A stretch of DNA of 64,000 nucleotides. Origin: Breoghania sp. Its GTDB lineage: Bacteria > Pseudomonadota > Alphaproteobacteria > Rhizobiales > Stappiaceae. The number at the start of each line of letters is the position of its first letter. Within the stretch, counting starts at the first letter, position 1. The DNA lies in the NCBI RefSeq assembly GCF_030066895.1, contig NZ_JASJAV010000013.1:1-64000 (forward strand). The letters are read 5' to 3'. This document shows positions 1-64,000 of the stretch, one piece after another. The translations under genes and the position numbers were made by a program. Below the pieces are notes generated by a model, which made no database searches, had not been told where the DNA came from, and was given only the letters and a program-made list of their open reading frames with translations.

Positions 1-443
1 CCCGTTCAAGCCGCGTCCGGACTCTGTGACGCCATCCGTGAGCAGCGACGAGTTGCGTGTCGGTGTTGATGACCTCAGCTTGCGCCCGAGCCGTTTGGTG
101 ATCGCCCGTGACCGCTTGCCGAACTTGTCGGTCGTGAGCGACGGGAATCTGCGATCGTGCGGAAGACGCCGACATCGTGCTGTTCACCGGTCCCCTATCG
201 GTGCGTATCCGCGACGCGGTGATGGAGGCCTGGGATGCGATCCCGTAGCCCAAGGCGTCCGTTGCCCTCGGCGTATGTCCGATCTTCGGCGGCATATTCC
301 GCGAAAGCTATTTCGTGTGCGCGCCGGTCGACCGCTATCTGCCGATCGACGTGAACGTTCCCGGCTGCCTGCCCCGGCCACAGGCCATCGTGTGGGGGAT
401 CGAGCAGGCCCTCGATATCTGGTCGGGGAGGCGCGGATCGTGA
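1..443 (+). pseudogene. Group 4 [NiFe]-hydrogenase small subunit (NuoB/HycG-like), 3' part, disrupted
   Basis: From about position 159 the frame reads a NuoB/HycG-type small subunit: ADIVLFTGP, then GVCPIFGGIF, then VPGCLPRPQAIVWGI, with two conserved cysteines expected to bind the proximal [4Fe-4S] cluster. This subunit passes electrons between the NiFe large subunit and ferredoxin subunits in membrane-bound, energy-converting hydrogenases. A TAG at 247-249 replaces the Glu of the family motif PEPK. Positions 1-158 do not read as the expected N-terminal half in any frame, so that part is outside the window or scrambled. The TGA at 441-443 overlaps the GTG start of the next gene, as in a coupled operon. 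The family is clear; the exact hydrogenase subgroup is not. Confidence 0.7.
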
Positions 444-936
444 CGGCAATCCAAGAAAAGCCCGCTTTCCTGTCCGCGCGACTGAAGGGGCGTATCCGCT
501 TCTCCGCAGATCTGTGCGAGGGTTGCCGACAGTGTGAGAGCACATGCCCGGCGGGCGCGATTTCCTTCCTCAAGGACGAGGCGGGCCTGCACTTCATGCT
601 GTGGCACGATACCTGCGTGCTGTGCGGAACCTGCGCCGAACATTACCCTGCGGGGGAGCTCCAGCAGACGGGCGAATGGAACCTCGTTCATTGACGCACG
701 ACCAGTTCTCGCAGGTCGAGTCGGGGCTCATTCTCAATCAGACCTGTGTCGAATGCGGTCGCACCGCCCTTGCATCCAACCCTGCGAAGTCGCTGCTCGC
801 ACGATGCAATCCGCTCTTGAGCGCGTAGGAGTTGCAGGACCTCAAGGCGCATTGCCCCCGGTGCCGCAACACCTGGATCCGGAACCGGCAGGCGGCGGGC
901 GCCAACACCTCCGGCAAAGCGGAGGCAGCCCGATGA
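440..936 (+). pseudogene. HycF-like polyferredoxin subunit of the hydrogenase, frameshifted
   Basis: GTG start at 440 overlaps the small-subunit stop. The protein has two ferredoxin motifs: CEGCRQCESTCP (complete) and CVLCGTCAEHYP, where the last Cys of the second cluster is Tyr (TAC in place of TGC). It ends in a zinc-ribbon-like pair, CVECG and CPRC, as in formate hydrogenlyase HycF proteins. The frame changes near 690, just after GEWNLVH, and a TAG at 826-828 sits where SAEELQDLK would be expected (Glu codon). The TGA at 934-936 overlaps the ATG of the next gene at 933. Its role would be electron transfer between soluble ferredoxin and the hydrogenase core. The lesions may be sequence errors. 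Confidence 0.72.
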
Positions 937-1570
937 AATGGCCTGAAAATCTCTTCGAAAACCTGTCCGAAGCCGCCGGAAACGGCATCGAACTCACGAT
1001 CGCGACAGATCGCAAGGGCGTCGCTGTCGGTTGGGGGACACTCGCGGATGCCGGAGATCTCGCCGCGGTTGCGAACGTGCTGAAGGAAGGCGGCGCGCGC
1101 CTGTCGACGATCGCTGCCTTCCAGCCCCGCCCGGTAGAGGAAGACGACTGAGACGATGAGGAAGACGAGGACGACGATGGCGAGGGCACCGAGGAATCCG
1201 GCGATGACGGGGAGACATTTTTCGGTGATCTGCCCTTCGACGGCGAGACGTACGAACTCGACTATCACTTCGACTTTGCCGGCGATACCTTCACCATGAT
1301 CGTCCACCTGCCGAAGGGGGGCTCTCTCGTCTCGCTCACGCCGCTATGGCGCGCCGCGAACTGGTCGGAACGCGAATTCATAGAGCTCTACGGCATCTCG
1401 GTCGAAGGGTAACCCGATCCGCGCCGTCTGTTCATCGCCCCTTCGCTGGACGATGCGCTTCTGGAACGCCTGATCCCCCAATCGACCCTCATTAACGCCG
1501 CCTCGACCGAAGAGCTGTGGGCCACAATCCGCAAGACAAAGGAAGCCGAGAATGAGCGTGCGGACCAGTG
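933..1570 (+). pseudogene. NuoC/HycE N-domain-like 30-kDa subunit with acidic insert, two nonsense codons
   Basis: One continuous frame from ATG 933 to TGA 1570 is interrupted by TGA at 1149-1151 and TAA at 1409-1411. The C-terminal half has the complex-I 30-kDa signature: RAANWSEREFIELYGI, then PDPRRLFI. The TAA lies where the family has a single residue before PDPRR, often His or Tyr. Between the N-terminal and C-terminal halves is a strongly acidic stretch (about 1129-1215, nearly all Asp, Glu and Gly), unusual for NuoC proteins. In HycE this domain is fused to the NiFe large subunit; here a TGA at 1568-1570 separates them in the same frame, so the original may have been a fusion or two adjacent genes. 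Confidence 0.68.
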
Positions 1571-2690
1571 AGGTGACAAGGGCAAGTCCGGACGGAAAAC
1601 TGGCCGCAAGGCCGCAAGGAAGGGCGACCGCAAGTCAGGCAGCGCGGCGGCTCCGCGCAAGGTTTCGTTCGGTCCCATCGATATGAGGCTGGAGGAGCCG
1701 GTCTATTTCGAACTCGATGCGGAGGGCGATCGGATCCGCGATCTGGATATCTTCGCCGCGGCATCGAGTATCTGACCACGAAGCGCACGATCGACCAGAA
1801 CCTCGTGCTGACGGAAAAGATCTGCTCGCTGTGTTCGCAGAGCCATTCGGAAGCCTTCGCCATGACTGCCGAGACGATCGCCGGTATCGAAGTGCCTCCG
1901 CGTGCGGAATTTCTGCGGGTGATCGCGGTCGAGGCGAAACGCATCACCTACAACCTCTTCAATGTGGGCATGCTTGCCCATCTCATCGGTCACGACGACG
2001 TCTTTACCCAGGTTCTGGAGATACGCTAGATCGTTCAGGATCTGAACGAGACGGTCTTCGTAAACCGCATGGATTTTGCCGCGGTGCGCATCGGCGGCGT
2101 GCGCTATGACCTGGACGACGAGTTGATCTCCTGGATGCGTCGCGAACTGGAACACTTCGTGCCGCAGCTCGATGAAGTGATCGAAATTTACCAGAACGAC
2201 ACGGGGCTTCTGGAACGCACCCGCGGGATCGGCGTGCTGACCACCGACGAGGCGCTGGCCTGCGGAGTAGTGGGGCCCGTTGCGCGCGGTTCGAATGTCG
2301 CCTGCGATTTATGACCGGCTGGAGATTCCGCTGGTGACCTTCGCCGACGGGGACGTTTGGTCGCGCGCCATGGTCCGCCTGCATGAGGCACGCGGCGGTG
2401 TCGATCTCATTCTCGAGGCGCTCAAGGTCATGTCCGACGGGTCGATCGCCCTGGCTGAACAGCCGGAGATCGCTGCTGGTCAGGCCGTTGCCAAGACCGA
2501 GGCTCCGCGCGGCGAGCTTTTCTACTTTGTGCGCACCAACGGCACGGAATTCCGGGAACGGGTGAAGTGGCGGGTGCCGAGCTTCCAGAATTGGGATGCG
2601 TTGCGCTTCATGCTGCGCGGCGCGCGCCTCGATGACATCGCCGTCATCGTCAACAGCATCGATCCGTGCGTGTCCTGTACGGAGCGCTGA
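1571..2690 (+). pseudogene. Group 4 [NiFe]-hydrogenase large subunit (HycE/EchE-like), frameshifted
   Basis: Catalytic NiFe subunit. The N-terminal metal motif is EKICSLCSQSH (CxxC) and the C-terminal motif is DPCVSCTER, the two Cys pairs that hold the NiFe centre. No C-terminal extension follows the second motif, consistent with group 4 enzymes that need no HycI/HyaD-type cleavage. The N-terminus is a Lys/Arg-rich tail (about 1571-1650) before the family sequence FGPIDMRLEEPV. The reading frame shifts near 1755 with apparent loss of a few residues before RGIEYLTTKR, meets a TAG at 2027-2029 and shifts again near 2290. No clear ATG is visible, so the start is set just after the TGA at 1570. 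Assignment to the large-subunit family is firm. Confidence 0.75.
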
Positions 2691-2724
2691 GCCGTCCAAA
2701 CGGCCATACGAAAGGGGAAAATGA

Positions 2725-2916
2725 ATGACCCACAGGATTGAAACCTCCACCTGCACCGCCTGCGGCGCCTCCCAGAAGGCTTGCCCCAACGAGGCGATCT
2801 CCCACAAGGGCAAGCTCTTCCGCATCAATTCCTCCAAGTGCAAGGACTGCGTTGGCGACTATGACGAGCCGCAGTGTGAGGACGTCTGTCCGAGTGGATC
2901 TTGCACGCTGATGTGA
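2725..2916 (+). CDS. Small 2[4Fe-4S]-type ferredoxin
   Basis: Intact 63-residue protein with a good AGGGG ribosome site upstream, directly after the hydrogenase large subunit. The first motif reads CTACGASQKACPN, where the third cysteine of CxxCxxCxxxCP is Ser (TCC for TGC), so this cluster would have only three ligands of its set. The second motif is CKDC, then an eight-residue spacer, then CEDVCP, the long-spacer type of FdxN/Alvin ferredoxins. It is a plausible electron carrier between IorAB and the hydrogenase, inferred from position. The missing Cys is either a real [3Fe-4S]-type change or another substitution of the kind that pervades the window. Confidence 0.78.
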   Translation: MTHRIETSTCTACGASQKACPNEAISHKGKLFRINSSKCKDCVGDYDEPQCEDVCPSGSCTLM

Positions 2917-2980
2917 TGTCGCCGACGGGCACGCCTGCGCGAGATCGAAGCGCGCAAGGTGCGGGTAGGGAGAAGGCGAG

Positions 2981-3741
2981 ATGACGATGGTCACAGCTTC
3001 GGAACCGAAGGGCACGGGCGGCGCGTTGCCTCACGTTCGCAAGGAAGGCGCAGAGCGGCAAACCCGCACCATCCGTTTGATGCGGGGCTTGCTCGATAAA
3101 AACGATCGGGTGGCCGAAGATCTGCGGCAGACCTTCAGCGAAAACGGTATCGCCTGCATTAATCTGATGTCCTCGCCCGGCTCCGGCAAAACGAGCCTTC
3201 TGGAGCAAACCATCCGGATGCTCGACGGACGCATGCGGGTTGCGGCGGTGATCGAGGGGAATCTGGAGACGGAAAATGACGCCGACCGCATTCGTCGCCG
3301 CGGCGTGCCTGCCGTCCAGATCACCACGGGCGTGACCTGCCATCTCAACGGCGAAATGGTGCGGGATGCGCTGGGCCATCTCGACCTCGGCGGCATCGAT
3401 ATCCTGTTCATCGAGAATGTCGGAAATCTCATCTGCCCGGCGGATTTCGACCTTGGTCAGACGGCGAATGTCGTGCTTCTGTCGCTCACCGAAGGCGACG
3501 ACAAGCAGCTGAAATATCCGCAGATCTTCCGCGCAGCCGATCTCGTTTTGTTTTCCAAGGCCGATCTCGGCCTGGTGATCGAGGAGTTCAATGTCGAGCG
3601 CGCTGCCGCTGCCGGTTCGAACGGTCGGCGGTCCCGATGCGATCCGCTCCGTCTCCGCAAAGAGCGGCGCCGGTATGGAAGATTGGATTGGCTGGTTGGA
3701 AGAAATCTCCGGCAAGACGAAAGCGCGGCAACCGGTTTGAT
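2981..3741 (+). pseudogene. hypB: HypB, hydrogenase nickel-incorporation GTPase, frameshifted near the C-terminus
   Basis: GTPase that delivers nickel to the hydrogenase large subunit together with HypA. Walker A is SSPGSGKTSLLE; the metal-site segment GVTCHLNGEMV carries the conserved Cys-His; FSKADL is the NKxD-type guanine-recognition segment. The frame shifts near 3614; the alternative frame restores a family-like C-terminus with SVSAKSGAGMEDW and ends at TGA 3741. Reconstructed length is about 253 residues, normal for HypB without a long His-rich tail. It follows the ferredoxin by 64 bp in what looks like one operon; its partner HypA lies about 8 kb downstream. Confidence 0.85.
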
Positions 3742-4006
3742 GTAACTGAAATTTCTTGTATGTTGAATCTGGATTCAAAAATTGAAAGTAAAATATAAAT
3801 ATTAATTTAGAATTAATCTGATTTGTAAGAATGGATATTTAATTTTATATGAGTAATCGGAACGGAAATAGATTCCTAATCGTCAATTTTACCTTCGTTG
3901 AACGGATATGATATCAATATATCAAGAAATATTGGTTACCCGGCTTGGAAATAGGGGTGGTATCCGATCGTGCGGTTTGTCCGCAAGGAGAAGGCAAGGT
4001 GACGCT
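3742..4006. other. AT-rich intergenic region upstream of iorA
   Basis: About 265 bp of strongly AT-rich sequence between hypB and iorA, in sharp contrast to the GC-rich genes. It holds short AT palindromes such as GATATGATATC at 3906-3916. No coding sequence is supported. It probably carries the promoter of the iorAB unit and may bind the Lrp-type regulator encoded at 9781-10254, but no defined operator can be named. An AAGGAG ribosome site lies about 15 bp before the iorA ATG. Confidence 0.4.
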
Positions 4007-5800
4007 ATGAAGAAACTGATATCCGGCAACGAAGCTACGGCGCAAGGCGTCTGGGAGGCAGGGGTAAGTTTCGCCGCTGCATATCCCGGCACGCCAAGTA
4101 CCGAAATACTTGAGAACCTTGCACTTTTCAAGGATGATGTCATAGCGGAATGGGCACCGAACGAAAAGGTGGTCCTGGAAAGCGCGATCGGCGCCTCGAT
4201 CGCAGGGGCGCGGGCCCTGTCATCCATGAAGATGGTCGGCGTGAATGTCGCCGCCGATCCCCTGTTCAGCTTCGCCTATTCGGGCGTGACCGGTGGGCTG
4301 GTGCTCGTTTCCGGTGACGATCCCGGCATGCATTCCTCCCAGAACGAGCAGGACAACCGCCACTACGCGCCGTTCGCCAAGATCCCGATGCTGGAACTTT
4401 CCGACAGCCAGGAATGCCGCGACATGATGCGTACGGCCTTCGAGATTTCTGAGAATTTCGACCTGCCGCTGCTGTTCCGCATGACGACGCGTGTCTGCCA
4501 TTCCAAGGGACTGGTGAAGCCTGGCGAACGTGCCGAGACGCCGTACAAGCCCTATGTGAAGAACCTCGCCAAGTTCAACCTGGTGCCGGCCACCTCGCGC
4601 AAGCTCCGCGTCGAGCTGGAGACGAAGCTTGAGCGCTTGGCCGAGTTCTCTGAAACCTGCGAATTCAACCGGGTTGAATGGCACGGGTCGAAGATCGGCA
4701 TTGTCACCTCCGGCGTCGGTTATTAATATGCCCGTGAGATGTTCGGAGACACCGCCTCCTATCTCAAGCTTGGGCTGAGCTTCCCGCTGCCGGCGGAAAA
4801 GATCCGTGCCTTCGCAGAGCGCGTCGACGTTCTCTACGTGGTGGAGGAAGTTGAATCCTATCTGGAAGACGAGATCAAGTGCCTCGGCATCAAGTGCATC
4901 GGCAAGGAAAAGCTGCCCAATATGGGGGAACTCAACCCCGATATCGTCCGCAGCGCCTTCTTCGGCACGGAGCCCGAAACCGTCAAGGGCGATCAGGACA
5001 TGCTGGTCGCCCGCCCGCCGGTTCTGTGCGCCGACTGCACTCATCGTGGCTTCTTCGCCATGCTGCGCGACAGCTCGCTCAAGCAGAAGGTGATGATCGC
5101 CGGTGATATCGGCTGCTACGGTCTGGGCGGTGCCGATCCGCTGAACGCGAAGGATCTGTGCATCTGCATGAGCTCGGCTCCCGCCATCGCCCACGGCGCA
5201 CAGAAGATCTTCGACAGCGAGCGGGAAGTGGTCGCCACGATCGGCGATTCCACCTTCTTCCATACCGGCATCCCGTCACTGATCGACATGCTCTACAACC
5301 ACAACCGCTCCAACGCGATCCTGTGCGTGCTCGACAACCGCATCACCGGCATGACCGTTCAGCAGGAAAATCCGTTCAGCGGCAATACCTTGCAGGGCAT
5401 GGAAACGCTCGTCATCAGCATCGAGGCGGTCTGCCACGCCCTCGGCGCGGAGAACGTGCGCACCGTGAGCCCGCGCGATCTGACGGAGGTCCGCAAGACC
5501 CTGAAGTGGGCCTACAAGACCGACGGTCCGGTGGTCATTATCGTGCGCTGGCCTTGCGTCCTCAAAAAGCTGGATGCGGAAGAACAGACGCAGTTCAATT
5601 CCGAGAAGATCCTCTATGTTGTCAACAACGACGAATGCACGGGATGCATGAGCTGCATCAATATCGGTTGTCCCGCCATCTCCTACGACAAGGAACGTGA
5701 GGTCGCGGTCATCGATCAGGAGGCCTGCATCGGCTGCTCCGCCTGTGCGCAGGTCTGCAATCTCGACGCCATCTCTCCCAAGGAACTCGAACATGCCTGA
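4007..5800 (+). pseudogene. iorA: Indolepyruvate:ferredoxin oxidoreductase alpha subunit, one nonsense codon
   Basis: Thiamine-diphosphate and iron-sulfur subunit that oxidatively decarboxylates aryl-2-oxo acids to aryl-acetyl-CoA with reduction of ferredoxin. The N-terminal motif is AYPGTPSTEI; the ThDP-binding half contains GDIGCYGLG and ATIGDSTFFHTG; the C-terminus has two ferredoxin motifs, CTGCMSCINIGCP and CIGCSACAQVCN. The whole gene is in one frame except TAA at 4724-4726, which falls where the family reads a Gln in GVxYQYARE. ATG 4007 gives the expected N-terminus. The stop overlaps the iorB start by 8 bp. Apart from the single stop, the length (597 codons) and all motifs are normal. 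Confidence 0.9.
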
Positions 5801-6362
5801 AGTAACCAATTTGCTACTGGCGGGTGTCGGTGGGCAGGGGACCATCCTTGCCAAGGGGCTCTTGGCCGCCGGCCGCGACGTGAAGATGTCGGAAGTCCAC
5901 GGCATGGCTCAGCGTGGCGGTAGCGTGACGACACAGGTGCGCTACGGCGACAAGGTCTCTTCCCCAATCATCGGCCGCGGCAGCGCCGACGTGCTGGTCG
6001 CCTTCGAGGCGATGGAGGCCATGCGCTGGATCGAGTTCCTGAAACCGGGCGGCAAGCTCGTCGTCAATGAGCATAAGATCCCTTCCGCCCCCATCCTGAT
6101 GGGGCGAAGCGACTATCCCGGCGAGGTCGTCGATCGCCTCAAGGCCAAGGTCGACACCTACCCGCTGAAGGCAAGCGAGATCGCGCTCGGCCTCGGCAAC
6201 CTGAAGGCACAGAACGTCGTGCTCTTCGGGGCGTTGGTCGAAGTCCTGGAACTCACGGATGTCGATTGGGAAGACGTCATTTCCCATACCGTGAAGCCGG
6301 TTTTTGTCGATCTGAATCTCGCTGCCTACCGCGCCGGCCGTAAGGCCGTGACGATGCATTAG
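5793..6362 (+). CDS. iorB: Indolepyruvate:ferredoxin oxidoreductase beta subunit
   Basis: Intact 189-residue gamma-type subunit of the 2-oxoacid:ferredoxin oxidoreductase family. It opens with NLLLAGVGGQGTILAKGLL and continues with SEVHGMAQRGGSV, both hallmarks of IorB. It pairs with IorA to form the enzyme that converts aromatic (and possibly other) 2-oxo acids to acyl-CoA. ATG 5793 lies within the end of iorA, so the two are translationally coupled. This is one of the few undamaged genes in the left third of the window. Confidence 0.92.
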   Translation: MPEVTNLLLAGVGGQGTILAKGLLAAGRDVKMSEVHGMAQRGGSVTTQVRYGDKVSSPIIGRGSADVLVAFEAMEAMRWIEFLKPGGKLVVNEHKIPSAPILMGRSDYPGEVVDRLKAKVDTYPLKASEIALGLGNLKAQNVVLFGALVEVLELTDVDWEDVISHTVKPVFVDLNLAAYRAGRKAVTMH

Positions 6363-6367
6363 GTCAT

Positions 6368-6401
6368 CCCCTCGAGCCGCCGTACGCGGCGCGCTCGAGG
6401 G
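6368..6401 (+). terminator. Hairpin after iorB
   Basis: CCCTCGAGC at the left and GCTCGAGGG at the right form a strong GC-rich inverted repeat six bases after the iorB stop. There is no T run, so it could be an mRNA-stabilising hairpin rather than an intrinsic terminator; the next gene starts only 19 bp later. Confidence 0.5.
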
Positions 6402-6419
6402 CTGAATCTGGGGGTTACA

Positions 6420-7676
6420 ATGGATAAGAAAGGACGCTTGTACGGGTGGTGCGTCGTCGCGGCCGCTTGACTCGCCGTGTTCAACCTTTTCGGCTACCGC
6501 TCGACCTTTTCCATTCTGAAGGTACCGATGAGCGCCGAGATGGGATGGTCACAGACGGAAGTCAGCCTAGGTTATTCGATCATGATGGCGATATACGCCG
6601 TCGTCGCCTACGTTTCCGGTTTCATCGTCGACAAATGGGGAACGCGACCGCTCTACGTGGTCGGCGCTGTCCTCGGCATGCTTGGTTTCTGGGGAATGGC
6701 ACAGACCCACAGCCTCTACGGCTACTATGCGGTATTCTGCATTCTCGCCGGTGTTTCCACGACTGGCCTGTGGACGGGGTCGATCGTCTCCTCGTGCAAG
6801 TGGTTCGTCGGTGAAAGCTACGCGCGGATGTGGGGCATTGCCTTCTCCGGCGGCTCGATCGCACAGATTGTCCTCAGCCTCTTCGTCAAGCACTACCTCG
6901 CCAGCGGCGCGGTCGATGCCTGGTGCGGGGCGATGGAGCTGCTCGGCTTCCTGACGCTTGCCCTGTTGGCGCCCGCCGCTGTCCTGGTAAAGCAGGCATC
7001 TGAAACCTACGGCATGAAGCCCTCCGGTCACGTGCCGGATGCCGGCAAGGACGCCCGTGAACCTGCAACCCGCAGTGGGGCCTATTCCAGCTACGCCTTC
7101 TGGGCAGTGGTCGCGGTCTTCGCCTTCTGCACGCTCGGCGAATTCCAGATCTGGAGCCAGCTCGTCAGTTACTGAACCAGCGATCTGCACATGTCACCGT
7201 CTGACGTCACCAACACCTACGTGGTGATCGGCGCGGTGGGCATCTTCTCCATGCCGATCATGGGATGGGCGGCCGACAAGGTCGTGGGCATGTCGCCGAG
7301 CGAGGCTCATGCTCGCAAGCTGATGCTGATCATCGGGCCCGTCATCGCGGTGCTGGCTTGCGGTGTGCTGCTGATGGAATCCGAATCCAGCACCCTGTTC
7401 TGCATCCTGTTTGCCGTCTACTGGGCAATCGTCCCCGGCGGCGTGGTCGGCTATCTCGGCTCGATCTTCGGACGCGGTGCGCTGGGCAGCATCTACAGTC
7501 TCGTTGCCTTGATCTGCATGGGCGGTGGCCTATTCGTCGAACCACTGGTGGGCGGCTACCTGAAAGACGTGTCCGGTGGCTACAGCTACTCCATGGCCTT
7601 CAGCCTCGGCGCCTTCCTGATTGCGGCGCTGATCGCAATGACCCTGCCGCTGGCTCGCAAAATGCCGGCACACTAG
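6420..7676 (+). pseudogene. MFS carrier, oxalate/formate-antiporter-like, two Trp-to-TGA stops
   Basis: Twelve-helix major facilitator of about 418 residues in one continuous frame from ATG 6420. It has the loop 2-3 motif GFIVDKWGTRPL and many hydrophobic helices. TGA at 6468-6470 and at 7173-7175 fall where Trp is expected (AAA-W-LAVFNLF and VSY-W-TSDL). The family resembles OFA-type carriers of organic anions. Located between iorAB and ptb-buk, it may export or import the aryl or acyl acid made by this pathway; that role is inference from position. Confidence 0.75.
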
Positions 7677-7937
7677 GGCGAGGCAGCTGCTGAGACGGAT
7701 CACACTCCGGCCCACGCCTGACCGGTCCGCAGGGCCGAATACCTGAAAACAACATCGCGGGAGATCGTCCCAAGGGCGGTCTCCTTCCCTCTCTGACCTC
7801 GCTCGGCATCTGCCGGGTGAACCGGTTCGTGCGTCCGAATTTCGGACCATTACGGCGAATTTCGGCCAACGATCCGGGGTGAGGCCGGCAATCTGGGGTG
7901 AGGGACGGGCTTTTCCGAAAAGACGGAAGATAAACTC

Positions 7938-8535
7938 ATGGATATGCCAAATCGAATGGATCTGCGTCCGCAAGTCATCGATTCGTTCGAATTCGAAGCC
8001 TTGCGGAAAGCGGCAGTTGCGGGCAAGCCGAGGCGGGTGGCCGTGGTCATTGCCGATGACAACGTCGCGCTCGTGGTCGCGCCCGATATCGACCAGAAGA
8101 AACAGATCATCCTCAACGCGCTGTCGGTTCTGCACGGCCTCGGCAATGCACGCCCGAAAGGCGGTGATGAGCGCGACGGAAGCGGTGTCGGAGGGGCTTC
8201 CCTCGACCGTCGATGCGCGGACGATTGCCGAGATGGGCGCGCGTGGCGAGTTCGGCGAAGCGGATGTCTTCGGTCCGTTCGCGCTCGACAACGCTCTTTG
8301 CCCGGAGGCGGCCAAGGCCAAGGGCATCAGCAATCCGGTCGCCGGAGCTGCCAATTGCCTGATCGCGCCGAGCATCGAGGTCGGCAATTTCCTCGGCAAG
8401 GCCGCCAAGTACTTCAATCGCTCCGCATGTGCCCACGTGGTCGTCGGCGCACGGGTCCCGATCCTCATTCCGTCTCGGGTCGAGAGTATCGAAGACAAGC
8501 TGAATTCCATCGCATTGGGAGTGTTGAATGTCTGA
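7938..8535 (+). pseudogene. ptb: Phosphate butyryltransferase (Ptb), frameshifted and internally shortened
   Basis: Enzyme that converts an acyl-CoA and phosphate to acyl-phosphate. The C-terminal half is typical: DVFGPFALDNALCPEAAKAKG, GAANCLIAPSIEVGN and VVVGARVPILIPSR. The reading frame shifts near 8155. The whole gene is only about 199 codons, whereas Ptb is about 300; the sequence jumps from the N-terminal RRVAVVIADDN directly to a segment that normally lies about 100 residues later (VALVVAPDIDQKKQI), so a block of roughly 300 bp appears to be missing near 8060. It overlaps the start of butyrate kinase by 8 bp, the usual ptb-buk arrangement. Confidence 0.8.
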
Positions 8536-9629
8536 AGCCAAGTACCGGGTGCTCGCGGTTAATCCGGGCTCCACATCCACGAAATTCGGCGTTTTCGGAG
8601 GGGAGGAGATGGTTCGCGACTGGACAGTGCGTCACTCCGACGAGGACCTGAAACCCTTCGCAGGCAAGAGTGTGTTTGCCCAGTTCGACTACCGGCACGC
8701 GCTCGTGCTCGACGAGCTGTCGAAGGCGGGGATCGCCCCTGAAAGCTTCGACGCGGTTGTGGGGCGCGGCGGCAAGCTTCGGCCGATGGAGAGCGGAACC
8801 TGGCAAGTCAACGACGCCATGCTCGACGAACTGCGGGTAGCGCCGTGCGGGGAGCATGCCTCGAACCTCGGGGCCTTCCTTGCGCATGCCATTGCCGAGC
8901 GGGCTGGAGCTCCGGCCTTCATCGTCGATCCGATCTCCGGTCAATGAACGCTCTGAGGTCGCGCGCCTGTCGGGCACCCATCAGATCGAGCGGGCGGGCT
9001 TCTGCCGTGCGCTGAATTCCAAGGTGGTCGGCCGCCGCTTCGCCCGCGAGGTCTCGCGTCCCTACGAGGACCTCAAGCTGGTCGTGGCGCATCTGGGGGG
9101 CGGCATCTGCATTTCCGCGCAGGTCGGTGGCCGGATGATGGACGTGACCGATGCACAGGAAGAGGGGTCTTTTTCTGCCGAGCGCTCCGGTGCCGTGCCG
9201 GTATGCCAGCTTACTTCGTTGTGCTTTTCCGGCCAGTACGCGCGCGTCGAGATCGAGCGGATGCTGGTCGGCGAGGGCGGCTTGAAATCCTATCTCGGGA
9301 CGGCCGACCTGATCGAGGTCGAGCGGCGGATCGAAGCTGGCGACGAGCAGGCCCGGCTGGTCTTCGACGCGATGGCTTATCAGATCGCCAAGGAGATCGG
9401 CGGCATGGCGACCGTGTGCGACGGCGCACTGGATGCGATCGTTCTCACCGGCGGCATGGCCCATTCCAAACGGCTCGTGGAGGCGATTTCGAAGCACGTG
9501 GCCTGGATCACCAGGGTTGTCGTCTATGCGGGTGAGGAAGAATTGCCTGCACTCGCTGCCGGCGCGCTGAGGGTTCTCGCAGGAGAGGAAGCACACGAAC
9601 TGGAGCCGCTTGGCGCCATCGCCGCCTGA
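8528..9629 (+). pseudogene. buk: Butyrate kinase (Buk), frameshifted
   Basis: ASKHA-fold kinase that makes ATP from acyl-phosphate. The phosphate-1 motif is VLAVNPGSTSTKFGVF; VVAHLGGGICISA and VLTGGMAHS are the later nucleotide-binding motifs. The frame shifts by one near 8940 between IVDPIS and VNERSEVARLSG. Total length is about 366 residues, normal for butyrate kinases. With Ptb it allows substrate-level phosphorylation from the CoA thioester produced by IorAB; the natural substrate could be an aryl or branched acyl group rather than butyrate. Confidence 0.87.
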
Positions 9630-9722
9630 GAAAAGCCTGAACCGGAATCGGTACGCACCGCCGGTGAGTTCGCTCATATATCGCGAACGTTCCTGCCTCG
9701 GCGGGTAATCGATCTCCATGCT

Positions 9723-9752
9723 CTGTCAGACGCATCACAGCCTGTCTGACAG
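9723..9752. terminator. Inverted repeat between convergent buk and lrp
   Basis: CTGTCAGAC at 9723-9731 and GTCTGACAG at 9744-9752 are a perfect 9-bp inverted repeat with a 12-base loop. It lies between the ends of two convergent genes and may serve as a bidirectional terminator, though no T tract is present. Confidence 0.5.
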
Positions 9753-9780
9753 GGTGTTCTTCGGGCAACGGCCCGTGCCT

Positions 9781-10254
9781 TCAGTCTTTCCCTGTCGGCT
9801 GCGCTTTGATGGGAAGATGATTTGAGAGTTTCAGTCGCTTGAGAACGATCATCGTCTGGATCTGTTCGATGTAATTTTTGCCGATGAAGGCCCGGTTGAT
9901 CAAATCGTCGAAGTCGGTCAGGCGGGCGACCACGACCTTGGCGATAATGTTCCAGGAACCTGTGGTGCTGTAGATCTCCAGCACGTTGGGTTCCGCCTCC
10001 AGAACCCGCAGCAGGCGGTCGTTGTTCTCGATCGCATGGCTGTGGAAACGGATTTGCACGAAAGCCGTGACGTCGAAACCGAGCGCGGGGAAGGACAGCG
10101 AGGCCTTGTAGCCTTCGATGATTCCTGCCTTCTCGAGTGCCGTTCGCCGGCGCGAACATTGGGATGGCGACAGGCCGACTCGCTCGGCCTTGGTCGCACT
10201 GGCATTGTCCTGCAGGGTCTTCAGGTCGATGGCATCGATACAGGGATCTTGCAT
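9781..10254 (-). CDS. Lrp/AsnC-family transcriptional regulator
   Basis: N-terminal winged helix-turn-helix (ERVGLSPSQCSRRR) followed by an AsnC-type ligand-sensing domain with YSTTGSWNIIAKVV. ATG 10254 is chosen because it gives a family-like N-terminus; the frame remains open upstream to 10326. The first helices look a few residues short compared with typical Lrp proteins. These regulators sense amino acids, and the gene is convergent with ptb-buk, so it is a good candidate to control iorAB-ptb-buk in response to amino-acid supply. Target genes are inferred from position only. Confidence 0.82.
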   Translation of the reverse strand: MQDPCIDAIDLKTLQDNASATKAERVGLSPSQCSRRRTALEKAGIIEGYKASLSFPALGFDVTAFVQIRFHSHAIENNDRLLRVLEAEPNVLEIYSTTGSWNIIAKVVVARLTDFDDLINRAFIGKNYIEQIQTMIVLKRLKLSNHLPIKAQPTGKD

Positions 10255-10527
10255 GGGCAGGCTCACTACCTCCGTCTGGTGCAGGAAGTTGGCATTTTTG
10301 ACGCAGATTTTGCACCAAAAGCGCATACATGGTCGATAAGTAAAATTCAGTCAAAGACGCGTCGATTCGAAATTTTTCACATTAATTTTGGGGGGTATAA
10401 ATGAAAAAATTCCTATATATAAATTAATGTTATTATCGTTATGGCGTTTTAGTTTCTCGAAACAGTGGATCTTAGGAGGCGGTTGGAGTTGTGAACAACT
10501 TTAGAATGATTGATTAAATATCCTTGA
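10255..10527. other. AT-rich divergent regulatory region between the Lrp and LysR genes
   Basis: About 270 bp between two divergently transcribed regulators; its central 180 bp is very AT-rich, with long A/T runs. It should hold both promoters. No clean palindromic operator stands out. The N-terminal codons of the LysR gene may extend back into this stretch but are interrupted by stops at 10507 and 10525. Confidence 0.35.
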
Positions 10528-11481
10528 AAATTTTTTTCTGTATGTGACGAAGGGAGAATTGAGAAGGCTGCGCAGAAACAAAGTATTGTCCGTTCTGCTG
10601 TCAGAAAGCGAATTTCCGCCCTGGAAGACCTGTTGGGAACCAAGCTTCTGGAACGGCGGCAGCGTGGCATCGAGGTGACTCCGGCAGGTGAGGCCCTCAA
10701 GCAGGATGCCCGCGAAATCGTCAAGTCGACGGAAAAGATCTATGAGGATCTCAACCTCGTGGATACGGATCGGCCGCAGGGACGCGTCCGTGTGATCGCG
10801 GCAATGTCGATGCTGAATCGGCGCACGCTGGTTGATGTTCGTCGGTTCCTGAAGGAGTTCCCGCGCATCGACGTGAACCTCGCGGAAAAGATCGCGATGG
10901 AAGTGATCCGGTCGGTGGAGGGCGGCTATGTCGATGTCGGCATCTGCTGGCAGGGAAAGCAGACCCAAGGCCTCGATTGCATTCCTTACGAAATGGATCT
11001 GCACTGAGTGGTCATGCCGGCAACCCATCCGCTTGTCGATCGCGTCTCGCTGACCTTCGAGGAAGTGCTGGAGGAGGAGCTTATCGACATCGTTCCGGGA
11101 TGTCTGATGTCGCGCTGCCAGCACGCGCATGCGGCCGCGCTCGAAAAACCGATGAAGAGCCGGATCAACGTGATGAATTTCAACAGCGCCCTGAGCGCCG
11201 TGCAGGACGGACTTGGCATCACCATCATGCCTAGCGGGCTCCTCGATGGCTTCCGCTCCGATCTGGTGGTGGTCCCACTCACCGACCTGTGGGCGCGTCG
11301 CCGGATCGTGTTGTGCACGAAGAAGGGCGTGGAGCTGTCCGTTGCATCGCGGCGTTTCCTGCGGAATTTGTGCCCTGAAGGATATGATGCGGTCGCGCGC
11401 AGGGATGCGTCTGCGACGGTCGCGACACCGCTGGCGGTTGTGTCCTCTCGTGGCCGCAACATGCGCTATGAGACCTACTGA
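10528..11481 (+). pseudogene. LysR-type transcriptional regulator, N-terminus degraded, one TGA
   Basis: The helix-turn-helix region is readable from about 10528: SVCDEG, then a helix ending IVRSAVRKRISALEDLLGTKLLERRQRG, matching LysR proteins. No ATG precedes it; in-frame stops at 10507 and 10525 interrupt the first residues, so the start is lost or frameshifted near a run of seven Ts (10531-10537). A TGA at 11005-11007 falls in LHxVVMPATHPL, where Trp or Arg is expected. The substrate-binding domain is otherwise complete to TAC TGA at 11481. It precedes hypA by 11 bp on the same strand and may be co-transcribed with it. Confidence 0.72.
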
Positions 11482-11492
11482 CAGGGCGTTTC

Positions 11493-11901
11493 ATGCACGA
11501 GTTCTCGATTGCCGAGGGGCTGGTGACGGCTGTCGTGGATGAAGCGCGCCGCCAAGGCGCATCCGCTGTCACTTCGGTGACCGTGCGTGTTGGCCTGCTG
11601 CGCGGGATCGATCCGCGCCTGTTTTGCTCTCATTGCGGAAGGCGGACCGGCGGAAGGCGCGCAAATGGACGTTCGCTGCATGCCGATCGTAGCCCGCTGC
11701 CGGGCCTGCGGCCATGTCTGGCAGGCGCAGGGCTATCGTCTGACATGTCCTGCATGCGGCGAAGGGTGGGCCGAGGTGCAGCAAGGCGGCGAATTGCAGA
11801 TTGAGGGCTACGAGGCCGTTTTCGATGGACCCAGTCCCGATGAGCCCTGTCTCGATGGGGTATTGCTCTGCGATGAACCGCGCAACATCGAGGCGCGGTG
11901 A
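11493..11901 (+). pseudogene. hypA: HypA, hydrogenase nickel metallochaperone, frameshifted
   Basis: Nickel-binding accessory protein that works with HypB. It begins MHEFSIAEGLV; family members carry the nickel-binding His at position 2. The zinc-binding loop is CRACGHVW then CPACG. The frame shifts near 11620 between the two halves. Reconstructed length is about 135 residues, slightly longer than the usual 115 because of an acidic C-terminal tail. Its separation from hypB by the ior-ptb-buk genes suggests one functional block for hydrogenase maturation and electron-donor metabolism. Confidence 0.85.
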
Positions 11902-11932
11902 GGCCTCTTTCCCGGAGAAAACCTCGAGTGCG

Positions 11933-14062
11933 TTACCTGCCACCCCTGTCGGCCTGACCGCCCCGGATGAGCTTCGTGAAGATGTCCGAGGGCTTCTCGT
12001 CCTTCTTCGGATCGTTGAAGGCCAGCGGTTCCACCGTATCCTCTTCGACGGGCTTGGCGGTGGGAATGGACATGTCGTCCGCTGATGCAAGATCGATCGA
12101 CGTGTCGTCCTGTGCGGCCACCTCTTCTGGCTGAGCCTCGGGGGGGCCGGTTCGGTGCCGTCTGGTCCGGTCTTGCCCGGTCCGCCAGCATTTCCGGTCT
12201 GCGCGGCGGGAGCACGTCAAGCGAGCGCGCCGCATCGGCGGTCAGCAACGCGGGTCTGCACGCATCCGAAGTCGACACCTCGAACGCTTCGGCAGATGCC
12301 GAGCTCATTTCCCGCGTCAGCGAGCGGACGAAATGGACCTGATGCTGGAAATGCCGAAGCGGCTCGCCTTTCAGCATCCGACCGGCCCGCACCCGCGGCA
12401 TGCGCCGCGTGTCCACATAATGATAATCATCCAAGTGGATCAGAGGATGGCCATCGACAGAATGCGGAATGTGATGCGATTTCAGCCAGGATGAAGGAGC
12501 CTTCATCTCGTAATAGAGATGCGGATCGGTGGAATAGCCGGTGGACCCCACATAGCCGACCAGATCGACCTGATGAACCCTTTGCCCGACCTTCAGGTCG
12601 TCGGCATAGTCTGACAGGTGGGAATAGGTGGTCTCGAACCTCTCGTCGTGGCGGACCCGCACGTATTTGCCGTAACCGTCCTGCCAGCTGATAATCTCCA
12701 CGACCCCGTCACCGGCGGCGATTACGGGAGGCCCATCGGCGCAGGGTAATCGTTGCCGTTGTGAAAAAGCCGCCTGTGCAGCACCGGATGCATGCGCCAC
12801 CCGAAGGGGTCGCCGTTGCGGGTGTAATCCACCGCAGGCAGGCGCAGCAGGAACTTGGTCATGGACTCACCGTCCGGCGATAAGAAGTCGTGCTTCACGT
12901 CGCTCGCTTCGTACGCGTAGAAGCGATGATCATGCCCATCCGCATGGAAGTTCGCATAGATTAGTTCCGGTTTGGACCCACCCCCGAGAGCCTGCCGGTA
13001 GATGACGTCCGCATGGTTGTCCTCGCCCTTCTTGCAGCCATCGTTGATGTTGTCCTTCGTCGCCAGCATCTCCAGCTGCTTGAGCTCCGGTTTGGGAACG
13101 TCGGTTCGAAGTTCAAGCTTTTTCCAGGTGGCGGAAACGATCCCGTCCAGGCTGCGCGCGATCCGGTCATTGCTGTTCAAGACGGCCGGTGTGCGCCCCG
13201 ACTGCATGCGCAACCTCGCGATGAACCGCGGATTTGCTTGCTCGACGAATATGTCGTCCTGCGTCCTGAGATAGTAGTGGATCACCCCGTCGGGGTTCTC
13301 GCGCTCCAGAGCCTTCAGTTGCACGTAGCCGACATGGCCCGACTTCAGGAACAGGGAGACCTTGGTGTTCTCGTCCATGTGCGTGAAACTGGTCAGGCGG
13401 GCCAGCGCCTTGTGCTCCCGCTCCGATAACAGACCGTCCGGCAGCATCTCCAGCACCGATGTTCCCGGCTCTTTCGCGTAGATCCGGAATTCTTCAACCG
13501 GCCGGTTCGGAGTTCCCAGGGATGCGGAGCTCTCGTTGACCACCAGTTCCCTGACCTTCACCTGCCGGGAGAGGGGCGTCGCGCGGCTCTCGACTTTTGC
13601 GTTCACGAGCGAGCGGCCAAGCGCGACATCCGGTCCGCGAAACAACGGCAGAATGGGCTCAAGTTTGCCCTTCGGCCCCTTGTCGCGAAGGTTCAGCCGC
13701 ACAGCCTTGTAGGTGTAGGCGTTGGGCGTTCCGTCTGGCGTCTGTTCCAGAACAAGTTCGGAAAACGGCCGCCCGACCACGTCGCTCTGCCAGGCGACCG
13801 CATAGGAGCCCGCCCTTTTCATGGCCGGACGAAGCTCCGATTGCACAGGCGCGGTTCGCGCGGCAATCGTGTGCTCCTGATCGGACATCTCCAGAAGAGG
13901 TATCGAGATCAACCCGCCGAACAGAACGACAATGCAGGCTATACCGATGAAGAACCGTCGCGGCTTCGTCAGATATAACCGGTAAAGCGCAAATTTTTCC
14001 CTGACATTTGCGTTGTCTTCCTCGGTGATATGGACTGGTCTGCGCTTCCAGTTCAACTTCAT
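11933..14062 (-). pseudogene. M23-family membrane-anchored peptidoglycan endopeptidase, frameshifted
   Basis: Long protein with one N-terminal membrane helix (FFIGIACIVVLFGGLISI, near residue 40), a large extracytoplasmic middle region and a C-terminal M23 (LytM) domain. The metal site includes GWRMHPVLHRRLFHNGNDY (first His and Asp). The final motif reads PHLYYEM rather than the usual HLHYE, so one zinc ligand is Tyr. The frame shifts near 12735, inside the catalytic domain, and again near 12180 before an acidic C-terminal tail ending RGGQADRGGR. Such enzymes trim peptidoglycan cross-links. The His-to-Tyr change suggests either a catalytically dead LytM factor or a substitution error. Confidence 0.72.
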
Positions 14063-14607
14063 CTCGGGCCAGATCTTCAGATGTCAGGTGTTCAAATAAA
14101 AATGGGTTCAACGCATCCTGGCCTTGAACGTGCTTCCTCTGGAGAAGGGGGGAAGCCCGGCATGGTCGCGGTGACGGCGTGCAGAATCACACAGGATGAA
14201 CTGATAGGATGAATGTGGCGCTATTACATCTAACTTTATGATAAATATATGGAAAAAAACGGGCTCCACATCAGAATTCGTTCGCGGAAGCCGTAACGAG
14301 AGCATGGATTGTTCCGATGACGGCGGTCCGGGAAGAAGGTTTGGTTGGGTGAACGCGATGATGCTGCGGTGGGCTGAGTGACATCAATAGCCACGATGTC
14401 GCGCCTGACCGGGCGGCAGTGAAGGGCCCGTCATCGAGTTATCGATGTTGCGCTAGGGCCGGACCTTTCCTCTTGTCGGTGCGAGCAACGGAGCAGTCTC
14501 GAGGGCGACATGAGGCCCTTGCGGGGCGTGCGTCGGTGGCCCGCCCGATCACACCGGCTAAGCCCCTGGAACACTGGCCTGCATCTTTGCGGAAGCGGTC
14601 GCGTGTC
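14063..14607. other. Intergenic stretch without supported genes
   Basis: About 545 bp between the M23 peptidase start and the end of the sigma54 activator gene, both leftward. I see no conserved reading frame, RNA gene or clear terminator. The stretch at 14220-14260 is AT-rich and may hold the peptidase promoter. Confidence 0.3.
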
Positions 14608-16530
14608 TCAGTGGGTCATCTCGCTGCGCACCTTGCGCCAAACCGAGGTGCGGCCGATCTTCAATTGCTCCGCAATTGCGGACAGATCGTTGTTGTTGCG
14701 CACCAGCATTTCGCCGACGACCTTGCGCTCCACTTCCCGCACCAGATTCTTCAGTCCCCGGTTCATGTCGAGCAACAGGGTCACCACCTGCGGCTCGTCG
14801 CCGGCGGAGACCTGAAGCACCTGCTCCAGCAGTTCCGACCATTTCGAAGGCGCGCTCGGATTGTCGATGATGAGCGAAAGCCGCTCCAGGATGTTGGTGA
14901 GTTCGCGGATGTTGCCTGGCCAGTCGTAGGCGGTCAGGCCCGGCACGATGGTCGACATGATCTCCGGCGTCACCGTGACGTTGAACTGGGTCCGCAGCTT
15001 CTCGGCGATGAGCGCGATGTCTTCATTGCGTTCGCGCAAGGGAGGAACCTTCAGGTTCAGCACATTGAGCCAGTAGTAGAGATCGTCGCGGAAGGTTCCC
15101 TTCTGCACCTTTTGCAAGAGGTTCTTGCTGGTCGCGCTGATGATCCGGATATCGACCGAGATGATCCGGTTGCTTCCCACCCGCCGAACTTCGCGTTCCT
15201 GCAGCACGCGCAAGAGACGTGCCTGCAGCGGGAGAGGGATATCGCCGATCTCGTCCAGGAAGATCGTGCCCTGATGCGCCTGTTCGAAAAGGCCGGGTTT
15301 GCCTTCCTTTCCGGCGCCCGTGAAGGCGCCGCCCTCATAGCCGAAAAGCTCGCTTTCAAGCAGGGTATCTGGAATGGCGGCACAGTTAACGGCGACGAAC
15401 GGGCCTGTAGCACGACTGCTGGCCTGATGTACGCTCTGGGCGAACATCTCCTTGCCGGTTCCCGATTCCCCCCTCGATCACCACGGAAGCCGAGGCCCGG
15501 GCGTAGCGCCTCGCCAGATCCTTGCAGCGGTTCATCTGCTGGTTCCGCGAGAGGATGTCGTCGAAGCTGTATCGTGGAACTATCCCCTTGGCGCGCAACT
15601 GGTTGCGGATCAGTGCCTCGAGATGCTGAATGGTGGTGATGTCCTCGAAGGAATAGACCGTGCCGATCCGGTTCTCGTCCAGCATCACCGGCTTGTGCCG
15701 AATCGCGTAGGTGTTGCCCTGGATCTTCTTCAGGTAGCTCGGTTTCGTCTCCTTCGAGATGAAGGTCATGGCGATGCCGGGATCGCGGACGATGTCGCAT
15801 ACTTTCCGCCCGATGACGTCCGCTGCCCCCGTCTTGCAGATCTTGGCGGCCGCGCCGTTGTAGATGACGACCTTCTTCTCGTTGTCGGTGACGACGATGC
15901 CTTCGGAAATGGAGTCGAACGCCATTTTAAGTTGTGCGGCCTGTCGGCGCACCTTCACGGCGTGCAGGGCTTCGTGGGCGGAGCGAAAGATCGAATCCTC
16001 GTGGGGCGTGATCTTGACGCTCTTCAGGCCCGCCTGCTGGGCATAGGTGGAGGTGACGCCGCCGCCGAAACAGCAATCGACTCCCATCCTAGCGGCTTCC
16101 GCGATGAGGCCGGGAATTTCGTCCGTATCCCAGAAGAATACTGGAGAACCTGGCACTTGAAGATCTTCTCGATGATGTCGATGTCCGAGAATTTCTTGCG
16201 GTAGCAGAACACGGCGGCGGGATGGGACCGCGGGTCGGTATGGTAGAGCGCGCCGACAAGATCAAACGAGGTGATCGGGATGGCGATGACGGGGATGCTC
16301 ACGGCGCTGGCCGCATGCTCGGCGGTGCCGGGGCGGCACAATATGGCATCCAAGTCAGGCTCGATCTCGCGGACGAGATCGGGAATCTCAGAATATTCGG
16401 CAACGAAGGTGCTGGGGTGAACGCCGCAATCCTTGGCGATCGCTTCGAATGGTTTGCCGATATCATCCTGCGTCTGAATGAGCGCTATGTTGATCGCATT
16501 TCCGGCGGATTCCTGGCGGATTTTTTCCAT
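14608..16530 (-). pseudogene. Sigma54-dependent activator (PrpR_N-PAS-AAA+-Fis), frameshifted twice
   Basis: Domain order: an N-terminal PrpR-type sensor (to about residue 180), a PAS domain (MAFDSISEGIVVTDNEKKV), an AAA+ domain and a C-terminal Fis-type helix-turn-helix ([18 protein letters not shown]). The sigma54-contact loop GAFTGA is intact; Walker B is [12 protein letters not shown]. Frameshifts occur near 16140 and near 15465. The latter lies in a run of six Gs inside Walker A; with one fewer G the frame reads [14 protein letters not shown] 16530 has a GGAGGG ribosome site five bases upstream. The PrpR_N domain binds small ligands, so this is the likely regulator of the neighbouring leftward catabolic operon and its sigma54 promoter at 26694-26708. 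Confidence 0.85.
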
Positions 16531-16912
16531 TGAGCCCTCCAATCTTCGGACCCTGGTATCCCTTGAGAAGGCGTCAAGCGGTGCTGGCCGTTGGGAAGCA
16601 TTTCCGCGTGTCGACACATCCATACTCGCAGGTTGGCCGGTTGTTTCGGGTAGGGGCACGATATCCCGCCTGACGCAGTCGAGACAATGCGTCCTAAGCT
16701 CACGGGGCCGTTGAGCCTTGGGATCAGGCGCGTTGGTCGAGAGAAACGGATTTTGCCGCTAAGGCCGAAGCCGGACGACATCCGTCGCTGCGGGGCAGGG
16801 GCTATGGCTGGCATCCGCGATGGAAAGGGCGTTTGTCGGGCGGCAGATCGGTCTTCTTGAAAACCTATCGCCCGGGGGCCGTTCCACCGCGAAAGCCGTC
16901 TTGAGACGCTAC
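16531..16912. other. Intergenic stretch between regulator and catabolic operon
   Basis: About 380 bp without a supported gene between the sigma54 activator start and the end of the enolase-superfamily gene. It should contain the activator promoter. No conserved element was recognised. Confidence 0.3.
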
Positions 16913-17967
16913 TCAGATCGAAATGGCGTATTTCTCCACTTTCTCCCAGTCGGGTTTGACGCCCATGCCGGGCCCTCCGGGAAGCAGCATCTTTCCGTCC
17001 CTGATGACGAGCGGGGACTTCAACAAGTTGTCTCCGATATCGTCGACATAGTAGGAAAATTCGCAGGGCAGGCTGATCTGCTCGTACGCGCTCGCGAATT
17101 GCAGGCAGGCCGCGTTACCGAAATCGGTCTCTGCCTGCAGGCTCACCTGCACGGGAATGTTGGCGCATTCCGCCAGATGCACGATCTTCGTGGACAGGGT
17201 AAAGCCCGTCCTCGGGATCTTGATGTCCACTTCGCCGATCGCACCCAGCTGGATCTGGTGGTAGACGTCTGCGACCGTGAAGGTGCTCTCGTCGCTCAGG
17301 ATCGGAACCGAAACCCTGCTGGCGACATCCTTGCGGCCTTCGTTGTCCCAGGCGATCATCGGCTCTTCAAGACAGTCGATGACGCCTTCGAGCGCACTCA
17401 TCACCTTCAACGCGTCGATACGGCTGTAGGCCATGTCGGCGTCGATATAGAGCCGGGTACCTTCCGGGCTTGCGGCCCGCCCTTCACCTTGAACGCCCGG
17501 TATCCCTCATCGAGCTTTTCCTTCAGCTCGGCGATCATCTCGTCGCGCTCGCCGAAGCCGATCTGCCAGCACAGCACGACCTCCTTGCGGGCAGGACCGC
17601 CGAGCAGGCGCGCGACCGAAATGCCCAGCGAACGGGCGTTCAGGTCGTAGAGCGCCACGTCGATCGCCCCCTTGGCCGCGAGGTTCCAGGGCAGGAACTG
17701 GAATTTCTTCCAGATCCCTTCGAAATTGAAGGAGTCCTCGCCCACGACCATCGGCTTCAGGTACTTGGTCAGGGCGTAATATATGCCCTCCTGCGTTTCG
17801 CCGTAAATCATCGGCCGGGGGATTGCTTTCGAAACGCCGACCGAGCCGTCTTCGGCCGTGATCTTCACGATCAGATGCTCGGCCGCGGGCAGCGAGCCCA
17901 CTGCCCAGACAACCACGCGTTTGTTCGGGATCTTGAACGGGAAGACTTCCACATTGGTGATTTTTAT
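16913..17967 (-). pseudogene. Enolase-superfamily enzyme (muconate-cycloisomerase/mandelate-racemase type), start lost, frameshifted
   Basis: The N-terminal capping domain begins KITNVEVFPFKIPNKR. The barrel carries FKVKGG (the KxK base), DADMAYSR (first metal ligand), CLEEPM (second), SDES (third) and DIKIPRTG (second catalytic Lys), the pattern of the muconate lactonising enzyme subgroup. The expected ATG is ATA at 17967-17965, preceded by a perfect AAGGAGG ribosome site. A frameshift near 17465 splits the barrel. Length about 350 residues is normal. The substrate is not predictable; the CoA-linked neighbours suggest an aromatic or alicyclic acid pathway. Confidence 0.72.
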
Positions 17968-17992
17968 TCCAATTCCTCCTTGTTCCAGAGGT

Positions 17993-19286
17993 TCACAGGG
18001 CGTCCGCTTCGCTATGTCCGGCGGCCGGCGTTGCCGTCGCTTCCGCCCCGATTTCATGAGGTCCTTGCCCGCCGTTTCCGGCCCGAAGAAGATGATTGGG
18101 ATCATCAGCATGCCGAGCGCGGTCGAGACTAGGAGCGAGAGCGAGATGGAGGTGAATTTGGCGATGAAGCCGAGTAGGGTCGGCGTGATCACTGCCGTGA
18201 CTTTGCCGATGGCGACGGAGAATCCGAGGCCCACCGTGCGCACCTCATCCACGTAGATTTCGCTGGAATAGGTGATGTAGAGGACGGTGACGCCGACGCT
18301 GATGCCGATGAGACAGCCGATGCCGTACATGGCGACAACGCTGTGGTTGTGGCTGTAGAGCATGTAGTTCAGCAGTGCGACGGCCACGAGCCCGATGAGC
18401 ATGTAGCCGGCCAGGACGAGCCTGCGGCCGTAGACGTCCGGCAGACGGCCCGCCAGAAGGTATTCGAGCGTGCCGACCGCCCACGCAACGAGCGTGAAGT
18501 AGGACACATGCGCATTGTCCATCCCGAAATCGATGGAGAGCGCGCCGGGCAGCCAGACGACAATGCCGTAGGCATACATCACGCCGAAGCAGTGAAGTGC
18601 GGTCGAGATGAACGTGCTCTTGAGATATTTCGGGGTGAAGAGGGCGCGGTAGCCGGGGCCGTGATCTTTCTTGCCCGTGGCCTCGGTGGTGCGGTTGCGC
18701 TCCTCGTTCGTCTTCAGCCAGGTCGGGCTTTCCCGCAGCATGGTCATGACCGGGATCAGGGTCGCGAGATCGGGAATGACCAGGACGAAGTAGCAGGCGC
18801 GCCAACCGAGGTTGAACCAGCTCTCGAAGACCAGGAACACCAGTCCGGCGAGGAAGAAGCCGACCGGATAGCCGGACTGCATGATCCCCATCGCCCAACC
18901 GCGCTTCTTGGGCTCGACCACTTCCGAGACATAGGCTGCGCCGATCGGCCATTCGGCGCCGGTGCCGCAACCGGTAAAGAAGCGTCCGATCGCGGTGGTC
19001 GTCAGATTGCCCGCCATGCCGACGGCACAGGTGGCGACTGAGAACAGGCCCACGCAGGTGGCAATGCCGACCCTGCGTCCCTTCCGATCCGCCAAGATGG
19101 GCAGGATCAACGATCCAAGAACGGTGCCGACCAGGAAGACCGAGGCGATCGCGCCCATGGTCGTCAGGTCAAGGCCGAATTCGTCTTTGATCATCGGAAG
19201 CGTCAGCGAATAGATCGTACTGTCTGCTGCATCGATGACCCAAGCTACGAACACAAAGAACAGAACTTTTTTGCCATGTAGCTCAT
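17993..19286 (-). pseudogene. MFS transporter, sugar/aromatic-acid-carrier-like, frameshifted at both ends
   Basis: Twelve-helix carrier with the motif ADRKGRRVG after helix 2 and GRLPDVYGRR in the central loop. ATG 19286 follows a GGGAGGGAG ribosome site, but a run of six Ts (six As in the gene) at 19267-19272 puts the ATG one base out of frame with the body; seven As would restore it. A second shift in a run of four Gs near 18050 hides a family-like stop at 17995-17993. As a result the uncorrected frame runs into the next gene and looks like a 691-residue fusion. It probably imports the acid degraded by the adjacent enzymes. Confidence 0.75.
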
Positions 19287-19567
19287 TGTGCTCCCTCCCT
19301 AAAAGTAAATGGGATTTCCTTTCTGTTGCTTGCGCGCATCTCCAATTTGGGGTTGTAGGGATACGCTCGGCTGTCGCGGCGCTCGCGCCCCGGTCGGCCG
19401 TTGCTGCCCCGCCGTGATCGCCGGGGCTTTCTTGATGTTCGGATGGCTTGTGGCGGCCTGGGGTGGGCATGGCCGACGGCATGAGGTGTCACGTGACACC
19501 GTCATGTGTCATGCGGCCAGATGCATGGAGGGTTTGTGCCAGTCCCGACCGATCGCCTGTCCAGCCG

Positions 19568-20023
19568 TCACTGACGTCCCGGGAAAGGATCTCCTGCCCA
19601 GTCTTCGCTGAGCGGCGTGAGGAAGTAGAAGGTGATCTTGCGCGATACGAAGCGCCAGCGCCCGCCCACCCGTTTCATCACGTCGTCGTAGTGTCCGGCG
19701 GAGACGAACGACACGCCGTCGGTGGAGGACAGGTACTTCATGGAGATCCGCCCCGTGGCGTTGTCTCCGTCAAGTTCCACCGTTCCGTCGGTGCAAAAAT
19801 GCCAGAAATCCTCGGCTAGCTTGGGAACTCTCTGGCTGAAAAATTCATGGATGTTGTCGTAGCCCTTGACGGCTTCCAGTCCGTCGAACACGCCGTCCGG
19901 CGTGAAGAGCTGCACGAATTCGTCCCACTGACGACCGTTGAGAAGATGACAGTATGTGGCACGAAGCTGAGCGATCTCCAGTTGGTCTTCAACTAATTGC
20001 AGGCGTTCCTCGATTGACTTCAT
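19568..20023 (-). CDS. NTF2/SnoaL-like protein
   Basis: Intact 151-residue protein of the NTF2-like fold, containing QLRATYCHLLNGRQWDEF near the N-terminus and GHYDDVMKRVGGRWRFVSR near the C-terminus. This SnoaL-like arrangement with a His-rich pocket is seen in small dehydratases and isomerases such as BaiE-type bile-acid dehydratases. It lies in the leftward CoA-catabolic cluster between an MFS carrier and an alpha/beta hydrolase, so a dehydratase or isomerase role is plausible. The exact reaction is unknown. Confidence 0.78.
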   Translation of the reverse strand: MKSIEERLQLVEDQLEIAQLRATYCHLLNGRQWDEFVQLFTPDGVFDGLEAVKGYDNIHEFFSQRVPKLAEDFWHFCTDGTVELDGDNATGRISMKYLSSTDGVSFVSAGHYDDVMKRVGGRWRFVSRKITFYFLTPLSEDWAGDPFPGRQ

Positions 20024-20117
20024 TTTCTGAATTCCTCTTCCCTAAGTGCTTCGGATGCCGGGTCGGATGGATCTCCGACCCGACGCCGCAGCACTGCTGC
20101 CTGGTGGTTTCAATCCG

Positions 20118-20928
20118 TCACAGAGATGAAAGGAATTCGTTGAGGTGCTTGGCGACGACTTCCGGGTTCTCGACGGCGAGGAAGTGCCCGTAATCGGCGA
20201 CCGGCCGGTAGACGAGCTTTTCCGTGTTGGTCAATCGGGACATGGTGTCCTCGACCATCTTCTCCGTCACGATGGGATCGTCGACACCGTGGACGATGAG
20301 GACGGGGCAGGTGATCTTGCCCATCTGATCGCGCACGTCGAACCCGTTGTACTGGGTCAGGTCACCCTGCTTGGTGACACTGATCTCCTGGGCAACGCCC
20401 CACATGATGAAGTCGCGGGCTTCCTGCGGGCAGGCACGACCGATTAGGCATTCGGAGAACTCGACATGGGAATGCTGAGCGTTCACATAGGGGTGGTTGA
20501 GCAGTTCCAGGATGGACGCGCTGATTGTCGGCGTGTAGTCCGCGCCCTGCATCGACAGGATGGCGCCGACCGGATAGTTCTGCGCGATGTAGTAGACGAT
20601 GTTGTCGCCCATCGAGCAGCCGATGACCATCGGTTTTTGGACACCCAGGGCCTCGACGACAGCCCAGACGAAGTCGCCGTAGTCGCGGTAGGTGTTGAGC
20701 ACCTTGTTGCCGGGCAGCGGCCGGCTCTTGCCGTGAACGGGCATGTCGAAGGAGTACATCTTGTATTTGTCCTCCAGCAGCTCGAACAGGCCGTGATACT
20801 GACGGTTTTTCCCGTCCGGCGGTGTGAAGGCAGATGATGGTGTGCTTGCCGTCTGCGGGGCTGTCGTTCGTTTCGAAGTACGTCTTGATGCCCTTGACGG
20901 TCTTGTAGAAGCCGGTGACAGCTATCAC
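20118..20928 (-). pseudogene. Alpha/beta hydrolase, frameshifted
   Basis: Hydrolase fold with the nucleophile elbow GCSMGD (Ser), acid segment HGVDDPIV (Asp) and catalytic His in YGHFLAVENP. A frameshift near 20815 separates the N-terminal strand (TIICLHTAG, the oxyanion region) from the rest. Length about 268 residues fits C-C or ester hydrolases of ring-cleavage pathways. GTG 20928 overlaps the stop of the upstream small gene, implying translational coupling. Confidence 0.75.
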
Positions 20929-21203
20929 TTCACCTCCACTTTCTTGGAAACAATCCCCTGATCTTCAAGCACTTCGCCAAATACGTGGCAGAGATAGGCG
21001 AGCGGATTGAAGTTCTGACGGGTGCGAAGCGGAGCGCCCAGCAGCGTCAGGGTGTTCGGGTTTATCGTGTTGGTGGAAACGGTCAGACTCTTGCGATCGC
21101 AGAACTCCGCCCAGCACACCGCCTTGCCCTCGACGCTGAGATCAATGCCGGTATTGGGGATGCCTTCCTGGACTGCGACCACTTTCCCCAGGTGAACTGA
21201 CAA
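20925..21203 (-). CDS. Small conserved-looking protein of unknown function
   Basis: A 92-residue frame starting at TTG 21203 and open upstream to about 21272 without an ATG, so the true start may be lost. It has no signal peptide or membrane helix and contains a single Cys-Trp-Ala-Glu-Phe-Cys segment. Its stop overlaps the start of the alpha/beta hydrolase. I do not recognise the family; position suggests a role in the same catabolic operon. Confidence 0.45.
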   Translation of the reverse strand: MSVHLGKVVAVQEGIPNTGIDLSVEGKAVCWAEFCDRKSLTVSTNTINPNTLTLLGAPLRTRQNFNPLAYLCHVFGEVLEDQGIVSKKVEVK

Positions 21204-21356
21204 GGTGTAGGCCTTGTCATCGTACTTGAGCGTGATATCTCCCGTGAAGAATCTTCTGAAGTACTGGTTGGCGAATTTTCAGAACATTCGTCGTTATATC
21301 TTCTGTCAAGGTATTCTATTTTTTATTGTGATTCTTATTCGTTATATACTTCGAAA

Positions 21357-22763
21357 TTAATTGACGATGTCTGTCAGCTTTCTGCGAGCCGTTTCGGTGC
21401 CGAAGATGAAGATCGTCGGAACCATGAGCAGGGCGCCGATAGCGGCGGTCAGTTCCGCAGTCGTGGGGCCGGACTGCTGGGCAACGATGCAAAGGCCCAT
21501 CATCGAGAAGACCGCGGTCAACCGGCCGATACCGATTGCGATACTCGTTCCCGTTGCACGAACGTGGGTGGGGAAGATTTCGGAAGAATAGGTGATCAGG
21601 ATCGAGTGAAGTCCGACGCCGATCAGGGCCGTAGCAACGTAGAGCAGATGCACGTTAGGGACTTCCATCGAGGTGGAGAAGTACATGGTGGAAGCTCCGC
21701 CCATCACCAGCAGTGCGAACATCAGCAGTGCAAGGTGACGGCCAATGATATCGCCAACCCGCCCGGCGAGAGTGTAGCTGAACACCGCGATGCCCCACAT
21801 CAGCATGCTCATCCGGCCGCGGGTCACGGCATCCATGCCGAAGTCCTGCGACAGGGCGACGAAGAACCAGGTCAGGTTGCCCCATGCCCAGAAGGCGCCC
21901 AGCGAATGCAGCGTCATGGCGATGAAGGTGTTCTTGCGATAAGCTGGCTTGAACAGTTCGCGGATGTTGACCTTCTTGCCGTTCGGATCCGCAACGTGCT
22001 GCTTGCCGAGGGCCTTGACGCGTTCGACCTCTGCACGGGCCGCCTTCCACTGCTTGCTTTCCTGCAGGACGAAGAGGACGGGGATGATGATGACCACGGC
22101 CACGATCGCCGTCATGGAGAAGGTGCGCCAGGAGTAGTTCATCGACATCATCAGGGTGAACGGCGCCGAGCACATGAAGAAGCCGAGCGGGGTGCCTGCC
22201 TGCATGAGGCCAAGCAGCGTTCCGCTGGTCTGTGCGGGAGTGATTTCCGACAAATGCGAAGCGCCGAATTCTCCACTGGCAGGTCTGTCCGTGTGAAGAG
22301 ATGAAGCGCAGCGGGAGGAGAGCGGCAATACCAATACTACGGGTCATGCCGATTATTCTGTTGAAGATAACAGCCATGCCGATCTTGCGCCCGTGTCGAT
22401 CCGCCACAAGCGGCAGCCAGAGGGCGCTGAATAAGTCGCCGACGGAAAAGACGCTGGCCACCAGGCCAATGTAGGTGGAGGTGTAATGCATTTTCTCCAT
22501 CATTCCGGGGACGGCGAGCTGGAAGGTGTTATTGAAGTTTACTAGGCACCAGCTCAAGGTGACGATGATGAAGGAAGTTATGACATACCCGGTTGTGTAA
22601 GTATATTTTCCGTTTGTTTCCGCCCCCCCCCCCCCCCCGCGGCCTCGGCATCGGATGCGATCCCGGCGGCGGCCGCATCAGTAGCTATCTCGGCGACGGT
22701 GACATCAGCATCGGCGGCGATCCCGGCAGCAGCGGCATCATTTGTAGTCGTTGTCGATTGCAT
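21357..22763 (-). pseudogene. MFS transporter with Ala-rich N-terminus and poly-G tract, frameshifted
   Basis: The carrier body includes LVADRHGRKIGMAV after helix 2, AGRVGDIIGRH in the central loop and YSSEIFPTHVRATG near helix 11. ATG 22763 opens a low-complexity Ala/Asp-rich cytoplasmic leader with two copies of an AAAAGIA-type repeat, then a run of 16 Gs in the coding sense. With 16 Gs the frame ends 19 codons later; with 17 or 14 it joins smoothly to GKYTYTTGYVITSF and helix 1. A second frame change near 22310 damages helices 4-5. It is another candidate importer for the catabolic cluster. Confidence 0.72.
22623..22638 (-). repeat. 16-base homopolymeric C tract (poly-G in the gene) inside an MFS gene
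   Basis: Sixteen consecutive Cs on the + strand, within the 5' coding region of the MFS gene at 21357-22763. Tract length decides whether the leader is in frame with the transporter: 14, 17 or 20 gives an open frame, 16 does not. This is the layout of a slipped-strand contingency locus, but the window has many homopolymer shifts that could be sequencing artefacts. Confidence 0.75.
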
Positions 22764-22792
22764 GGGCTTTCTCCCTGGACGCGCTGCGCCAT

Positions 22793-23983
22793 TTAGATGA
22801 CTTTCTGTTCTGTCCAAGCGAGGATCTCTTCGGGAGCTAACCCGAACGTCGACCCGTAAACCTCCTGGTTGTGCTGGCCTAAGGTTGGCGCCGGCGACCG
22901 TACGACGGCGTCGGTTTCCGAAAGGTGGAGAGCGGAGTTGGTGATCCGGACCTTGCCCGCCTTGGGGTGGTCGGTTTCCACGAACATGCCGCGTGTGCCC
23001 GCGATGTGCGGATCGGTGCAGACTTGCGAGACGCCGAGGATGGGAGCTGCGGGAATGCGCTGGGCCAGAAGTTCCTTGACGATGTCGTCGACGGTGCGCG
23101 TCGCTGATCAATCTTCGGTGTGGCGCTTGAGCAGCTTGCCGTTTTGAACGCGCTTGAAGTTGGTATCGAACTCCGGCATCTCGAGAAGCTCGGGCTTGCC
23201 CATGATGTCGACGAAGACCTTCCAGAGCTTGTCGTTGCCGATGGTGATGACGAAGTACCCGTCGGAGGCCTTGAAGGAGTCGGCTGGGGCAACGGATTCG
23301 TAGGAGTTGCCGCGCCGTCGCGGGATGCGGTTGTCGACCAGGTAGTGCTGGTTGATTGTCATTATGCTGGTGATGAGGGCATCGACGAGGGAGATGTCGA
23401 TCATCTGGCCGTGGCCGGTGGCATTGCGGTGGACCAGCGCCGCCATGACACCCATGGCGCCGGTCATGTCGCCCATGACGTCGCAGACCGGACCGCCGGC
23501 CCGCAGGGGCTCGGCGTCGGCTTGGCCCGTCACGCTCATCAGGCCGCTCATTGCCTGGCCGATGAGGTCGTAGCCCGGCAGCAGGCTGTAGGGACCTGTC
23601 TGTCCGAAGCCGGAGATCGCGACGTAGATGATTTTCGGATTGATTTCCTTCAGGACTTTGTAGTCGAGGCCGAGCTTCTTCATGATGCCCGGTTTGAAGT
23701 TCTCGACCATGACGTCGGACGTCTCGATCATCTTGAGGAAGATGTCTTTGCCGGTCTTGAGGTTGAGTGTAACCCCCCTTTTGCTGCGGTTGAGGTTCAT
23801 GTAGTAAGAACTCTCACCGTTGACGAAGGGGTTGTACTGGCGGGCGTCGTCGCCCGTGCCGGGGTGCTCGATCTTGATGACCTCGGCGCCCAGATCTGCG
23901 AGGAGTGCCCCGCATAAGGGACCTGCAAGAATTCGCGAGAGGTCAAGGGCCCGCACTCCGGCGAGTGTCCGGTTCTCTTTCAT
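22793..23983 (-). pseudogene. CaiB/BaiF family III CoA-transferase, one Trp-to-TGA stop
   Basis: Family III CoA-transferase, which moves CoA between carboxylic acids. N-terminal ALDLSRILAGPLCGALLADLG is the signature; GDMTGAMG carries the catalytic Asp; GFGQTGPYS and RAGGPVCDVMG are further conserved segments. A single TGA at 23110-23108 lies in HTED-W-SATRTVDD; beyond it the same frame continues through LAQRIPAAPILGVSQV to TAA at 22795-22793. Length of 396 codons is normal. It would activate the acid imported by the neighbouring carriers. Confidence 0.85.
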
Positions 23984-24069
23984 TGTTGAAACTCCTAGAA
24001 ATTTGGCTTGGGGCTGAAGGCGCGTCCGCTCGGATGGGGCGACCGGGCGCGTCTGCTTTTTCTTGTCCC

Positions 24070-25256
24070 TCAGCCCAGTTCATTTCCGGCGATGAGCACA
24101 GCGCTGAGCTGCGGTCCTCCGCCGAAAGTGTGCGAAAGTCCCCTGGAGGCGTTCTTGATCTGTCGTCGGGGATCATCGACCTTGTGCTGGAACTGCTTGT
24201 AGATCTCGTAGGTCATGCGCAGTCCGCTTGCCCCGACCGGGTGGCCGAAGCACTTCAGTCCGCCGTCGATATTGACCGGAAGATCTCCGGTGAGTTCGAA
24301 GGCGCCGTTGTCAATGTCTTCGCGCGCCTTGCCGCGCTGGTTGAAGCCGAAATCTTCGTAGATCAGCATTTCCGTGATCGTGAAACATCGTGGACTTCGG
24401 CCAGATCGATTTCCTTGCGCGTATCCTTGATGCCCGCCATCTGATAGGCCTTGGACGAAGAGGTCTTCAGCGCATCGAAGCTGGTCCAGCTGAAGCCGGG
24501 CCGCTGGTGGGGCAGCATCGTGTCCATCGCAACGCCGAGACCCTTCACGTAGATCGGGTCGTCGCGGAACGCCTTGGCGTTGTCGGCGCGGGTGATGATC
24601 GCGCAGGCCGATCCGTCACTGTTGCCGCAGCAGTCGAACAGGCCGAGCGGGGTGGCTATGATCGGGGCCGGCATCACCTGGTCGAGGGTCAGTTCCTTGT
24701 GGAAGTGCGCCCTCGGCGAGAACATGCCGTTGTGGTGGTTCTTCACCGTGATCTTGCCGATCGTCTGCTTGCCTTCTTCGTAAGAGAGGCCGTACTGCTC
24801 GAAGTAGCGCGTCGCGATGAGGGCGAAGGAGCCCGGTGCCGTCCGGCGCGCTTCGGTGACCGGGTTCATGCCGCGGCCCGCACCCAGATCGGGATAGTCG
24901 GTGTCCTTCAGTTTCTCCACGCCCAACGCCATCACCACGTCGAAGGCGCCGCTGGCAACGGCCATGCAGGCCTCGAACAGGGCGATGTGGCCGAAGGTGC
25001 AGAAGTTCTCGTTTCGGATCAGCGGGATGTTGCTGAGCTTGAGTGCGTCTGCGACCTGTGCGGCGGCAAGACCGCCGACCGGCGCATACATTTGGTCGAT
25101 GAAGATCGCTTCGATATCCTGCGGGCCGACGCCTGCATCCTCATAGGCTTCGTAGGCGGACTCGATGGCGAGATCGGCGACGCCGCGGTCCCAGCGCTCT
25201 CCGAACTTCGAGCAGCCCATTCCGACGATCGCGACTTTATCTTTCAAAGATATCAT
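24070..25256 (-). pseudogene. Thiolase (acetyl-CoA acetyltransferase, SCP-x type), frameshifted
   Basis: Thiolase-fold enzyme starting MISLKDKVAIVGMG. The active-site Cys is in NENFCTFGHIALFEA; later motifs are EVHDCFTITE and CFGHPVGASGLRMTYE (the catalytic His region). A frameshift near 24385 splits HD from CFTITE. ATG 25256 overlaps the stop of the upstream gene. It likely performs thiolytic cleavage or condensation in the same pathway as its DUF35 partner, a pairing common in steroid- and aromatic-acid-type degradation. Confidence 0.83.
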
Positions 25257-26604
25257 TCGCCCTCCGCGTTCGCCGCCGGGCGGCATTTCCAGTAGTAGTT
25301 TATGTAGTTGCCGCCCACGTAGACCTTGCGGAAGGTGAATTCGACCGGCATGCCGATCGAAATCTTGTCTTTGTCGAAATCCGTCATCAGCAGGTAGTAG
25401 CGGGTCTTCTCGTCGTCCTCGCACACGGTCTGGACGACGACGGGGTCGTCGCTGCGACCTGCCAGATTGTCGATCGAATAGGTGAAGACGCGGGCCTTCC
25501 TGTCGGACAGGCGAACTGTTTCGAATTCATCCTTGGAATGGCATGTCGGACAGACGCGGTTCATCGGGGTCGTGATGGTTCCGCATTTGGTGCACTTGCT
25601 GCCGTGGAAGCGCAGCAGCGACTCCTGATCGCGCCAGTAGCCGGCGGTGGAGGGGACGGTGCGGAACGGTTCGCCCGGCTGGGCTTCCAGGATGTCGCGG
25701 AAGGACAGGAAGCGGTTGTAGGATTCCAGCGGGCGGCCGCGGGCCAGGTTGCGGGCGACGAGAATGAGATCGCCGGGAGCGGTCGTTTCCAGCGCGTTTG
25801 CCAGAAGCAGGAGCGGTTGAGCCGCGCCGCAATACCCGACCTGCAGCCTCAGCGGATCGGACAGTCGTTCGGGCGCAAACCCGAGATGCTTGGCGATCTT
25901 CGAGCTGTCGCGCAGGCCCTGGGTCGCGAGCACGAGCTTGGAGATCTGCTCGGGCTTCAGGTCCACCTGCGACAGAAGGCCCTTGATCGCCTGCGACACG
26001 GCCCGATTGTAAACCTCGTCCTTGGCGAAGCGGGATTCTGCTGAATGTGGGAACTTGTCGCCGCTGTTCCTCCAGTTGTCGAGGATCTCGTTGTTGAGCG
26101 AAAAGCTCTCGCGATAGATCGCGACGAGATCGTCGGCAGCGATGAGGGCGGCAGCCCCGGCATCGCCGGCAATCTGTTCCAGATCCGACTTTGGATAACC
26201 GAGAGGACAATCGGCGGCGATCACGATCACGCGGGCATTCGAGCCGGATGCAACGGCATCCAGTGCCGCTTTCAGAGCGCTGGTGCCCGCCCGGGCACTG
26301 GATCCGAAATCCGCAGTATGGATAGTGTACTTGAGATCGATCGCTGTGGTCGCGAAGCCGGCTTGTGATTTTTCTGCGTAAGGGGCGGTAGTTGACGCGT
26401 AGAGCAACGCATCGACGGTTTCTCGTTCTGTCCCTTAAAGGCAATCCCTGGCGGCTTCCACCGCCAATGTCAGACTGTCTTCGTCGGTATTGACGCGCTT
26501 CTCTCACCCTTGAGTCTCGGCCTCTCCCAAGCTTTTGCGATCGCTTCGCGTTTCAGGCGATACAACGGGATGTAGATACCGGTCCTCGCGATTCCCACAT
26601 TCAT
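25253..26604 (-). pseudogene. HMG-CoA-synthase-like protein fused to a DUF35 acyl-CoA zinc-ribbon/OB domain, N-terminus disrupted
   Basis: The N-terminal thiolase-fold part (MNVGIARTGIYIPLYRL, later LQVGYCGAAQPLLLL) resembles HMG-CoA synthase or archaeal-type ketosynthases. The C-terminal third is a DUF35 module with a zinc ribbon (KCTKCGTITTPMNRVCPTC) and an OB-fold. ATG 26604 has an AAGGAG ribosome site. A frameshift near 26500 and a TAA near 26438 (in ARDCLxGTERE) break the first 60 residues. It is the first gene of the leftward cluster, immediately downstream of the sigma54 promoter. Confidence 0.78.
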
Positions 26605-26693
26605 AAAGTTCTCTCCTTATGCCGTGCTGACGGCAGCAAGGAGATGGGCAAGGGCGCCTACCTTCTGACATGCCGGAGCACGTCAAAGGAGGA

Positions 26694-26708
26694 GCAAGCA
26701 GTGTGCCA
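26694..26708 (-). promoter_or_regulatory. Sigma54 (RpoN) promoter of the leftward catabolic operon
   Basis: On the minus strand the sequence is TGGCACACTGCTTGC, matching the -24/-12 consensus TGGCACGN4TTGC with correct GG-GC spacing. It lies 90 bp upstream of the ATG at 26604. A sigma54 activator is encoded at the far end of the same cluster (14608-16530), which makes the pairing convincing. The activator binding site, expected 80-150 bp further upstream (26780-26860), is not evident. Confidence 0.8.
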
Positions 26709-26986
26709 ATAATATTTTTAGGGATTCTCTAGTATTTTCGGGGCTCCTATTCAGGAAATGGAACGCTAAATCAGGAATAAATATTTTGCAGCAAAAAGTT
26801 GGGCCATTCCATTTATGGAATGCATCCTAAAGTTCTGCAACACCGGGCTGCGACAAACCGTCGAGTGCACGCAAGGGCAGGAGTTCGGTCGCCGGAATTC
26901 AACGGTATCTATGACGTCAGGTGCGGCGGAAAAGGGGCGGCGGGAAATATTGCGCCGCTACCCGAGGGCAACGGCGCACCCGAATC

Positions 26987-27361
26987 TCAGTGACTGATCA
27001 TCCACGGCCGTTTGGCGGGGAAGGTCTTGTCGCCATCGGCGATGAAGACGGTGCCTGCCTTTGACGAGCCTATCCCCGAGCAGCATGCGCATACCGCCGG
27101 GTGGCGTTTGGCGCGTTTCTCAGATACGGCTGCCTACGGGCTGTCGCGCGTGGAAAACTGCGGGGTGTGGCGGGCGCGTTCATTCGTTGCCAGCGCCGTG
27201 CGTCGTTCGGCGGACAATCCCGACATGTGGTGCACTTGCAGGAGGACCCGGGGGGCCTCCTGCTTGCACGCCGGACACGCGATCGGATCCGCATGGGCCG
27301 ACATCGGGCGAAGTGCCGTGATCGGACCGCAGTCGGGACACATGTAATCGTAGACCGGCAT
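26987..27361 (-). pseudogene. FmdB-family zinc-ribbon protein, one nonsense codon
   Basis: Small putative regulator or accessory protein starting MPVYDYMCPDCG with a second pair CPAC. The frame continues past a TAG at 27136-27134, where Glu is likely, through SEKRAKRHPAVCACC and ends in the family hallmark RPWMISH before TGA at 26989-26987. It is 124 codons long, close to known FmdB proteins. It follows formamidase by 11 bp, the usual fmdA-fmdB order, in the urea/amide operon. Confidence 0.8.
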
Positions 27362-27372
27362 GGTTGCCTCCT

Positions 27373-28602
27373 TCAGAGATCCGGTGCCAGAGGAACGTCG
27401 ATGGATCCGTCGAGATGCATGATCGGACCGTCCGCTCCCGGCATCATGTCGAATTCGAAGATGTCGGTCGGCAGCCACAGCGTTGCGCAGGCATTGGGAA
27501 CGTCGACGACGCCCGAGACGTGTCCCTGCACCGGCGCCGTGCCCAGGATCGCGTAGCCCTGTGCACCCGTGTAGCCGAATTTCTCCAGGTATTCGATGGC
27601 GTTGAGACAGGCTATGCGATAGGCGACATGGACGTCCAGATAGTGCTGCGTGTCCGCCTCATCGACAGAGATGCTCTCGAAGATCATATAGTCGTCGTAT
27701 TTCGGCACGATCGGGGAGGGCTTGAAGATCGGGTTCTTGACCCCGTATTTCGCCATCCCGTCCTTGATCAGCGTGACGCGGATATGCAGCCAGCCCGCCA
27801 TTTCGATGGTGTCGCAGAAGGTGATATCGCCGTCGCCCTGGCTGAAGTGCAGATCGCCCATGGAAAGCCCCGCACCGTTCACATAGGCGGGGAAATAGAT
27901 CTTGGAGCCGCGCGAAAGATCCTTGATGTCGCAGTTGCCGCCGTGCTCGCGCGGGGGAACGGTGCGCGCCGCTTCGGCCGCTGCCGCATCGCGCGCCTCG
28001 CCCTTCATCTGGCCCATATGGGCGGACTGCGTGTTGGGCAGGTTGGCAAGCCCCGGCACGCGGTCCGGGTCGGTGTTGAAGAGCGCGGTTTCGCGCGCAT
28101 TCCAGTCATCCAGCATCTTGCGGTCCAGCAGGCAGCCGATGAGACCGGGATGGATCAGTCCCGCATAGCGCACGCCGGGAACGTGGCGCGACTTGGTGAA
28201 CATGCCTTCGAAATCCCAGATCGACTTCTGGGCTTCCGGAAAATGCTCGGTCAGGAAGCCACCGCCATTCTGCTTGGAAAAGAAGCCGTTGAAGCCCCAC
28301 AGCATCTCTTCCTTGGTGCCGATATCGAGAATGTCGACCACCAGAAGATCGTCGGGCTCCGCGCCCTTCACGCCGATCGGTCCGGAGAGATAATGGACCT
28401 GCTCCAGCTCCACGTCGCGCATGTCTGCGGCATCGTCGTTGTTTCCGATCTGGCCACCGGTCCAGCCATACGTTTCGATTTTGAAATCGTCGCTCGGTTC
28501 CACCCACACCGCCATGGGGATGTCGGGATGCCAGCGATTGTGCACCTTCTCGTTTGTGTGCGGGGATTCCTTCAGGTCCGCTGAGATCAGCGTATCGGCC
28601 AT
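27373..28602 (-). CDS. fmdA: Formamidase
   Basis: Intact 409-residue acetamidase/formamidase-family enzyme that hydrolyses formamide (and short amides) to formate and ammonia. Family segments include GPIGVKGAEPDDLLVVDILD, FPGVRY-like HVPGVRYAGLIHPG and NGAGLSMGDLHFSQGDGDI with His and Asp residues of the metal site. It is encoded last but one in the leftward urtABCDE-fmdA-fmdB operon, so the ABC transporter probably supplies both urea and short amides. Start ATG 28602 gives the normal length. Confidence 0.93.
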   Translation of the reverse strand: MADTLISADLKESPHTNEKVHNRWHPDIPMAVWVEPSDDFKIETYGWTGGQIGNNDDAADMRDVELEQVHYLSGPIGVKGAEPDDLLVVDILDIGTKEEMLWGFNGFFSKQNGGGFLTEHFPEAQKSIWDFEGMFTKSRHVPGVRYAGLIHPGLIGCLLDRKMLDDWNARETALFNTDPDRVPGLANLPNTQSAHMGQMKGEARDAAAAEAARTVPPREHGGNCDIKDLSRGSKIYFPAYVNGAGLSMGDLHFSQGDGDITFCDTIEMAGWLHIRVTLIKDGMAKYGVKNPIFKPSPIVPKYDDYMIFESISVDEADTQHYLDVHVAYRIACLNAIEYLEKFGYTGAQGYAILGTAPVQGHVSGVVDVPNACATLWLPTDIFEFDMMPGADGPIMHLDGSIDVPLAPDL

Positions 28603-28656
28603 CGTAGTCTCCTCTGGTTCGCCCCATTGCCCCGGGGCTCGGTGGGAAAGGGGAGG

Positions 28657-29346
28657 TCACACGGACAGGAAGCCGGCGACCTTTTCCTCATCGATTTGCG
28701 CGCGCAGCTCGTCATGGACGAGGCGGCCGTTTTCGAGCACCAGGATCCGGTCCGCGACATCGAGCGCGAAGGACAGCACCTGTTCGGATACGACGATCGA
28801 CAGGCCGCGCTCATCGCGAATGCGCCTAAGAACGCGGGCCATTTCGCGGATGATCGAGGGCTGGATGCCTTCCGTCGGTTCGTCGAGAAGCAGCACCTTC
28901 GGATTGGTGGCGAGCGCACGGGCGATGGCGATCTGTTGCTGGTGGCCGCCCGAAAGGTTGCCACCTCGCCGGTTCTTCATGTCGAGCAGCACGGGAAACA
29001 GCTCGTAGATGCCGTCCGGCACCTTGGATGTTCCTGACAGGGTGAGGCCGGTATCGATGTTTTCCTGCACCGTCATGGTCTGGAAGATCATCCGTCCCTG
29101 CGGTACGTAGGCGACGCCCTGGGCCACATGCTCGAAGCTCTTCAGCGACGTGATGTCCGTGCCGTCGACCATCGCGTGGCCCTCGCTTGTCGGCACGATG
29201 CCCATGAGCGACTTCATCAGCATCGTCTTGCCCATGCCGTTGCGCCCCATGATGGCGACGATCTCGCCTGGCGCGATGGTGAAATCGAGGCCGTGCAGCA
29301 CTTCGCTCTGGCCGTAGGCGGCATGGTAGTGATCCACTTGCAGCAT
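28657..29346 (-). CDS. urtE: Urea ABC transporter ATP-binding subunit UrtE
   Basis: Intact 229-residue ATPase of the branched-chain/urea type (LivF-like). Walker A is GRNGMGKTMLMKSL, the signature is LSGGHQQQIAIARAL and Walker B VLLLDEPTEG, followed by QPSIIREM, all typical of UrtE. It is the last ABC gene of the operon, separated by 9 bp from urtD. Confidence 0.93.
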   Translation of the reverse strand: MLQVDHYHAAYGQSEVLHGLDFTIAPGEIVAIMGRNGMGKTMLMKSLMGIVPTSEGHAMVDGTDITSLKSFEHVAQGVAYVPQGRMIFQTMTVQENIDTGLTLSGTSKVPDGIYELFPVLLDMKNRRGGNLSGGHQQQIAIARALATNPKVLLLDEPTEGIQPSIIREMARVLRRIRDERGLSIVVSEQVLSFALDVADRILVLENGRLVHDELRAQIDEEKVAGFLSV

Positions 29347-29355
29347 GGTGGCCTC

Positions 29356-30113
29356 CTAATGCCCGAGATAGACGTCGATGACCTTGGGATCGGCCTGCAC
29401 CTTGGCCATGGAGCCCTCCGAGAGGACCTGGCCCTGATGCAGCACGGTGACCCGGTTGGCGATGTCCTCCACGAACTTCATGTCGTGTTCGACCACCAGC
29501 ACCGAGCGTCCCTTGGTGATTTCGTTGAGAAGCTTCGCGATCTGCACGCGTTCCGAAACGCTCATGCCCGCCACCGGCTCATCCAGCATCAGAAGTTCCG
29601 GGGCCTGGATCAGCAGCATGCCGATCTCCAGCCACTACTTCTGGCCGTGACTGAGAAGGGCGGCCTGCTTGTCGAGTAACTCGTCGAGGAACGCCATCTC
29701 GGCGATCTCGCGCACCCGCGAGATCACTTCAGCGTCCCGCTTGAAGGTGAGCGCTCCGAAGACGTTGCGACCCCGCGCGGGAAGTAAATCTTGAGGTTCT
29801 CGAAGACGGTCAGATCCTCGTAGATCGACGGATTCTGGAACTTCCGCCCCACCCCTTCGCGCACGATCTCGTGCTCCTTCATCTCGGTCAGTTCGCGGTT
29901 GCGGAACTTGATCGAACCGTCGCTGGCCTTGGTTCGCCCGCAAATGAGATCGAGCACTGTGATCTTGCCGGCCCCGTTCGGGCCGATGATCACGTGGATC
30001 TCGTTCTCGTCCACATAGAGGTTGGGGTCGTTGACCGCCTTGAACCCGTCGAAGGAGACCGTGAGATTCTCGATTGCGAGCAGGAAGTCGGTGTTGTTGG
30101 AAAGCGTGTTCAT
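29356..30113 (-). pseudogene. urtD: Urea ABC transporter ATP-binding subunit UrtD, disrupted
   Basis: LivG-like ATPase. Walker A reads GPNGAGKIT: the Thr after Lys, which binds magnesium, is Ile (ATC for ACC). A frameshift occurs near 29775 after LKIYFPRG, and a TAG at 29637-29635 replaces Gln in SHGQK-Q-WLEIGM, the ABC signature region. Walker B LLMLDEPVAGMS and switch His in VVEHDM are intact. ATG 30113 overlaps the urtC stop. If real, the Walker A change alone would inactivate this subunit. Confidence 0.88.
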
Positions 30114-31267
30114 CGCGCCGTACTCCTGTCGGGGGGTATTCCGCGGCCTGCGGGTCTTCCAGCGGCGCATCCGAAGAGGCGTCGGGGTGGGAGCCTGCGG
30201 TTGACGAGCGGGGCCAGATAGCTGCGGTAGACACCGGCCAGACCATTGGGGAAGATGGGGACGACGGCGATGAAGAGCGCGCCCAGGCCGAACAGTCACA
30301 GTTCCGGGAAGGTCTCGGAGAAGGTGGTCTTGGCCCAGTTCACCAGCAGCGTGCCGTAGACCGCGCCGAAGATCGAAAGCCGTCCGCCGACCGCGGTGTA
30401 GATGACCATCTCGATCGACGGCACGATGCCGACGAAGGAGGGCGACATGAACCCGACCTGCAGCGTGAACATCGCCTCGCCGATTGACGACAGCATGGCG
30501 GCAAAGCAGAAGACGAAGATCTTGAAGTTGGCCACATCGTAGCCGGAAAAGCGGACCCGGTCCTCCTTGTCGCGCACCGCCACCAGAAGATGCCCGAGCT
30601 TGCTCTTCAGGATGAACAGACACACGACCAGCACGCCGAGCAGCAATCCGGCATTGAGGAAATAGAGGACGTATTTCGCGCTGTCGGTGCGGATGTCCCA
30701 GCCCATCAAGGTGCGCAGGTCGGTGATGCCGTTGACACCGCCCGTGTAGCCCTGCTGGCCGATGATCAGGATCGTCAGGATGGCGGCAATCGCCTGCGTG
30801 ATGATGGCGAAGTAGACGCCGCCGACGCGCCGCTTGAACATCGCCGCGCCGATGATGAAGGCGAAGAGCACCGGCAGGACGAGAACAGCGATCACCGTGA
30901 AGGTGAAGCTGTGGAAGGGCTCCCAGAACCAGGGCAGTTCGGTGAGCTGGTTTCAGTCCATGAAGTCGGGGATGCCGGGTGTGGACTGGATCTTGGTGAC
31001 CTCCGGCGTGGAGGCCTCCAGTTTCAGGAACATCGCCATGCAGTAGCCGCCGAGGCCGAAGAAAATGCCCTGACCGAGGCTGAGGATGCCGCCCATGCCC
31101 CAGCACAGGATCAGGCCGATGGCGATGAAGGCGTAGGTCAGGTACTTGCCGATCAGGTTGAGGCGGAAGATGTCGACCGACAGCGGCAGGATCACCACGA
31201 TCAGCAGGGCGAGAACGGCCAGAGCCAGCAGGTCCCGGCGGTTGAGAAAGGCTTTTGCGTTGGTCAT
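30110..31267 (-). pseudogene. urtC: Urea ABC transporter permease UrtC, two Trp-to-TGA stops
   Basis: LivM-type permease of about 385 residues in a single frame. It has the permease loop GGVNGITDL and many hydrophobic helices. TGA codons at 30955-30953 (FMD-W-NQLTELPWFW) and 30298-30296 (FPEL-W-LFGLGALF) fall on conserved Trp positions. ATG 31267 is 12 bp from the urtB stop. The frame ends at a TGA overlapping the urtD ATG. Confidence 0.87.
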
Positions 31268-31278
31268 GACGATCTCTC

Positions 31279-32209
31279 TCAGCGGCGGATTTTGGCGGAG
31301 AACAGGCCCTCGGGGCGCAGCATCAGGATGCCGACGACGGTCAGGAGCGTGAGCATCTTGGCCATCGACCCGGACAGAAAGAACTCCATGGTCGACTGCG
31401 CCTGAGAGATGGCGAAGGAGGAAGCGATGGTGCCGACGAGGATCGTCGCGCCGCCGAAGACGACGATCAGTAAGGTGTCGACGATGTAGAGCTGGCCGGC
31501 GGTCGGCCCGGTGGAGCCGATCATGGTGAAAGCGGAACCCGCGATGCCGGCAATGCCGCAGCCCAGGGCGAAGGTCTTGCGATCGACCTGTTCGGTGTTG
31601 ATGTCGACGGCGCCGGCCATGACGCAGTTCTGAACGACCGCGTGGGTCTGACGGCCCATGCGCGAGCGGAACATCACGACATAGACGCCGATGGCGATGA
31701 TCAGCGTCAGCTCCATCACGAACAGGCCGTTGATCGGGACCTCGATGACGTCGGTCAGCGCGACGGAGCCGAACATCCAGTCGGGCAGGCTCACGCCGAC
31801 CTTGCGCGCGCCGAAGATCGAGCGATAGGCTTGCTGCAGGATCAGGCTCGGATCCCAGGTCGCCGGCAGCGTGTCGAGCGGTCGCTTGTAGAGGTGACGA
31901 ATCAGCGCCCATTCCACCAGCGCCCCCGAGGGCTCCGGAGGCAAGGAAGGCGAGGATCATCGCGAAGAAGAAGTAGATGCCGAAGAGGCTCGGCACATAG
32001 ATCTGCACCACGTGGGAGCACAGATAGGTGACATAGTATGCCCCCAGGATCATGAACTCGCCGTGGGCCATGTTGATGACGCCCATCTGGCCGAAAATGA
32101 TCGCCAGACCGAGCGCCATGAGAACGAAGACCGAGAACAGGATGAGCCCGGCGAACCCTTGCGTGGCGAAGATGGAGCCGAGTTCCGACCAGGTGTAATC
32201 GGCGAACAT
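31279..32209 (-). pseudogene. urtB: Urea ABC transporter permease UrtB, frameshifted
   Basis: LivH-type permease. It starts MFADYTWSELGSIFATQGFAG and includes GQMGVINMAHGEFM, the classic LivH motif, and MGRQTHAVVQN in the cytoplasmic loop that contacts the ATPase. The frame shifts near 31940 in helix 3. Otherwise it is complete to the C-terminal RPEGLFSAKIRR. Urea-type permeases of this group carry long periplasmic inserts, as seen here around 31800-31900. Confidence 0.88.
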
Positions 32210-32346
32210 GCGCGCGCCTCCATGGGTGAGGGCACGGGGCCCCGAAGAAGATGGATGAAATGCGGATCCGGGCGTTGAGCGGGGGAGGGGCGAATTGGCC
32301 TCGATGGGAGAGCCGTTTGCCCCGATCCGTGACGGCTAGGCGCCGA

Positions 32347-33621
32347 TCACTGGTAGCCTTCGGGGAACGGATCGGGCTCCATCAGCTCTTCCGTCTCGTA
32401 GATCACTTCGTACTGACCGTCGGTCTTGGTGTGGCCGACGCGGGTCTTCGACCAGAGGTGGTGGTTCTCGTGGATGCGGACATAGCCTTCCGGCGCGGTG
32501 GTCAGCTCGATGCCCGGCGGCGAGGCGACCTTGATCTTGTTGATGTTGAAGGATCCGGCCTTCTCCACCGTGGCTTTCCACAGCCATGGATCGAGATAAA
32601 CGGCCTGGGTGACGTCGCCGATGAAGATCTCGTCGCCCCACATCTCCTTGAATACCTTGACGAAGGCTTTGTTGTTGTCGTTGTCGAGGGACTGGAAGTC
32701 CTTCATCGTGGCATAGGCGCCGGCAATGTTTTCGCCGCCGATGCTGAGGATCTCATCCTCGGTGACCGAAATCGTGAGAAGCAGCGGCTTCTCATTGGTC
32801 ATGTCGATGCCCGCGGCCTTCAGCTGCTTGTAGAAGGCGACGTTCGATCCGCCGACGACGATGGCGTAGATCACGTCGGGCTTCTTGAGCTTGATCTTGT
32901 TGATGACCGAGTTGAACTGGGTGTGGCCGAGCGGATATTACTCCTCGCCGACGACCTTGAGCCCGAGTTTCTCGATGTGCTTGCGCGCGATCTTGTTCGA
33001 GGTGCGCGGCCAGATGTAGTCGGAGCCGAACAGGAAGAAGCTCTTGGCGCCCTTTTCCTTGGTCACCCAGTTGATGCCCGCCATGATCTGCTGGGTCGCT
33101 TCCTGGCCGGTGTAGATGACGTTCGGACTCTCCTCTAGGCCTTCGTAGAAGGTCGGGTAGTAGAGCATGCCGTTATATTGCTCGAAGACCGGCAGAACGG
33201 CCTTGCGCGAAGCGGACGTCCAGCAACCGAACATCGAGGCCATCTTGTCGTTGACCAGCAGTTTCTTGGCCTTTTCGGCAAAGGTCGGCCAGTCGGAGGC
33301 GCCGTCTTCCCGGATGAACTCGATCTTGCGGCCGAGCACGCCGCCCATCTCGTTGATCTGCTTGATGGCGAGCTTTTCCGCCTGGACGGAACCGGTTTCC
33401 GAAATCGCCATGGTGCCGGTCATGGAATGAAGGATCCTGACCTTGACCGTGTCGTCGGTGACGGCGAGGCCGGTGGTATCGACGTCGTCTGCGCGCACCG
33501 GGGCGGAGCCGAGCGGGCCGAAGGCGGTCAGCGCGAGCGCCGTTGCCGCGCCCAGCATCACGCCGCGCCGCGAATACCCGAACCGGGTGCTGCGGGCAAT
33601 TTGGGGATCGAGGTCATTCAT
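32347..33621 (-). pseudogene. urtA: Urea ABC transporter substrate-binding protein UrtA, one nonsense codon
   Basis: Periplasmic binding protein of about 424 residues. The N-terminus has a Tat-type signal (SRRGVMLGAATALALTAFG). Conserved features include ILHSMTGTMAISE, REDGASDWPTFAEKA and MFGCWTSASRKAVLPVFE, all typical of urea/short-amide binders. TAA at 32940-32938 lies where VGEE-Y-YPLGHTQF is expected (Tyr). ATG 33621 is the first gene of the leftward operon, facing the divergent sensor kinase gene across about 520 bp. Confidence 0.9.
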
Positions 33622-34141
33622 GGTCTTAAGCCACCTCCTGTCTGGGCTGTCGCTAGGGGGCCGGCATTGGCGCACCGCATGACAGGAGACTCGCGGAAAA
33701 TTATGCAACGCAAAAATACGTCAGTTGCTGTGGGTTAATTGACGTATTCTGATTTCATTCGCTTCCATGCGAGATTTTCCGCGGGAATCGTTAAAAAATA
33801 AAAAAATCGAATCCAAAACTGAGAAAATCTCAATGATCTACGTTTAATCGATCGAGATTTCTTGCATGTTATAATTATATTTAGAATTTATATATGTATT
33901 TTTTGCATGATCTGAGATGTTATTGGTATGGATATTGTTATTAGATTTATATATTTAATATATAAAACAATATTTTGGATCCAATTCCGCAACGATGCCT
34001 GGAGATTAAGCCGGCGCGTGTCAAACGATGCTGCGATGCACAAAAAATGAGCCTGTCCGCTCCCTTGTCCCCGGGGCCCGTGACCACCGGAGAGGAAGTC
34101 GGAAAGGCAGCCTTTGAGGCGTTGGCGGGACGGGGGGTGAA
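33622..34141. other. AT-rich divergent promoter region between urtA and the sensor kinase
   Basis: About 520 bp, of which 33780-33990 is extremely AT-rich. It must contain the promoters of the urt-fmd operon and of the transporter-kinase gene, and probably the binding site of the LuxR-type regulator at 37585-38497. A TGACGTATT-type motif and its imperfect inverse occur around 33717-33750 (TACGTCAGTT and TTGACGTATT). No coding sequence is supported. Confidence 0.4.
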
Positions 34142-37100
34142 ATGGCAAGTCATCAGCGGGTTGTGCGTCTGCGCCGAACCTACAATCAGTGGGTCGCCAA
34201 TCAGACTCTGGAAGACTATGCGCTGCGGTTTACCGCCAAGAACGGGCGGCGCTGGTCGGCGGTGCGCGTGGCCAATACCGTGCTGGGTGCCATCTCGTTT
34301 CTGGCGCTGGAAGTCATCGGCGCGGCAATCACCCTGAATTACGGTTTCACCAACGCGGTCAGCTCGATCGCCGTCGTCAGCCTGCTGATCTTCATCACCG
34401 GTCTGCCGATCGCCTACTACGCGGTGAAATACGGCGTCGATATCGATCTTCTGACCCGTGGAGCGGGCTTCGGCTATATCGGCTCCACGGTCACCTCGCT
34501 GATCTATGCGACCTTCATCTTCGTCTTCTTCGCACTGGAAGCGGCCATCATGGCCGCCGCGCTTGAGCTGTTTCTCGGCGTCCCGCTCAATCTCGGATAC
34601 TTCTTGTGCGCCGTGATCATCATTTCCCTGGTGGTTTACGGTATCACGCTGATCAGCCTGTTGCAGGTCTATACCCAGCCCCTGTGGATCGCCCTGCAGC
34701 TTCTGCCTTTCGCGTTTCTCGCCTGGCAGGGACTGGCGCCGTTTGAGGAATGGTGGTCCTTTGCGGGCAATCAGGGGGAGAGGAACGGAAACTTCGATCT
34801 GCTGCTCTTCGGGGCGGCGAGCACGGTCGTCTTTTCGCTGATCGCCCAGATTGGCGAACAGGTCGATTTCCTGCGCTTCCTGCCGCGCGGGCGCTGGTGG
34901 TTGTCGCTGCTGGCCGCGGGGCTGGGCTGGATCGTCGTCGGCGCGCTGAAGCTGCTGATGGGGTCGTTTCTCGTCGTGCTCGCCGTTTCCGGCGGCATGC
35001 CCGCGACGCTGGCGCTCGAACCCACCCACATGTACCTCGTTACCTTCCAGCACTTAGCGACGCCCGAACTCGCCGTGGCGCTGACCGACATCTTCGTGAT
35101 CGTGTGTCAGATCAAGATCAAAGTCACCAATTCCTATGTGGGCTCGATCGCCTGGTCGAACTTCTTCTCCCGTCTCACCCACAGCCATTCCGGTCGCGTC
35201 ATGTGGCTGGTCTTCAACGTCGCCATCGCGCTCGTCCTGATGGAGCTCGGCGTCTACACCGCTCTGGAACGCACGCTCGGGCTCTATTCCATCGTCGTCG
35301 TCTGGATCGGAGCGATCTTCGCCGATCTCGTCATCAACAAGCCGCTCGGGCTCAGCCCGCCGGCATATCGAGTTCAAGTGCGCCCATCTCTACGACGTCA
35401 ATCCGGTCGGGCTCGGCTCCATAGGGCTCGCCTGCCTGATCGCGTTCACTTGCTATTCCGGCGCATTCGGCGATGTCGTGCAGGCACTGGCGAGTTTCAT
35501 CGCGCTGGTGACCGCCGCCGTCACGGCGCCGCTGATCGCCTATGCCACCGGCGGGAGCTACTACCTTGCGCGCAAGGCGGAGAGTTTTGCGGGCGAGGAC
35601 GGCAAGAGCCCGGCCCGGTTGCGCTGCTGTATCTGCGAACATGAATTTGAGATCGAGGACATGGCGCAACGCCCGGTCTATTCGGGCCCGGTCTGCTCGC
35701 TGTGCTGTTCGCTCGATGCGCGCTGCGAGGACGACTGCAAGACGGATGCGCGCGTTCAGGATCAGGTGCACGGCCTGCTGGAGGCGCTGTTGCCGGAGGC
35801 GTGACGACGCGCCTGAATTCGCGGCTGGGCCAGTATCTCGGCATCATGCTGATCATCAGTCTGACGCTCGGCGGGATCCTGTCCTTTGGATATTACGGGG
35901 CCGTGCCGCACGGCGGTTCCGAAATCGAGATCCGGCCCGATACCGGCGCGCGCGAAAGCGTCGGCACCGCTCTGACACAGGTCTATTTCATCCTGCTGAT
36001 CATTTCCGGCGTCATCGCCTGGCTCTTCGTGCTGGTTCATGAAAGCCGTAAGGTCGCCAACGAGGAGACCCGTCGCCAGACGAGCCTTCTCATGCGCGAG
36101 ATCCGGGCCCACAGCCGAAACGACCGCAAGCTTCAGCGCGCCAAGGAGGTGGCGGAGGCGGCCAATCACGCCAAAAGCCGCTATGTCATCGGCATCAGCC
36201 ACGAACTGCGCTCGCCGCTCAACGCCATATCCGGTTACGCGCAGCTCATCCGCCGCGATCCCGTGATCCCCGAGCATAGCCGCGAGACCATCGACGTGAT
36301 CAAGAACTCGGCCGATCACCTGGCCGGTCTGATCGAGGGGCTGCTCGACATCTCGAAGATCGAGGCGGGGCATCTGACGATCTACCGCGAGTGCTTCAAC
36401 CTGCACGAGTTGCTCACCCAGATCGTCGACATGTTCCGTCTGCAGGCCGATGCCAAGGTGATAGATTTCGTCTATGCGCCGAGCGACTACCTGCCCACGC
36501 ATGTCTACGGCAACGAGAAGCGTCTCCGTCAGGTGCTGATCAATCTCCTGTCGAACGCCATCAAGTGGACGCATGAGGGCGGCGTCACGCTGGAGGTGAA
36601 CTATCACAGCCAGGTGGCCGAATTCTCCGTCATCGATACCGGCATCGGCATCGTGCCGGAGAATCTCGACCGCATCTTCATTCCCTTTGAGCGGGTCGAT
36701 GACCGCGAGGGCGCACCGCCCGTTCCCGGCATGGGGCTCGGGCTCGCGATCACCAAGCTTCTGGCCGAGGTAATGGGCGGAGACATCCGGGTCGAAAGCA
36801 TGCCGGAGAAGGGCAGCACGTTCCTCGTCCGCATCCTGCTTTCAAGCGCCCAGCAGCCGATGGAACCGCAATCGCCGGAAAAGGCGATCCTGGGATTATG
36901 AAGGCCCGACGCAGACGGTCATGGTCGTCGATGACGATCCCGCGCAGCGCAATCTGGTGCGCGATTTCCTCTCTCCACTCGGCTTCAAGGTCCTGTCGAT
37001 CGGTGACGGCAGGACGTGTCTGGAGGCGGTTGCCGTCGAGCAGCCGGACGTCTTCCTGCTCGACATCTCCATGCCGGGCATGACCGGTTGTGATCTGGCC

Positions 37101-37607
37101 CGCAGGCTTCGCCAGTGGGGTCACGAGGCGGCAGTGATCATCATGATCTCGGCCAATGCGGATGAGCGCGGCCGCGACCCGGTTCACCGCGTCTTCCACG
37201 ACGACTACCTGAGCAAACCCTTCCGATTGACGGATCTCCTCAAGCGGCTTCAAAGCCAACTGCGGATCGAGTGGCGCACGGGCGAGCGCGAGGAGGAACT
37301 GGTGCAGGCCGCGCCGACGTCGCCTCGCGCTGCGACCTCTGGCCCCTCCGCCCCGAAACGTTCCGCGCCGCGAGCCGGGCCTTTCGTGTCCGCAGCCCAT
37401 CCCTCGGAAGCCAGTCTTGAGATGTTGCGACAGCTCACCCGCATGGGCCATGTGCGCGCGATCCGCGAGAAGTTCGACGAGATCGCGGCGCGCGAGCCTC
37501 AAGCTGCGGACTTCGTCGATCAGATGCGCGTGCTGGTGAAGGAATTCGACATCAAGCGTTATGAACAGCTTTTGGAGACAGTCGATGGTGATGATGGCCA
37601 CGCCTAA
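34142..37607 (+). pseudogene. Transporter-fused hybrid histidine kinase: NCS1 permease, Cys-rich module, kinase, receiver; frameshifted
   Basis: The N-terminal 440 residues are a purine/cytosine/allantoin-type permease (NCS1) with about 12 helices (ANTVLGAISFLALEVIGAAI, then GAGFGYIGSTV). A Cys-rich module follows (CCICEHEF, then CSLCCSLDARCEDDCK, 35620-35745). After further helices comes the kinase core with HELRSPLNAISGYAQLI (phospho-His), NLLSNAIKW (N box), DTGIGI and GMGLGLAI (G boxes). The C-terminus is a receiver with MVVDDDP, LLDISMPGM (phospho-Asp) and SKPFR, then an Hpt-like helical tail. Frameshifts lie near 35360, 35805 and 36895. Its place opposite urtA indicates a urea/amide sensor in which the permease domain acts as ligand receptor. 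Confidence 0.82.
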
Positions 37608-38497
37608 TCCCAGCGATATGGTTCTCGTCGACGACGACACCCCTTCATCGCTGGGCATGCTCACCAAATTCGCTTGAGGAGGCGGGCTACACGGTGCTGG
37701 TCGCCCCTGACGGCCTGCACGCGCTCGATATCGTCGCCCGCATCACGCCGAACGCCGTGTTGATGGATGCCGTGATGCCCGACCTCGGCAGGTTCGAGAC
37801 CGTCAAGTGGCTGCAGGACATGGAGGGTCTGCGCAATGTTCCGATCATCTTCATGACGGGGCTCAGCGACACGGAAAACGTCGTGCGCGGGCTGGAGGCG
37901 GGCCGCGTCGATTCTGTCACCAAGCCGGTCAACACGGACGAGCTTCTGGCTCGCCTCCGGGTGCACATCGCCAATGCCCGCAGCGCCGAAAGCGCCCATG
38001 TGGCGCTCGATGCGTCCGGCCGGTTCCTGCTGTCCGCGTCCGTGTCAGGGCGGGTGCGCTGGCGCACGCCGCAGGCGGCCGCCCTGCTGGGGCTGGATCG
38101 TCTGCCCGACGAATGCCTGCCGTGGCTGCGCGAGGTGGTTGCCGGGGCCGGTTCGGTGCGGGGAAGCGAGGTGGAGGATTTCTTCGTCGAGCGGGACGGT
38201 GTCAGTCTGCGCTTTTACTATGTGGGCGCGATCTCGTCGAGCGAGCATCTCCTGTGCATCGCGCAGGGTGCCCGCGATGCAGCCGGCGATACCTTGCGCA
38301 GCGAATTCAACCTCACCGAACGCGAAGCGGAAGTGCTCGTGTGGATCATGAGCGGCAAGTCGAACAAGGAAATTGCCTCGATCCTGGAAATGAGCCCCAG
38401 AACGGTCAACAAGCATCTCGACCGTATCTTCGCAAAATTCGGCGTGGAGAACCGGACCGCTGCGGCGATTCTGTCCCTGAAGCGGCTGATCGATTGA
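37585..38497 (+). pseudogene. LuxR-type response regulator, frameshifted near the start
   Basis: The receiver domain begins SDMVLVDDDTPSS, with phospho-Asp in AVLMDAVMPD and Lys in VTKPVNT; a middle PAS-like segment of about 100 residues follows, then a LuxR helix-turn-helix (LTEREAEVLVWIMSGKSNKEIA). ATG 37585 overlaps the end of the kinase gene. The frame shifts near 37670 (A run) between SLGMLT and LEEAGYTVL. It is the natural output partner of the upstream transporter-kinase and probably controls urt-fmd. Confidence 0.82.
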
Positions 38498-38714
38498 AAC
38501 CGCTGGATCAGGTGCTCTCCAGCCGTCTGCTCTTGCCAAACCTTTCCCGCCTCCCATCCTACTCAAGATCTGCGACGATCCGTGCGTATTGCGGTCCGGC
38601 GGCTGACGGCGCGAGATTGTGGTCAGGTCGCGACGTGTCCTCTGGGTTGCGTTCGGCTGCCAGACAGGTAAGGCTTCGGGTCGGGAGGCAGGAGATTTAG
38701 AGGGAGGTTTTATT

Positions 38715-40342
38715 ATGATTTTAGGGTTCTTGCGGGCGTTTAGCGCCGTTTTGATACTGGCTCTGGCCAGCCTCACGGCACATGCGGAAGTCGTTTATAA
38801 TCGTGGCAACAATGCCAATCCTGAGGCCCTGGATCAGCACAAGACCTCGACGATCGCCGAAGCCAATATTCTCGCCGATCTCTATGAGGGGCTTCTGGTC
38901 TACGACATCGCCGCCAAGGTGACGCCCGGCATGGCGAAGTCCTGGGAGACATCGCCGGACGGTTATGTCTAAACCTTCCATCTGCGCAAGGCTGAATGGT
39001 CGAACGGGGATCCGGTCACGGCCGGTGATTTTGTCTTCTCGCTGCGCCGGATCATGGACCCGGCGACGGGCGCCAAATACGCCAGCATCCTCTATCCCAT
39101 CAAGAATGCCGAAGCGATCAACAAGGGCGTGGGCAAGGTCGAGGATCTGGGCGTCAGGGCGATCGATGACGCCACCCTGGAAATCACCCTGCAGCAGCCG
39201 ACCTCGTATTTTCTGGAGCTTCTGACCCATCAGACCGCGTTGCCGGTTCATCCCACAAGCGTGAAGGAATACGGCTCCGACTTCGTGCGTCCCGAACACA
39301 TGGTGACGAACGGGGCCTACACGCTCACCCAGTTCACGCCGGACGACAAGGTCGTGCTCGACAAGAGCCCCACCTACTACGATGCGGCGAACGTCAAGAT
39401 TGGCCGGGCGATCTATTACCCGATGGAAGATCGAGCGGCCTGCGTGCGCCGTTATGAGGCGGGCGAGATCGACAGCTGCTCAGATCTGCCGACCGACCAG
39501 ATGGCCACCTTGCGCAAGAAATTCGGCGATCAGGTCCGCACGCTGCCCTATCTCGGCACCTATTATTACGCCATCCGCGCCGACAAGAAGCCCTTCTCGG
39601 ACGTGCGCGTGCGCCGTGCGCTTTCCATGGCAATCGACCGTGTCTATCTCGCCGACGAAATCTGGTTGGGCACCATGCTTCCCGCCTATTCCCTCGTGCC
39701 GCCGCGGGTATCCCGAGCTACAGCGAACCCGCCTATGCGGCCTTCAAGGACGAGCCGATGCTCAACCGCGAGGATGAGGCCGCAGCCCTTCTGAAGGCGG
39801 CCGGGTTCGGGCCGGACAATCCGCTGAAGCTGGAGATCTCCTACAATACCTCGGAGAACCACAAGAACACGGCAGTCGCCATCGCCGACATGTGGAAGGC
39901 GATCGGTGTCGAGGCCTCGCTGATCAACCGCGACGGCGCCTCGCATTACGCTTACTTACGCGAAGACGGCGATTTCGACATCGCCTGGGTGGACTGGATC
40001 GCGGACTATTCGGACGCGCAGAACTTCCTGTTCCTGGTGCGCTCCGACAATTCCGGCTTCAAATACGCCAATCCCGATTACGACGCGCTACTGAAGAAGG
40101 CGGCCGCCGAGCAGGATCCGGAGAAGCGCTCCGCCGTCCTGCACGAGGCGGAGGCCATGTTCATGCGCGACGTTCCCTACATCACGCTGATGTACTATTC
40201 CTCCCATTCCCTCGTCTCGCCGAAGCTGAAGGGATGGGAGGACAATATCCAGAACAAGCACCTGACACGGTACATATCGAAGGAGGAATTAGGGTCACCC
40301 CGACAAGGGACGTTCACACGTAACGATTTGTGGGGCCTTTAA
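38715..40342 (+). pseudogene. Peptide/nickel-type ABC transporter substrate-binding protein, disrupted
   Basis: OppA/DppA-family periplasmic protein with a signal peptide ending SLTAHAEVVY. Family segments include FHLRKAEWSNGDPVTAGDF and VRRALSMAIDR. TAA at 38970-38972 replaces Tyr in GYV-Y-TFHLR. A frameshift near 39710 falls after LVPPR. Length about 540 residues is normal for oligopeptide binders. It opens a five-component peptide transporter operon (permeases and fused ATPases follow directly). Confidence 0.85.
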
Positions 40343-40343
40343 G

Positions 40344-41251
40344 ATGCTGAGATACGCCTTCAAACGGCTTCTTGCGGCGATTCCGACCCTGTTCGTGATC
40401 GTCACTGCCGCCTTTTTCCTGATCCAGGTGGCGCCCGGTGGACCGTTCAATCTGGAACGACCGCTGGAAGCCAAGGTGATGGAAAATCTCAATCGCATCT
40501 ACCATCTGGATGCACCGCTCTGGCAGCAGTACCTGAGTTATCTCGGCAATCTCCTCACAGATGATTTCGGTCCAAGTCTCGTCTATCGCGATTTCTCCGT
40601 GGGCGAGCTCTTCGCCGCTGGTCTGCCGGTCTCCGTCCAGCTCGGCGGTTCGGCGCTCGTTCTGGCGCTTCTCACTGGAACCTCGCTCGGCATCGCAGCA
40701 GCACTCCGGCACAACCGCGCCGCGGATCTGGGTGCGGTAACGCTCGCCACTCTCGGCATCACCACCCCGCACCGCTCCTGTCGCTGATTTTCGGTGTCTG
40801 GCTCGGCTGGCTACCTGCGGGCGGCTGGGGTGACGGGGCGCTATCCTACAAGATCCTGCCTATCGTCATCCTCGCCCTGCCCGCAGATCGCGGTAATCAC
40901 CCGGCTCACCCGTGCGGCGATGATCGAGTCGCTTTCCTCCCATTCGGTGCAAACCACGCGCGCCTATGGGCTCAGATGGTGGACGGTGGTCGTCGTCCAC
41001 GCGTTGCGATCAGCCATTCTGCCGGTTGTCTCCTATGCCGGACCGGCGGCAGCTCTGATGACCGGCTCCATAGTGGTCGAAACCATCTTCGGCGTGCCGG
41101 GGGGGGGGGCTACTTCGTGCAGGCGGCGTTGAACCGCGACTACACGCTCGTCATGGGTAAGGTAGTCGTCGTCGCCTGCTTCGTCATCGTCTTCAATCTT
41201 GTGGTCGATCTGATCTACGCCGTGATCGATCCGCGTGTGCGTTATGGGTGA
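40344..41251 (+). pseudogene. Peptide ABC transporter permease, OppB-like, frameshifted
   Basis: Starts MLRYAFKRLLAAIPTLFVIVTAAFFLIQVAPGGPF, the textbook OppB/DppB N-terminus. The EAA-type loop lies around 40915-41000 (MIESLSSHSVQTTRAYG). Frames change near 40770 (after LATLGITTP), near 40885 and in a run of nine Gs at 41100-41108, with the last segment ALNRDYTLVMGK and VDLIYAVIDPRVRYG typical of the family. It ends at TGA 41251, directly followed by the OppC-like gene. Confidence 0.82.
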
Positions 41252-41255
41252 ACCG

Positions 41256-42392
41256 ATGAGCGTTCTCCGTATGACAAGCGCATCCGATCGCAAGCCCGTC
41301 GCCGGGCGATCTCTCACTGTCGACGCGCTGCGTCGCCTCTCCGCCAACCGTGCCACCATGGCGAGCCTGATCTTTCTCGCCCTCATGGCAATCGTCTGCA
41401 TTATCGGCCCCCATTTCACGGGGCATGCCTATGACGAGGTCTATCAATCCTACGTGCGCGTCCCCGCTAGCCTGGAGCCCTATCCGCACCAGGACGCGGT
41501 TGCGTCGGCTCTGAAAAAGGCACTGTCGCGCGCCCGGCTCGATCTTGGCGATGTGGTGGTCTCGAGCGACACGGCCGAGATCTCGGTGCTCTCACCCCGT
41601 CGCCCGCTCGATGAGCGCGTCACCCGCTATGTCGAGCGCAACGATCTCTTCTCCAACGCGCGGCTAACCGATGTGTCCGACGACGGACACGCTGAGCGGA
41701 TCGTGGCCGATATCGCGCGAACCCGCTTCCTGTTCGGCACCGATCTCGCCGGGCGCGATCTTCTGACCCGCACGCTTGTCGCGGGCCGCATCTCGCTCAC
41801 CATCGGGCTTCTGGCAACGCTGGTGGCCATGGTCATCGGCGTCACCTGGGGAGCGAGTGCCGGCTATCTCGGAGGGGCGGCCGACGCGGTGATGATGCGC
41901 ATCGTCGATGTGCTCTACGCCTTGCCCTTCATCTTCTTCGTCATCCTGCTGGTGGTCTTTTTCGGGCGAAATTTCGTGCTGATGTTCTTGGCGGTAGGCG
42001 CGGTGGAATGGCTCTACATGGCGCGCATCGTACGCGGTCAGACGCTCAGCCTGAAGCAGCGCGAATTCGTCGAGGCCGCCGAGGCGCTGGGAGTGACCGG
42101 TCCCGGTATTCTCAAGCGCCACATCATTCCCAATCTTGCCGGCCCCGTCATCGTCTACATGACGCTTCTGGTGCCCAAGGTGATCCTGCTGGAGAGCTTC
42201 CTCTCCTTCCTCGGCCTCGGCGTGCAGGAGCCGATGACGAGTTGGGGCGTGCTGATTGCGGAAGGCGCGCGCTCCACCGAGGCCATGCCGGATCTGTTGC
42301 TGTTTCCCGCCGCCTTCCTCACCTCCACGCTGTTCGCGCTCAATTTCGTCGGTGACGGTCTGTGCGACGCGCTCGATCCCAAGGAGCGCTGA
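41256..42392 (+). CDS. Peptide ABC transporter permease, OppC-like
   Basis: Intact protein of about 378 residues. N-terminal helix TMASLIFLALMAIVCIIG, then a periplasmic stretch of about 110 residues, the TLVAGRISLTIGLLATLVAM helix and an EAA loop (REFVEAAEALGVTGPGILKRHIIPN). GTDLAGRDLLTR is an OppC hallmark. ATG 41244 is an alternative start four codons upstream that overlaps the OppB stop. It forms the inner-membrane channel with the OppB-like subunit. Confidence 0.88.
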   Translation: MSVLRMTSASDRKPVAGRSLTVDALRRLSANRATMASLIFLALMAIVCIIGPHFTGHAYDEVYQSYVRVPASLEPYPHQDAVASALKKALSRARLDLGDVVVSSDTAEISVLSPRRPLDERVTRYVERNDLFSNARLTDVSDDGHAERIVADIARTRFLFGTDLAGRDLLTRTLVAGRISLTIGLLATLVAMVIGVTWGASAGYLGGAADAVMMRIVDVLYALPFIFFVILLVVFFGRNFVLMFLAVGAVEWLYMARIVRGQTLSLKQREFVEAAEALGVTGPGILKRHIIPNLAGPVIVYMTLLVPKVILLESFLSFLGLGVQEPMTSWGVLIAEGARSTEAMPDLLLFPAAFLTSTLFALNFVGDGLCDALDPKER

Positions 42393-42394
42393 CC

Positions 42395-44014
42395 ATGGAC
42401 GCATTCGTTCCCAGCCCAACGACGGCGGAAACCGTCTTTACCCTGCACGATCTCAAGGTGACCTTTGATACGCCTGATGGCCCCGTGGAAGCGGTGTGCG
42501 GCATCGATCTTAAGGTCGCGCGCGGCGAGACGTTGGCCATTGTGGGGGAAAGCGGCTCGGGCAAGAGTCAGGCGGTGATGGCGGCGATGGGGCTTTTTCC
42601 CACAAACGCGCGCGTGACGGGTTCCGTCACCTTTCAGGGGCGCGAGATCCTCGGTCTTGCGACGCGCGATCTCAATCGCCTGCGCGGCTCCCGCCTCACC
42701 ATGATCTTTCAGGAGCCGATGACCTCGCTCGATCCGCTCTACACGATCAGTCGGCAGATGGCCGAGCCGTTGGTGGAACATGGCGGGCTTTCCTGGAAGG
42801 CGGCGCGCAAACGGGTGCTGGAACCCCTGGATCTGGTGCGCATCGATGAGCCGAAACGGCGCATCGCCGCCTATCCGCACGAGCTTTCCGGCGGCCAGCG
42901 CCAGCGGGTTATGATCGCCATGGCACTCGCGAACCGCCCCGACGTGCTGATCGCCGACGAGCTGACGACCGCGCGCTTGACGTCAGCACCCAGGTCCGCA
43001 TCGTCGATCTCCTGAAGGACCTGCAGGAGCGTTTCAGCCTCGCGGTCATCTTCATCTCGCACGACCTCAATCTCGTCGGCCGGATCGCCCACCATGTGGT
43101 GGTGAAGGAGGACCAGGTGGTGGAGGATAAGGACGCGGGAGGCGATCTTCCGCAATCCCGTCGATCCCTATACGAGGAAGTTCCTCAACGCCGAGCCCGT
43201 GGGCCGAAAGGACCCGCCGCCTGCCTCCTCGCCTGCGTTGCTGAAAGCCGATGCCGTCTCCGTGGCATTCGAATTCGACTGCGGCCTGTTCGCGCCCGCC
43301 AGCCGGTTCGTTGCTGTCAACCGCGTCAATCTGCTTTTGAAGGAAGGGCAGACGCTGGGGCTCGTGGGGGAATCCGGATCAGGCAAATCGACCCTCGGCC
43401 GCGCGCTCCTGCGCCTCGTTCCCTCTTCTGGCCGCGTCGTCTTCGAAGGGGCGGATCTCAGCCGCATCAAGCCGAAATCCCTGCGCCGTCTGCGCCGGGA
43501 GATGCAGCTCGTCTTTCAGAATCCTTTCGGATCGCTGATCCCGCGCCTCACGGTTGCGGAAATCATCACCGAAGGCCTGCTGGTACACGAACCGGCGCTG
43601 TCGTCGCGAGCGCGGGAAGCTCGCGCCTGCCAGGCGCTGGAGGAAGTCGCGCTCGATCCGATGATGCGCAATCGCTTCCCGCACGAGTTCTCCGGCGGTC
43701 AGCGCCAGCGTATCGCGATCGCGCGCGCCATGGTGCTGAAGTCTCGGCTGGTGGTGCTGGATGAGCCCACCTCCGCGCTCGACCGGACCGTCCAGCGGCA
43801 GATCGTGGATCTTCTGCGCGATCTGCAGGCGAAACACGGACTGACCTACATCTTCATCAGCCACGATCTTTCCGTGGTGCACGCCCTGGCGGACGAGGTG
43901 ATGGTCATGCAGCACGGTTGCGTGGTGTAAAAGGGCCCGGCCGACGAGGTATTCTACGCACCGAAGAAGCCCTACACGGGCATGCTCGTGGAGGCCGCGA
44001 CGCTGGGGGCTTGA
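42395..44014 (+). pseudogene. Fused OppD-OppF ATP-binding protein of the peptide transporter, disrupted
   Basis: Two ABC ATPase domains in one chain. The first has GESGSGKSQ (Walker A), [15 protein letters not shown] (signature) and a Walker B/D-loop that reads ADELTTA, where Pro is Leu and a two-base insertion shifts the frame near 42975. The second has GESGSGKSTLGRALL, FSGGQRQRIAIARAM and LVVLDEPTSALD. A further shift lies near 43135 in the linker (the junction reads [11 protein letters not shown]). TAA at 43928-43930 replaces Glu in VV-E-KGPADEVF; the true end is TGA 44014. Total about 540 residues fits the DppDF fusion type. Confidence 0.84.
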
Positions 44015-44102
44015 GGAGAGGGGGCGGGCGTACATCCGAGGAGAGTCGCGATACATCCACCGCGATATTCGCGCCATGTGTGAGAACATTGCCTCAAATG
44101 CG

Positions 44103-44134
44103 ATTGTCATCCCCGCCTGCGCGGGGATGACAAT
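44103..44134 (+). terminator. Strong palindrome after the peptide-transporter operon
   Basis: ATTGTCATCCCCGC and its exact inverse GCGGGGATGACAAT flank a four-base loop. A 14-bp perfect stem at the end of an operon suggests a terminator or an intergenic palindromic repeat; a similar GTCATCC-type hairpin lies at 61718-61750. Confidence 0.65.
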
Positions 44135-44166
44135 GAGGAGCAAAACGTGCTCATGCAGGTCTGTCC

Positions 44167-44200
44167 GCTGAGGAGACGCGCAGCGCCGTCTCGAAGGATG
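44167..44200. repeat. Degenerate copy of the 39-bp intergenic palindrome family
   Basis: CTGAGGAGACGCGCAGCGCC followed by GTCTCGAAGGATGG matches, with few differences, the arms of the inverted repeat at 59320-59358 and 59407-59445. The gap 44015-44327 holds only this element and the palindrome at 44103-44134. Confidence 0.7.
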
Positions 44201-44327
44201 GACCTCCGCACAGCCTCCCGGCTCCGCCCCGACACTTCATGCAGCCTCCACCCCATTTAACTCGTGCATTCGCACGCCGACTGACTTAAACACGGGACCC
44301 GTTTCATCCCTGATCGATTATCCCGCC

Positions 44328-45190
44328 ATGACCGAAACTGCCCCCCGCTACGTTCTCAAACTGCAATGTCCCGACCGGCCCGGCATCGTTGTCGGTGTCG
44401 CCAGTGCGCTGACGCGCGGCGGCGGCAATATTCTGGAAAGCGCGCAGTTTGGCGATCTGCAGACGGGGCTGTTCTTCATGCGGGTGTGCTTCACCGCACC
44501 GCAGTCGAAGCCGCTGTCGTCGTTCGAGTATCTGATGACCCCGGTCGCCAATGCCTTCGGCATGGACTGGTCGCTCAATGACGAGGCGGTCAAGCCGCGC
44601 ATTCTCGTCATGATCTCCAAGTTCGACCATTGCCTGCAGGATCTCGCCTATCGCTGGCACATCGGCTCTCTGCCGGGCGATATCGTCGCCATCGTCTCCA
44701 ATCACGAGCAGGCGCGCTCCTGCGCGAATCACTATCATCTGCCCTACCACTACTGGCCGGCGACCAAGGACAACAAGGCGGAGCGCGAGGCGCAGCTCAT
44801 CGATCTGATCGAGAGTGAGAAGATCGATCTGGTCGTGCTCGCCCGCTACATGCAGGTGCTGTCCGACGATGTCTGCAGCCGCTTTCCGGGCAAGATCATC
44901 AACATCCACCACTCCTTCCTGCCCGCCTTCAAGGGAGCCGCTCCCTATATAGCCGGGCGCATGAGCGCGGCGTGAAGCTGATCGGCGCCACGGGCCACTA
45001 GGTGACCCCGGACCTCGACGAAGGCCCGATCATCGAGCAGCATGCCGAGCGCGTGACCCACGCCAATTCGACCGCCGAGTTCCTCTCCATCGGCTGCGGC
45101 ACCGACTCGCGCGTTCTTTCGCGCGCCGTCATCGCCCATTGCGAGCACCACGTTTTCATCAACGGCATCAAGAAGGTGGTGTTCTCCTAA
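44328..45190 (+). pseudogene. purU: Formyltetrahydrofolate deformylase PurU, disrupted
   Basis: Hydrolyses 10-formyl-THF to formate and THF. An N-terminal ACT domain (LQCPDRPGIVVGVASAL) is followed by the formyltransferase fold with INIHHSFLPAFKGA (Asn and His of the active site) and TPDLDEGPIIEQ (Asp). A frameshift near 44955 breaks PY-QAYERGVKLIGAT, and TAG at 44999-45001 replaces Tyr in GATGH-Y-VTPDLD. Length about 287 residues is normal. It lies apart from fmdA, but both produce formate. Confidence 0.88.
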
Positions 45191-45325
45191 CAACCTCGCC
45201 TTCGCCTGATCCCGGCCGCTAGCATTCGCGGGGCAGCGGAGCTCTGTGTCGGGGACGGCCTTGCGGCAGGGGCCGATCGCCGATTATGCCTGATGGGTCC
45301 GGCAGACTCAGGGAAAGGCATTGCG

Positions 45326-46591
45326 ATGGTTGATCTCGTCGTCCGTAACGTCCTCGTCGAAGGGTATCGTACTGCGGTCGATATCGCGGTCGAGGAGGGG
45401 CGCATCGTCGGGATCTCGCAGGTAGTCCCCTCCCGCGAGACAGATCCTGACGCTGAGATCATCGACGGCAAGGGCGCGCTGCTCACCCCCGGTTTCGTCG
45501 AAAGCCATATTCACCTCGACAAGGCCTGCATTCTCGACCGTTGCCGCAATGAGACCGGAATGCTGGAAGGGGCCATCGCTTCGGTCGTCGTCGCCAAGAA
45601 GAATTTCGACCGCGATGACGTCTATGCGCGTGGCCGGAAGTTCATCGAGAAGGCGATCGTCGAGGGCACCAACGCCATGCGCACCCATGTCGAGATCAAT
45701 CCGGTGATCGGCCTGAAGGGATTCGAGGCAGTGAAGCAGTTGAAGGCGGACTACACCTGGGCGCTCGACTTGCAGATCTGCGTCTTCCCCCGGGACGAGC
45801 TGACCAACCTTCCCGGCACGCGGGAACTGCTTGAGCAGGCACTCGATGCGGGCGCCGATCTCCTCGGCGGCTGTCCCTATACAGATACCGACCCGGCAGC
45901 CCAGATCCGCATCCTGTTCGAGATGGCGTGCCGACACGACGTCGACCTCGACTTCCATCTCGATTTCGATCTCGATCCCACCGGCGGCGACCTGCGCGAG
46001 GTCGCGCGTCAGACGGTCGCCTTCGGCTGGCAGGGGAGGGTGACGATCGGCCATGTGACCAAACTCTCCGCCATGCCGCGTGCGCAATTGATGGATATGG
46101 CGGAAGTGATGAAACAGGCCGGTGTGGCGCTGACCGTGCTGCCCGCGACCGACCTGTTCCTGATGGGCCGCGATCACGACCACCTCGTGCCGTGCGGTGT
46201 GAGTCCGGCGCACGTGCTTCATCGCCATGGGGTATGCTGCACCGTGGCGACCAACAACGTGCTCAATCTCTTCACGCCATATGGCGACTGTTCGTTACCG
46301 CGCATCGCCAATCTCTATGCCAATGTCCAGCAGTTGAGCACGCAGGAGGAACTCGGCGCTTGCTTTGCCATGGTGACGTCCGAGCCGGACCGTCTGATCC
46401 GCCGCAATGCCCGCATCGAACCGGGCGCGCCGGCCACTTTCATCGAACTGCCCGCGGCAAGCGGCGGGCAGGCGGTGGCGGAAATCGCAAGGCCTCTGTG
46501 GGGCATGAAGTCCGGCCGCATGACCTTCGTTCGGCCGGAAGCGGAGCTGCGATTTCCCGGCAACCCGATCGCCCGAGCACCGCAGGCCTGA
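45326..46591 (+). CDS. Cytosine-deaminase/AtzC-like amidohydrolase
   Basis: Intact 421-residue metal-dependent hydrolase of the amidohydrolase superfamily. Metal and catalytic residues appear in VESHIHLDKA (HxH), DFHLDFDLDP (His, Glu/Asp region), TIGHVTKLS (His) and LPATDLFLMGRDHD (Asp). The order and the TP-Y-G segment resemble CodA/AtzC enzymes that deaminate cytosine or triazine amines. ATG 45326 gives a family-like N-terminus LVVRNVLVEGYRTAVDI. Given the urea and purine-permease-like genes nearby, an N-heterocycle salvage role is possible, but the substrate is unknown. Confidence 0.83.
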   Translation: MVDLVVRNVLVEGYRTAVDIAVEEGRIVGISQVVPSRETDPDAEIIDGKGALLTPGFVESHIHLDKACILDRCRNETGMLEGAIASVVVAKKNFDRDDVYARGRKFIEKAIVEGTNAMRTHVEINPVIGLKGFEAVKQLKADYTWALDLQICVFPRDELTNLPGTRELLEQALDAGADLLGGCPYTDTDPAAQIRILFEMACRHDVDLDFHLDFDLDPTGGDLREVARQTVAFGWQGRVTIGHVTKLSAMPRAQLMDMAEVMKQAGVALTVLPATDLFLMGRDHDHLVPCGVSPAHVLHRHGVCCTVATNNVLNLFTPYGDCSLPRIANLYANVQQLSTQEELGACFAMVTSEPDRLIRRNARIEPGAPATFIELPAASGGQAVAEIARPLWGMKSGRMTFVRPEAELRFPGNPIARAPQA

Positions 46592-46597
46592 TCGATA

Positions 46598-47612
46598 TTA
46601 CACCGCCCCGGATAACTCCTGCGCATAGGCGAAAACCGCCGGTGCGCCGCCCGTGTGCCAGAGAGGGCCCGGTCGTCGGGGGTGAATTCTCCGGCGCGGA
46701 TCATCGCCAGCAGCGCACCGAAGACCCGCCCCGTATAGACGGGATCGAGCAGAATGCCTTCGGTGCGCGCCAGAAGGGCGATCGCCTCGCGTTCCAGATC
46801 TCCGACAACGCCATAGCCGTCGCCGAGAAACCGCTCGTCGAGCGAAAAATCTGCACGCGTGAAATTCGCGGGGAGTTCGTACAGCGCTGCCGTCTCGTTG
46901 GTGAGCTGCACCAGCCAGTCGGCATAGGTTTTCCCGCCGTGCTCCTCCTTGTCGATGGAGAGGTCGAGGATCTTCGTCGCCAGACCTTCAAGAGCTGCGC
47001 CCACGACCATGCCCGCATGGGTGCCGCCGGACGACGAGGCCATGACGACATGGGTCGGTTCCGGGATATTCCCGGCTGCGATCTGTGCCGTCAGTTCGCC
47101 CATGGCGACCACGAATCCCGTCGCCCCGACTGTGCCGGATCCACTGTAGGGCACCAGATACGGCTTGCGCCCCTGCGCCTTCAGCGTCTCCACCAGACGC
47201 GGCAGGTCCTCGCCCTTGCGGTGCTCTCCGGCAAAATGGATATGCGCGCCGAAAAGCTGGTCGAGCAGCAGGTTGCCGTTGGCCGTTTCCGGCACTTTTC
47301 CGCCCAGTACCAGATGGCACTCGAGCCCGCTCATGGCGGCGGCCGCTGCTGTCTGTCGGCAATGGTTGGATTGTTGTGCGCCCGTGGTGACCAGCGTATC
47401 GCAGCCCTCGGCCAACGCCTCGCCGATCAGAAACTCGAGCTTGCACACCTTGTTGCCACCGAGTGCGACGCCCGATTGCTCGTCCCGCTTGATGTAAAGC
47501 TGGGGCAGGGGCCTTTGGCCGAAAGCGCCTTGCGTAGGCGTGCCAGCGGACGAACGGGAGTCGGGAAAAAGCCGAGCGAGGCGCCGGGGAAATCAGTGTG
47601 AGAAAGAGGCAT
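46598..47612 (-). pseudogene. D-cysteine desulfhydrase / ACC-deaminase-family PLP enzyme, frameshifted
   Basis: Tryptophan-synthase-beta-like fold. The PLP Lys lies in GGNKVCKLEFLIGEAL; further motifs are TTGAQQSNHCRQTAAAAA and PYSGSGTVGATGFV and the phosphate loop SSSGGTHAGMVVG. Frameshifts near 47515 and 46670 affect the N-terminus (after FFPTPVRPLARL) and the last 25 residues (LWHTGGAPAVFAYAQEL in the corrected frame, ending TAA at 46600-46598). Length about 338 residues fits the family. It is convergent with the amidohydrolase, six bases apart. Confidence 0.83.
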
Positions 47613-47801
47613 GGGCAACCGGTCTTGCGGATGATCGTTGAGAGGACCGATTTAGCGCGTTTGCGCAAACGATACCCAGCGCGAAGAAAGCTCCGCGCTG
47701 AATCTGTCGCATCGAAACGCATCGCCGCCGGGCGGGAAAACCGGAACCGGCGGTGATACGTGGAAAAGGACGGTGTCTGTAGTCGACGCCGCCGCCCGGC
47801 G

Positions 47802-48239
47802 TTAGGCTGCCGTGGAGATCGAGACCAGCGAGATGTCGAAGGTCAGGTCTTCGCCTGCGAGCGGGTGGTTTGCATCGAGCACGACCTTTTCCTCGGTGAC
47901 CTCTTCCATCTTGACCAGCATGACTTGGCCGGTGGAGGTCTGAACCTGGAGCTGCGTGCCGATTTCCAGCGAGATGTCGGCCGGGATCTTGTCGCGCGGC
48001 ACTTCGTGCTTGGCTGCGGGATCCACGGCGCCGTAGGCCTCTTCGGCGGGCACGGTCACGGACTTCTCTTCGCCTTTGCTCATGCCCGGCAGGGCCTTGT
48101 CGAGGCCCGGGATGATCTGTGCGGCGCCGACAGTGAATTCCAGAGGCGCGCGTCCTTCCGAGGAATCGAAGACGGAACCGTTGTTCAGAGTTCCTTTGTA
48201 GTGAATCCGTACGGTATCGCCCGCTTTAACTTCGCTCAT
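47802..48239 (-). CDS. FKBP-type peptidyl-prolyl isomerase, SlyD-like
   Basis: Intact 145-residue protein with an FKBP core (VRIHYKGTLNNGSVFDSS, PLEFTVGAAQIIPGLDKAL) and an inserted IF-type flap of SlyD proteins (residues about 70-120), ending DANHPLAGEDLTFDISLV. It lacks the His/Cys-rich metal-binding tail of E. coli SlyD. Such proteins act as cytoplasmic folding helpers and sometimes as nickel chaperone partners; with no His tail a nickel role is doubtful. ATG 48239 is preceded by an AGGA-type ribosome site. Confidence 0.88.
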   Translation of the reverse strand: MSEVKAGDTVRIHYKGTLNNGSVFDSSEGRAPLEFTVGAAQIIPGLDKALPGMSKGEEKSVTVPAEEAYGAVDPAAKHEVPRDKIPADISLEIGTQLQVQTSTGQVMLVKMEEVTEEKVVLDANHPLAGEDLTFDISLVSISTAA

Positions 48240-48779
48240 GAGGATATCTCTCATCTTGGAAGTTTTTCTCGGGGCTGTGCTGTGGCACGGTCCGGTGAAA
48301 CTACTTTCCACCCTAGAATACTATGTGGCGCTGTAAATATCTGCGGGTCGGAAAATAGTCTGCAGGATGTGCGTCATACGATCCCGAATGAGTGAGATTT
48401 TTCAAGAATTTGGCTCCGGCCGCGCAATATGCTAGAGTAAATACATGCGAACTTCTATCAGAGTTTGACACCTCTCGTTTCGCCGCCCGAATGCGTGCCG
48501 TCCGACACGCCGTTTCGGGGGCCGGCCTGGGGCGTGGTTGTCTCGTATATCTCGTGCTGTTCGCCACGGAAGTTCGATTGCTGCGGTCTCCGCCCTGGGG
48601 CGCTCTCTTGCCCGGGCATTTGCGTTTTGAGACGAGCGCCGCGCGCGATCCGAACCATGGGCATCCTCCCGCCCTGGCCCGCGCTGCATTTCCGCGAGAT
48701 TGCCTGGCCGTCCGGGCCGCCACGATGCCAAACGTTTCCGCGTGCGCATTGTGTCCGCAACTGTGATCATGAGGACCTG
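48240..48779. other. Intergenic stretch without supported genes
   Basis: About 540 bp between the FKBP gene and the CoA-ligase gene (divergent). The right part is GC-rich but no frame shows a recognisable protein. It should contain both promoters. A GAGGA ribosome site lies just before ATG 48780. Confidence 0.3.
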
Positions 48780-50114
48780 ATGAAACAGAACGCAGACTAT
48801 CGCCCCTATTGGGATCCCGATCTGGAAACCCAGAGCCGGGCCGAATGGGAGACGATGAAGCTCGAGCTCCTGAAAAAGCATCTGTCCCACGCCTACGCCA
48901 ACTCCCCCTAATACAAGCAGAGCTTCGATGAAGCGGGCGTTCACCTCGACGACCTGAAGACCTTCGACGATCTCAAGCGCTTCCCCACCATCAACAAGTC
49001 CGTCCTGCGTGAGCGGCAGCAGATGAAACCCCTGCTCGGCGATGTCGCCGCGGTCCCCGAGGAGGAGGTCGTCTCCGTCTCCGCCTCTTCCGGTTCCACC
49101 GGCGTTCCCACCGTTTCACCCTTCACGCAGGAAGATTTCGATGGTTGGATGGATTACGAGGCGCGTCAGTTCTGGTCCTCCGGCCTGCGTCCCAACGACC
49201 GCTACTGCCACTCGCTGAACTTTTCACTCTTCATCGGCGGTCCGTGCGTTCTCGGCGCGAAGAAGATCGGCGCGCTTTCCATCCACGCCGGAACGATTCC
49301 CTCCGAACGCCTGCTGACCATGCTGCAGAACTTCCAGGCGACGGCCCTTTGGACGACGCCGTCCTCCGCCTGGTATCTGGGCTAGACGGCGATCAAGGAA
49401 GGGATCGACCCGAAGAAGGATCTGGCGGTCAAGCGCATCTTCGTGGCCGGTGAGCCGGGTGGCTCCATCCCGGAGACGCGGGCGCGCATCGAGGATCTGT
49501 GGGGCGCCGACGTCTACGACTATTACGGCCTGTCCGACATCTCCGGCTCCTGCGCCGGCATGTGCGAAGAAAAGGACTGCCTGCACTGGGCGGAAGACCA
49601 CAACATCTACGTGGAGGTGATCGATCCGGAAACCGGCAAACACGTGAAGACCGGCGAGATGGTGCTGACCACCTTGCAGAAGAAGGCGCGCCCGCTCATC
49701 CGCTTCCGCACCGGCGATATCGTCTCCTTCACCGACGAGCCCTACAAATGCGGACGCACCAGCATCCAGCTGAAGGGCGTTCACGGTCGTCTCGACGACA
49801 TGCTGCTCATTCGCGGCGTCAACATCTTGCCCTCAGACGTCGAGGCCATCATCCGCAAGGATCACGATTTCACCGGCGAATACCGGCTGATCGTCGATCG
49901 CCCCGACCATCTCGATCGCCTGACGGTGGAAGTGGAGCGTGTCCACGGCTTCAACGGCACGAACGAGGAGCTGCAGAAGCGCCTGAAGGATCACATCAAG
50001 GCTGTGACGGGCGTTGGTGCTCACATCTCAATCCTCGAGCCCGACAACCTCCCGCGCGCCACCCACAAGGCCAAGTGCGTCGACGACCGCCGCGGTCAGG
50101 TCTGGACGGCGTAA
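48780..50114 (+). pseudogene. Phenylacetate-CoA-ligase-like enzyme, two nonsense codons
   Basis: AMP-forming acyl-CoA ligase of the PaaK family, one continuous 445-codon frame. The P-loop is SASSGSTGVPTV, the YYGLSDISG segment is the A5 motif, and RFRTGDI with RLDDMLLIRGVNILPSDVEAI forms the hinge and C-terminal domain. TAA at 48909-48911 replaces Tyr in NSP-Y-YKQSF, TAG at 49383-49385 replaces Glu in WYLG-E-TAIKEG. It would activate an aryl acid to the CoA thioester; together with IorAB it could run aryl-acid activation and release in either direction. Confidence 0.88.
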
Positions 50115-50146
50115 GCGGGGAAGAAAAACAAGCCGTGACGCCTCGG

Positions 50147-50194
50147 AGCGGGGCGCCGCGGGTCAACGTCACGAGTTCAAATCCTCGGCGCCGC
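50147..50194. other. GC hairpin at the left edge of the AT-rich island, possible tRNA 3' scar
   Basis: AGCGGGGCGCCG (from 50147) can pair with CGGCGCCGCT (50185-50194). Between them lies GAGTTCAAATCC, which resembles the T-loop of a tRNA, but the T stem does not pair fully and no D or anticodon arm is visible. It may be a terminator of the ligase gene or the remnant of an integration site. The rest of 50115-50534 holds nothing I can identify. Confidence 0.3.
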
Positions 50195-50534
50195 TTTGCT
50201 CCTTAACTGCTGAAATTTATGCTGTTCCAGTGGTTTCCTGAAAATTGGCAGTCTGTTTGCGCAATCGTTAAGTCTCGATTGTTCGATAAGCCCCCCATAC
50301 TTATGCCAATTTGAATTAGGTAAATGTCCTTTATGCCATGCATAACGAGTCGGTCGGATTTCCCCATCAATAATTTGAATAGGGGATACTGGAGGGGGCG
50401 GGTGGACAGATCTGGGCTGACCTGTATGTAGGGCTCAGGCAACGTCCAGAGCGTACCGATGATTCACTACTTTTGAGCGGGTGTCAGGTACCAAAGGATC
50501 GGCTCTAATTTTCGCGGCAGATTGACAGGATAGT

Positions 50535-51128
50535 ATGGTGGATGTGTTATTTTCGCCAGATGTTGAAACAGATGGCGCCATTCCAGGTTCATATTCTATG
50601 CTGTATTTTGCTCTAGTAGTCTTTTTCTCTATTATACGCCGGAACCTATGACGGCAATACATTCTTTCGCCCGCGTGGATATGATCGGTTTTTTTTATCG
50701 AGAAATTAAGCCTATTTCCGAAGATTTCGATCCGGAAGCCCTGGCAATCAATGGGCTCAATCGAGACGAACTAACCCTGCGTGGCGTATCACCAAGCGAA
50801 GCGATGGACGAAGCCTTTGATTGGATTCAGAAAATGTCCAACGCTGGGAACCCCGTGCTGGTGGCCTACCCACTGTCCTTCGATTGGACTTGGCTCTACT
50901 GGTACTTCATTCGGTATTCTAAACGCGGCTCACCGTTTGGCCATTCGCCCTGTTTTGACCTTAAGACCGCAGTTGCCCTTACAAACAGGACGAACCATAA
51001 ATTCGTCTAGTAAAGCAAAGCTTCCCGTTCGCTTTGCGTCGAGCTATCCGCACACCCATCATGCCGTTGATGATGCGATAGAGCAGGCAGAAATGTTTTC
51101 TAACATTTTTGAAGGGAGGAATGGATGA
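50535..51128 (+). pseudogene. DnaQ-like 3'-5' exonuclease, frameshifted
   Basis: RNase T/DnaQ-fold exonuclease reconstructed across three frames. The Exo I region is SPDVETDGAIPGSYSM (Asp and Glu of the DxE motif). TFFRPRGYDRFF joins FYREIKPISEDF at a run of eight Ts near 50690. YPLSFDWTWLYWYF is the Exo II-type region with Asp, and HTHHAVDDAIEQAEMF is Exo III with His and Asp. Frame changes lie near 50625, 50695 and 51005. Low GC and codon use unlike its neighbours indicate transfer. TGA 51128 overlaps ATG 51125 of the next gene. Confidence 0.7.
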
Positions 51129-52174
51129 AATATATCGAGGAAAGAAAGAAAATAGCTTTAGACCGTATCAGTGAACTTAATTCGAAACTTGAGAAAGCGA
51201 ATTAAATAATTGCCGGAGCAGCTTGCGTCTATGCTACAGGTTATTTTGGCCGCCTAGAAGTGGGTGAGAGAAATTCTATTAATGCGCTTTGGATGCTGAA
51301 CTTTGACGCAGATGAGAAGTATCTAGAAATTAAATATATTTATGAATTTAAATATCATATTGGTACGGCAGAGAGTGATTATCGTAATACATTAACTGGA
51401 CGATTACTTACTTTTCTGGAAAGTCGTCTTCTTGTTGAGGAGTCAGTTTATGACCAGCTTCTCGATGAAGTAATAGCTACATACTGGAGGGATTAGTGGG
51501 ATCACTCCGCAGACTTCATTCCTGCCTTTCTGATGAATGATATCCTTCGCCTATGGCGCACTTTCTGCGTCAACTATGAATCTAAACGGCGCTCAAAAAA
51601 GAGCAACGCCAAAATCAAGAATCACAAACTGAAACATAGCAGGATGCTAACCTGTTATTCCGCATCATTTTTTCTTTTAGCGGTGTATAAATTGGATAGT
51701 ACAGTTTCTCCCCAGCGTGCAAAGGAAATGACAAAGCTAACCCCCACTGAGCGCTTGCAATGGCTACTAAGGGAACCAACTTTCAAAGAAGTCCACGGTC
51801 AGATTTCTAAGATTTTGGAAATGTATGGAAATTTCCTAGAACGAATGGATCAACCCAAAGAAAAACTTTATGAGACGTTCGAAAGTCATAACAAATAGTG
51901 GCTCGAAAAATCATATGATTTTGGTGATACGCTTTCTGATGTTTTGTCAAAATTAGGTGAGGATACGAGATTTTTTAGATTGGTTGTGGTATAAATTAAC
52001 AACAGTATTGATTTGTTCAGGCATCTTCGAGAGCTACGCCCTAAAGTTGAAGTAGACTATTCGGTGTTCTTTTGACATTTCGCAGTCCTGAGCGCTCGTC
52101 TTGAAAAAGAGCGAAAATTGAGCGTTATCGGAGCACAATCGGATAACTTCATTAAATCGTCCGCAGATGCCTAA
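51125..52174 (+). pseudogene. Nucleotidyltransferase-like protein of the island, five in-frame stops
   Basis: One frame of 350 codons interrupted by TAA 51203, TAG 51494, TAG 51896, TAA 51992 and TGA 52073, with no frameshift. The N-terminus is a charged helix, then AGAACVYATGYFGRLEVGE, which resembles the GSFGR helix of polymerase-beta-type nucleotidyltransferases; the DxD that should follow is not present (NSINAL). Further conserved-looking parts are FLMNDILRLWRTFCVNYE and KNHKLKHSRMLTCYSASFF. It is coupled by an ATGA overlap to the exonuclease. I infer a two-gene accessory module; the family call is moderate. Confidence 0.55.
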
Positions 52175-52242
52175 TGGGTAAAGTGAAGTGCTTTTTGTCT
52201 AGCTCGAAATTACTGATCTTCTTGCGGACTCCTGTCTCACCA

Positions 52243-52280
52243 CAAAAAAAAGCAGCCCCCACCTCCCGGCAGGGGCCGCT
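52243..52280 (-). terminator. Intrinsic terminator of the MetE-like gene
   Basis: On the minus strand AGCGGCCCCTGCC and GGTGGGGGCTGCT form a stem with a GGGA loop, followed by a run of eight Ts. It lies about 30 bp past the end of the leftward methyltransferase gene and marks the right edge of the AT-rich island. Confidence 0.85.
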
Positions 52281-52310
52281 GTCATCTCTCAGCCAAATCC
52301 GACAGGCGAC

Positions 52311-53334
52311 TTACTTGTCGACGCCGCCCCAGATGGCTTCGGCCGTTTTGACCACCAGTTCCAGCTTGCGGCACTGGTCGTCCATGGTGATCTTGTTGCC
52401 TTCTTCCGTGGAGGAGAAGCCGCACTGCGGGGCAATGCCGAGCTGGCTGATGCCGCAGTACTTTCTGGCTTCCTCGAACTTGCGCTTCAGATCGTCGAGG
52501 CTCTCAAGTTCCGGCGTCTTCGTGGTGATGAAGCCCGGCAGCACGCGCTTGTTGCCCTTGGGCAGAAGCTTCAGCGGCTCCACCGAACCTGCGCTCTCGG
52601 AATCGTATTCCATGAAGTAGATGTCGATGCCGGTCTTGTTGAAGATCGCATCGGCCGCCAGATCGTAGGCGCCCTCGGCCGCGTAGGTGGAGGCGAAATT
52701 GCTCCGGCACAGATGCATGCTGATCTTCATATCGGCGAGGCGATCCTTGATCGCCTCGTCCATCTGCAGGTAGCGGCAGCCGGCGTCGTAGAAGGCCTGA
52801 ACCGCCTTGGCGTAGGTCTTGGCCAGATCCGCGAACAGGACGTTGAGGTCCTTGTATTCCTCCGGCGCGATGTCTTCCGGCGCGGTGCGGAAATGGCAGC
52901 ACGAGGGGCCGGGGATGGGGATCTTCGGTTGAACCTTGGTGTGGGCGGCGGCGAACTTGAAGTGCTCGATCATCGGGTGATCGGCGGGGAAGTCCATCTT
53001 GCCGGTGATCGTGGGATAGATCGGCCGTAGCTTCATGCCGTGGAACTGGACGCCTTCCTGACGCTCGTCGAGGTCGAAGCCGGTCAGCCCGCCCATGAAA
53101 TCATAGTGCCATAAGGAGCGGCGCTGTTCGCTGTCGGTCACGGCCTTGAGCCCGACCTCTTCCTGCATCTTGATGACGTCGATGATCGCCGCGTCCTCGA
53201 CCTTCTTCAGATCGGTCGCCGAAATCGACTTGTCTTCGAAAAACGTCTTGCGCGCGGTCTTGACACTGTCGGGGCGCAGCAGGCTTCCGACATGGTCGGG
53301 CACGATACGGCGCACCGGTAACGGGTTCGCTCAT
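52311..53334 (-). pseudogene. Cobalamin-independent methionine-synthase-like methyltransferase, frameshifted and internally shortened
   Basis: MetE C-terminal-domain family. N-terminal DHVGSLLRPDSVKTAR, zinc-site segments such as SMHLCRSNF (His, Cys) and GIAPQCGFSST (Cys) are present. A frameshift near 53305 breaks MSEPVTGAPYRA-DHVGS. Around 52755 the sequence goes straight from YLQMDE to AIKDRLADM; family members have about 35 more residues there, so some 100 bp appear deleted in frame. Length about 340 rather than 375. Such free-standing proteins use diverse methyl donors. Confidence 0.82.
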
Positions 53335-53603
53335 CTGTTTCCTCCAGTTCGAATTCTTCTTGGAGCTTGTTGAAATTGCCACCGCGGTGGGAGGCCGACA
53401 TTAGGCCCGCGAACGGCAGGATTACAAGGCACACGAGATGCAACTTATCCACATACCGCGAGGGAGGCCGCGGATTTCCGGCACAAAGAAGGGGGGAGCC
53501 GGGCCGACTGCCCTGTCGGGAGCGGGCATGCGCGTACCGTCCGCAGACGACGGTTTTCGCGATCGGGGAAGGGAGGGGGAAAGCGAGGGCCTGGCCCCCG
53601 GCC

Positions 53604-54631
53604 TCAGAGCAGCGCCCTGAGCGCTTCCAGCTTGTAGTTGACGAGCCAGCCGTAATAGTTTTTCTGCGGCCAGCGGTCCTTGCCCTGCCTGCGCGCCTGG
53701 CTGAAATGAGCCGCCCGTTCCCACAGTGCCCCGACATTGTAGAGCGTCGCCGTGATGTCCGGGTTGGTGGAGATATCCACCTTCGCCACGTCTTTGTAGG
53801 CCTCGATGGCGTCCTGGATTACGGCCGCCATGTAGTGAAGCGATTTGTCCGGGTCCATCCGCCGCCTGATAGATCTCCAGCGCGTCGGAAGGCTCAAGCT
53901 TGGGGAAGCCGCTTACCTTGTGCACCCGGTCCGACATCTTGAGGATCGTCAGCGGCGTCAACTGGCCGAGATCGAAGCTCTGGCCCGCAAACAGCGGTTG
54001 GAAGAAGGTGCGGTTGAAGGTCTAGTTCGGGTAGTGGACCTTGTCCACGGTGCGGCCGCGGAACGTCTGGTTCCAGACCCGCTCTTAGCACGACCACTTC
54101 ACGTTGGAATCGCGCTGCATCTTGGCGGGATGACAGCGGGCGAACTGATCGCGCTTGACGAAGGTCTCCACCGGCTCTTCGTCGTACTGGAAGCTGATGT
54201 CGAGGCCCGCATAGGAGGCGGCCTTGATGTAGTAAGCCCTGGGCGCTGTCCAGCGTGTCGTAATTATAAGTGTGCTCGCCGACGATGGCGCCGATCATGT
54301 GGACCGGATCGATCTTGTAGAGCTTCGCAACCTCCTTGATGGAGGACATCAGCCGCCGGTCGCGCTTCAAAACGCCCAGCACCTTCTTGAACTTGCGGTC
54401 GTAGGAGGACTTGAAAGCGACGGTGCGCCGGGCGGAGGCGAAGGGGATGTCGGGCTGGGTGGCGTTGCGGTTGCCTGCCGGAACTTCCTAAATCGCGGCG
54501 GCGGTTGCCGGGGTCGGAGCTATGATCGCGGGCGAGGTCACGACAAGCGTTGCAGCCAGCGCAAGGACAACCCCGCGCGGCGCGTTTTTCCGCATCAGGC
54601 GAGCGCGCATGGTCTGCAATGTGTCCGTCAT
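53604..54631 (-). pseudogene. DUF1402 family secreted protein, three stops and two or more frameshifts
   Basis: Signal peptide RGVVLALAATLVVTSPAIIAPTPATA at the N-terminus, then family-like sequence (FKSSYDRKFKKVLGVL, VHMIGAIVGEHTYNYD, FFQPLFAGQSFDLGQLTPL, TATLYNVGALWERAA). TAG in AAI-Q-EVPAG near 54490, TAA in WSC-Y-ERVWNQ near 54086 and TAG in YPN-Y-TFN near 54023 interrupt it, with frame changes near 54240 and 53855. DUF1402 is typical of Rhizobiales and contains a lysozyme-like GEHTYN motif; function is unproven. Confidence 0.78.
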
Positions 54632-55093
54632 TGTCCAATGCCGCATAAGATAAGATCCCGATACCTGTCCGAGCGAACGTATCAAAGAAAACGGATCCGA
54701 TCAGCCGTGAGTATACACGGCTACCTCACCCCTATGAATGGGGCATATCGCAAGCTCGAATCGAGGGCGTTTAATACCTCGAAAACGGTGTCGCCCGGAA
54801 AGCGGGGCAAGCATTTTGGCCGCTTTCGCGCCGGACTGAGGCGAGAAGAACACACTGCGGTATTTCGCGATATCGGGCGAATGGGCGGTGAGATCGCTCC
54901 GCGCGGCGGCAAGGCGATGATGCGACATCGAAAGACGGTTCGGAGCTGCTCGCCGACCGTTTCGAGGCAAATTTGGCAATGTGTCTCGCTGTGTCTGTGC
55001 TTGCACAGCGGGAGGGCTACAGCCTATCCTGTAAAGGACAAAACAAATATGATCGTCTGCCAATTAAGAGGACGCCTTGGCAGGGGCGACCCC
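54632..55093. other. Intergenic stretch upstream of the LuxR regulator
   Basis: About 460 bp between the divergent DUF1402 and response-regulator genes. The frame of the regulator stays open to the left for about 270 codons (from 54272), but that extension antisenses the DUF1402 gene and has no family similarity, so I do not include it. Confidence 0.35.
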
Positions 55094-55816
55094 ATGATAG
55101 TTTTGATAGTGGATGACCATCCGCTCGTCTGTTCCGCGCTTGGAGCGACATTGACGAGCGAGATCGCCGACTGCCGCGTGATCCAGGCCCATTCGGGAGC
55201 CGAGGCCGTGGCCGTCGTGCGAGAACGCGACGATATCGATCTGGTGCTGCTCGACCTGAAATTGCCCGACGTCGACGGCTTTCAGGGGCTGAGCCAGCTT
55301 CGCGGTGCCGCCCCGCACGTGCCCGTGCCGGTGCTCTCCGGTCTGGAGGATGCGCGCCTGGCTCAACTCGTTTCCAGCCACGGCGCGTTGGGCTTTCTGA
55401 ACAAGAAGGCGAGTGCGAAGGAAATCGTTGATGCCGTCGGCTCCGTTCTGGCGGGCGAGACGGTTTTTGCCTCGCCGCAAGTTTGTCCGCGCTCGGGAGT
55501 GCCCGTGCCCGCGGCCTCGCGAAGCTCCGGGTATCAGGCGGTCGATGCGATCCGCACGCTCACCCCGCAGCAATCAATGGTGCTGAGGATGCTGGGTGAA
55601 GGGCTTCTCAACAAGCAGATCGCCTATGAGCTTTCCATCAGCGAGAGCACGGTGAAGGCGCACGTTTCCGCCATTCTCAAGAAGCTGGACGTCTCCTCGC
55701 GCATGCAGGCCGTTCTGATGGCGCAGGGCGGCGTGTTCGATCAGGCGATCGGTTCGACCGTTAGGTCCGTATCGGCTTCCGCACCCGTACCGGCGGCCGT
55801 CGGCGCGGAAAGGTGA
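55094..55816 (+). CDS. LuxR/NarL-type response regulator
   Basis: Intact 240-residue regulator. The receiver begins MIVLIVDDHPLVCSALG with phospho-Asp in LVLLDLKLPD and Lys in GFLNKKAS. A LuxR helix-turn-helix follows (LTPQQSMVLRMLGEGLLNKQIAYELSIS in two parts). It resembles ErdR/AgmR-type regulators of PQQ-alcohol-dehydrogenase genes. It is convergent with the hybrid kinase gene, overlapping its 3' end by about 75 bp, and likely forms a two-component system with it. ATG 55094 is chosen because it begins exactly at the receiver fold. Confidence 0.85.
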   Translation: MIVLIVDDHPLVCSALGATLTSEIADCRVIQAHSGAEAVAVVRERDDIDLVLLDLKLPDVDGFQGLSQLRGAAPHVPVPVLSGLEDARLAQLVSSHGALGFLNKKASAKEIVDAVGSVLAGETVFASPQVCPRSGVPVPAASRSSGYQAVDAIRTLTPQQSMVLRMLGEGLLNKQIAYELSISESTVKAHVSAILKKLDVSSRMQAVLMAQGGVFDQAIGSTVRSVSASAPVPAAVGAER

Positions 55817-58038
55817 GCGAGATAGACGCGCAACTGGCCGGGTTTGACCGGTTTTGAAAAGTACTCGATGGATTTCTCCGTCGCCCGGCGGCGGATTTCC
55901 TGCGAACGGTCGGCGGTGATCAGGATACCCGGCATCTGCCGACCGAGATGCGCGCGCAACAGGATGATCGCGTCGATCCCGTCGATATCGCCGTCCAGAT
56001 GCAGGTCGGCGGTGATCCCGTGCGGCACCAGTCCCTTCTGCCGGGCTCGTTTCAGCAGGGCCGGATAGGAAGGGGCGGTCACGCAGGTCATCTACCAGGA
56101 GGTGAGAAGCCGGACCATCGCGTTGCTGACATCTCCGTCATTTTCCAGAACGAAGAGCGGCCTTGAGCACACGTATCGTCGGCCGTACCTTGCGCGCCCG
56201 CGATCCGCTCTGCCCCGATCTGCAGTTGCTCGTTTGCGCGCTCGGGAGCAAGCGGTACGATGACGGTAAAGCGCGAACCGCGCCCGGGCGCTGAATCGAG
56301 CTCGATCCGGTGCGACAGAAACCCCGCTGCCCGTTTGACGATGGCAAGCCCCAGCCCCAGCCCGCCCGGCCGGGTTTATCCAGCAATGGAGGCGCGGCGG
56401 AATTCCTCGAAGATCGCCTGATGATGATCGCGCGCAATCCCCGGGCCGGTATCGTGGATTTCCAGCGAAACCTCGTCTCCACGGCGGCGCACGCCCAGCA
56501 GGATGCCGCCCGACGATGTGTATTTCAGCGCATTCGACAGGAAGTTCTGCACGATGCGGCGCAGAAGCTGCGGATCGGAACACACCACGGCGGAGGAGGG
56601 GACGACGGTCAGTTCCAGCTTCGCCTGCCTGGCGAGTGCGCCGAATTCCGTCTCCAGCGTGCGGAAGAGGTCGTGGACGGAAATATCTGAAAGCTGAGGC
56701 TCGTAGCCGCCCACATCCATCTTGGAAATGTCGAGAAGCGCGCTCAGTAGGTCCTCGGTGGAGTGGAAGGCCTGCGTAACATTGGCCAACAGCTCTCGCG
56801 CATCGGCTGAAACGAAGCTGGAGCTGTCGAGCGCGGAGAGATAGAGCCGGGCCGCATTGAGCGGTTGCAGCAGGTCGTAGCTGGCAACGGCCAGAAAGCG
56901 GGTCTTCGACAGGTTCGCCATTTCCGCTGCCCGGGCGGCGCGCGCGTTCCAGATCGTGCGCGGTCGCCTCATGTCGGCGCACCTCGTCCTGAAGCGCGGC
57001 GTTGAGGTCGGTCAACGCGCGGGTGCGTTTTTCCACCCGTTGTTCCAGTTCCTTCTTGGAGCGTTCCAGCAGGTGGGCGGCCTCATTTTGAGCGGTGACG
57101 TCGGTCAACGTGATGACGAAGTCGTCGTCCGGCATGGAGCGAAAATTCGCCGCCACGACCCGACCACAGCGATAGGAGATTTCGAGCCTGAGCGGATAGT
57201 GGTGGCCAAGATCGGTGCCCAAGGCGCGCGCTTCCTCCTTGCGCGCCTTGGGCACGCGCCCCCCGTGGGTCTACACCAGCCGCAACAGCGCGCGCACGCC
57301 CATGCCGGAATGCATGTCGACATAGGGCAGGTTGAGCAGCATCGCGACCTGCGAATTCCAGGCGACCAGCCGCAGTTCCGCATCGAACACCACCACCCCT
57401 TGCGCGATGGAGGCGACGGTGGCGACCAGCAGATCGGGCTGCTTGGCCATGTCGGAGAGGCAGCGGGTTTCCTGCAGGCGCTTGAAGTGGGTGATCTCGG
57501 AGACGATGACGACGCGCCCGCCTTCCTCCGTGTCGCGCTCGCTGATCTGGATCCAGCGGCCGTCGGACAGAAGCTGTTGGAACTGGCAATGCTTGCGCAG
57601 GTGGCGTTCCACACGCGCTGCCAGCCAAGCCTGCGGATCCGTCAGCGCCTCCATGATCGCGCCTGTTTCGGCCGCCCGTTGCACGATGTCGTTGAAATGG
57701 GTGCCGGGCACCAGAATGTCGGAAAGGGCGGGGAAGAAATAGCGATAGCGGCGGCTGCACAAGACGATGCGGTCATCGCCATCATAAAGGATGATGAAGC
57801 CCTCGCCGATGGAATCGATGGCCTGCTGCAACTGGCGGCGCGCGACCTTGGCCTAGTTCATGACGCGCGCAACGCGTTGGATGCGCCGCTCCACGTTGCT
57901 CTCAAGCTCCGCCACCGACTGAAACAGCTTGAAGGCGTTGCCGGTGAAGTCGTGGCTGCGGTCGACCTGCTGGATCAGCGCATGAACCTGTTCCTGCAAC
58001 TGGCGGCGCGACAGCTTGGGATCTTCGTGCTCGCTCAT
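55741..58038 (-). pseudogene. Hybrid sensor histidine kinase (PAS-kinase-receiver), phospho-His replaced by Tyr, disrupted
   Basis: PAS domains (EGFIILYDGDDRIVLCSRRY; VASIAQGVVVFDAELRLVAWN), a coiled coil, then the dimerisation helix RFLAVASYDLLQPLNAARL. Members of this NahK/ErcS-type group have His in place of the Tyr, so the phospho-acceptor is missing (TAC for CAC). N box NFLSNALKY and G boxes DTGPGI and GGLGLGLAIVK are intact. The receiver is degenerate in its first part but keeps TADLHLDG and YFSKPV. TAG at 57853-57851, 57273-57271 and 56094-56092 and frameshifts near 56960 and 56380 interrupt it. Coupled to the FIST gene upstream. Confidence 0.8.
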
Positions 58039-59116
58039 GCCCGCTCCCCGCCGCCGATGGCGATCCCCGTCAACGTATGGTTGAGATGCAGAAAGCGGTA
58101 CTGCTCGCCGTAGGTGTTGAAGTCGATCATGCCGAACCGGTCGAAGATCTCCACCAGATCCCCGGTAATGATGAGCCGCTCCGCCTCCAGCCGCCGCAGG
58201 ATGCAGTCGAAACAGAGGGCTGCCTTCAGCCCGCCGATGCGCTGCGACAGGCGGCTCATGTGATCGATGAGATTGTCGCGCATGTCTTACGGGTGGGCGA
58301 GCGTCAGCACGATGCCCTCGTCGATCGTGCAATAGAAATGGAGCGCGCCGTCGTCCGTCATCTTCTGGATGGCGCGCACGTGATAGTCTCCGCCCACACG
58401 CACCAGAAGCGGATTGGCGGCGAAGATCTCCGGCGTCAGCGCGGCCACGTCCGCCCCGATGAGCCGGGTATATTCGACGGCCGCCGGTTCCGCTTTGATC
58501 GAATAGACGATGCGCCCAGCACAATCAGCGCGCTATCTTCCAGAACCCGGCCGTTCAGAAAGATCTGCGTGGTGTCGAAATTGAGATTGTCGCCGGCCGA
58601 GGCGCCGGAGATCGGCACTTCATCGAGCGCGGCATAAGTGGAGGCGGCGATCTCCTCCTCGCGGCGGCACAATCCGTCGACGAGCAGCATGGCGAAGAAG
58701 TTCTGCTGCTGCGGATCGAGCTTGCGCAGGAGCTGGAAATAGGTCGCCTCGATCGCTTCTCCCGCGCGCTATGGAGAAGTCTGCCAGGTTCTGCAGGAGG
58801 CAGATATCGAAGGCGAAGGCGGAGGATCGAAAGCCACCGCGATCGCCTCGTCGCCCTCATACGCCGACGAGGTGAGGCTGCCCGCAGTGGTACAACCGAC
58901 CAGAACGGCTTGCGGAAAGGCGGTGGCAAGAGGCGTCACCACGTCTTCGTAAGGCAGATTGGAAGAGACGAACAGCGCGATCAGCGCCGGGTCGCACGGC
59001 GTCAGTCCACGCTTCAGTTCTTCCATCATTCGCATGGGGTTGCGCGACTTCGACCAAGCCCGGAAAACGACGGGCGCATTCGTGTCGGTCGTGCTCTCGG
59101 CCTCGACGATGGACAT
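58035..59116 (-). pseudogene. FIST-domain sensor protein, frameshifted
   Basis: FIST_N and FIST_C domains, a small-ligand sensing module of signal transduction. Family-like segments: IALFVSSNLPYEDVV, AVLVGCTTAGSLTS, QQQNFFAMLLVDGLCRREEE and CFDCILRRL with FNTYGEQYRFLHLNHTLTGIAI at the C-terminus. Frameshifts lie near 58840, 58770 and 58520, and a TAA near 58288 replaces an acidic residue in AHP-E-DMRDN. The stop overlaps the kinase start. FIST plus a hybrid kinase plus a LuxR regulator is known from alcohol-oxidation regulons. Confidence 0.78.
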
Positions 59117-59319
59117 GGCCGCATGCGCTCTTTGCCGGCTTCGGCGTGTCTTTGACGCCCGACGACGGACGCAACGGTTGACGCAAAGTCAAGCGCGCCG
59201 GACCCGGCTTGGCTGCAATACTGTAGTGTTAGAATAGGAAAGATGTTGTGCGGATGGTCAGGTGAATGCCGGGGCTGACGGCTGGTGGTGATGCGAAGAC
59301 TGGGTATTCGCGAGTGAGA

Positions 59320-59445
59320 CCCATCCTTCGAGACGGCGCTGTGCGCCTCCTCAGGATGGCGTTGTGTGTGTTGACGGTGTCGTCAGAACCATCCCCCCGA
59401 TAACGTCATCCTGAGGAGGCGCACAGCGCCGTCTCGAAGGATGGG
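59320..59445. repeat. Perfect 39-bp inverted repeat (intergenic palindromic element)
   Basis: Arms at 59320-59358 and 59407-59445 are exact reverse complements (CATCCTGAGGAGGCGCACAG... in one orientation) separated by 48 bp. Each arm is itself close to a palindrome. A related copy is at 44167-44200. Together they fill most of the gap 59117-59499 between two leftward genes. Confidence 0.9.
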
Positions 59446-59499
59446 CCGCATCCACACATCGCAACTGCCCGCCATCACCCACATAGTTTCGCGAACATT

Positions 59500-59892
59500 C
59501 TAGTAAAAACACCGCACCTCCGCGTCCACCTGCGCGCGGCGCAGGCGGTCGACCATCACCTTCGTGGCTGTTGTCTCGCGGAATATGGCCATCTTCTCGT
59601 CGTCGCCCGCCACCTGTCGCATGCGCAGGACCGTTTCTGCCTGGGTGTAGTCGTCATAGCTGAGAAGGGATGCCACCAGGTCGATGGAACAGGCGCATTG
59701 CCGAAGTACCGTCGCCGTCTCGCCGTTTGCGGCCATGCAACCCAGCACATAGTCGGCAACCGCTACCGTCGGATAGTCGTTTGCCCGGGCCGGGGCAAGG
59801 CTCCCGCTCACCAGAAATCCCCCGGCAAGGTAGGCGGCAGCGAGTGTTCTGCTTGCAGCAATTGACCGGGTTTTCGCGTGCAGATCTCTCAT
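59500..59892 (-). CDS. Secreted Cys-containing protein of the PQQ-dehydrogenase cluster
   Basis: Intact 130-residue protein with a signal peptide (ASRTLAAAYLAGGFLVSGSLAPARA) and mature part beginning NDYPTVAVADYVLGCMAANG. Cysteines in CMAANG, RQCACS and a final RCFY suggest disulfides or metal binding. The segment DYVLGCMAANGE...QCACSID recalls small secreted proteins found next to lanthanide/PQQ alcohol dehydrogenase genes. Function unknown. It is the last gene of the leftward cluster. Confidence 0.65.
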   Translation of the reverse strand: MRDLHAKTRSIAASRTLAAAYLAGGFLVSGSLAPARANDYPTVAVADYVLGCMAANGETATVLRQCACSIDLVASLLSYDDYTQAETVLRMRQVAGDDEKMAIFRETTATKVMVDRLRRAQVDAEVRCFY

Positions 59893-59979
59893 GGTCGGAC
59901 CTCCCTGAAACGATAGCTTTCGTGCAGCATCGACCCCGTGCCTTCACCGGACTGGTCGGGCGCGGCGGGCGTCTCCGTC

Positions 59980-60602
59980 TCAAGTGCGATAAACCCCGCC
60001 CGGCACCTCCTTGCTGAAGGTCACGGAATAGATCTTGGCGTTGAGGTCGTGCATGTCGTCCTTGTGCGGATCGCGCAGGAACGGCGTGAATGAGATCCGC
60101 GTTGCCTCGACCGTGCGGCCCGCCACCTCCATTCGCTCCGTTGTCTCCTCATAACGGCCCGGCGTTGCCATGCCTCGGCGGATGACATTTCGGAAGTAAT
60201 GGCCCGATCCATTGATGCCGCGGCTCATCTGATTGACGTCGCGCTGGAAGAAGATGAGCAGCAGCGGATTGAACGTGCTGGAGACCAGCGGTCCGATCTC
60301 GCGTGCGGGGCCTTTTGCGAAAAGCGTGGCCGAGACATCGTAGGAATGATCGGAAGAGGCATCCGCGCGGGTGAAATCGAGCACGATTTCATCGGCAAAC
60401 GGCTCCTCCATCAATCGCCCCTCCAGCCGGTAATCGTAGATATGAGGGTGGTCTTGGACTCGAGGGTCTCAAGGTGGTTGAAACCGTAGATCTTCGCCGC
60501 GGCGCTGTTCGGCGCGAGATCCTCGACCGCTCCGGCGGACGAGAGCGGGAGAAAGACCACGACGGTCAGGCAGAGGGCGAGGAGGCGCAGCAATGCGGGC
60601 AT
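59980..60602 (-). pseudogene. Secreted protein of unknown function in the PQQ-dehydrogenase cluster, frameshifted
   Basis: Signal peptide MPALLRLLALCLTVVVFLPLSSAGA, then KIYGFNHLETLESKTTL and a beta-rich domain with FADEIVLDFTRADASSDHSY, RRGMATPGRYEETTERM and KIYSVTFSKEVPGGVYRT. A frameshift near 60415 separates the two halves. I do not recognise a family with confidence. Co-localisation with the beta-propeller and binding protein suggests a periplasmic accessory role in alcohol oxidation. Confidence 0.55.
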
Positions 60603-60604
60603 GA

Positions 60605-61197
60605 TCAGTGGTCCAGATGCGCACCGATGATCCGGCCGAGTGCGAAGGCGCGCTGCTCCAGCAGAACCGGTTGCTCGCACAGGTATTTCTGCAACTTTTC
60701 GCGGTCTTCGTAGATCCGAAGGTCCCAGGCGAGTATCTGTTCCAAGCCTGCTCGCTTTTCGTCCGAAAGCGTATCCGACTTGAGTGCCACGCGGCTTTCG
60801 CGCACCCGCGCCGTCAGCGCCGCCTGCTTGCGTGCAAAGTGCTTGATGCCAGCGATCAGCGAGGCACGGTCGGCATTGATGATCTGCAGCGTCCTGCCGA
60901 ACAGGGCGGTCAGGCGTTCGTCGTGTTTGGTGTCGAGCCCGCGCGCGAATGCGTTGACACGCTTGCCCGCTGTTGCCAGCGGTATGCGCCGGGCGGCGAT
61001 CTGGGTCCCCAGGCGTGCAACCTCGCCGTCATTGGCCCACATGTCCGGCGTGGGAACGGGGCCGGTCCATACCTGGGCGGCGGAAATTTCGGGAACGAGC
61101 CGCTGGATGCACGGCCAGTCCGCATCTCTCCGGCCAGCGCGGGGCCGGCCGGAGAGATGCTCGCGATCAACATGAGCGCAATCAGGGGATGACGCAC
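60605..61197 (-). pseudogene. Secreted helical protein of the PQQ-dehydrogenase cluster, frameshifted
   Basis: Signal peptide RHPLIALMLIASISPAGPALAGE from GTG 61197. The mature part, in the neighbouring frame, reads DWPCIQRLVPEISAAQVWTGP followed by about 140 residues of charged helices with few hydrophobics. The frame changes near 61120. The single Cys in the DWPCIQ motif may bind heme or a partner. I have no named family for it. Confidence 0.55.
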
Positions 61198-61201
61198 CGG
61201 C

Positions 61202-61651
61202 TCACTTGACGTTGATCGTGACGACGGTGCCCTTTTCGAGCAGACCGCGGGCATACATCTATTAGGTGCCGGGCCGGATCGGCACGAAGAAGATTTCGGC
61301 CTTGCTCTCCTCTTCGAATTCCAGCTCTTAGATGGAGTTCGCCTTGATCTCCATATCCCCGGCCTCAACCTTTCTCAGCTAGATGAAATCGAAGAATTCC
61401 GGCACCACGAGCGCATATTCCTGGTAGCCCGACGCCTTGATCTTCAGCGAATAGGACTGCCCGGTGCGCAGGTTGTATTCCTTCGGCAAGACATTGAAGT
61501 CGATCATGTCCGTGCCCAAGATCAGATCCTCCAGTTCCTCCGGCTGGGTGGCGAGATAACCGTCGGCGGCGGTAGGCGCGATGCCGGAAAGGCTGGCGTC
61601 GGCAAGCCCGAAGATGGCGGATTTCAGGCGGTTCGTCGTGGTTCGTGTCAT
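61202..61651 (-). pseudogene. Cupredoxin-like secreted protein with four nonsense codons
   Basis: One frame of 150 codons with TAG near 61380 (Trp in FI-W-LRKVE), TAA near 61328 (Tyr in SI-Y-ELEF) and adjacent TAA-TAG near 61265 (PGT-Y-x-MYARG). The C-terminal PGTYxMYARGLLEKGT resembles the last strand and loop of cupredoxins, but Cys is replaced by Ala in the usual CxxxxH position, so copper binding is doubtful. ATG 61651; leader region of about 30 residues with weak signal-peptide character. Located in the PQQ-alcohol-dehydrogenase cluster. Confidence 0.55.
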
Positions 61652-61717
61652 GGTGTTCCCTCCCTTGAATTCAGTTCGATCGTTTGCGTGGTTGCTGTTT
61701 TCCCTCAATTTCTCCGC

Positions 61718-61750
61718 CGTCATCCCCCCGGCACAGTCCGGGCAATGACG
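61718..61750 (-). terminator. GC hairpin after the beta-propeller gene
   Basis: CGTCATCCCCCCGG and CCGGGCAATGACG form an imperfect stem with a short loop, about 40 bp past the leftward beta-propeller gene. The GTCATCCCC core matches the palindrome at 44103-44134. Confidence 0.5.
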
Positions 61751-61790
61751 ATGGAGGGGCGTGGGAGAAGAGCCGTTCCAATCCCATCCG

Positions 61791-62822
61791 TCACCGTTGC
61801 CGTTCCCACGGCTTGATCGCGACCCACCACGGGAAGCTTCTCACCGGAATGGAGACGAGCGTCTTCAGGTTTTCAACGTCGATGACGGAGACGTCGTTGG
61901 AGACGCCGTTTGTGGCGTAGAGCTCGCTTTCATCCGGCGTGAAGGGGAGTTGCCAGATCCACTGGCCGACGAGCAGATAATCCTCCACCTCAAGGGTCTG
62001 CGCGTTGATGACCGCAACCCGGTTGGCAGGTCCCAGCGCCACGAAGGCCTTGGAACGGTCCTTGGTGATGCGGATGCCGACGGGCTGGATCGCTTCCGGC
62101 TGCAGACCGGGCACGGAGAAGGAGATCTTCTTCTTGATTTCCTTCGTCTCTGCATCGATCACTGCAACGGTGCCGCCGATCTCCGCGCTCACCCAGACCT
62201 CCGCTCTGTCATCGGTGTATTGCGCAAAGCGCGGGCGCTGATCGACCAGAACGTTGGCGGTGATCTCGAAACTGTCGGCGTCGATGAAATGTGCCATGTT
62301 GGTGGTTTCGGAGGTGTTGACGATGGTTCTGCCGTCCGGGCTGACCCCCATGCCTTCCGGCTCCACGCCCAGCTGCACCTCCGCCACGGCGTCGCCGGTC
62401 GCAAGGTCGATGGCGGTGACGAGATTGTCGTCCTTGTTGGCCGCATAAAGATGGCTGCCGTCCGGGGCGATGGTCATCAGTTCCGGATCGGGGCCGGAGG
62501 GCAGGGTGCCGGTCACCTCCAGGCTTTCCGTATCCAGTATCTCGATATGATCCTCGTCGGAGGCACAGATATAAAGCGTCTTGCCGTCGGGCGAGAGCGC
62601 GATGTCGCGTGGGCGTTCGCCGACGGGAATGGTCGCCGTCACTTCCCGCGTCTTGGCGTCGATCACGGTGATCGAGTTGCCCTTCTCGTTGGAGACGAAG
62701 ATCGTCTGTACCGCCACCGGCGCTGACGAGATGAAGGCTGCGGCCAGTGTTGCGGCGGCCAGTGTTGCCGCGACCGTCCGGGCGCTGACAAGGCGCTGCG
62801 TGCGTTTGACGAAATCGGACAT
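61791..62822 (-). CDS. YVTN-type beta-propeller protein of the PQQ-alcohol-dehydrogenase system
   Basis: Intact 343-residue periplasmic protein. Signal peptide VAATLAAATLAAAFISSAPVAV, then seven-blade YVTN repeats: TIFVSNEKGNSITVIDA, GKTLYICASDEDHIEILD, GSHLYAANKDDNLVTAIDL and so on. These proteins accompany PQQ-dependent alcohol dehydrogenases in methylotrophs and other alphaproteobacteria. ATG 62822 lies 11 bp after the stop of the binding protein. The uncorrected frame is open further upstream, which gives a spurious fusion with that gene. Confidence 0.82.
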   Translation of the reverse strand: MSDFVKRTQRLVSARTVAATLAAATLAAAFISSAPVAVQTIFVSNEKGNSITVIDAKTREVTATIPVGERPRDIALSPDGKTLYICASDEDHIEILDTESLEVTGTLPSGPDPELMTIAPDGSHLYAANKDDNLVTAIDLATGDAVAEVQLGVEPEGMGVSPDGRTIVNTSETTNMAHFIDADSFEITANVLVDQRPRFAQYTDDRAEVWVSAEIGGTVAVIDAETKEIKKKISFSVPGLQPEAIQPVGIRITKDRSKAFVALGPANRVAVINAQTLEVEDYLLVGQWIWQLPFTPDESELYATNGVSNDVSVIDVENLKTLVSIPVRSFPWWVAIKPWERQR

Positions 62823-62833
62823 GCGTTTCCCCT

Positions 62834-64000
62834 CTATTGCAGGGCGCACGACGTCTCCGGCTTGTCGTAGCCGAGGCTGTCGAGCCTGTTTCGTTGATGC
62901 AGGAAGCCCGGTTGCGGCGAGACGGAAACCAGAATCCGCTTGTTGGTCAAAAGCATCAGCTGGCGCATCTGCTGGGTTCACGGCCGAAAGGACAGGCAGA
63001 TGCATTTGAACCCGCCGAGTGCGAAATCCTCCCCGCGCAAATAGGCCCGCACCTTGGCCGGATCGGCCGAGGAGATGCGAGTCACCGCCTCGCTGACGGC
63101 GCGCACCGCCAGCCACGTGCCGTAATCGCGCTCCTCCATCCAGCGTCCGGCCTCCTTCTCGAAACGGTGCTGGATCTGGGTCGAACCCCATTGTTCCTGA
63201 ACCCGGTGCCAGGACATCGGCGTGAGCCCCTGCGTGGCCCGCAACCGGGCGCGGCGCATAGGTGTTGAAGGGCAGGTACTCGCTGAAGAGATCGTTGCGG
63301 TCCGCCACTACCAGCACGTCGTAATCGTCGCCAGCGGCTTGGGTCGCCATCGGCATCTGGGTCTGGACCTGGATGTGTCGGGAATCGGTGCGTCGCGCGA
63401 TCGGGGAATAGGAGTAGGTCTCCTCTTCAACGATCTCCGCCCCGAATTTCCGGGCCGACTGGCGGATCGCCTCCGTATAATCCGCATCGTCCGGTCCCGA
63501 TCCCTCCAGCAGGAAAATGTTGGGCCACCGCTTCCAGACGAGGAACTGCATCAACCCGTCCGCCTGCATAACGGTGGAGAGCGCGGTGTGGAAGACATTC
63601 GCAAAGCAGGTTTCGCGGCGAAGGTCTCGGTCCTCCACACACGCGTTGAAAATGAGCGTTTCATCCACACCCTCGGCCTGCGCGATCGACAGAAGGTCAT
63701 CCCGTCTCAGATCGGCGACAAAGAAACGGCGGCCCGCCGTGCGCTCCTTCTCAAAGGCAGCCACCACGTCGCCGTCGGTCGGCACGATAACCTCGATCAG
63801 CGAATAGGCATCACCCAGAAAGTCGCCCGTCGTCTGGTTGTCCTTCAGCGCCAGCCGCGCGCCCCACACGCCCGGTTCTTTCGCCACAGGGTCGACAAAG
63901 GAGAGAGACAGGCGCGGTTCTTCCGCTCGCGTGATGTAAACGATCGGAATATCGAGCTTCGATGCCGCTTGCGAACGTTCCGGCAGGAAGACGCTCAAAA
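62834..64000 (-). pseudogene. ABC-type substrate-binding protein of the PQQ-alcohol-dehydrogenase system, partial, disrupted
   Basis: Periplasmic type I binding fold, N-terminus beyond the right edge (sequence at the edge reads like the end of a signal peptide before LDIPIVYITRAEEPRLS). Conserved parts: RFFVADLRRDDLLSIAQAEG, FLVWKRWPNIFLLEGSGPDD and MEERDYGTWLAVRAVSEAV. A frameshift near 63265 follows FNTYAPRPVAG, and a TGA near 62980 replaces Trp in RP-W-TQQMRQL. It ends LGYDKPETSCALQ with TAG at 62836-62834. No cognate permease is in view. Confidence 0.78.

Follow-up and report, generated by a model that had tools for sequence, protein, structure and literature searches.

A permease-fused hybrid histidine kinase, usually encoded beside urea and formamide genes, is probably a sensor made from a transporter

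A sensor kinase found in many bacteria, usually located beside genes for the uptake and breakdown of urea or formamide, is probably a urea and small-amide sensor derived from a transporter; it is these usual neighbors that make the assignment probable. With a probability of roughly 0.6, we propose that the fused protein evolved from a transporter into a receptor (transceptor) of urea and of small amides resembling it, formamide among them, and that it controls the urt-fmd or urease genes. To our knowledge, bacterial sensing of urea as such is largely unknown. A receptor that has a clear gene neighborhood, occurs in the model rhizobium Sinorhizobium meliloti 1021 (where the fusion is on pSymB), and is common in the plasmid collection searched makes urea sensing testable. 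The permease-Cys query matches 342 Klebsiella records of that collection, a count of query matches rather than of kinases confirmed record by record. We found no description of a permease-Cys-kinase system in the literature searched. The domain order, the invariant cysteines, the gene neighborhood, and the kinase-less homologues are read from the sequences themselves, while we infer the ligand, the direction of control, the metal, and the operator and take the fold class from a weak model.

In relatives, the protein has about 1,130 residues and consists of an NCS1-fold permease, a Cys module, a membrane hairpin, a kinase, and a receiver; the gene of a LuxR-type regulator comes next. The fusion is a single open reading frame of 1123 to 1175 amino acids in 77 of the 80 closest loci, which represent few genera and are therefore not independent; the other three (L020, L031, and L072) fell outside the position filter of the script and were left unjudged. 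Pfam models place HisKA, HATPase_c, and the receiver within one chain of a 1140-amino-acid Roseibium protein, a hybrid histidine kinase, and both a receiver and a GerE helix-turn-helix in a 302-amino-acid Chelatococcus regulator, which is of the NarL/FixJ type. The permease-kinase architecture is real, though it is not one open frame in the Breoghania genome.

The window, a 64,000-nucleotide stretch of Breoghania sp. DNA, contains the kinase and regulator genes in pieces. Aligned with a Roseibium homologue, the kinase falls into segments at 34136-35362, 35349-35798, 35717-36895, and 36879-37595 with alternating frames, its permease-like domain spanning 34136-35798 (+), and the regulator is split over two frames. 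The open frame at 34142-35644 is out of register beyond about 35362. The plus-strand features are as follows:

34142-35362, +, first part of the predicted NCS1-fold permease domain (81% identity to Roseibium kinase residues 6-421 at 34136-35362, frame 2)
35349-35615, +, end of the permease domain in another frame (63% identity to Roseibium residues 417-566 at 35349-35798, frame 3)
35616-35741, +, Cys module with seven of the eight invariant cysteines, the third being Arg, and one variable Cys
35799-36899, +, likely two-helix membrane hairpin, then the HisKA and HATPase_c core, third segment (HisKA, E = 3.2e-17; HATPase_c, E = 5.1e-25)
36900-37607, +, receiver domain of the hybrid kinase and C-terminal tail, fourth segment (Response_reg, E = 5.3e-24; 62% identity to Roseibium residues 918-1137)
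37598-38497, +, LuxR/NarL-type response regulator, break at about 37666, start approximate (second piece: Response_reg, E = 3.8e-14; GerE, E = 7.6e-20)

The hairpin is proposed from a reading of the sequence and from helices in a low-confidence model of the Roseibium relative. The sequence-only reading of this DNA had described permease, Cys module, kinase, and receiver as one chain, which is true of the relatives and not of the window, with its four frame segments. It had also given the LuxR-type regulator a PAS-like middle; the LuxR-type helix-turn-helix is present, but the middle of an intact relative had no Pfam match at E values up to 0.01. The divergent arrangement of the kinase and urtABCDE-fmdAB, which that reading had reported, is borne out in the window:

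33719-33744, no strand, putative operator CGTCA-N16-TGACG upstream of urtA, suggested by alignment
32347-33621, -, urtA, urea ABC transporter binding protein, break at about 32,900, start presumed (two open reading frames; TIGR03407, E = 1.8e-84 on the first piece, under the whole-protein cutoff)
31282-32212, -, urtB, break at about 31926 (92% and 87% identity, two frames)
30179-31267, -, urtC, one frame (87% identity over 363 residues)
29440-30150, -, urtD, two pieces, limits approximate (two tblastn places, at 29.4 and 29.8 kb)
28657-29346, -, urtE (229-amino-acid open reading frame, 72% identity to Chelatococcus UrtE)
27373-28602, -, fmdA, formamidase, intact (NF045496, 725 bits versus a cutoff of 500)
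27000-27370, -, fmdB, FmdB-type zinc-ribbon protein, limits approximate (tblastn, 47% identity at 27.0 kb)

The first 25 bases of the putative operator recur with 0 to 4 mismatches in 14 Roseibium, Labrenzia, and Stappia loci (L001 to L014) and, apart from the window's own stretch (L100), nowhere else among 264 loci. A riboswitch before urtA was sought at positions 33500-34200, where Rfam gave no match at E values up to 1, and a pattern search of 20 stretches for sigma-54 sites found none in the intergenic stretch of the window and one in L001. A link of the system to the amidohydrolase (45293), PurU (44328), or the ABC transporter pieces (39054 and 41235) was considered and rejected: of these four window proteins, only the permease at 41235 was matched, in 2 of 210 related loci.

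With frame breaks in the kinase, the regulator, and some of the urt genes, the window copy may be dead or badly assembled. That the whole system is decaying and functionless in the Breoghania genome has, in our estimate, somewhat less than an even chance. Frame breaks affect the kinase, the regulator, urtA, urtB, and urtD, as well as ureC and a second kinase copy (L134) of the genome, while rpoB, rpoC, gyrB, and ileS are each one long frame. Against decay, identity to Roseibium remains high on both sides of the breaks (81% for the first segment of the kinase, 87 to 92% for urtB), fmdA, urtE, and urtC are intact, and the breaks could be local assembly errors.

Assignment of the permease domain to the NCS1 fold class, which is LeuT-type, is supported by a weak model. 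An AlphaFold model of the Roseibium relative, built with an alignment limited to close relatives and of low overall quality (mean pLDDT, 55.6), matches Mhp1 with Z = 22.0 over 407 residues and CodB with Z = 21.4 over 376. Among the best 50 of 972 chains aligned, the top match outside the NCS1 family has Z = 18.1, and SLC5 structures rank under NCS1, the best being NIS (Z = 16.3). The NCS1-type permease of the sequence-only reading agrees with this fold match from a low-confidence model; sequence models are nearly blind to it. PF02133 has no match in the Breoghania genome at E values up to 0.001 and, among 18 members of the family, matches one (E = 1.1e-9); at E values up to 0.1, TIGR00800 matches 1 of the 18 and the cytosine permease model NF008241 matches 5. 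A profile search of the PDB with the permease returned nothing at E values up to 1, and as neither profile nor single-sequence searches found an NCS1 chain, residue-level mapping onto Mhp1 was impossible. The domain resembles the NCS1 carriers Mhp1 and CodB in fold but is very distant from them in sequence, and its gene neighbors suggest urea and amides. These data suggest that the permease belongs to a separate, unnamed NCS1 branch (the family tree is a quick one) whose neighbor genes point to urea and short amides. Given such a branch, urea sensing through an NCS1 fold, called noteworthy at first, is less odd than claimed.

Genes for urt proteins, FmdA, aliphatic amidase, or urease lie within about 9 kb of the fused kinase in 20 of 25 alphaproteobacterial loci and in 50 of 52 further loci. 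The other five alphaproteobacterial loci, of which three belong to a single genus, have no urea or amide genes within reach, which counts against a urea or amide ligand. At least two urt genes are present in 79 of 80 genome-contig loci; of the 61 loci with a urtA gene, 56 have the kinase divergent from the nearest copy. The suggestion that the permease part serves as the receptor gains from these neighborhoods, since most sampled kinase loci, and likewise 7 of 10 kinase-less permeases, are near urea or amide genes.

Does the protein respond to urea or only to amides? Type I loci pair urt with the formamidase gene fmdA, at times with an aliphatic amidase (fmdA in 11/25 alphaproteobacterial and 33/52 further loci; aliphatic amidase in 2/25 and 18/52), and two receiver-less fusions (L205 and L217) are near fmdA without urt. 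Both patterns favor formamide or another short-chain amide as the ligand in place of urea, the urea genes being controlled since the Urt-like transporter really carries amides; carriage of formamide by such a transporter is suggested as possible, from gene order, in the available part of a 2026 paper (PMC13209695). We regard this alternative as unlikely. Six kinases (L190, L191, L209, L210, L218, and L220) are back to back with ureA, with 150 to 400 bases between the aligned parts, and in four of these loci both urt and fmdA are missing from the stretch; of the other two, L190 carries a single urtA at a distance of 8 kb and L209 a urt set. This suggests urea as a shared ligand. Three of the 10 kinase-less permeases, two of them nearly identical, are likewise beside urease operons. 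Moreover, at 75%/70%, no residue column distinguished the 40 fmd-linked kinases from the 18 linked to urease or other urt genes, as expected if the two classes bind the same ligand.

NCS1 relatives of known function carry allantoin, hydantoin, or cytosine-type compounds, and some homologues of the permease are annotated as allantoin or cytosine permeases. The permease could accordingly sense a product of purine breakdown (allantoin, hydantoin, or cytosine), with the urea genes switched on ahead for urea as the end product. This seems improbable, more so than an amide-only ligand. No allantoinase, hydantoinase, or cytosine deaminase is listed in the annotated neighborhoods read, which include plasmids with incomplete gene tables. 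When the window's amidohydrolase (45293) was compared with the 210 related loci, many of them extending just a few kilobases beyond the regulator, nothing matched it at 35% identity or more. In addition, the kinase-less permeases have urease, formamidase, or amidase genes as neighbors more often than not.

These kinase-less permeases are 10 examined proteins out of 18 records (H111 to H128) that look kinase-less by length or annotation; two are L139 and L140. Besides the three at urease operons, some adjoin fmdA and others an aliphatic amidase gene, seven in all. The three with no urea or amide neighbors are two from Streptomyces and one from Acinetobacter baumannii, and the latter is back to back with a fused kinase, its only relevant neighbor. 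Among the kinase-less homologues, there are two cytosine or hypothetical annotations per one "allantoin permease." The relatives beside urease operons may represent an unrecognized uptake route for urea or amides, to which current annotation gives either no name or that of allantoin or cytosine transport. Nickel uptake, which urease operons require, was considered for these permeases and rejected: the same permeases also adjoin formamidase and aliphatic amidase genes, and HupE/UreJ is already beside two of them.

The Cys module of the window has eight Cys codons, starting at 35625, 35628, 35634, 35694, 35703, 35706, 35724, and 35736. The sequence-only reading had noted eight or more cysteines here; the cluster is present and conserved in relatives, but one invariant Cys is Arg in the window, and a variable extra Cys restores the count of eight. 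When homologues were aligned, as that reading had proposed, the cysteines proved conserved. By alignment columns, eight Cys positions are invariant in 137 of 137 fused proteins, or in 39 of 39 once the set is thinned at 80% identity, and by motif pattern, the full motif is in a further 27 of 27, which gives 164 of 164 relatives readable there. The column alignment omitted 32 entries, of which 28 were rechecked by pattern: 27 have the full motif, and the frame-broken L136 showed none. Of the other four, two are pieces of the second Breoghania copy and two are distantly related NCS1 proteins. Chance does not account for the Cys pattern.

A CxxC...CSLC core also forms the C-terminal tail of 8 of the 10 kinase-less permeases and is lost in two, both actinobacterial. 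Because of these eight, the Cys module is, judging from the sequences, not specific to kinases and came with the permease. For that reason, the metal or redox switch that had been read into the cluster is one option among several. The module holds two CxxC motifs, its only PDB matches at E values up to 10, for one member, are three rubredoxins that are not significant (E = 0.41 to 0.51), and it sits in the least confident part of the AlphaFold model. The module might itself be the true sensor, a metal or redox switch gating the kinase while the permease merely reports transport. The eight invariant cysteines speak for this, as does the distribution of the four beyond the core, one of which is found in 3 of the 10 kinase-less permeases and three only in the Methylovirgula protein. 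Since the core four occur without a kinase and are lost in two permeases, and since the rubredoxin resemblance of the module is not significant (E = 0.41), we give this explanation a low probability, between those of the two ligand alternatives above.

Under the preferred reading, a transporter-derived receptor for urea and small amides, urea would bind within the NCS1/LeuT-fold permease domain, and a conformational change would be relayed via the cytoplasmic Cys module and then the membrane hairpin to the kinase core. The Cys module is probably a metal-holding CxxC...CxxC knuckle, which the kinases would have inherited from the C-terminal tail of the permease itself and then expanded. Phosphate would be transferred to the LuxR-type regulator, which would turn on the divergent urtABCDE-fmdAB, possibly by way of the CGTCA-N16-TGACG site that precedes urtA, or urease or amidase genes in other species. 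A broader proposal, which we consider less likely than not, is that the members of an unnamed NCS1-fold branch carry urea and short amides, have a C-terminal tail that holds metal, are mislabeled as allantoin or cytosine permeases, and gave rise to kinase-fused receptors whose enlarged Cys module integrates amide binding with metal or redox state into a single output controlling urea and amide use across Pseudomonadota.

On the preferred reading, the protein would work like CbrA or KsAmt5, yet it is neither of them. In the SLC5-STAC kinases CbrA, CrbS, and RpuS, as here, a LeuT-superfamily secondary transporter is joined by a soluble linker to a histidine kinase, and CrbS and RpuS are accompanied by LuxR-family regulators, according to the available parts of two papers (PMC9100948; PMC13022988). 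In contrast to the CbrA type, the permease here best matches NCS1 structures (Mhp1 and CodB) and shows no SSF Pfam family; the lack of an SSF match in the full-length relative at E values up to 0.01 is a weak test, as Pfam misses NCS1 too. A likely extra membrane hairpin precedes the kinase here, and the linker is the Cys module in the position of the four-helix STAC, in keeping with the difference from STAC claimed at the outset. The full-length relative has no STAC match (Pfam, E up to 0.01, in a library whose STAC model is unconfirmed). KsAmt5 likewise combines a histidine kinase with a nitrogen-source transporter fold that has become a receptor (PMC5764959; PMC8534201, in the parts available), but its fold is Amt, whereas that of our protein is NCS1: the full-length relative has no Amt match in Pfam at E values up to 0.01, and its fold matches are LeuT-type. 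AruS of Pseudomonas was considered for comparison; it is described together with solute-binding proteins. The available text on the Klebsiella CG307 urea cluster ("UTS": UrtABC/AmiF; PMC13060141) does not mention the kinase or contain the terms "histidine kinase" and "two-component." From its gene names, we infer that this cluster is the one on Klebsiella plasmid CP024483, where amiF-urtEDCBA is divergent from a fused kinase and its regulator.

The permease-fused sensor kinases constitute a real and widespread family, in which an NCS1-type permease, a Cys module, a likely membrane hairpin, HisKA and HATPase_c domains and a receiver are joined, with a LuxR-type regulator gene next to them. In the window, the relevant genes are arranged as follows:

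34136-37607, + strand, pieces of the hybrid kinase
ending at 38497, + strand, pieces of the LuxR-type regulator
about 33621 down to 27000, - strand, urtABCDE-fmdAB, running opposite to the kinase

The sequence-only reading had described the kinase as one chain, divergent together with its regulator from urtABCDE-fmdAB. The divergent arrangement was confirmed. The single chain holds for the relatives but not for the window's DNA: comparison with the Roseibium homologue resolves the window kinase into four segments in alternating frames and splits the regulator over two frames, whereas the gene is a single ORF of 1,123 to 1,175 amino acids in 77 of 80 relatives (the best 80 of 346 loci found in genome_contigs; 14 from Roseibium, Labrenzia or Stappia and nearly all the rest from Bradyrhizobium). 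The remaining three fell outside the script's position filter.

In the same genome, urtA, urtB, urtD, ureC and a second kinase copy are also frame-broken, with identity to Roseibium staying high in the broken genes, while rpoB, rpoC, gyrB and ileS retain long single frames. These breaks are consistent with gene decay, perhaps at an early stage, and local assembly error would fit them as well. The contrast between broken and intact genes covers window positions 29400-38497 and two other contigs (C48:62014-63708 and C7:41773-43460), and several metabolic genes are affected. The second kinase copy, of the same family and likewise broken, lies on contig C7 (locus L134, 8.8-13.1 kb) beside another kind of urt operon.

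At the permease-kinase junction, the module reads CxxC-x11-C-x7-CxxCC-x5-C-x3-C. The alignment check proposed in the sequence-only reading found this pattern conserved: each of the 137 fused proteins aligned, near-copies among them, has all eight Cys, as has each of the 39 left when the set is thinned at 80% identity, and so do all 27 further fused proteins that the start pattern had initially missed. The motif was absent from the frame-broken locus L136 in a pattern recheck. Arg replaces the third Cys in the window copy, and the second copy on C7 retains all eight. The module's likeness to rubredoxin is weak (E = 0.41) and would be compatible with a metal knuckle, without proving one.

By its modeled fold, the permease domain is a relative of the NCS1 carriers. 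The model, which covers residues 1-660 of the Roseibium relative and was built with 21 related sequences, has low confidence (mean pLDDT 55.6, pTM 0.59); among the matches listed (best 50 of 972 chains), this weak model is nonetheless closest to Mhp1 (Z = 22.0, 407 residues, 4.9 Å), closely followed by CodB (Z = 21.4, 376 residues, 4.5 Å), with the best other family at Z = 18.1. The first three Foldseek matches were identical to those of the other structure comparison. Sequence models are nearly blind to this domain: PF02133 and TIGR00800 each match 1 of 18 members, and the cytosine permease model NF008241 matches 5 of 18. In the Roseibium protein, Pfam matched HisKA, HATPase_c and the receiver, and nothing ahead of residue 684 (E up to 0.01); a profile search of PDB chains with the permease gave no match (E up to 1).

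The permease-Cys part was matched in 27 of 385 alphaproteobacterial genomes, a count that includes the genome of the window and a distant NCS1 protein. Genes for urt, fmdA, aliphatic amidase or urease lie near the fused gene in 20 of 25 alphaproteobacterial loci and in 50 of 52 further loci, where both misses sit on short stretches (L207, 10.9 kb; L237, 4.8 kb). None was seen near the kinase in L123, L126, L132, L133 and L136 of the first set, three of which share one genus. A kinase and regulator with no urea or amide gene in reach were observed in Tistrella (L141) and in L123, L132 and L133, the latter three from one genus. Where urtA is present, the fused gene diverges from the nearest copy in 56 of 61 loci, and at least two urt genes are in reach in 79 of the 80 close relatives, the exception (L031) beginning too near a contig end. 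Three whole UrtA proteins from different kinds of cluster clear the threshold of the urea model TIGR03407, which also recognizes the broken UrtA piece of the window, though at a score under that threshold. In six loci (L190, L191, L209, L210, L218 and L220) the kinase stands back to back with ureA at 150 to 400 bases, and in four of these neither urt nor fmdA was seen within the stretch.

Homologues of the permease part that have no kinase domains keep similar company. The Acinetobacter one was matched in 59 of 398 Pseudomonadota genomes (E up to 1e-6), seven with only weak or short matches. Among the 10 examined, urease operons adjoin those of Acinetobacter lwoffii, A. ursingii (genes nearly identical) and Klebsiella, fmdA those of Moraxella and Tsukamurella, and an aliphatic amidase that of Arthrobacter; the Methylovirgula permease lies near an aliphatic amidase, a formamidase and a fused kinase. 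In A. baumannii, the sole relevant neighbors are a fused kinase and regulator, and two Streptomyces permeases had no urease, formamidase or amidase neighbor. Eight share 39-52% identity with the Chelatococcus kinase. Records name them allantoin permease, cytosine permease or hypothetical protein, and two are unannotated there.

Permeases without a kinase, next to urease or formamidase genes (annotations: cytosine permease, hypothetical protein, allantoin permease)
L177, 8956-10563
L139, 8950-10557
L178, 8926-10569

Receiver-less fusions (NCS1, Cys module and kinase, about 890 amino acids)
L205, about 9.0 kb
L217, 7663-10347

A quick tree places the kinase-less permeases in one group (support 99), with hybrid kinases as the remainder and the receiver-less fusions set apart as a separate lineage. 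Both of these fusions have fmdA within about 5 kb; a receiver-kinase protein adjoins that of L217. The kinase-less proteins terminate in the same Cys tail, with both CxxC pairs kept in 8 of 10 (lost in Arthrobacter and Tsukamurella). As for the four remaining Cys, one occurs in three of the ten proteins and the rest are confined to that of Methylovirgula. Given this distribution, we conclude that the Cys core came with the permease and that most other Cys go with the kinase.

Because urease alone, formamidase and amidases all accompany the same fold, urea and its close analogues are the probable ligand, a proposal well supported by gene order. At the thresholds used, no alignment column separates 40 kinases linked to fmd from 18 linked to urease or other urt operons. 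Taken together, the domain, Cys and neighborhood findings point to a transceptor, a transporter-derived receptor. Urea or a small amide would bind the NCS1-type fold, the signal would reach the kinase by way of the Cys module and the membrane hairpin, and the divergent operon would then be acted on by the LuxR-type regulator. A candidate operator, and only a candidate, lies upstream of urtA:

33719-33744, block with CGTCA/TGACG ends

Its 25-base core recurs with 0 to 4 mismatches in 14 of 14 Roseibium, Labrenzia and Stappia loci. Among 264 loci, these and the window's own stretch are the only ones to carry it.

The family is a variant of the transporter-fused sensor kinases in which the linker is new and the permease belongs to an unnamed branch. 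Among the matches listed in open full-text literature, which excludes subscription journals, we recognized no paper on such a kinase or on NCS1-like urea transport. Related urt, formamidase or urease genes are treated in PMC13209695, PMC13060141 and PMC8472584, the available portions of which do not mention the kinase. As far as their available portions go, PMC13022988, PMC9100948 and PMC8534201 concern different transporter-kinase fusions, and PMC11109136 another transporter-receptor relation.

The window also carries an intact amidohydrolase (45293-46591), by eye of the cytosine-deaminase type, which was absent near the kinase in 210 related loci (at least 35% identity), many reaching only a few kb past the regulator. 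A side observation concerns L138 and Klebsiella plasmids: in a plasmid collection, the permease-Cys query hits 342 records of this genus, and the one examined over its whole length, a conjugative IncFIB/IncFII plasmid, carries amiF, urtEDCBA, the kinase and the regulator.
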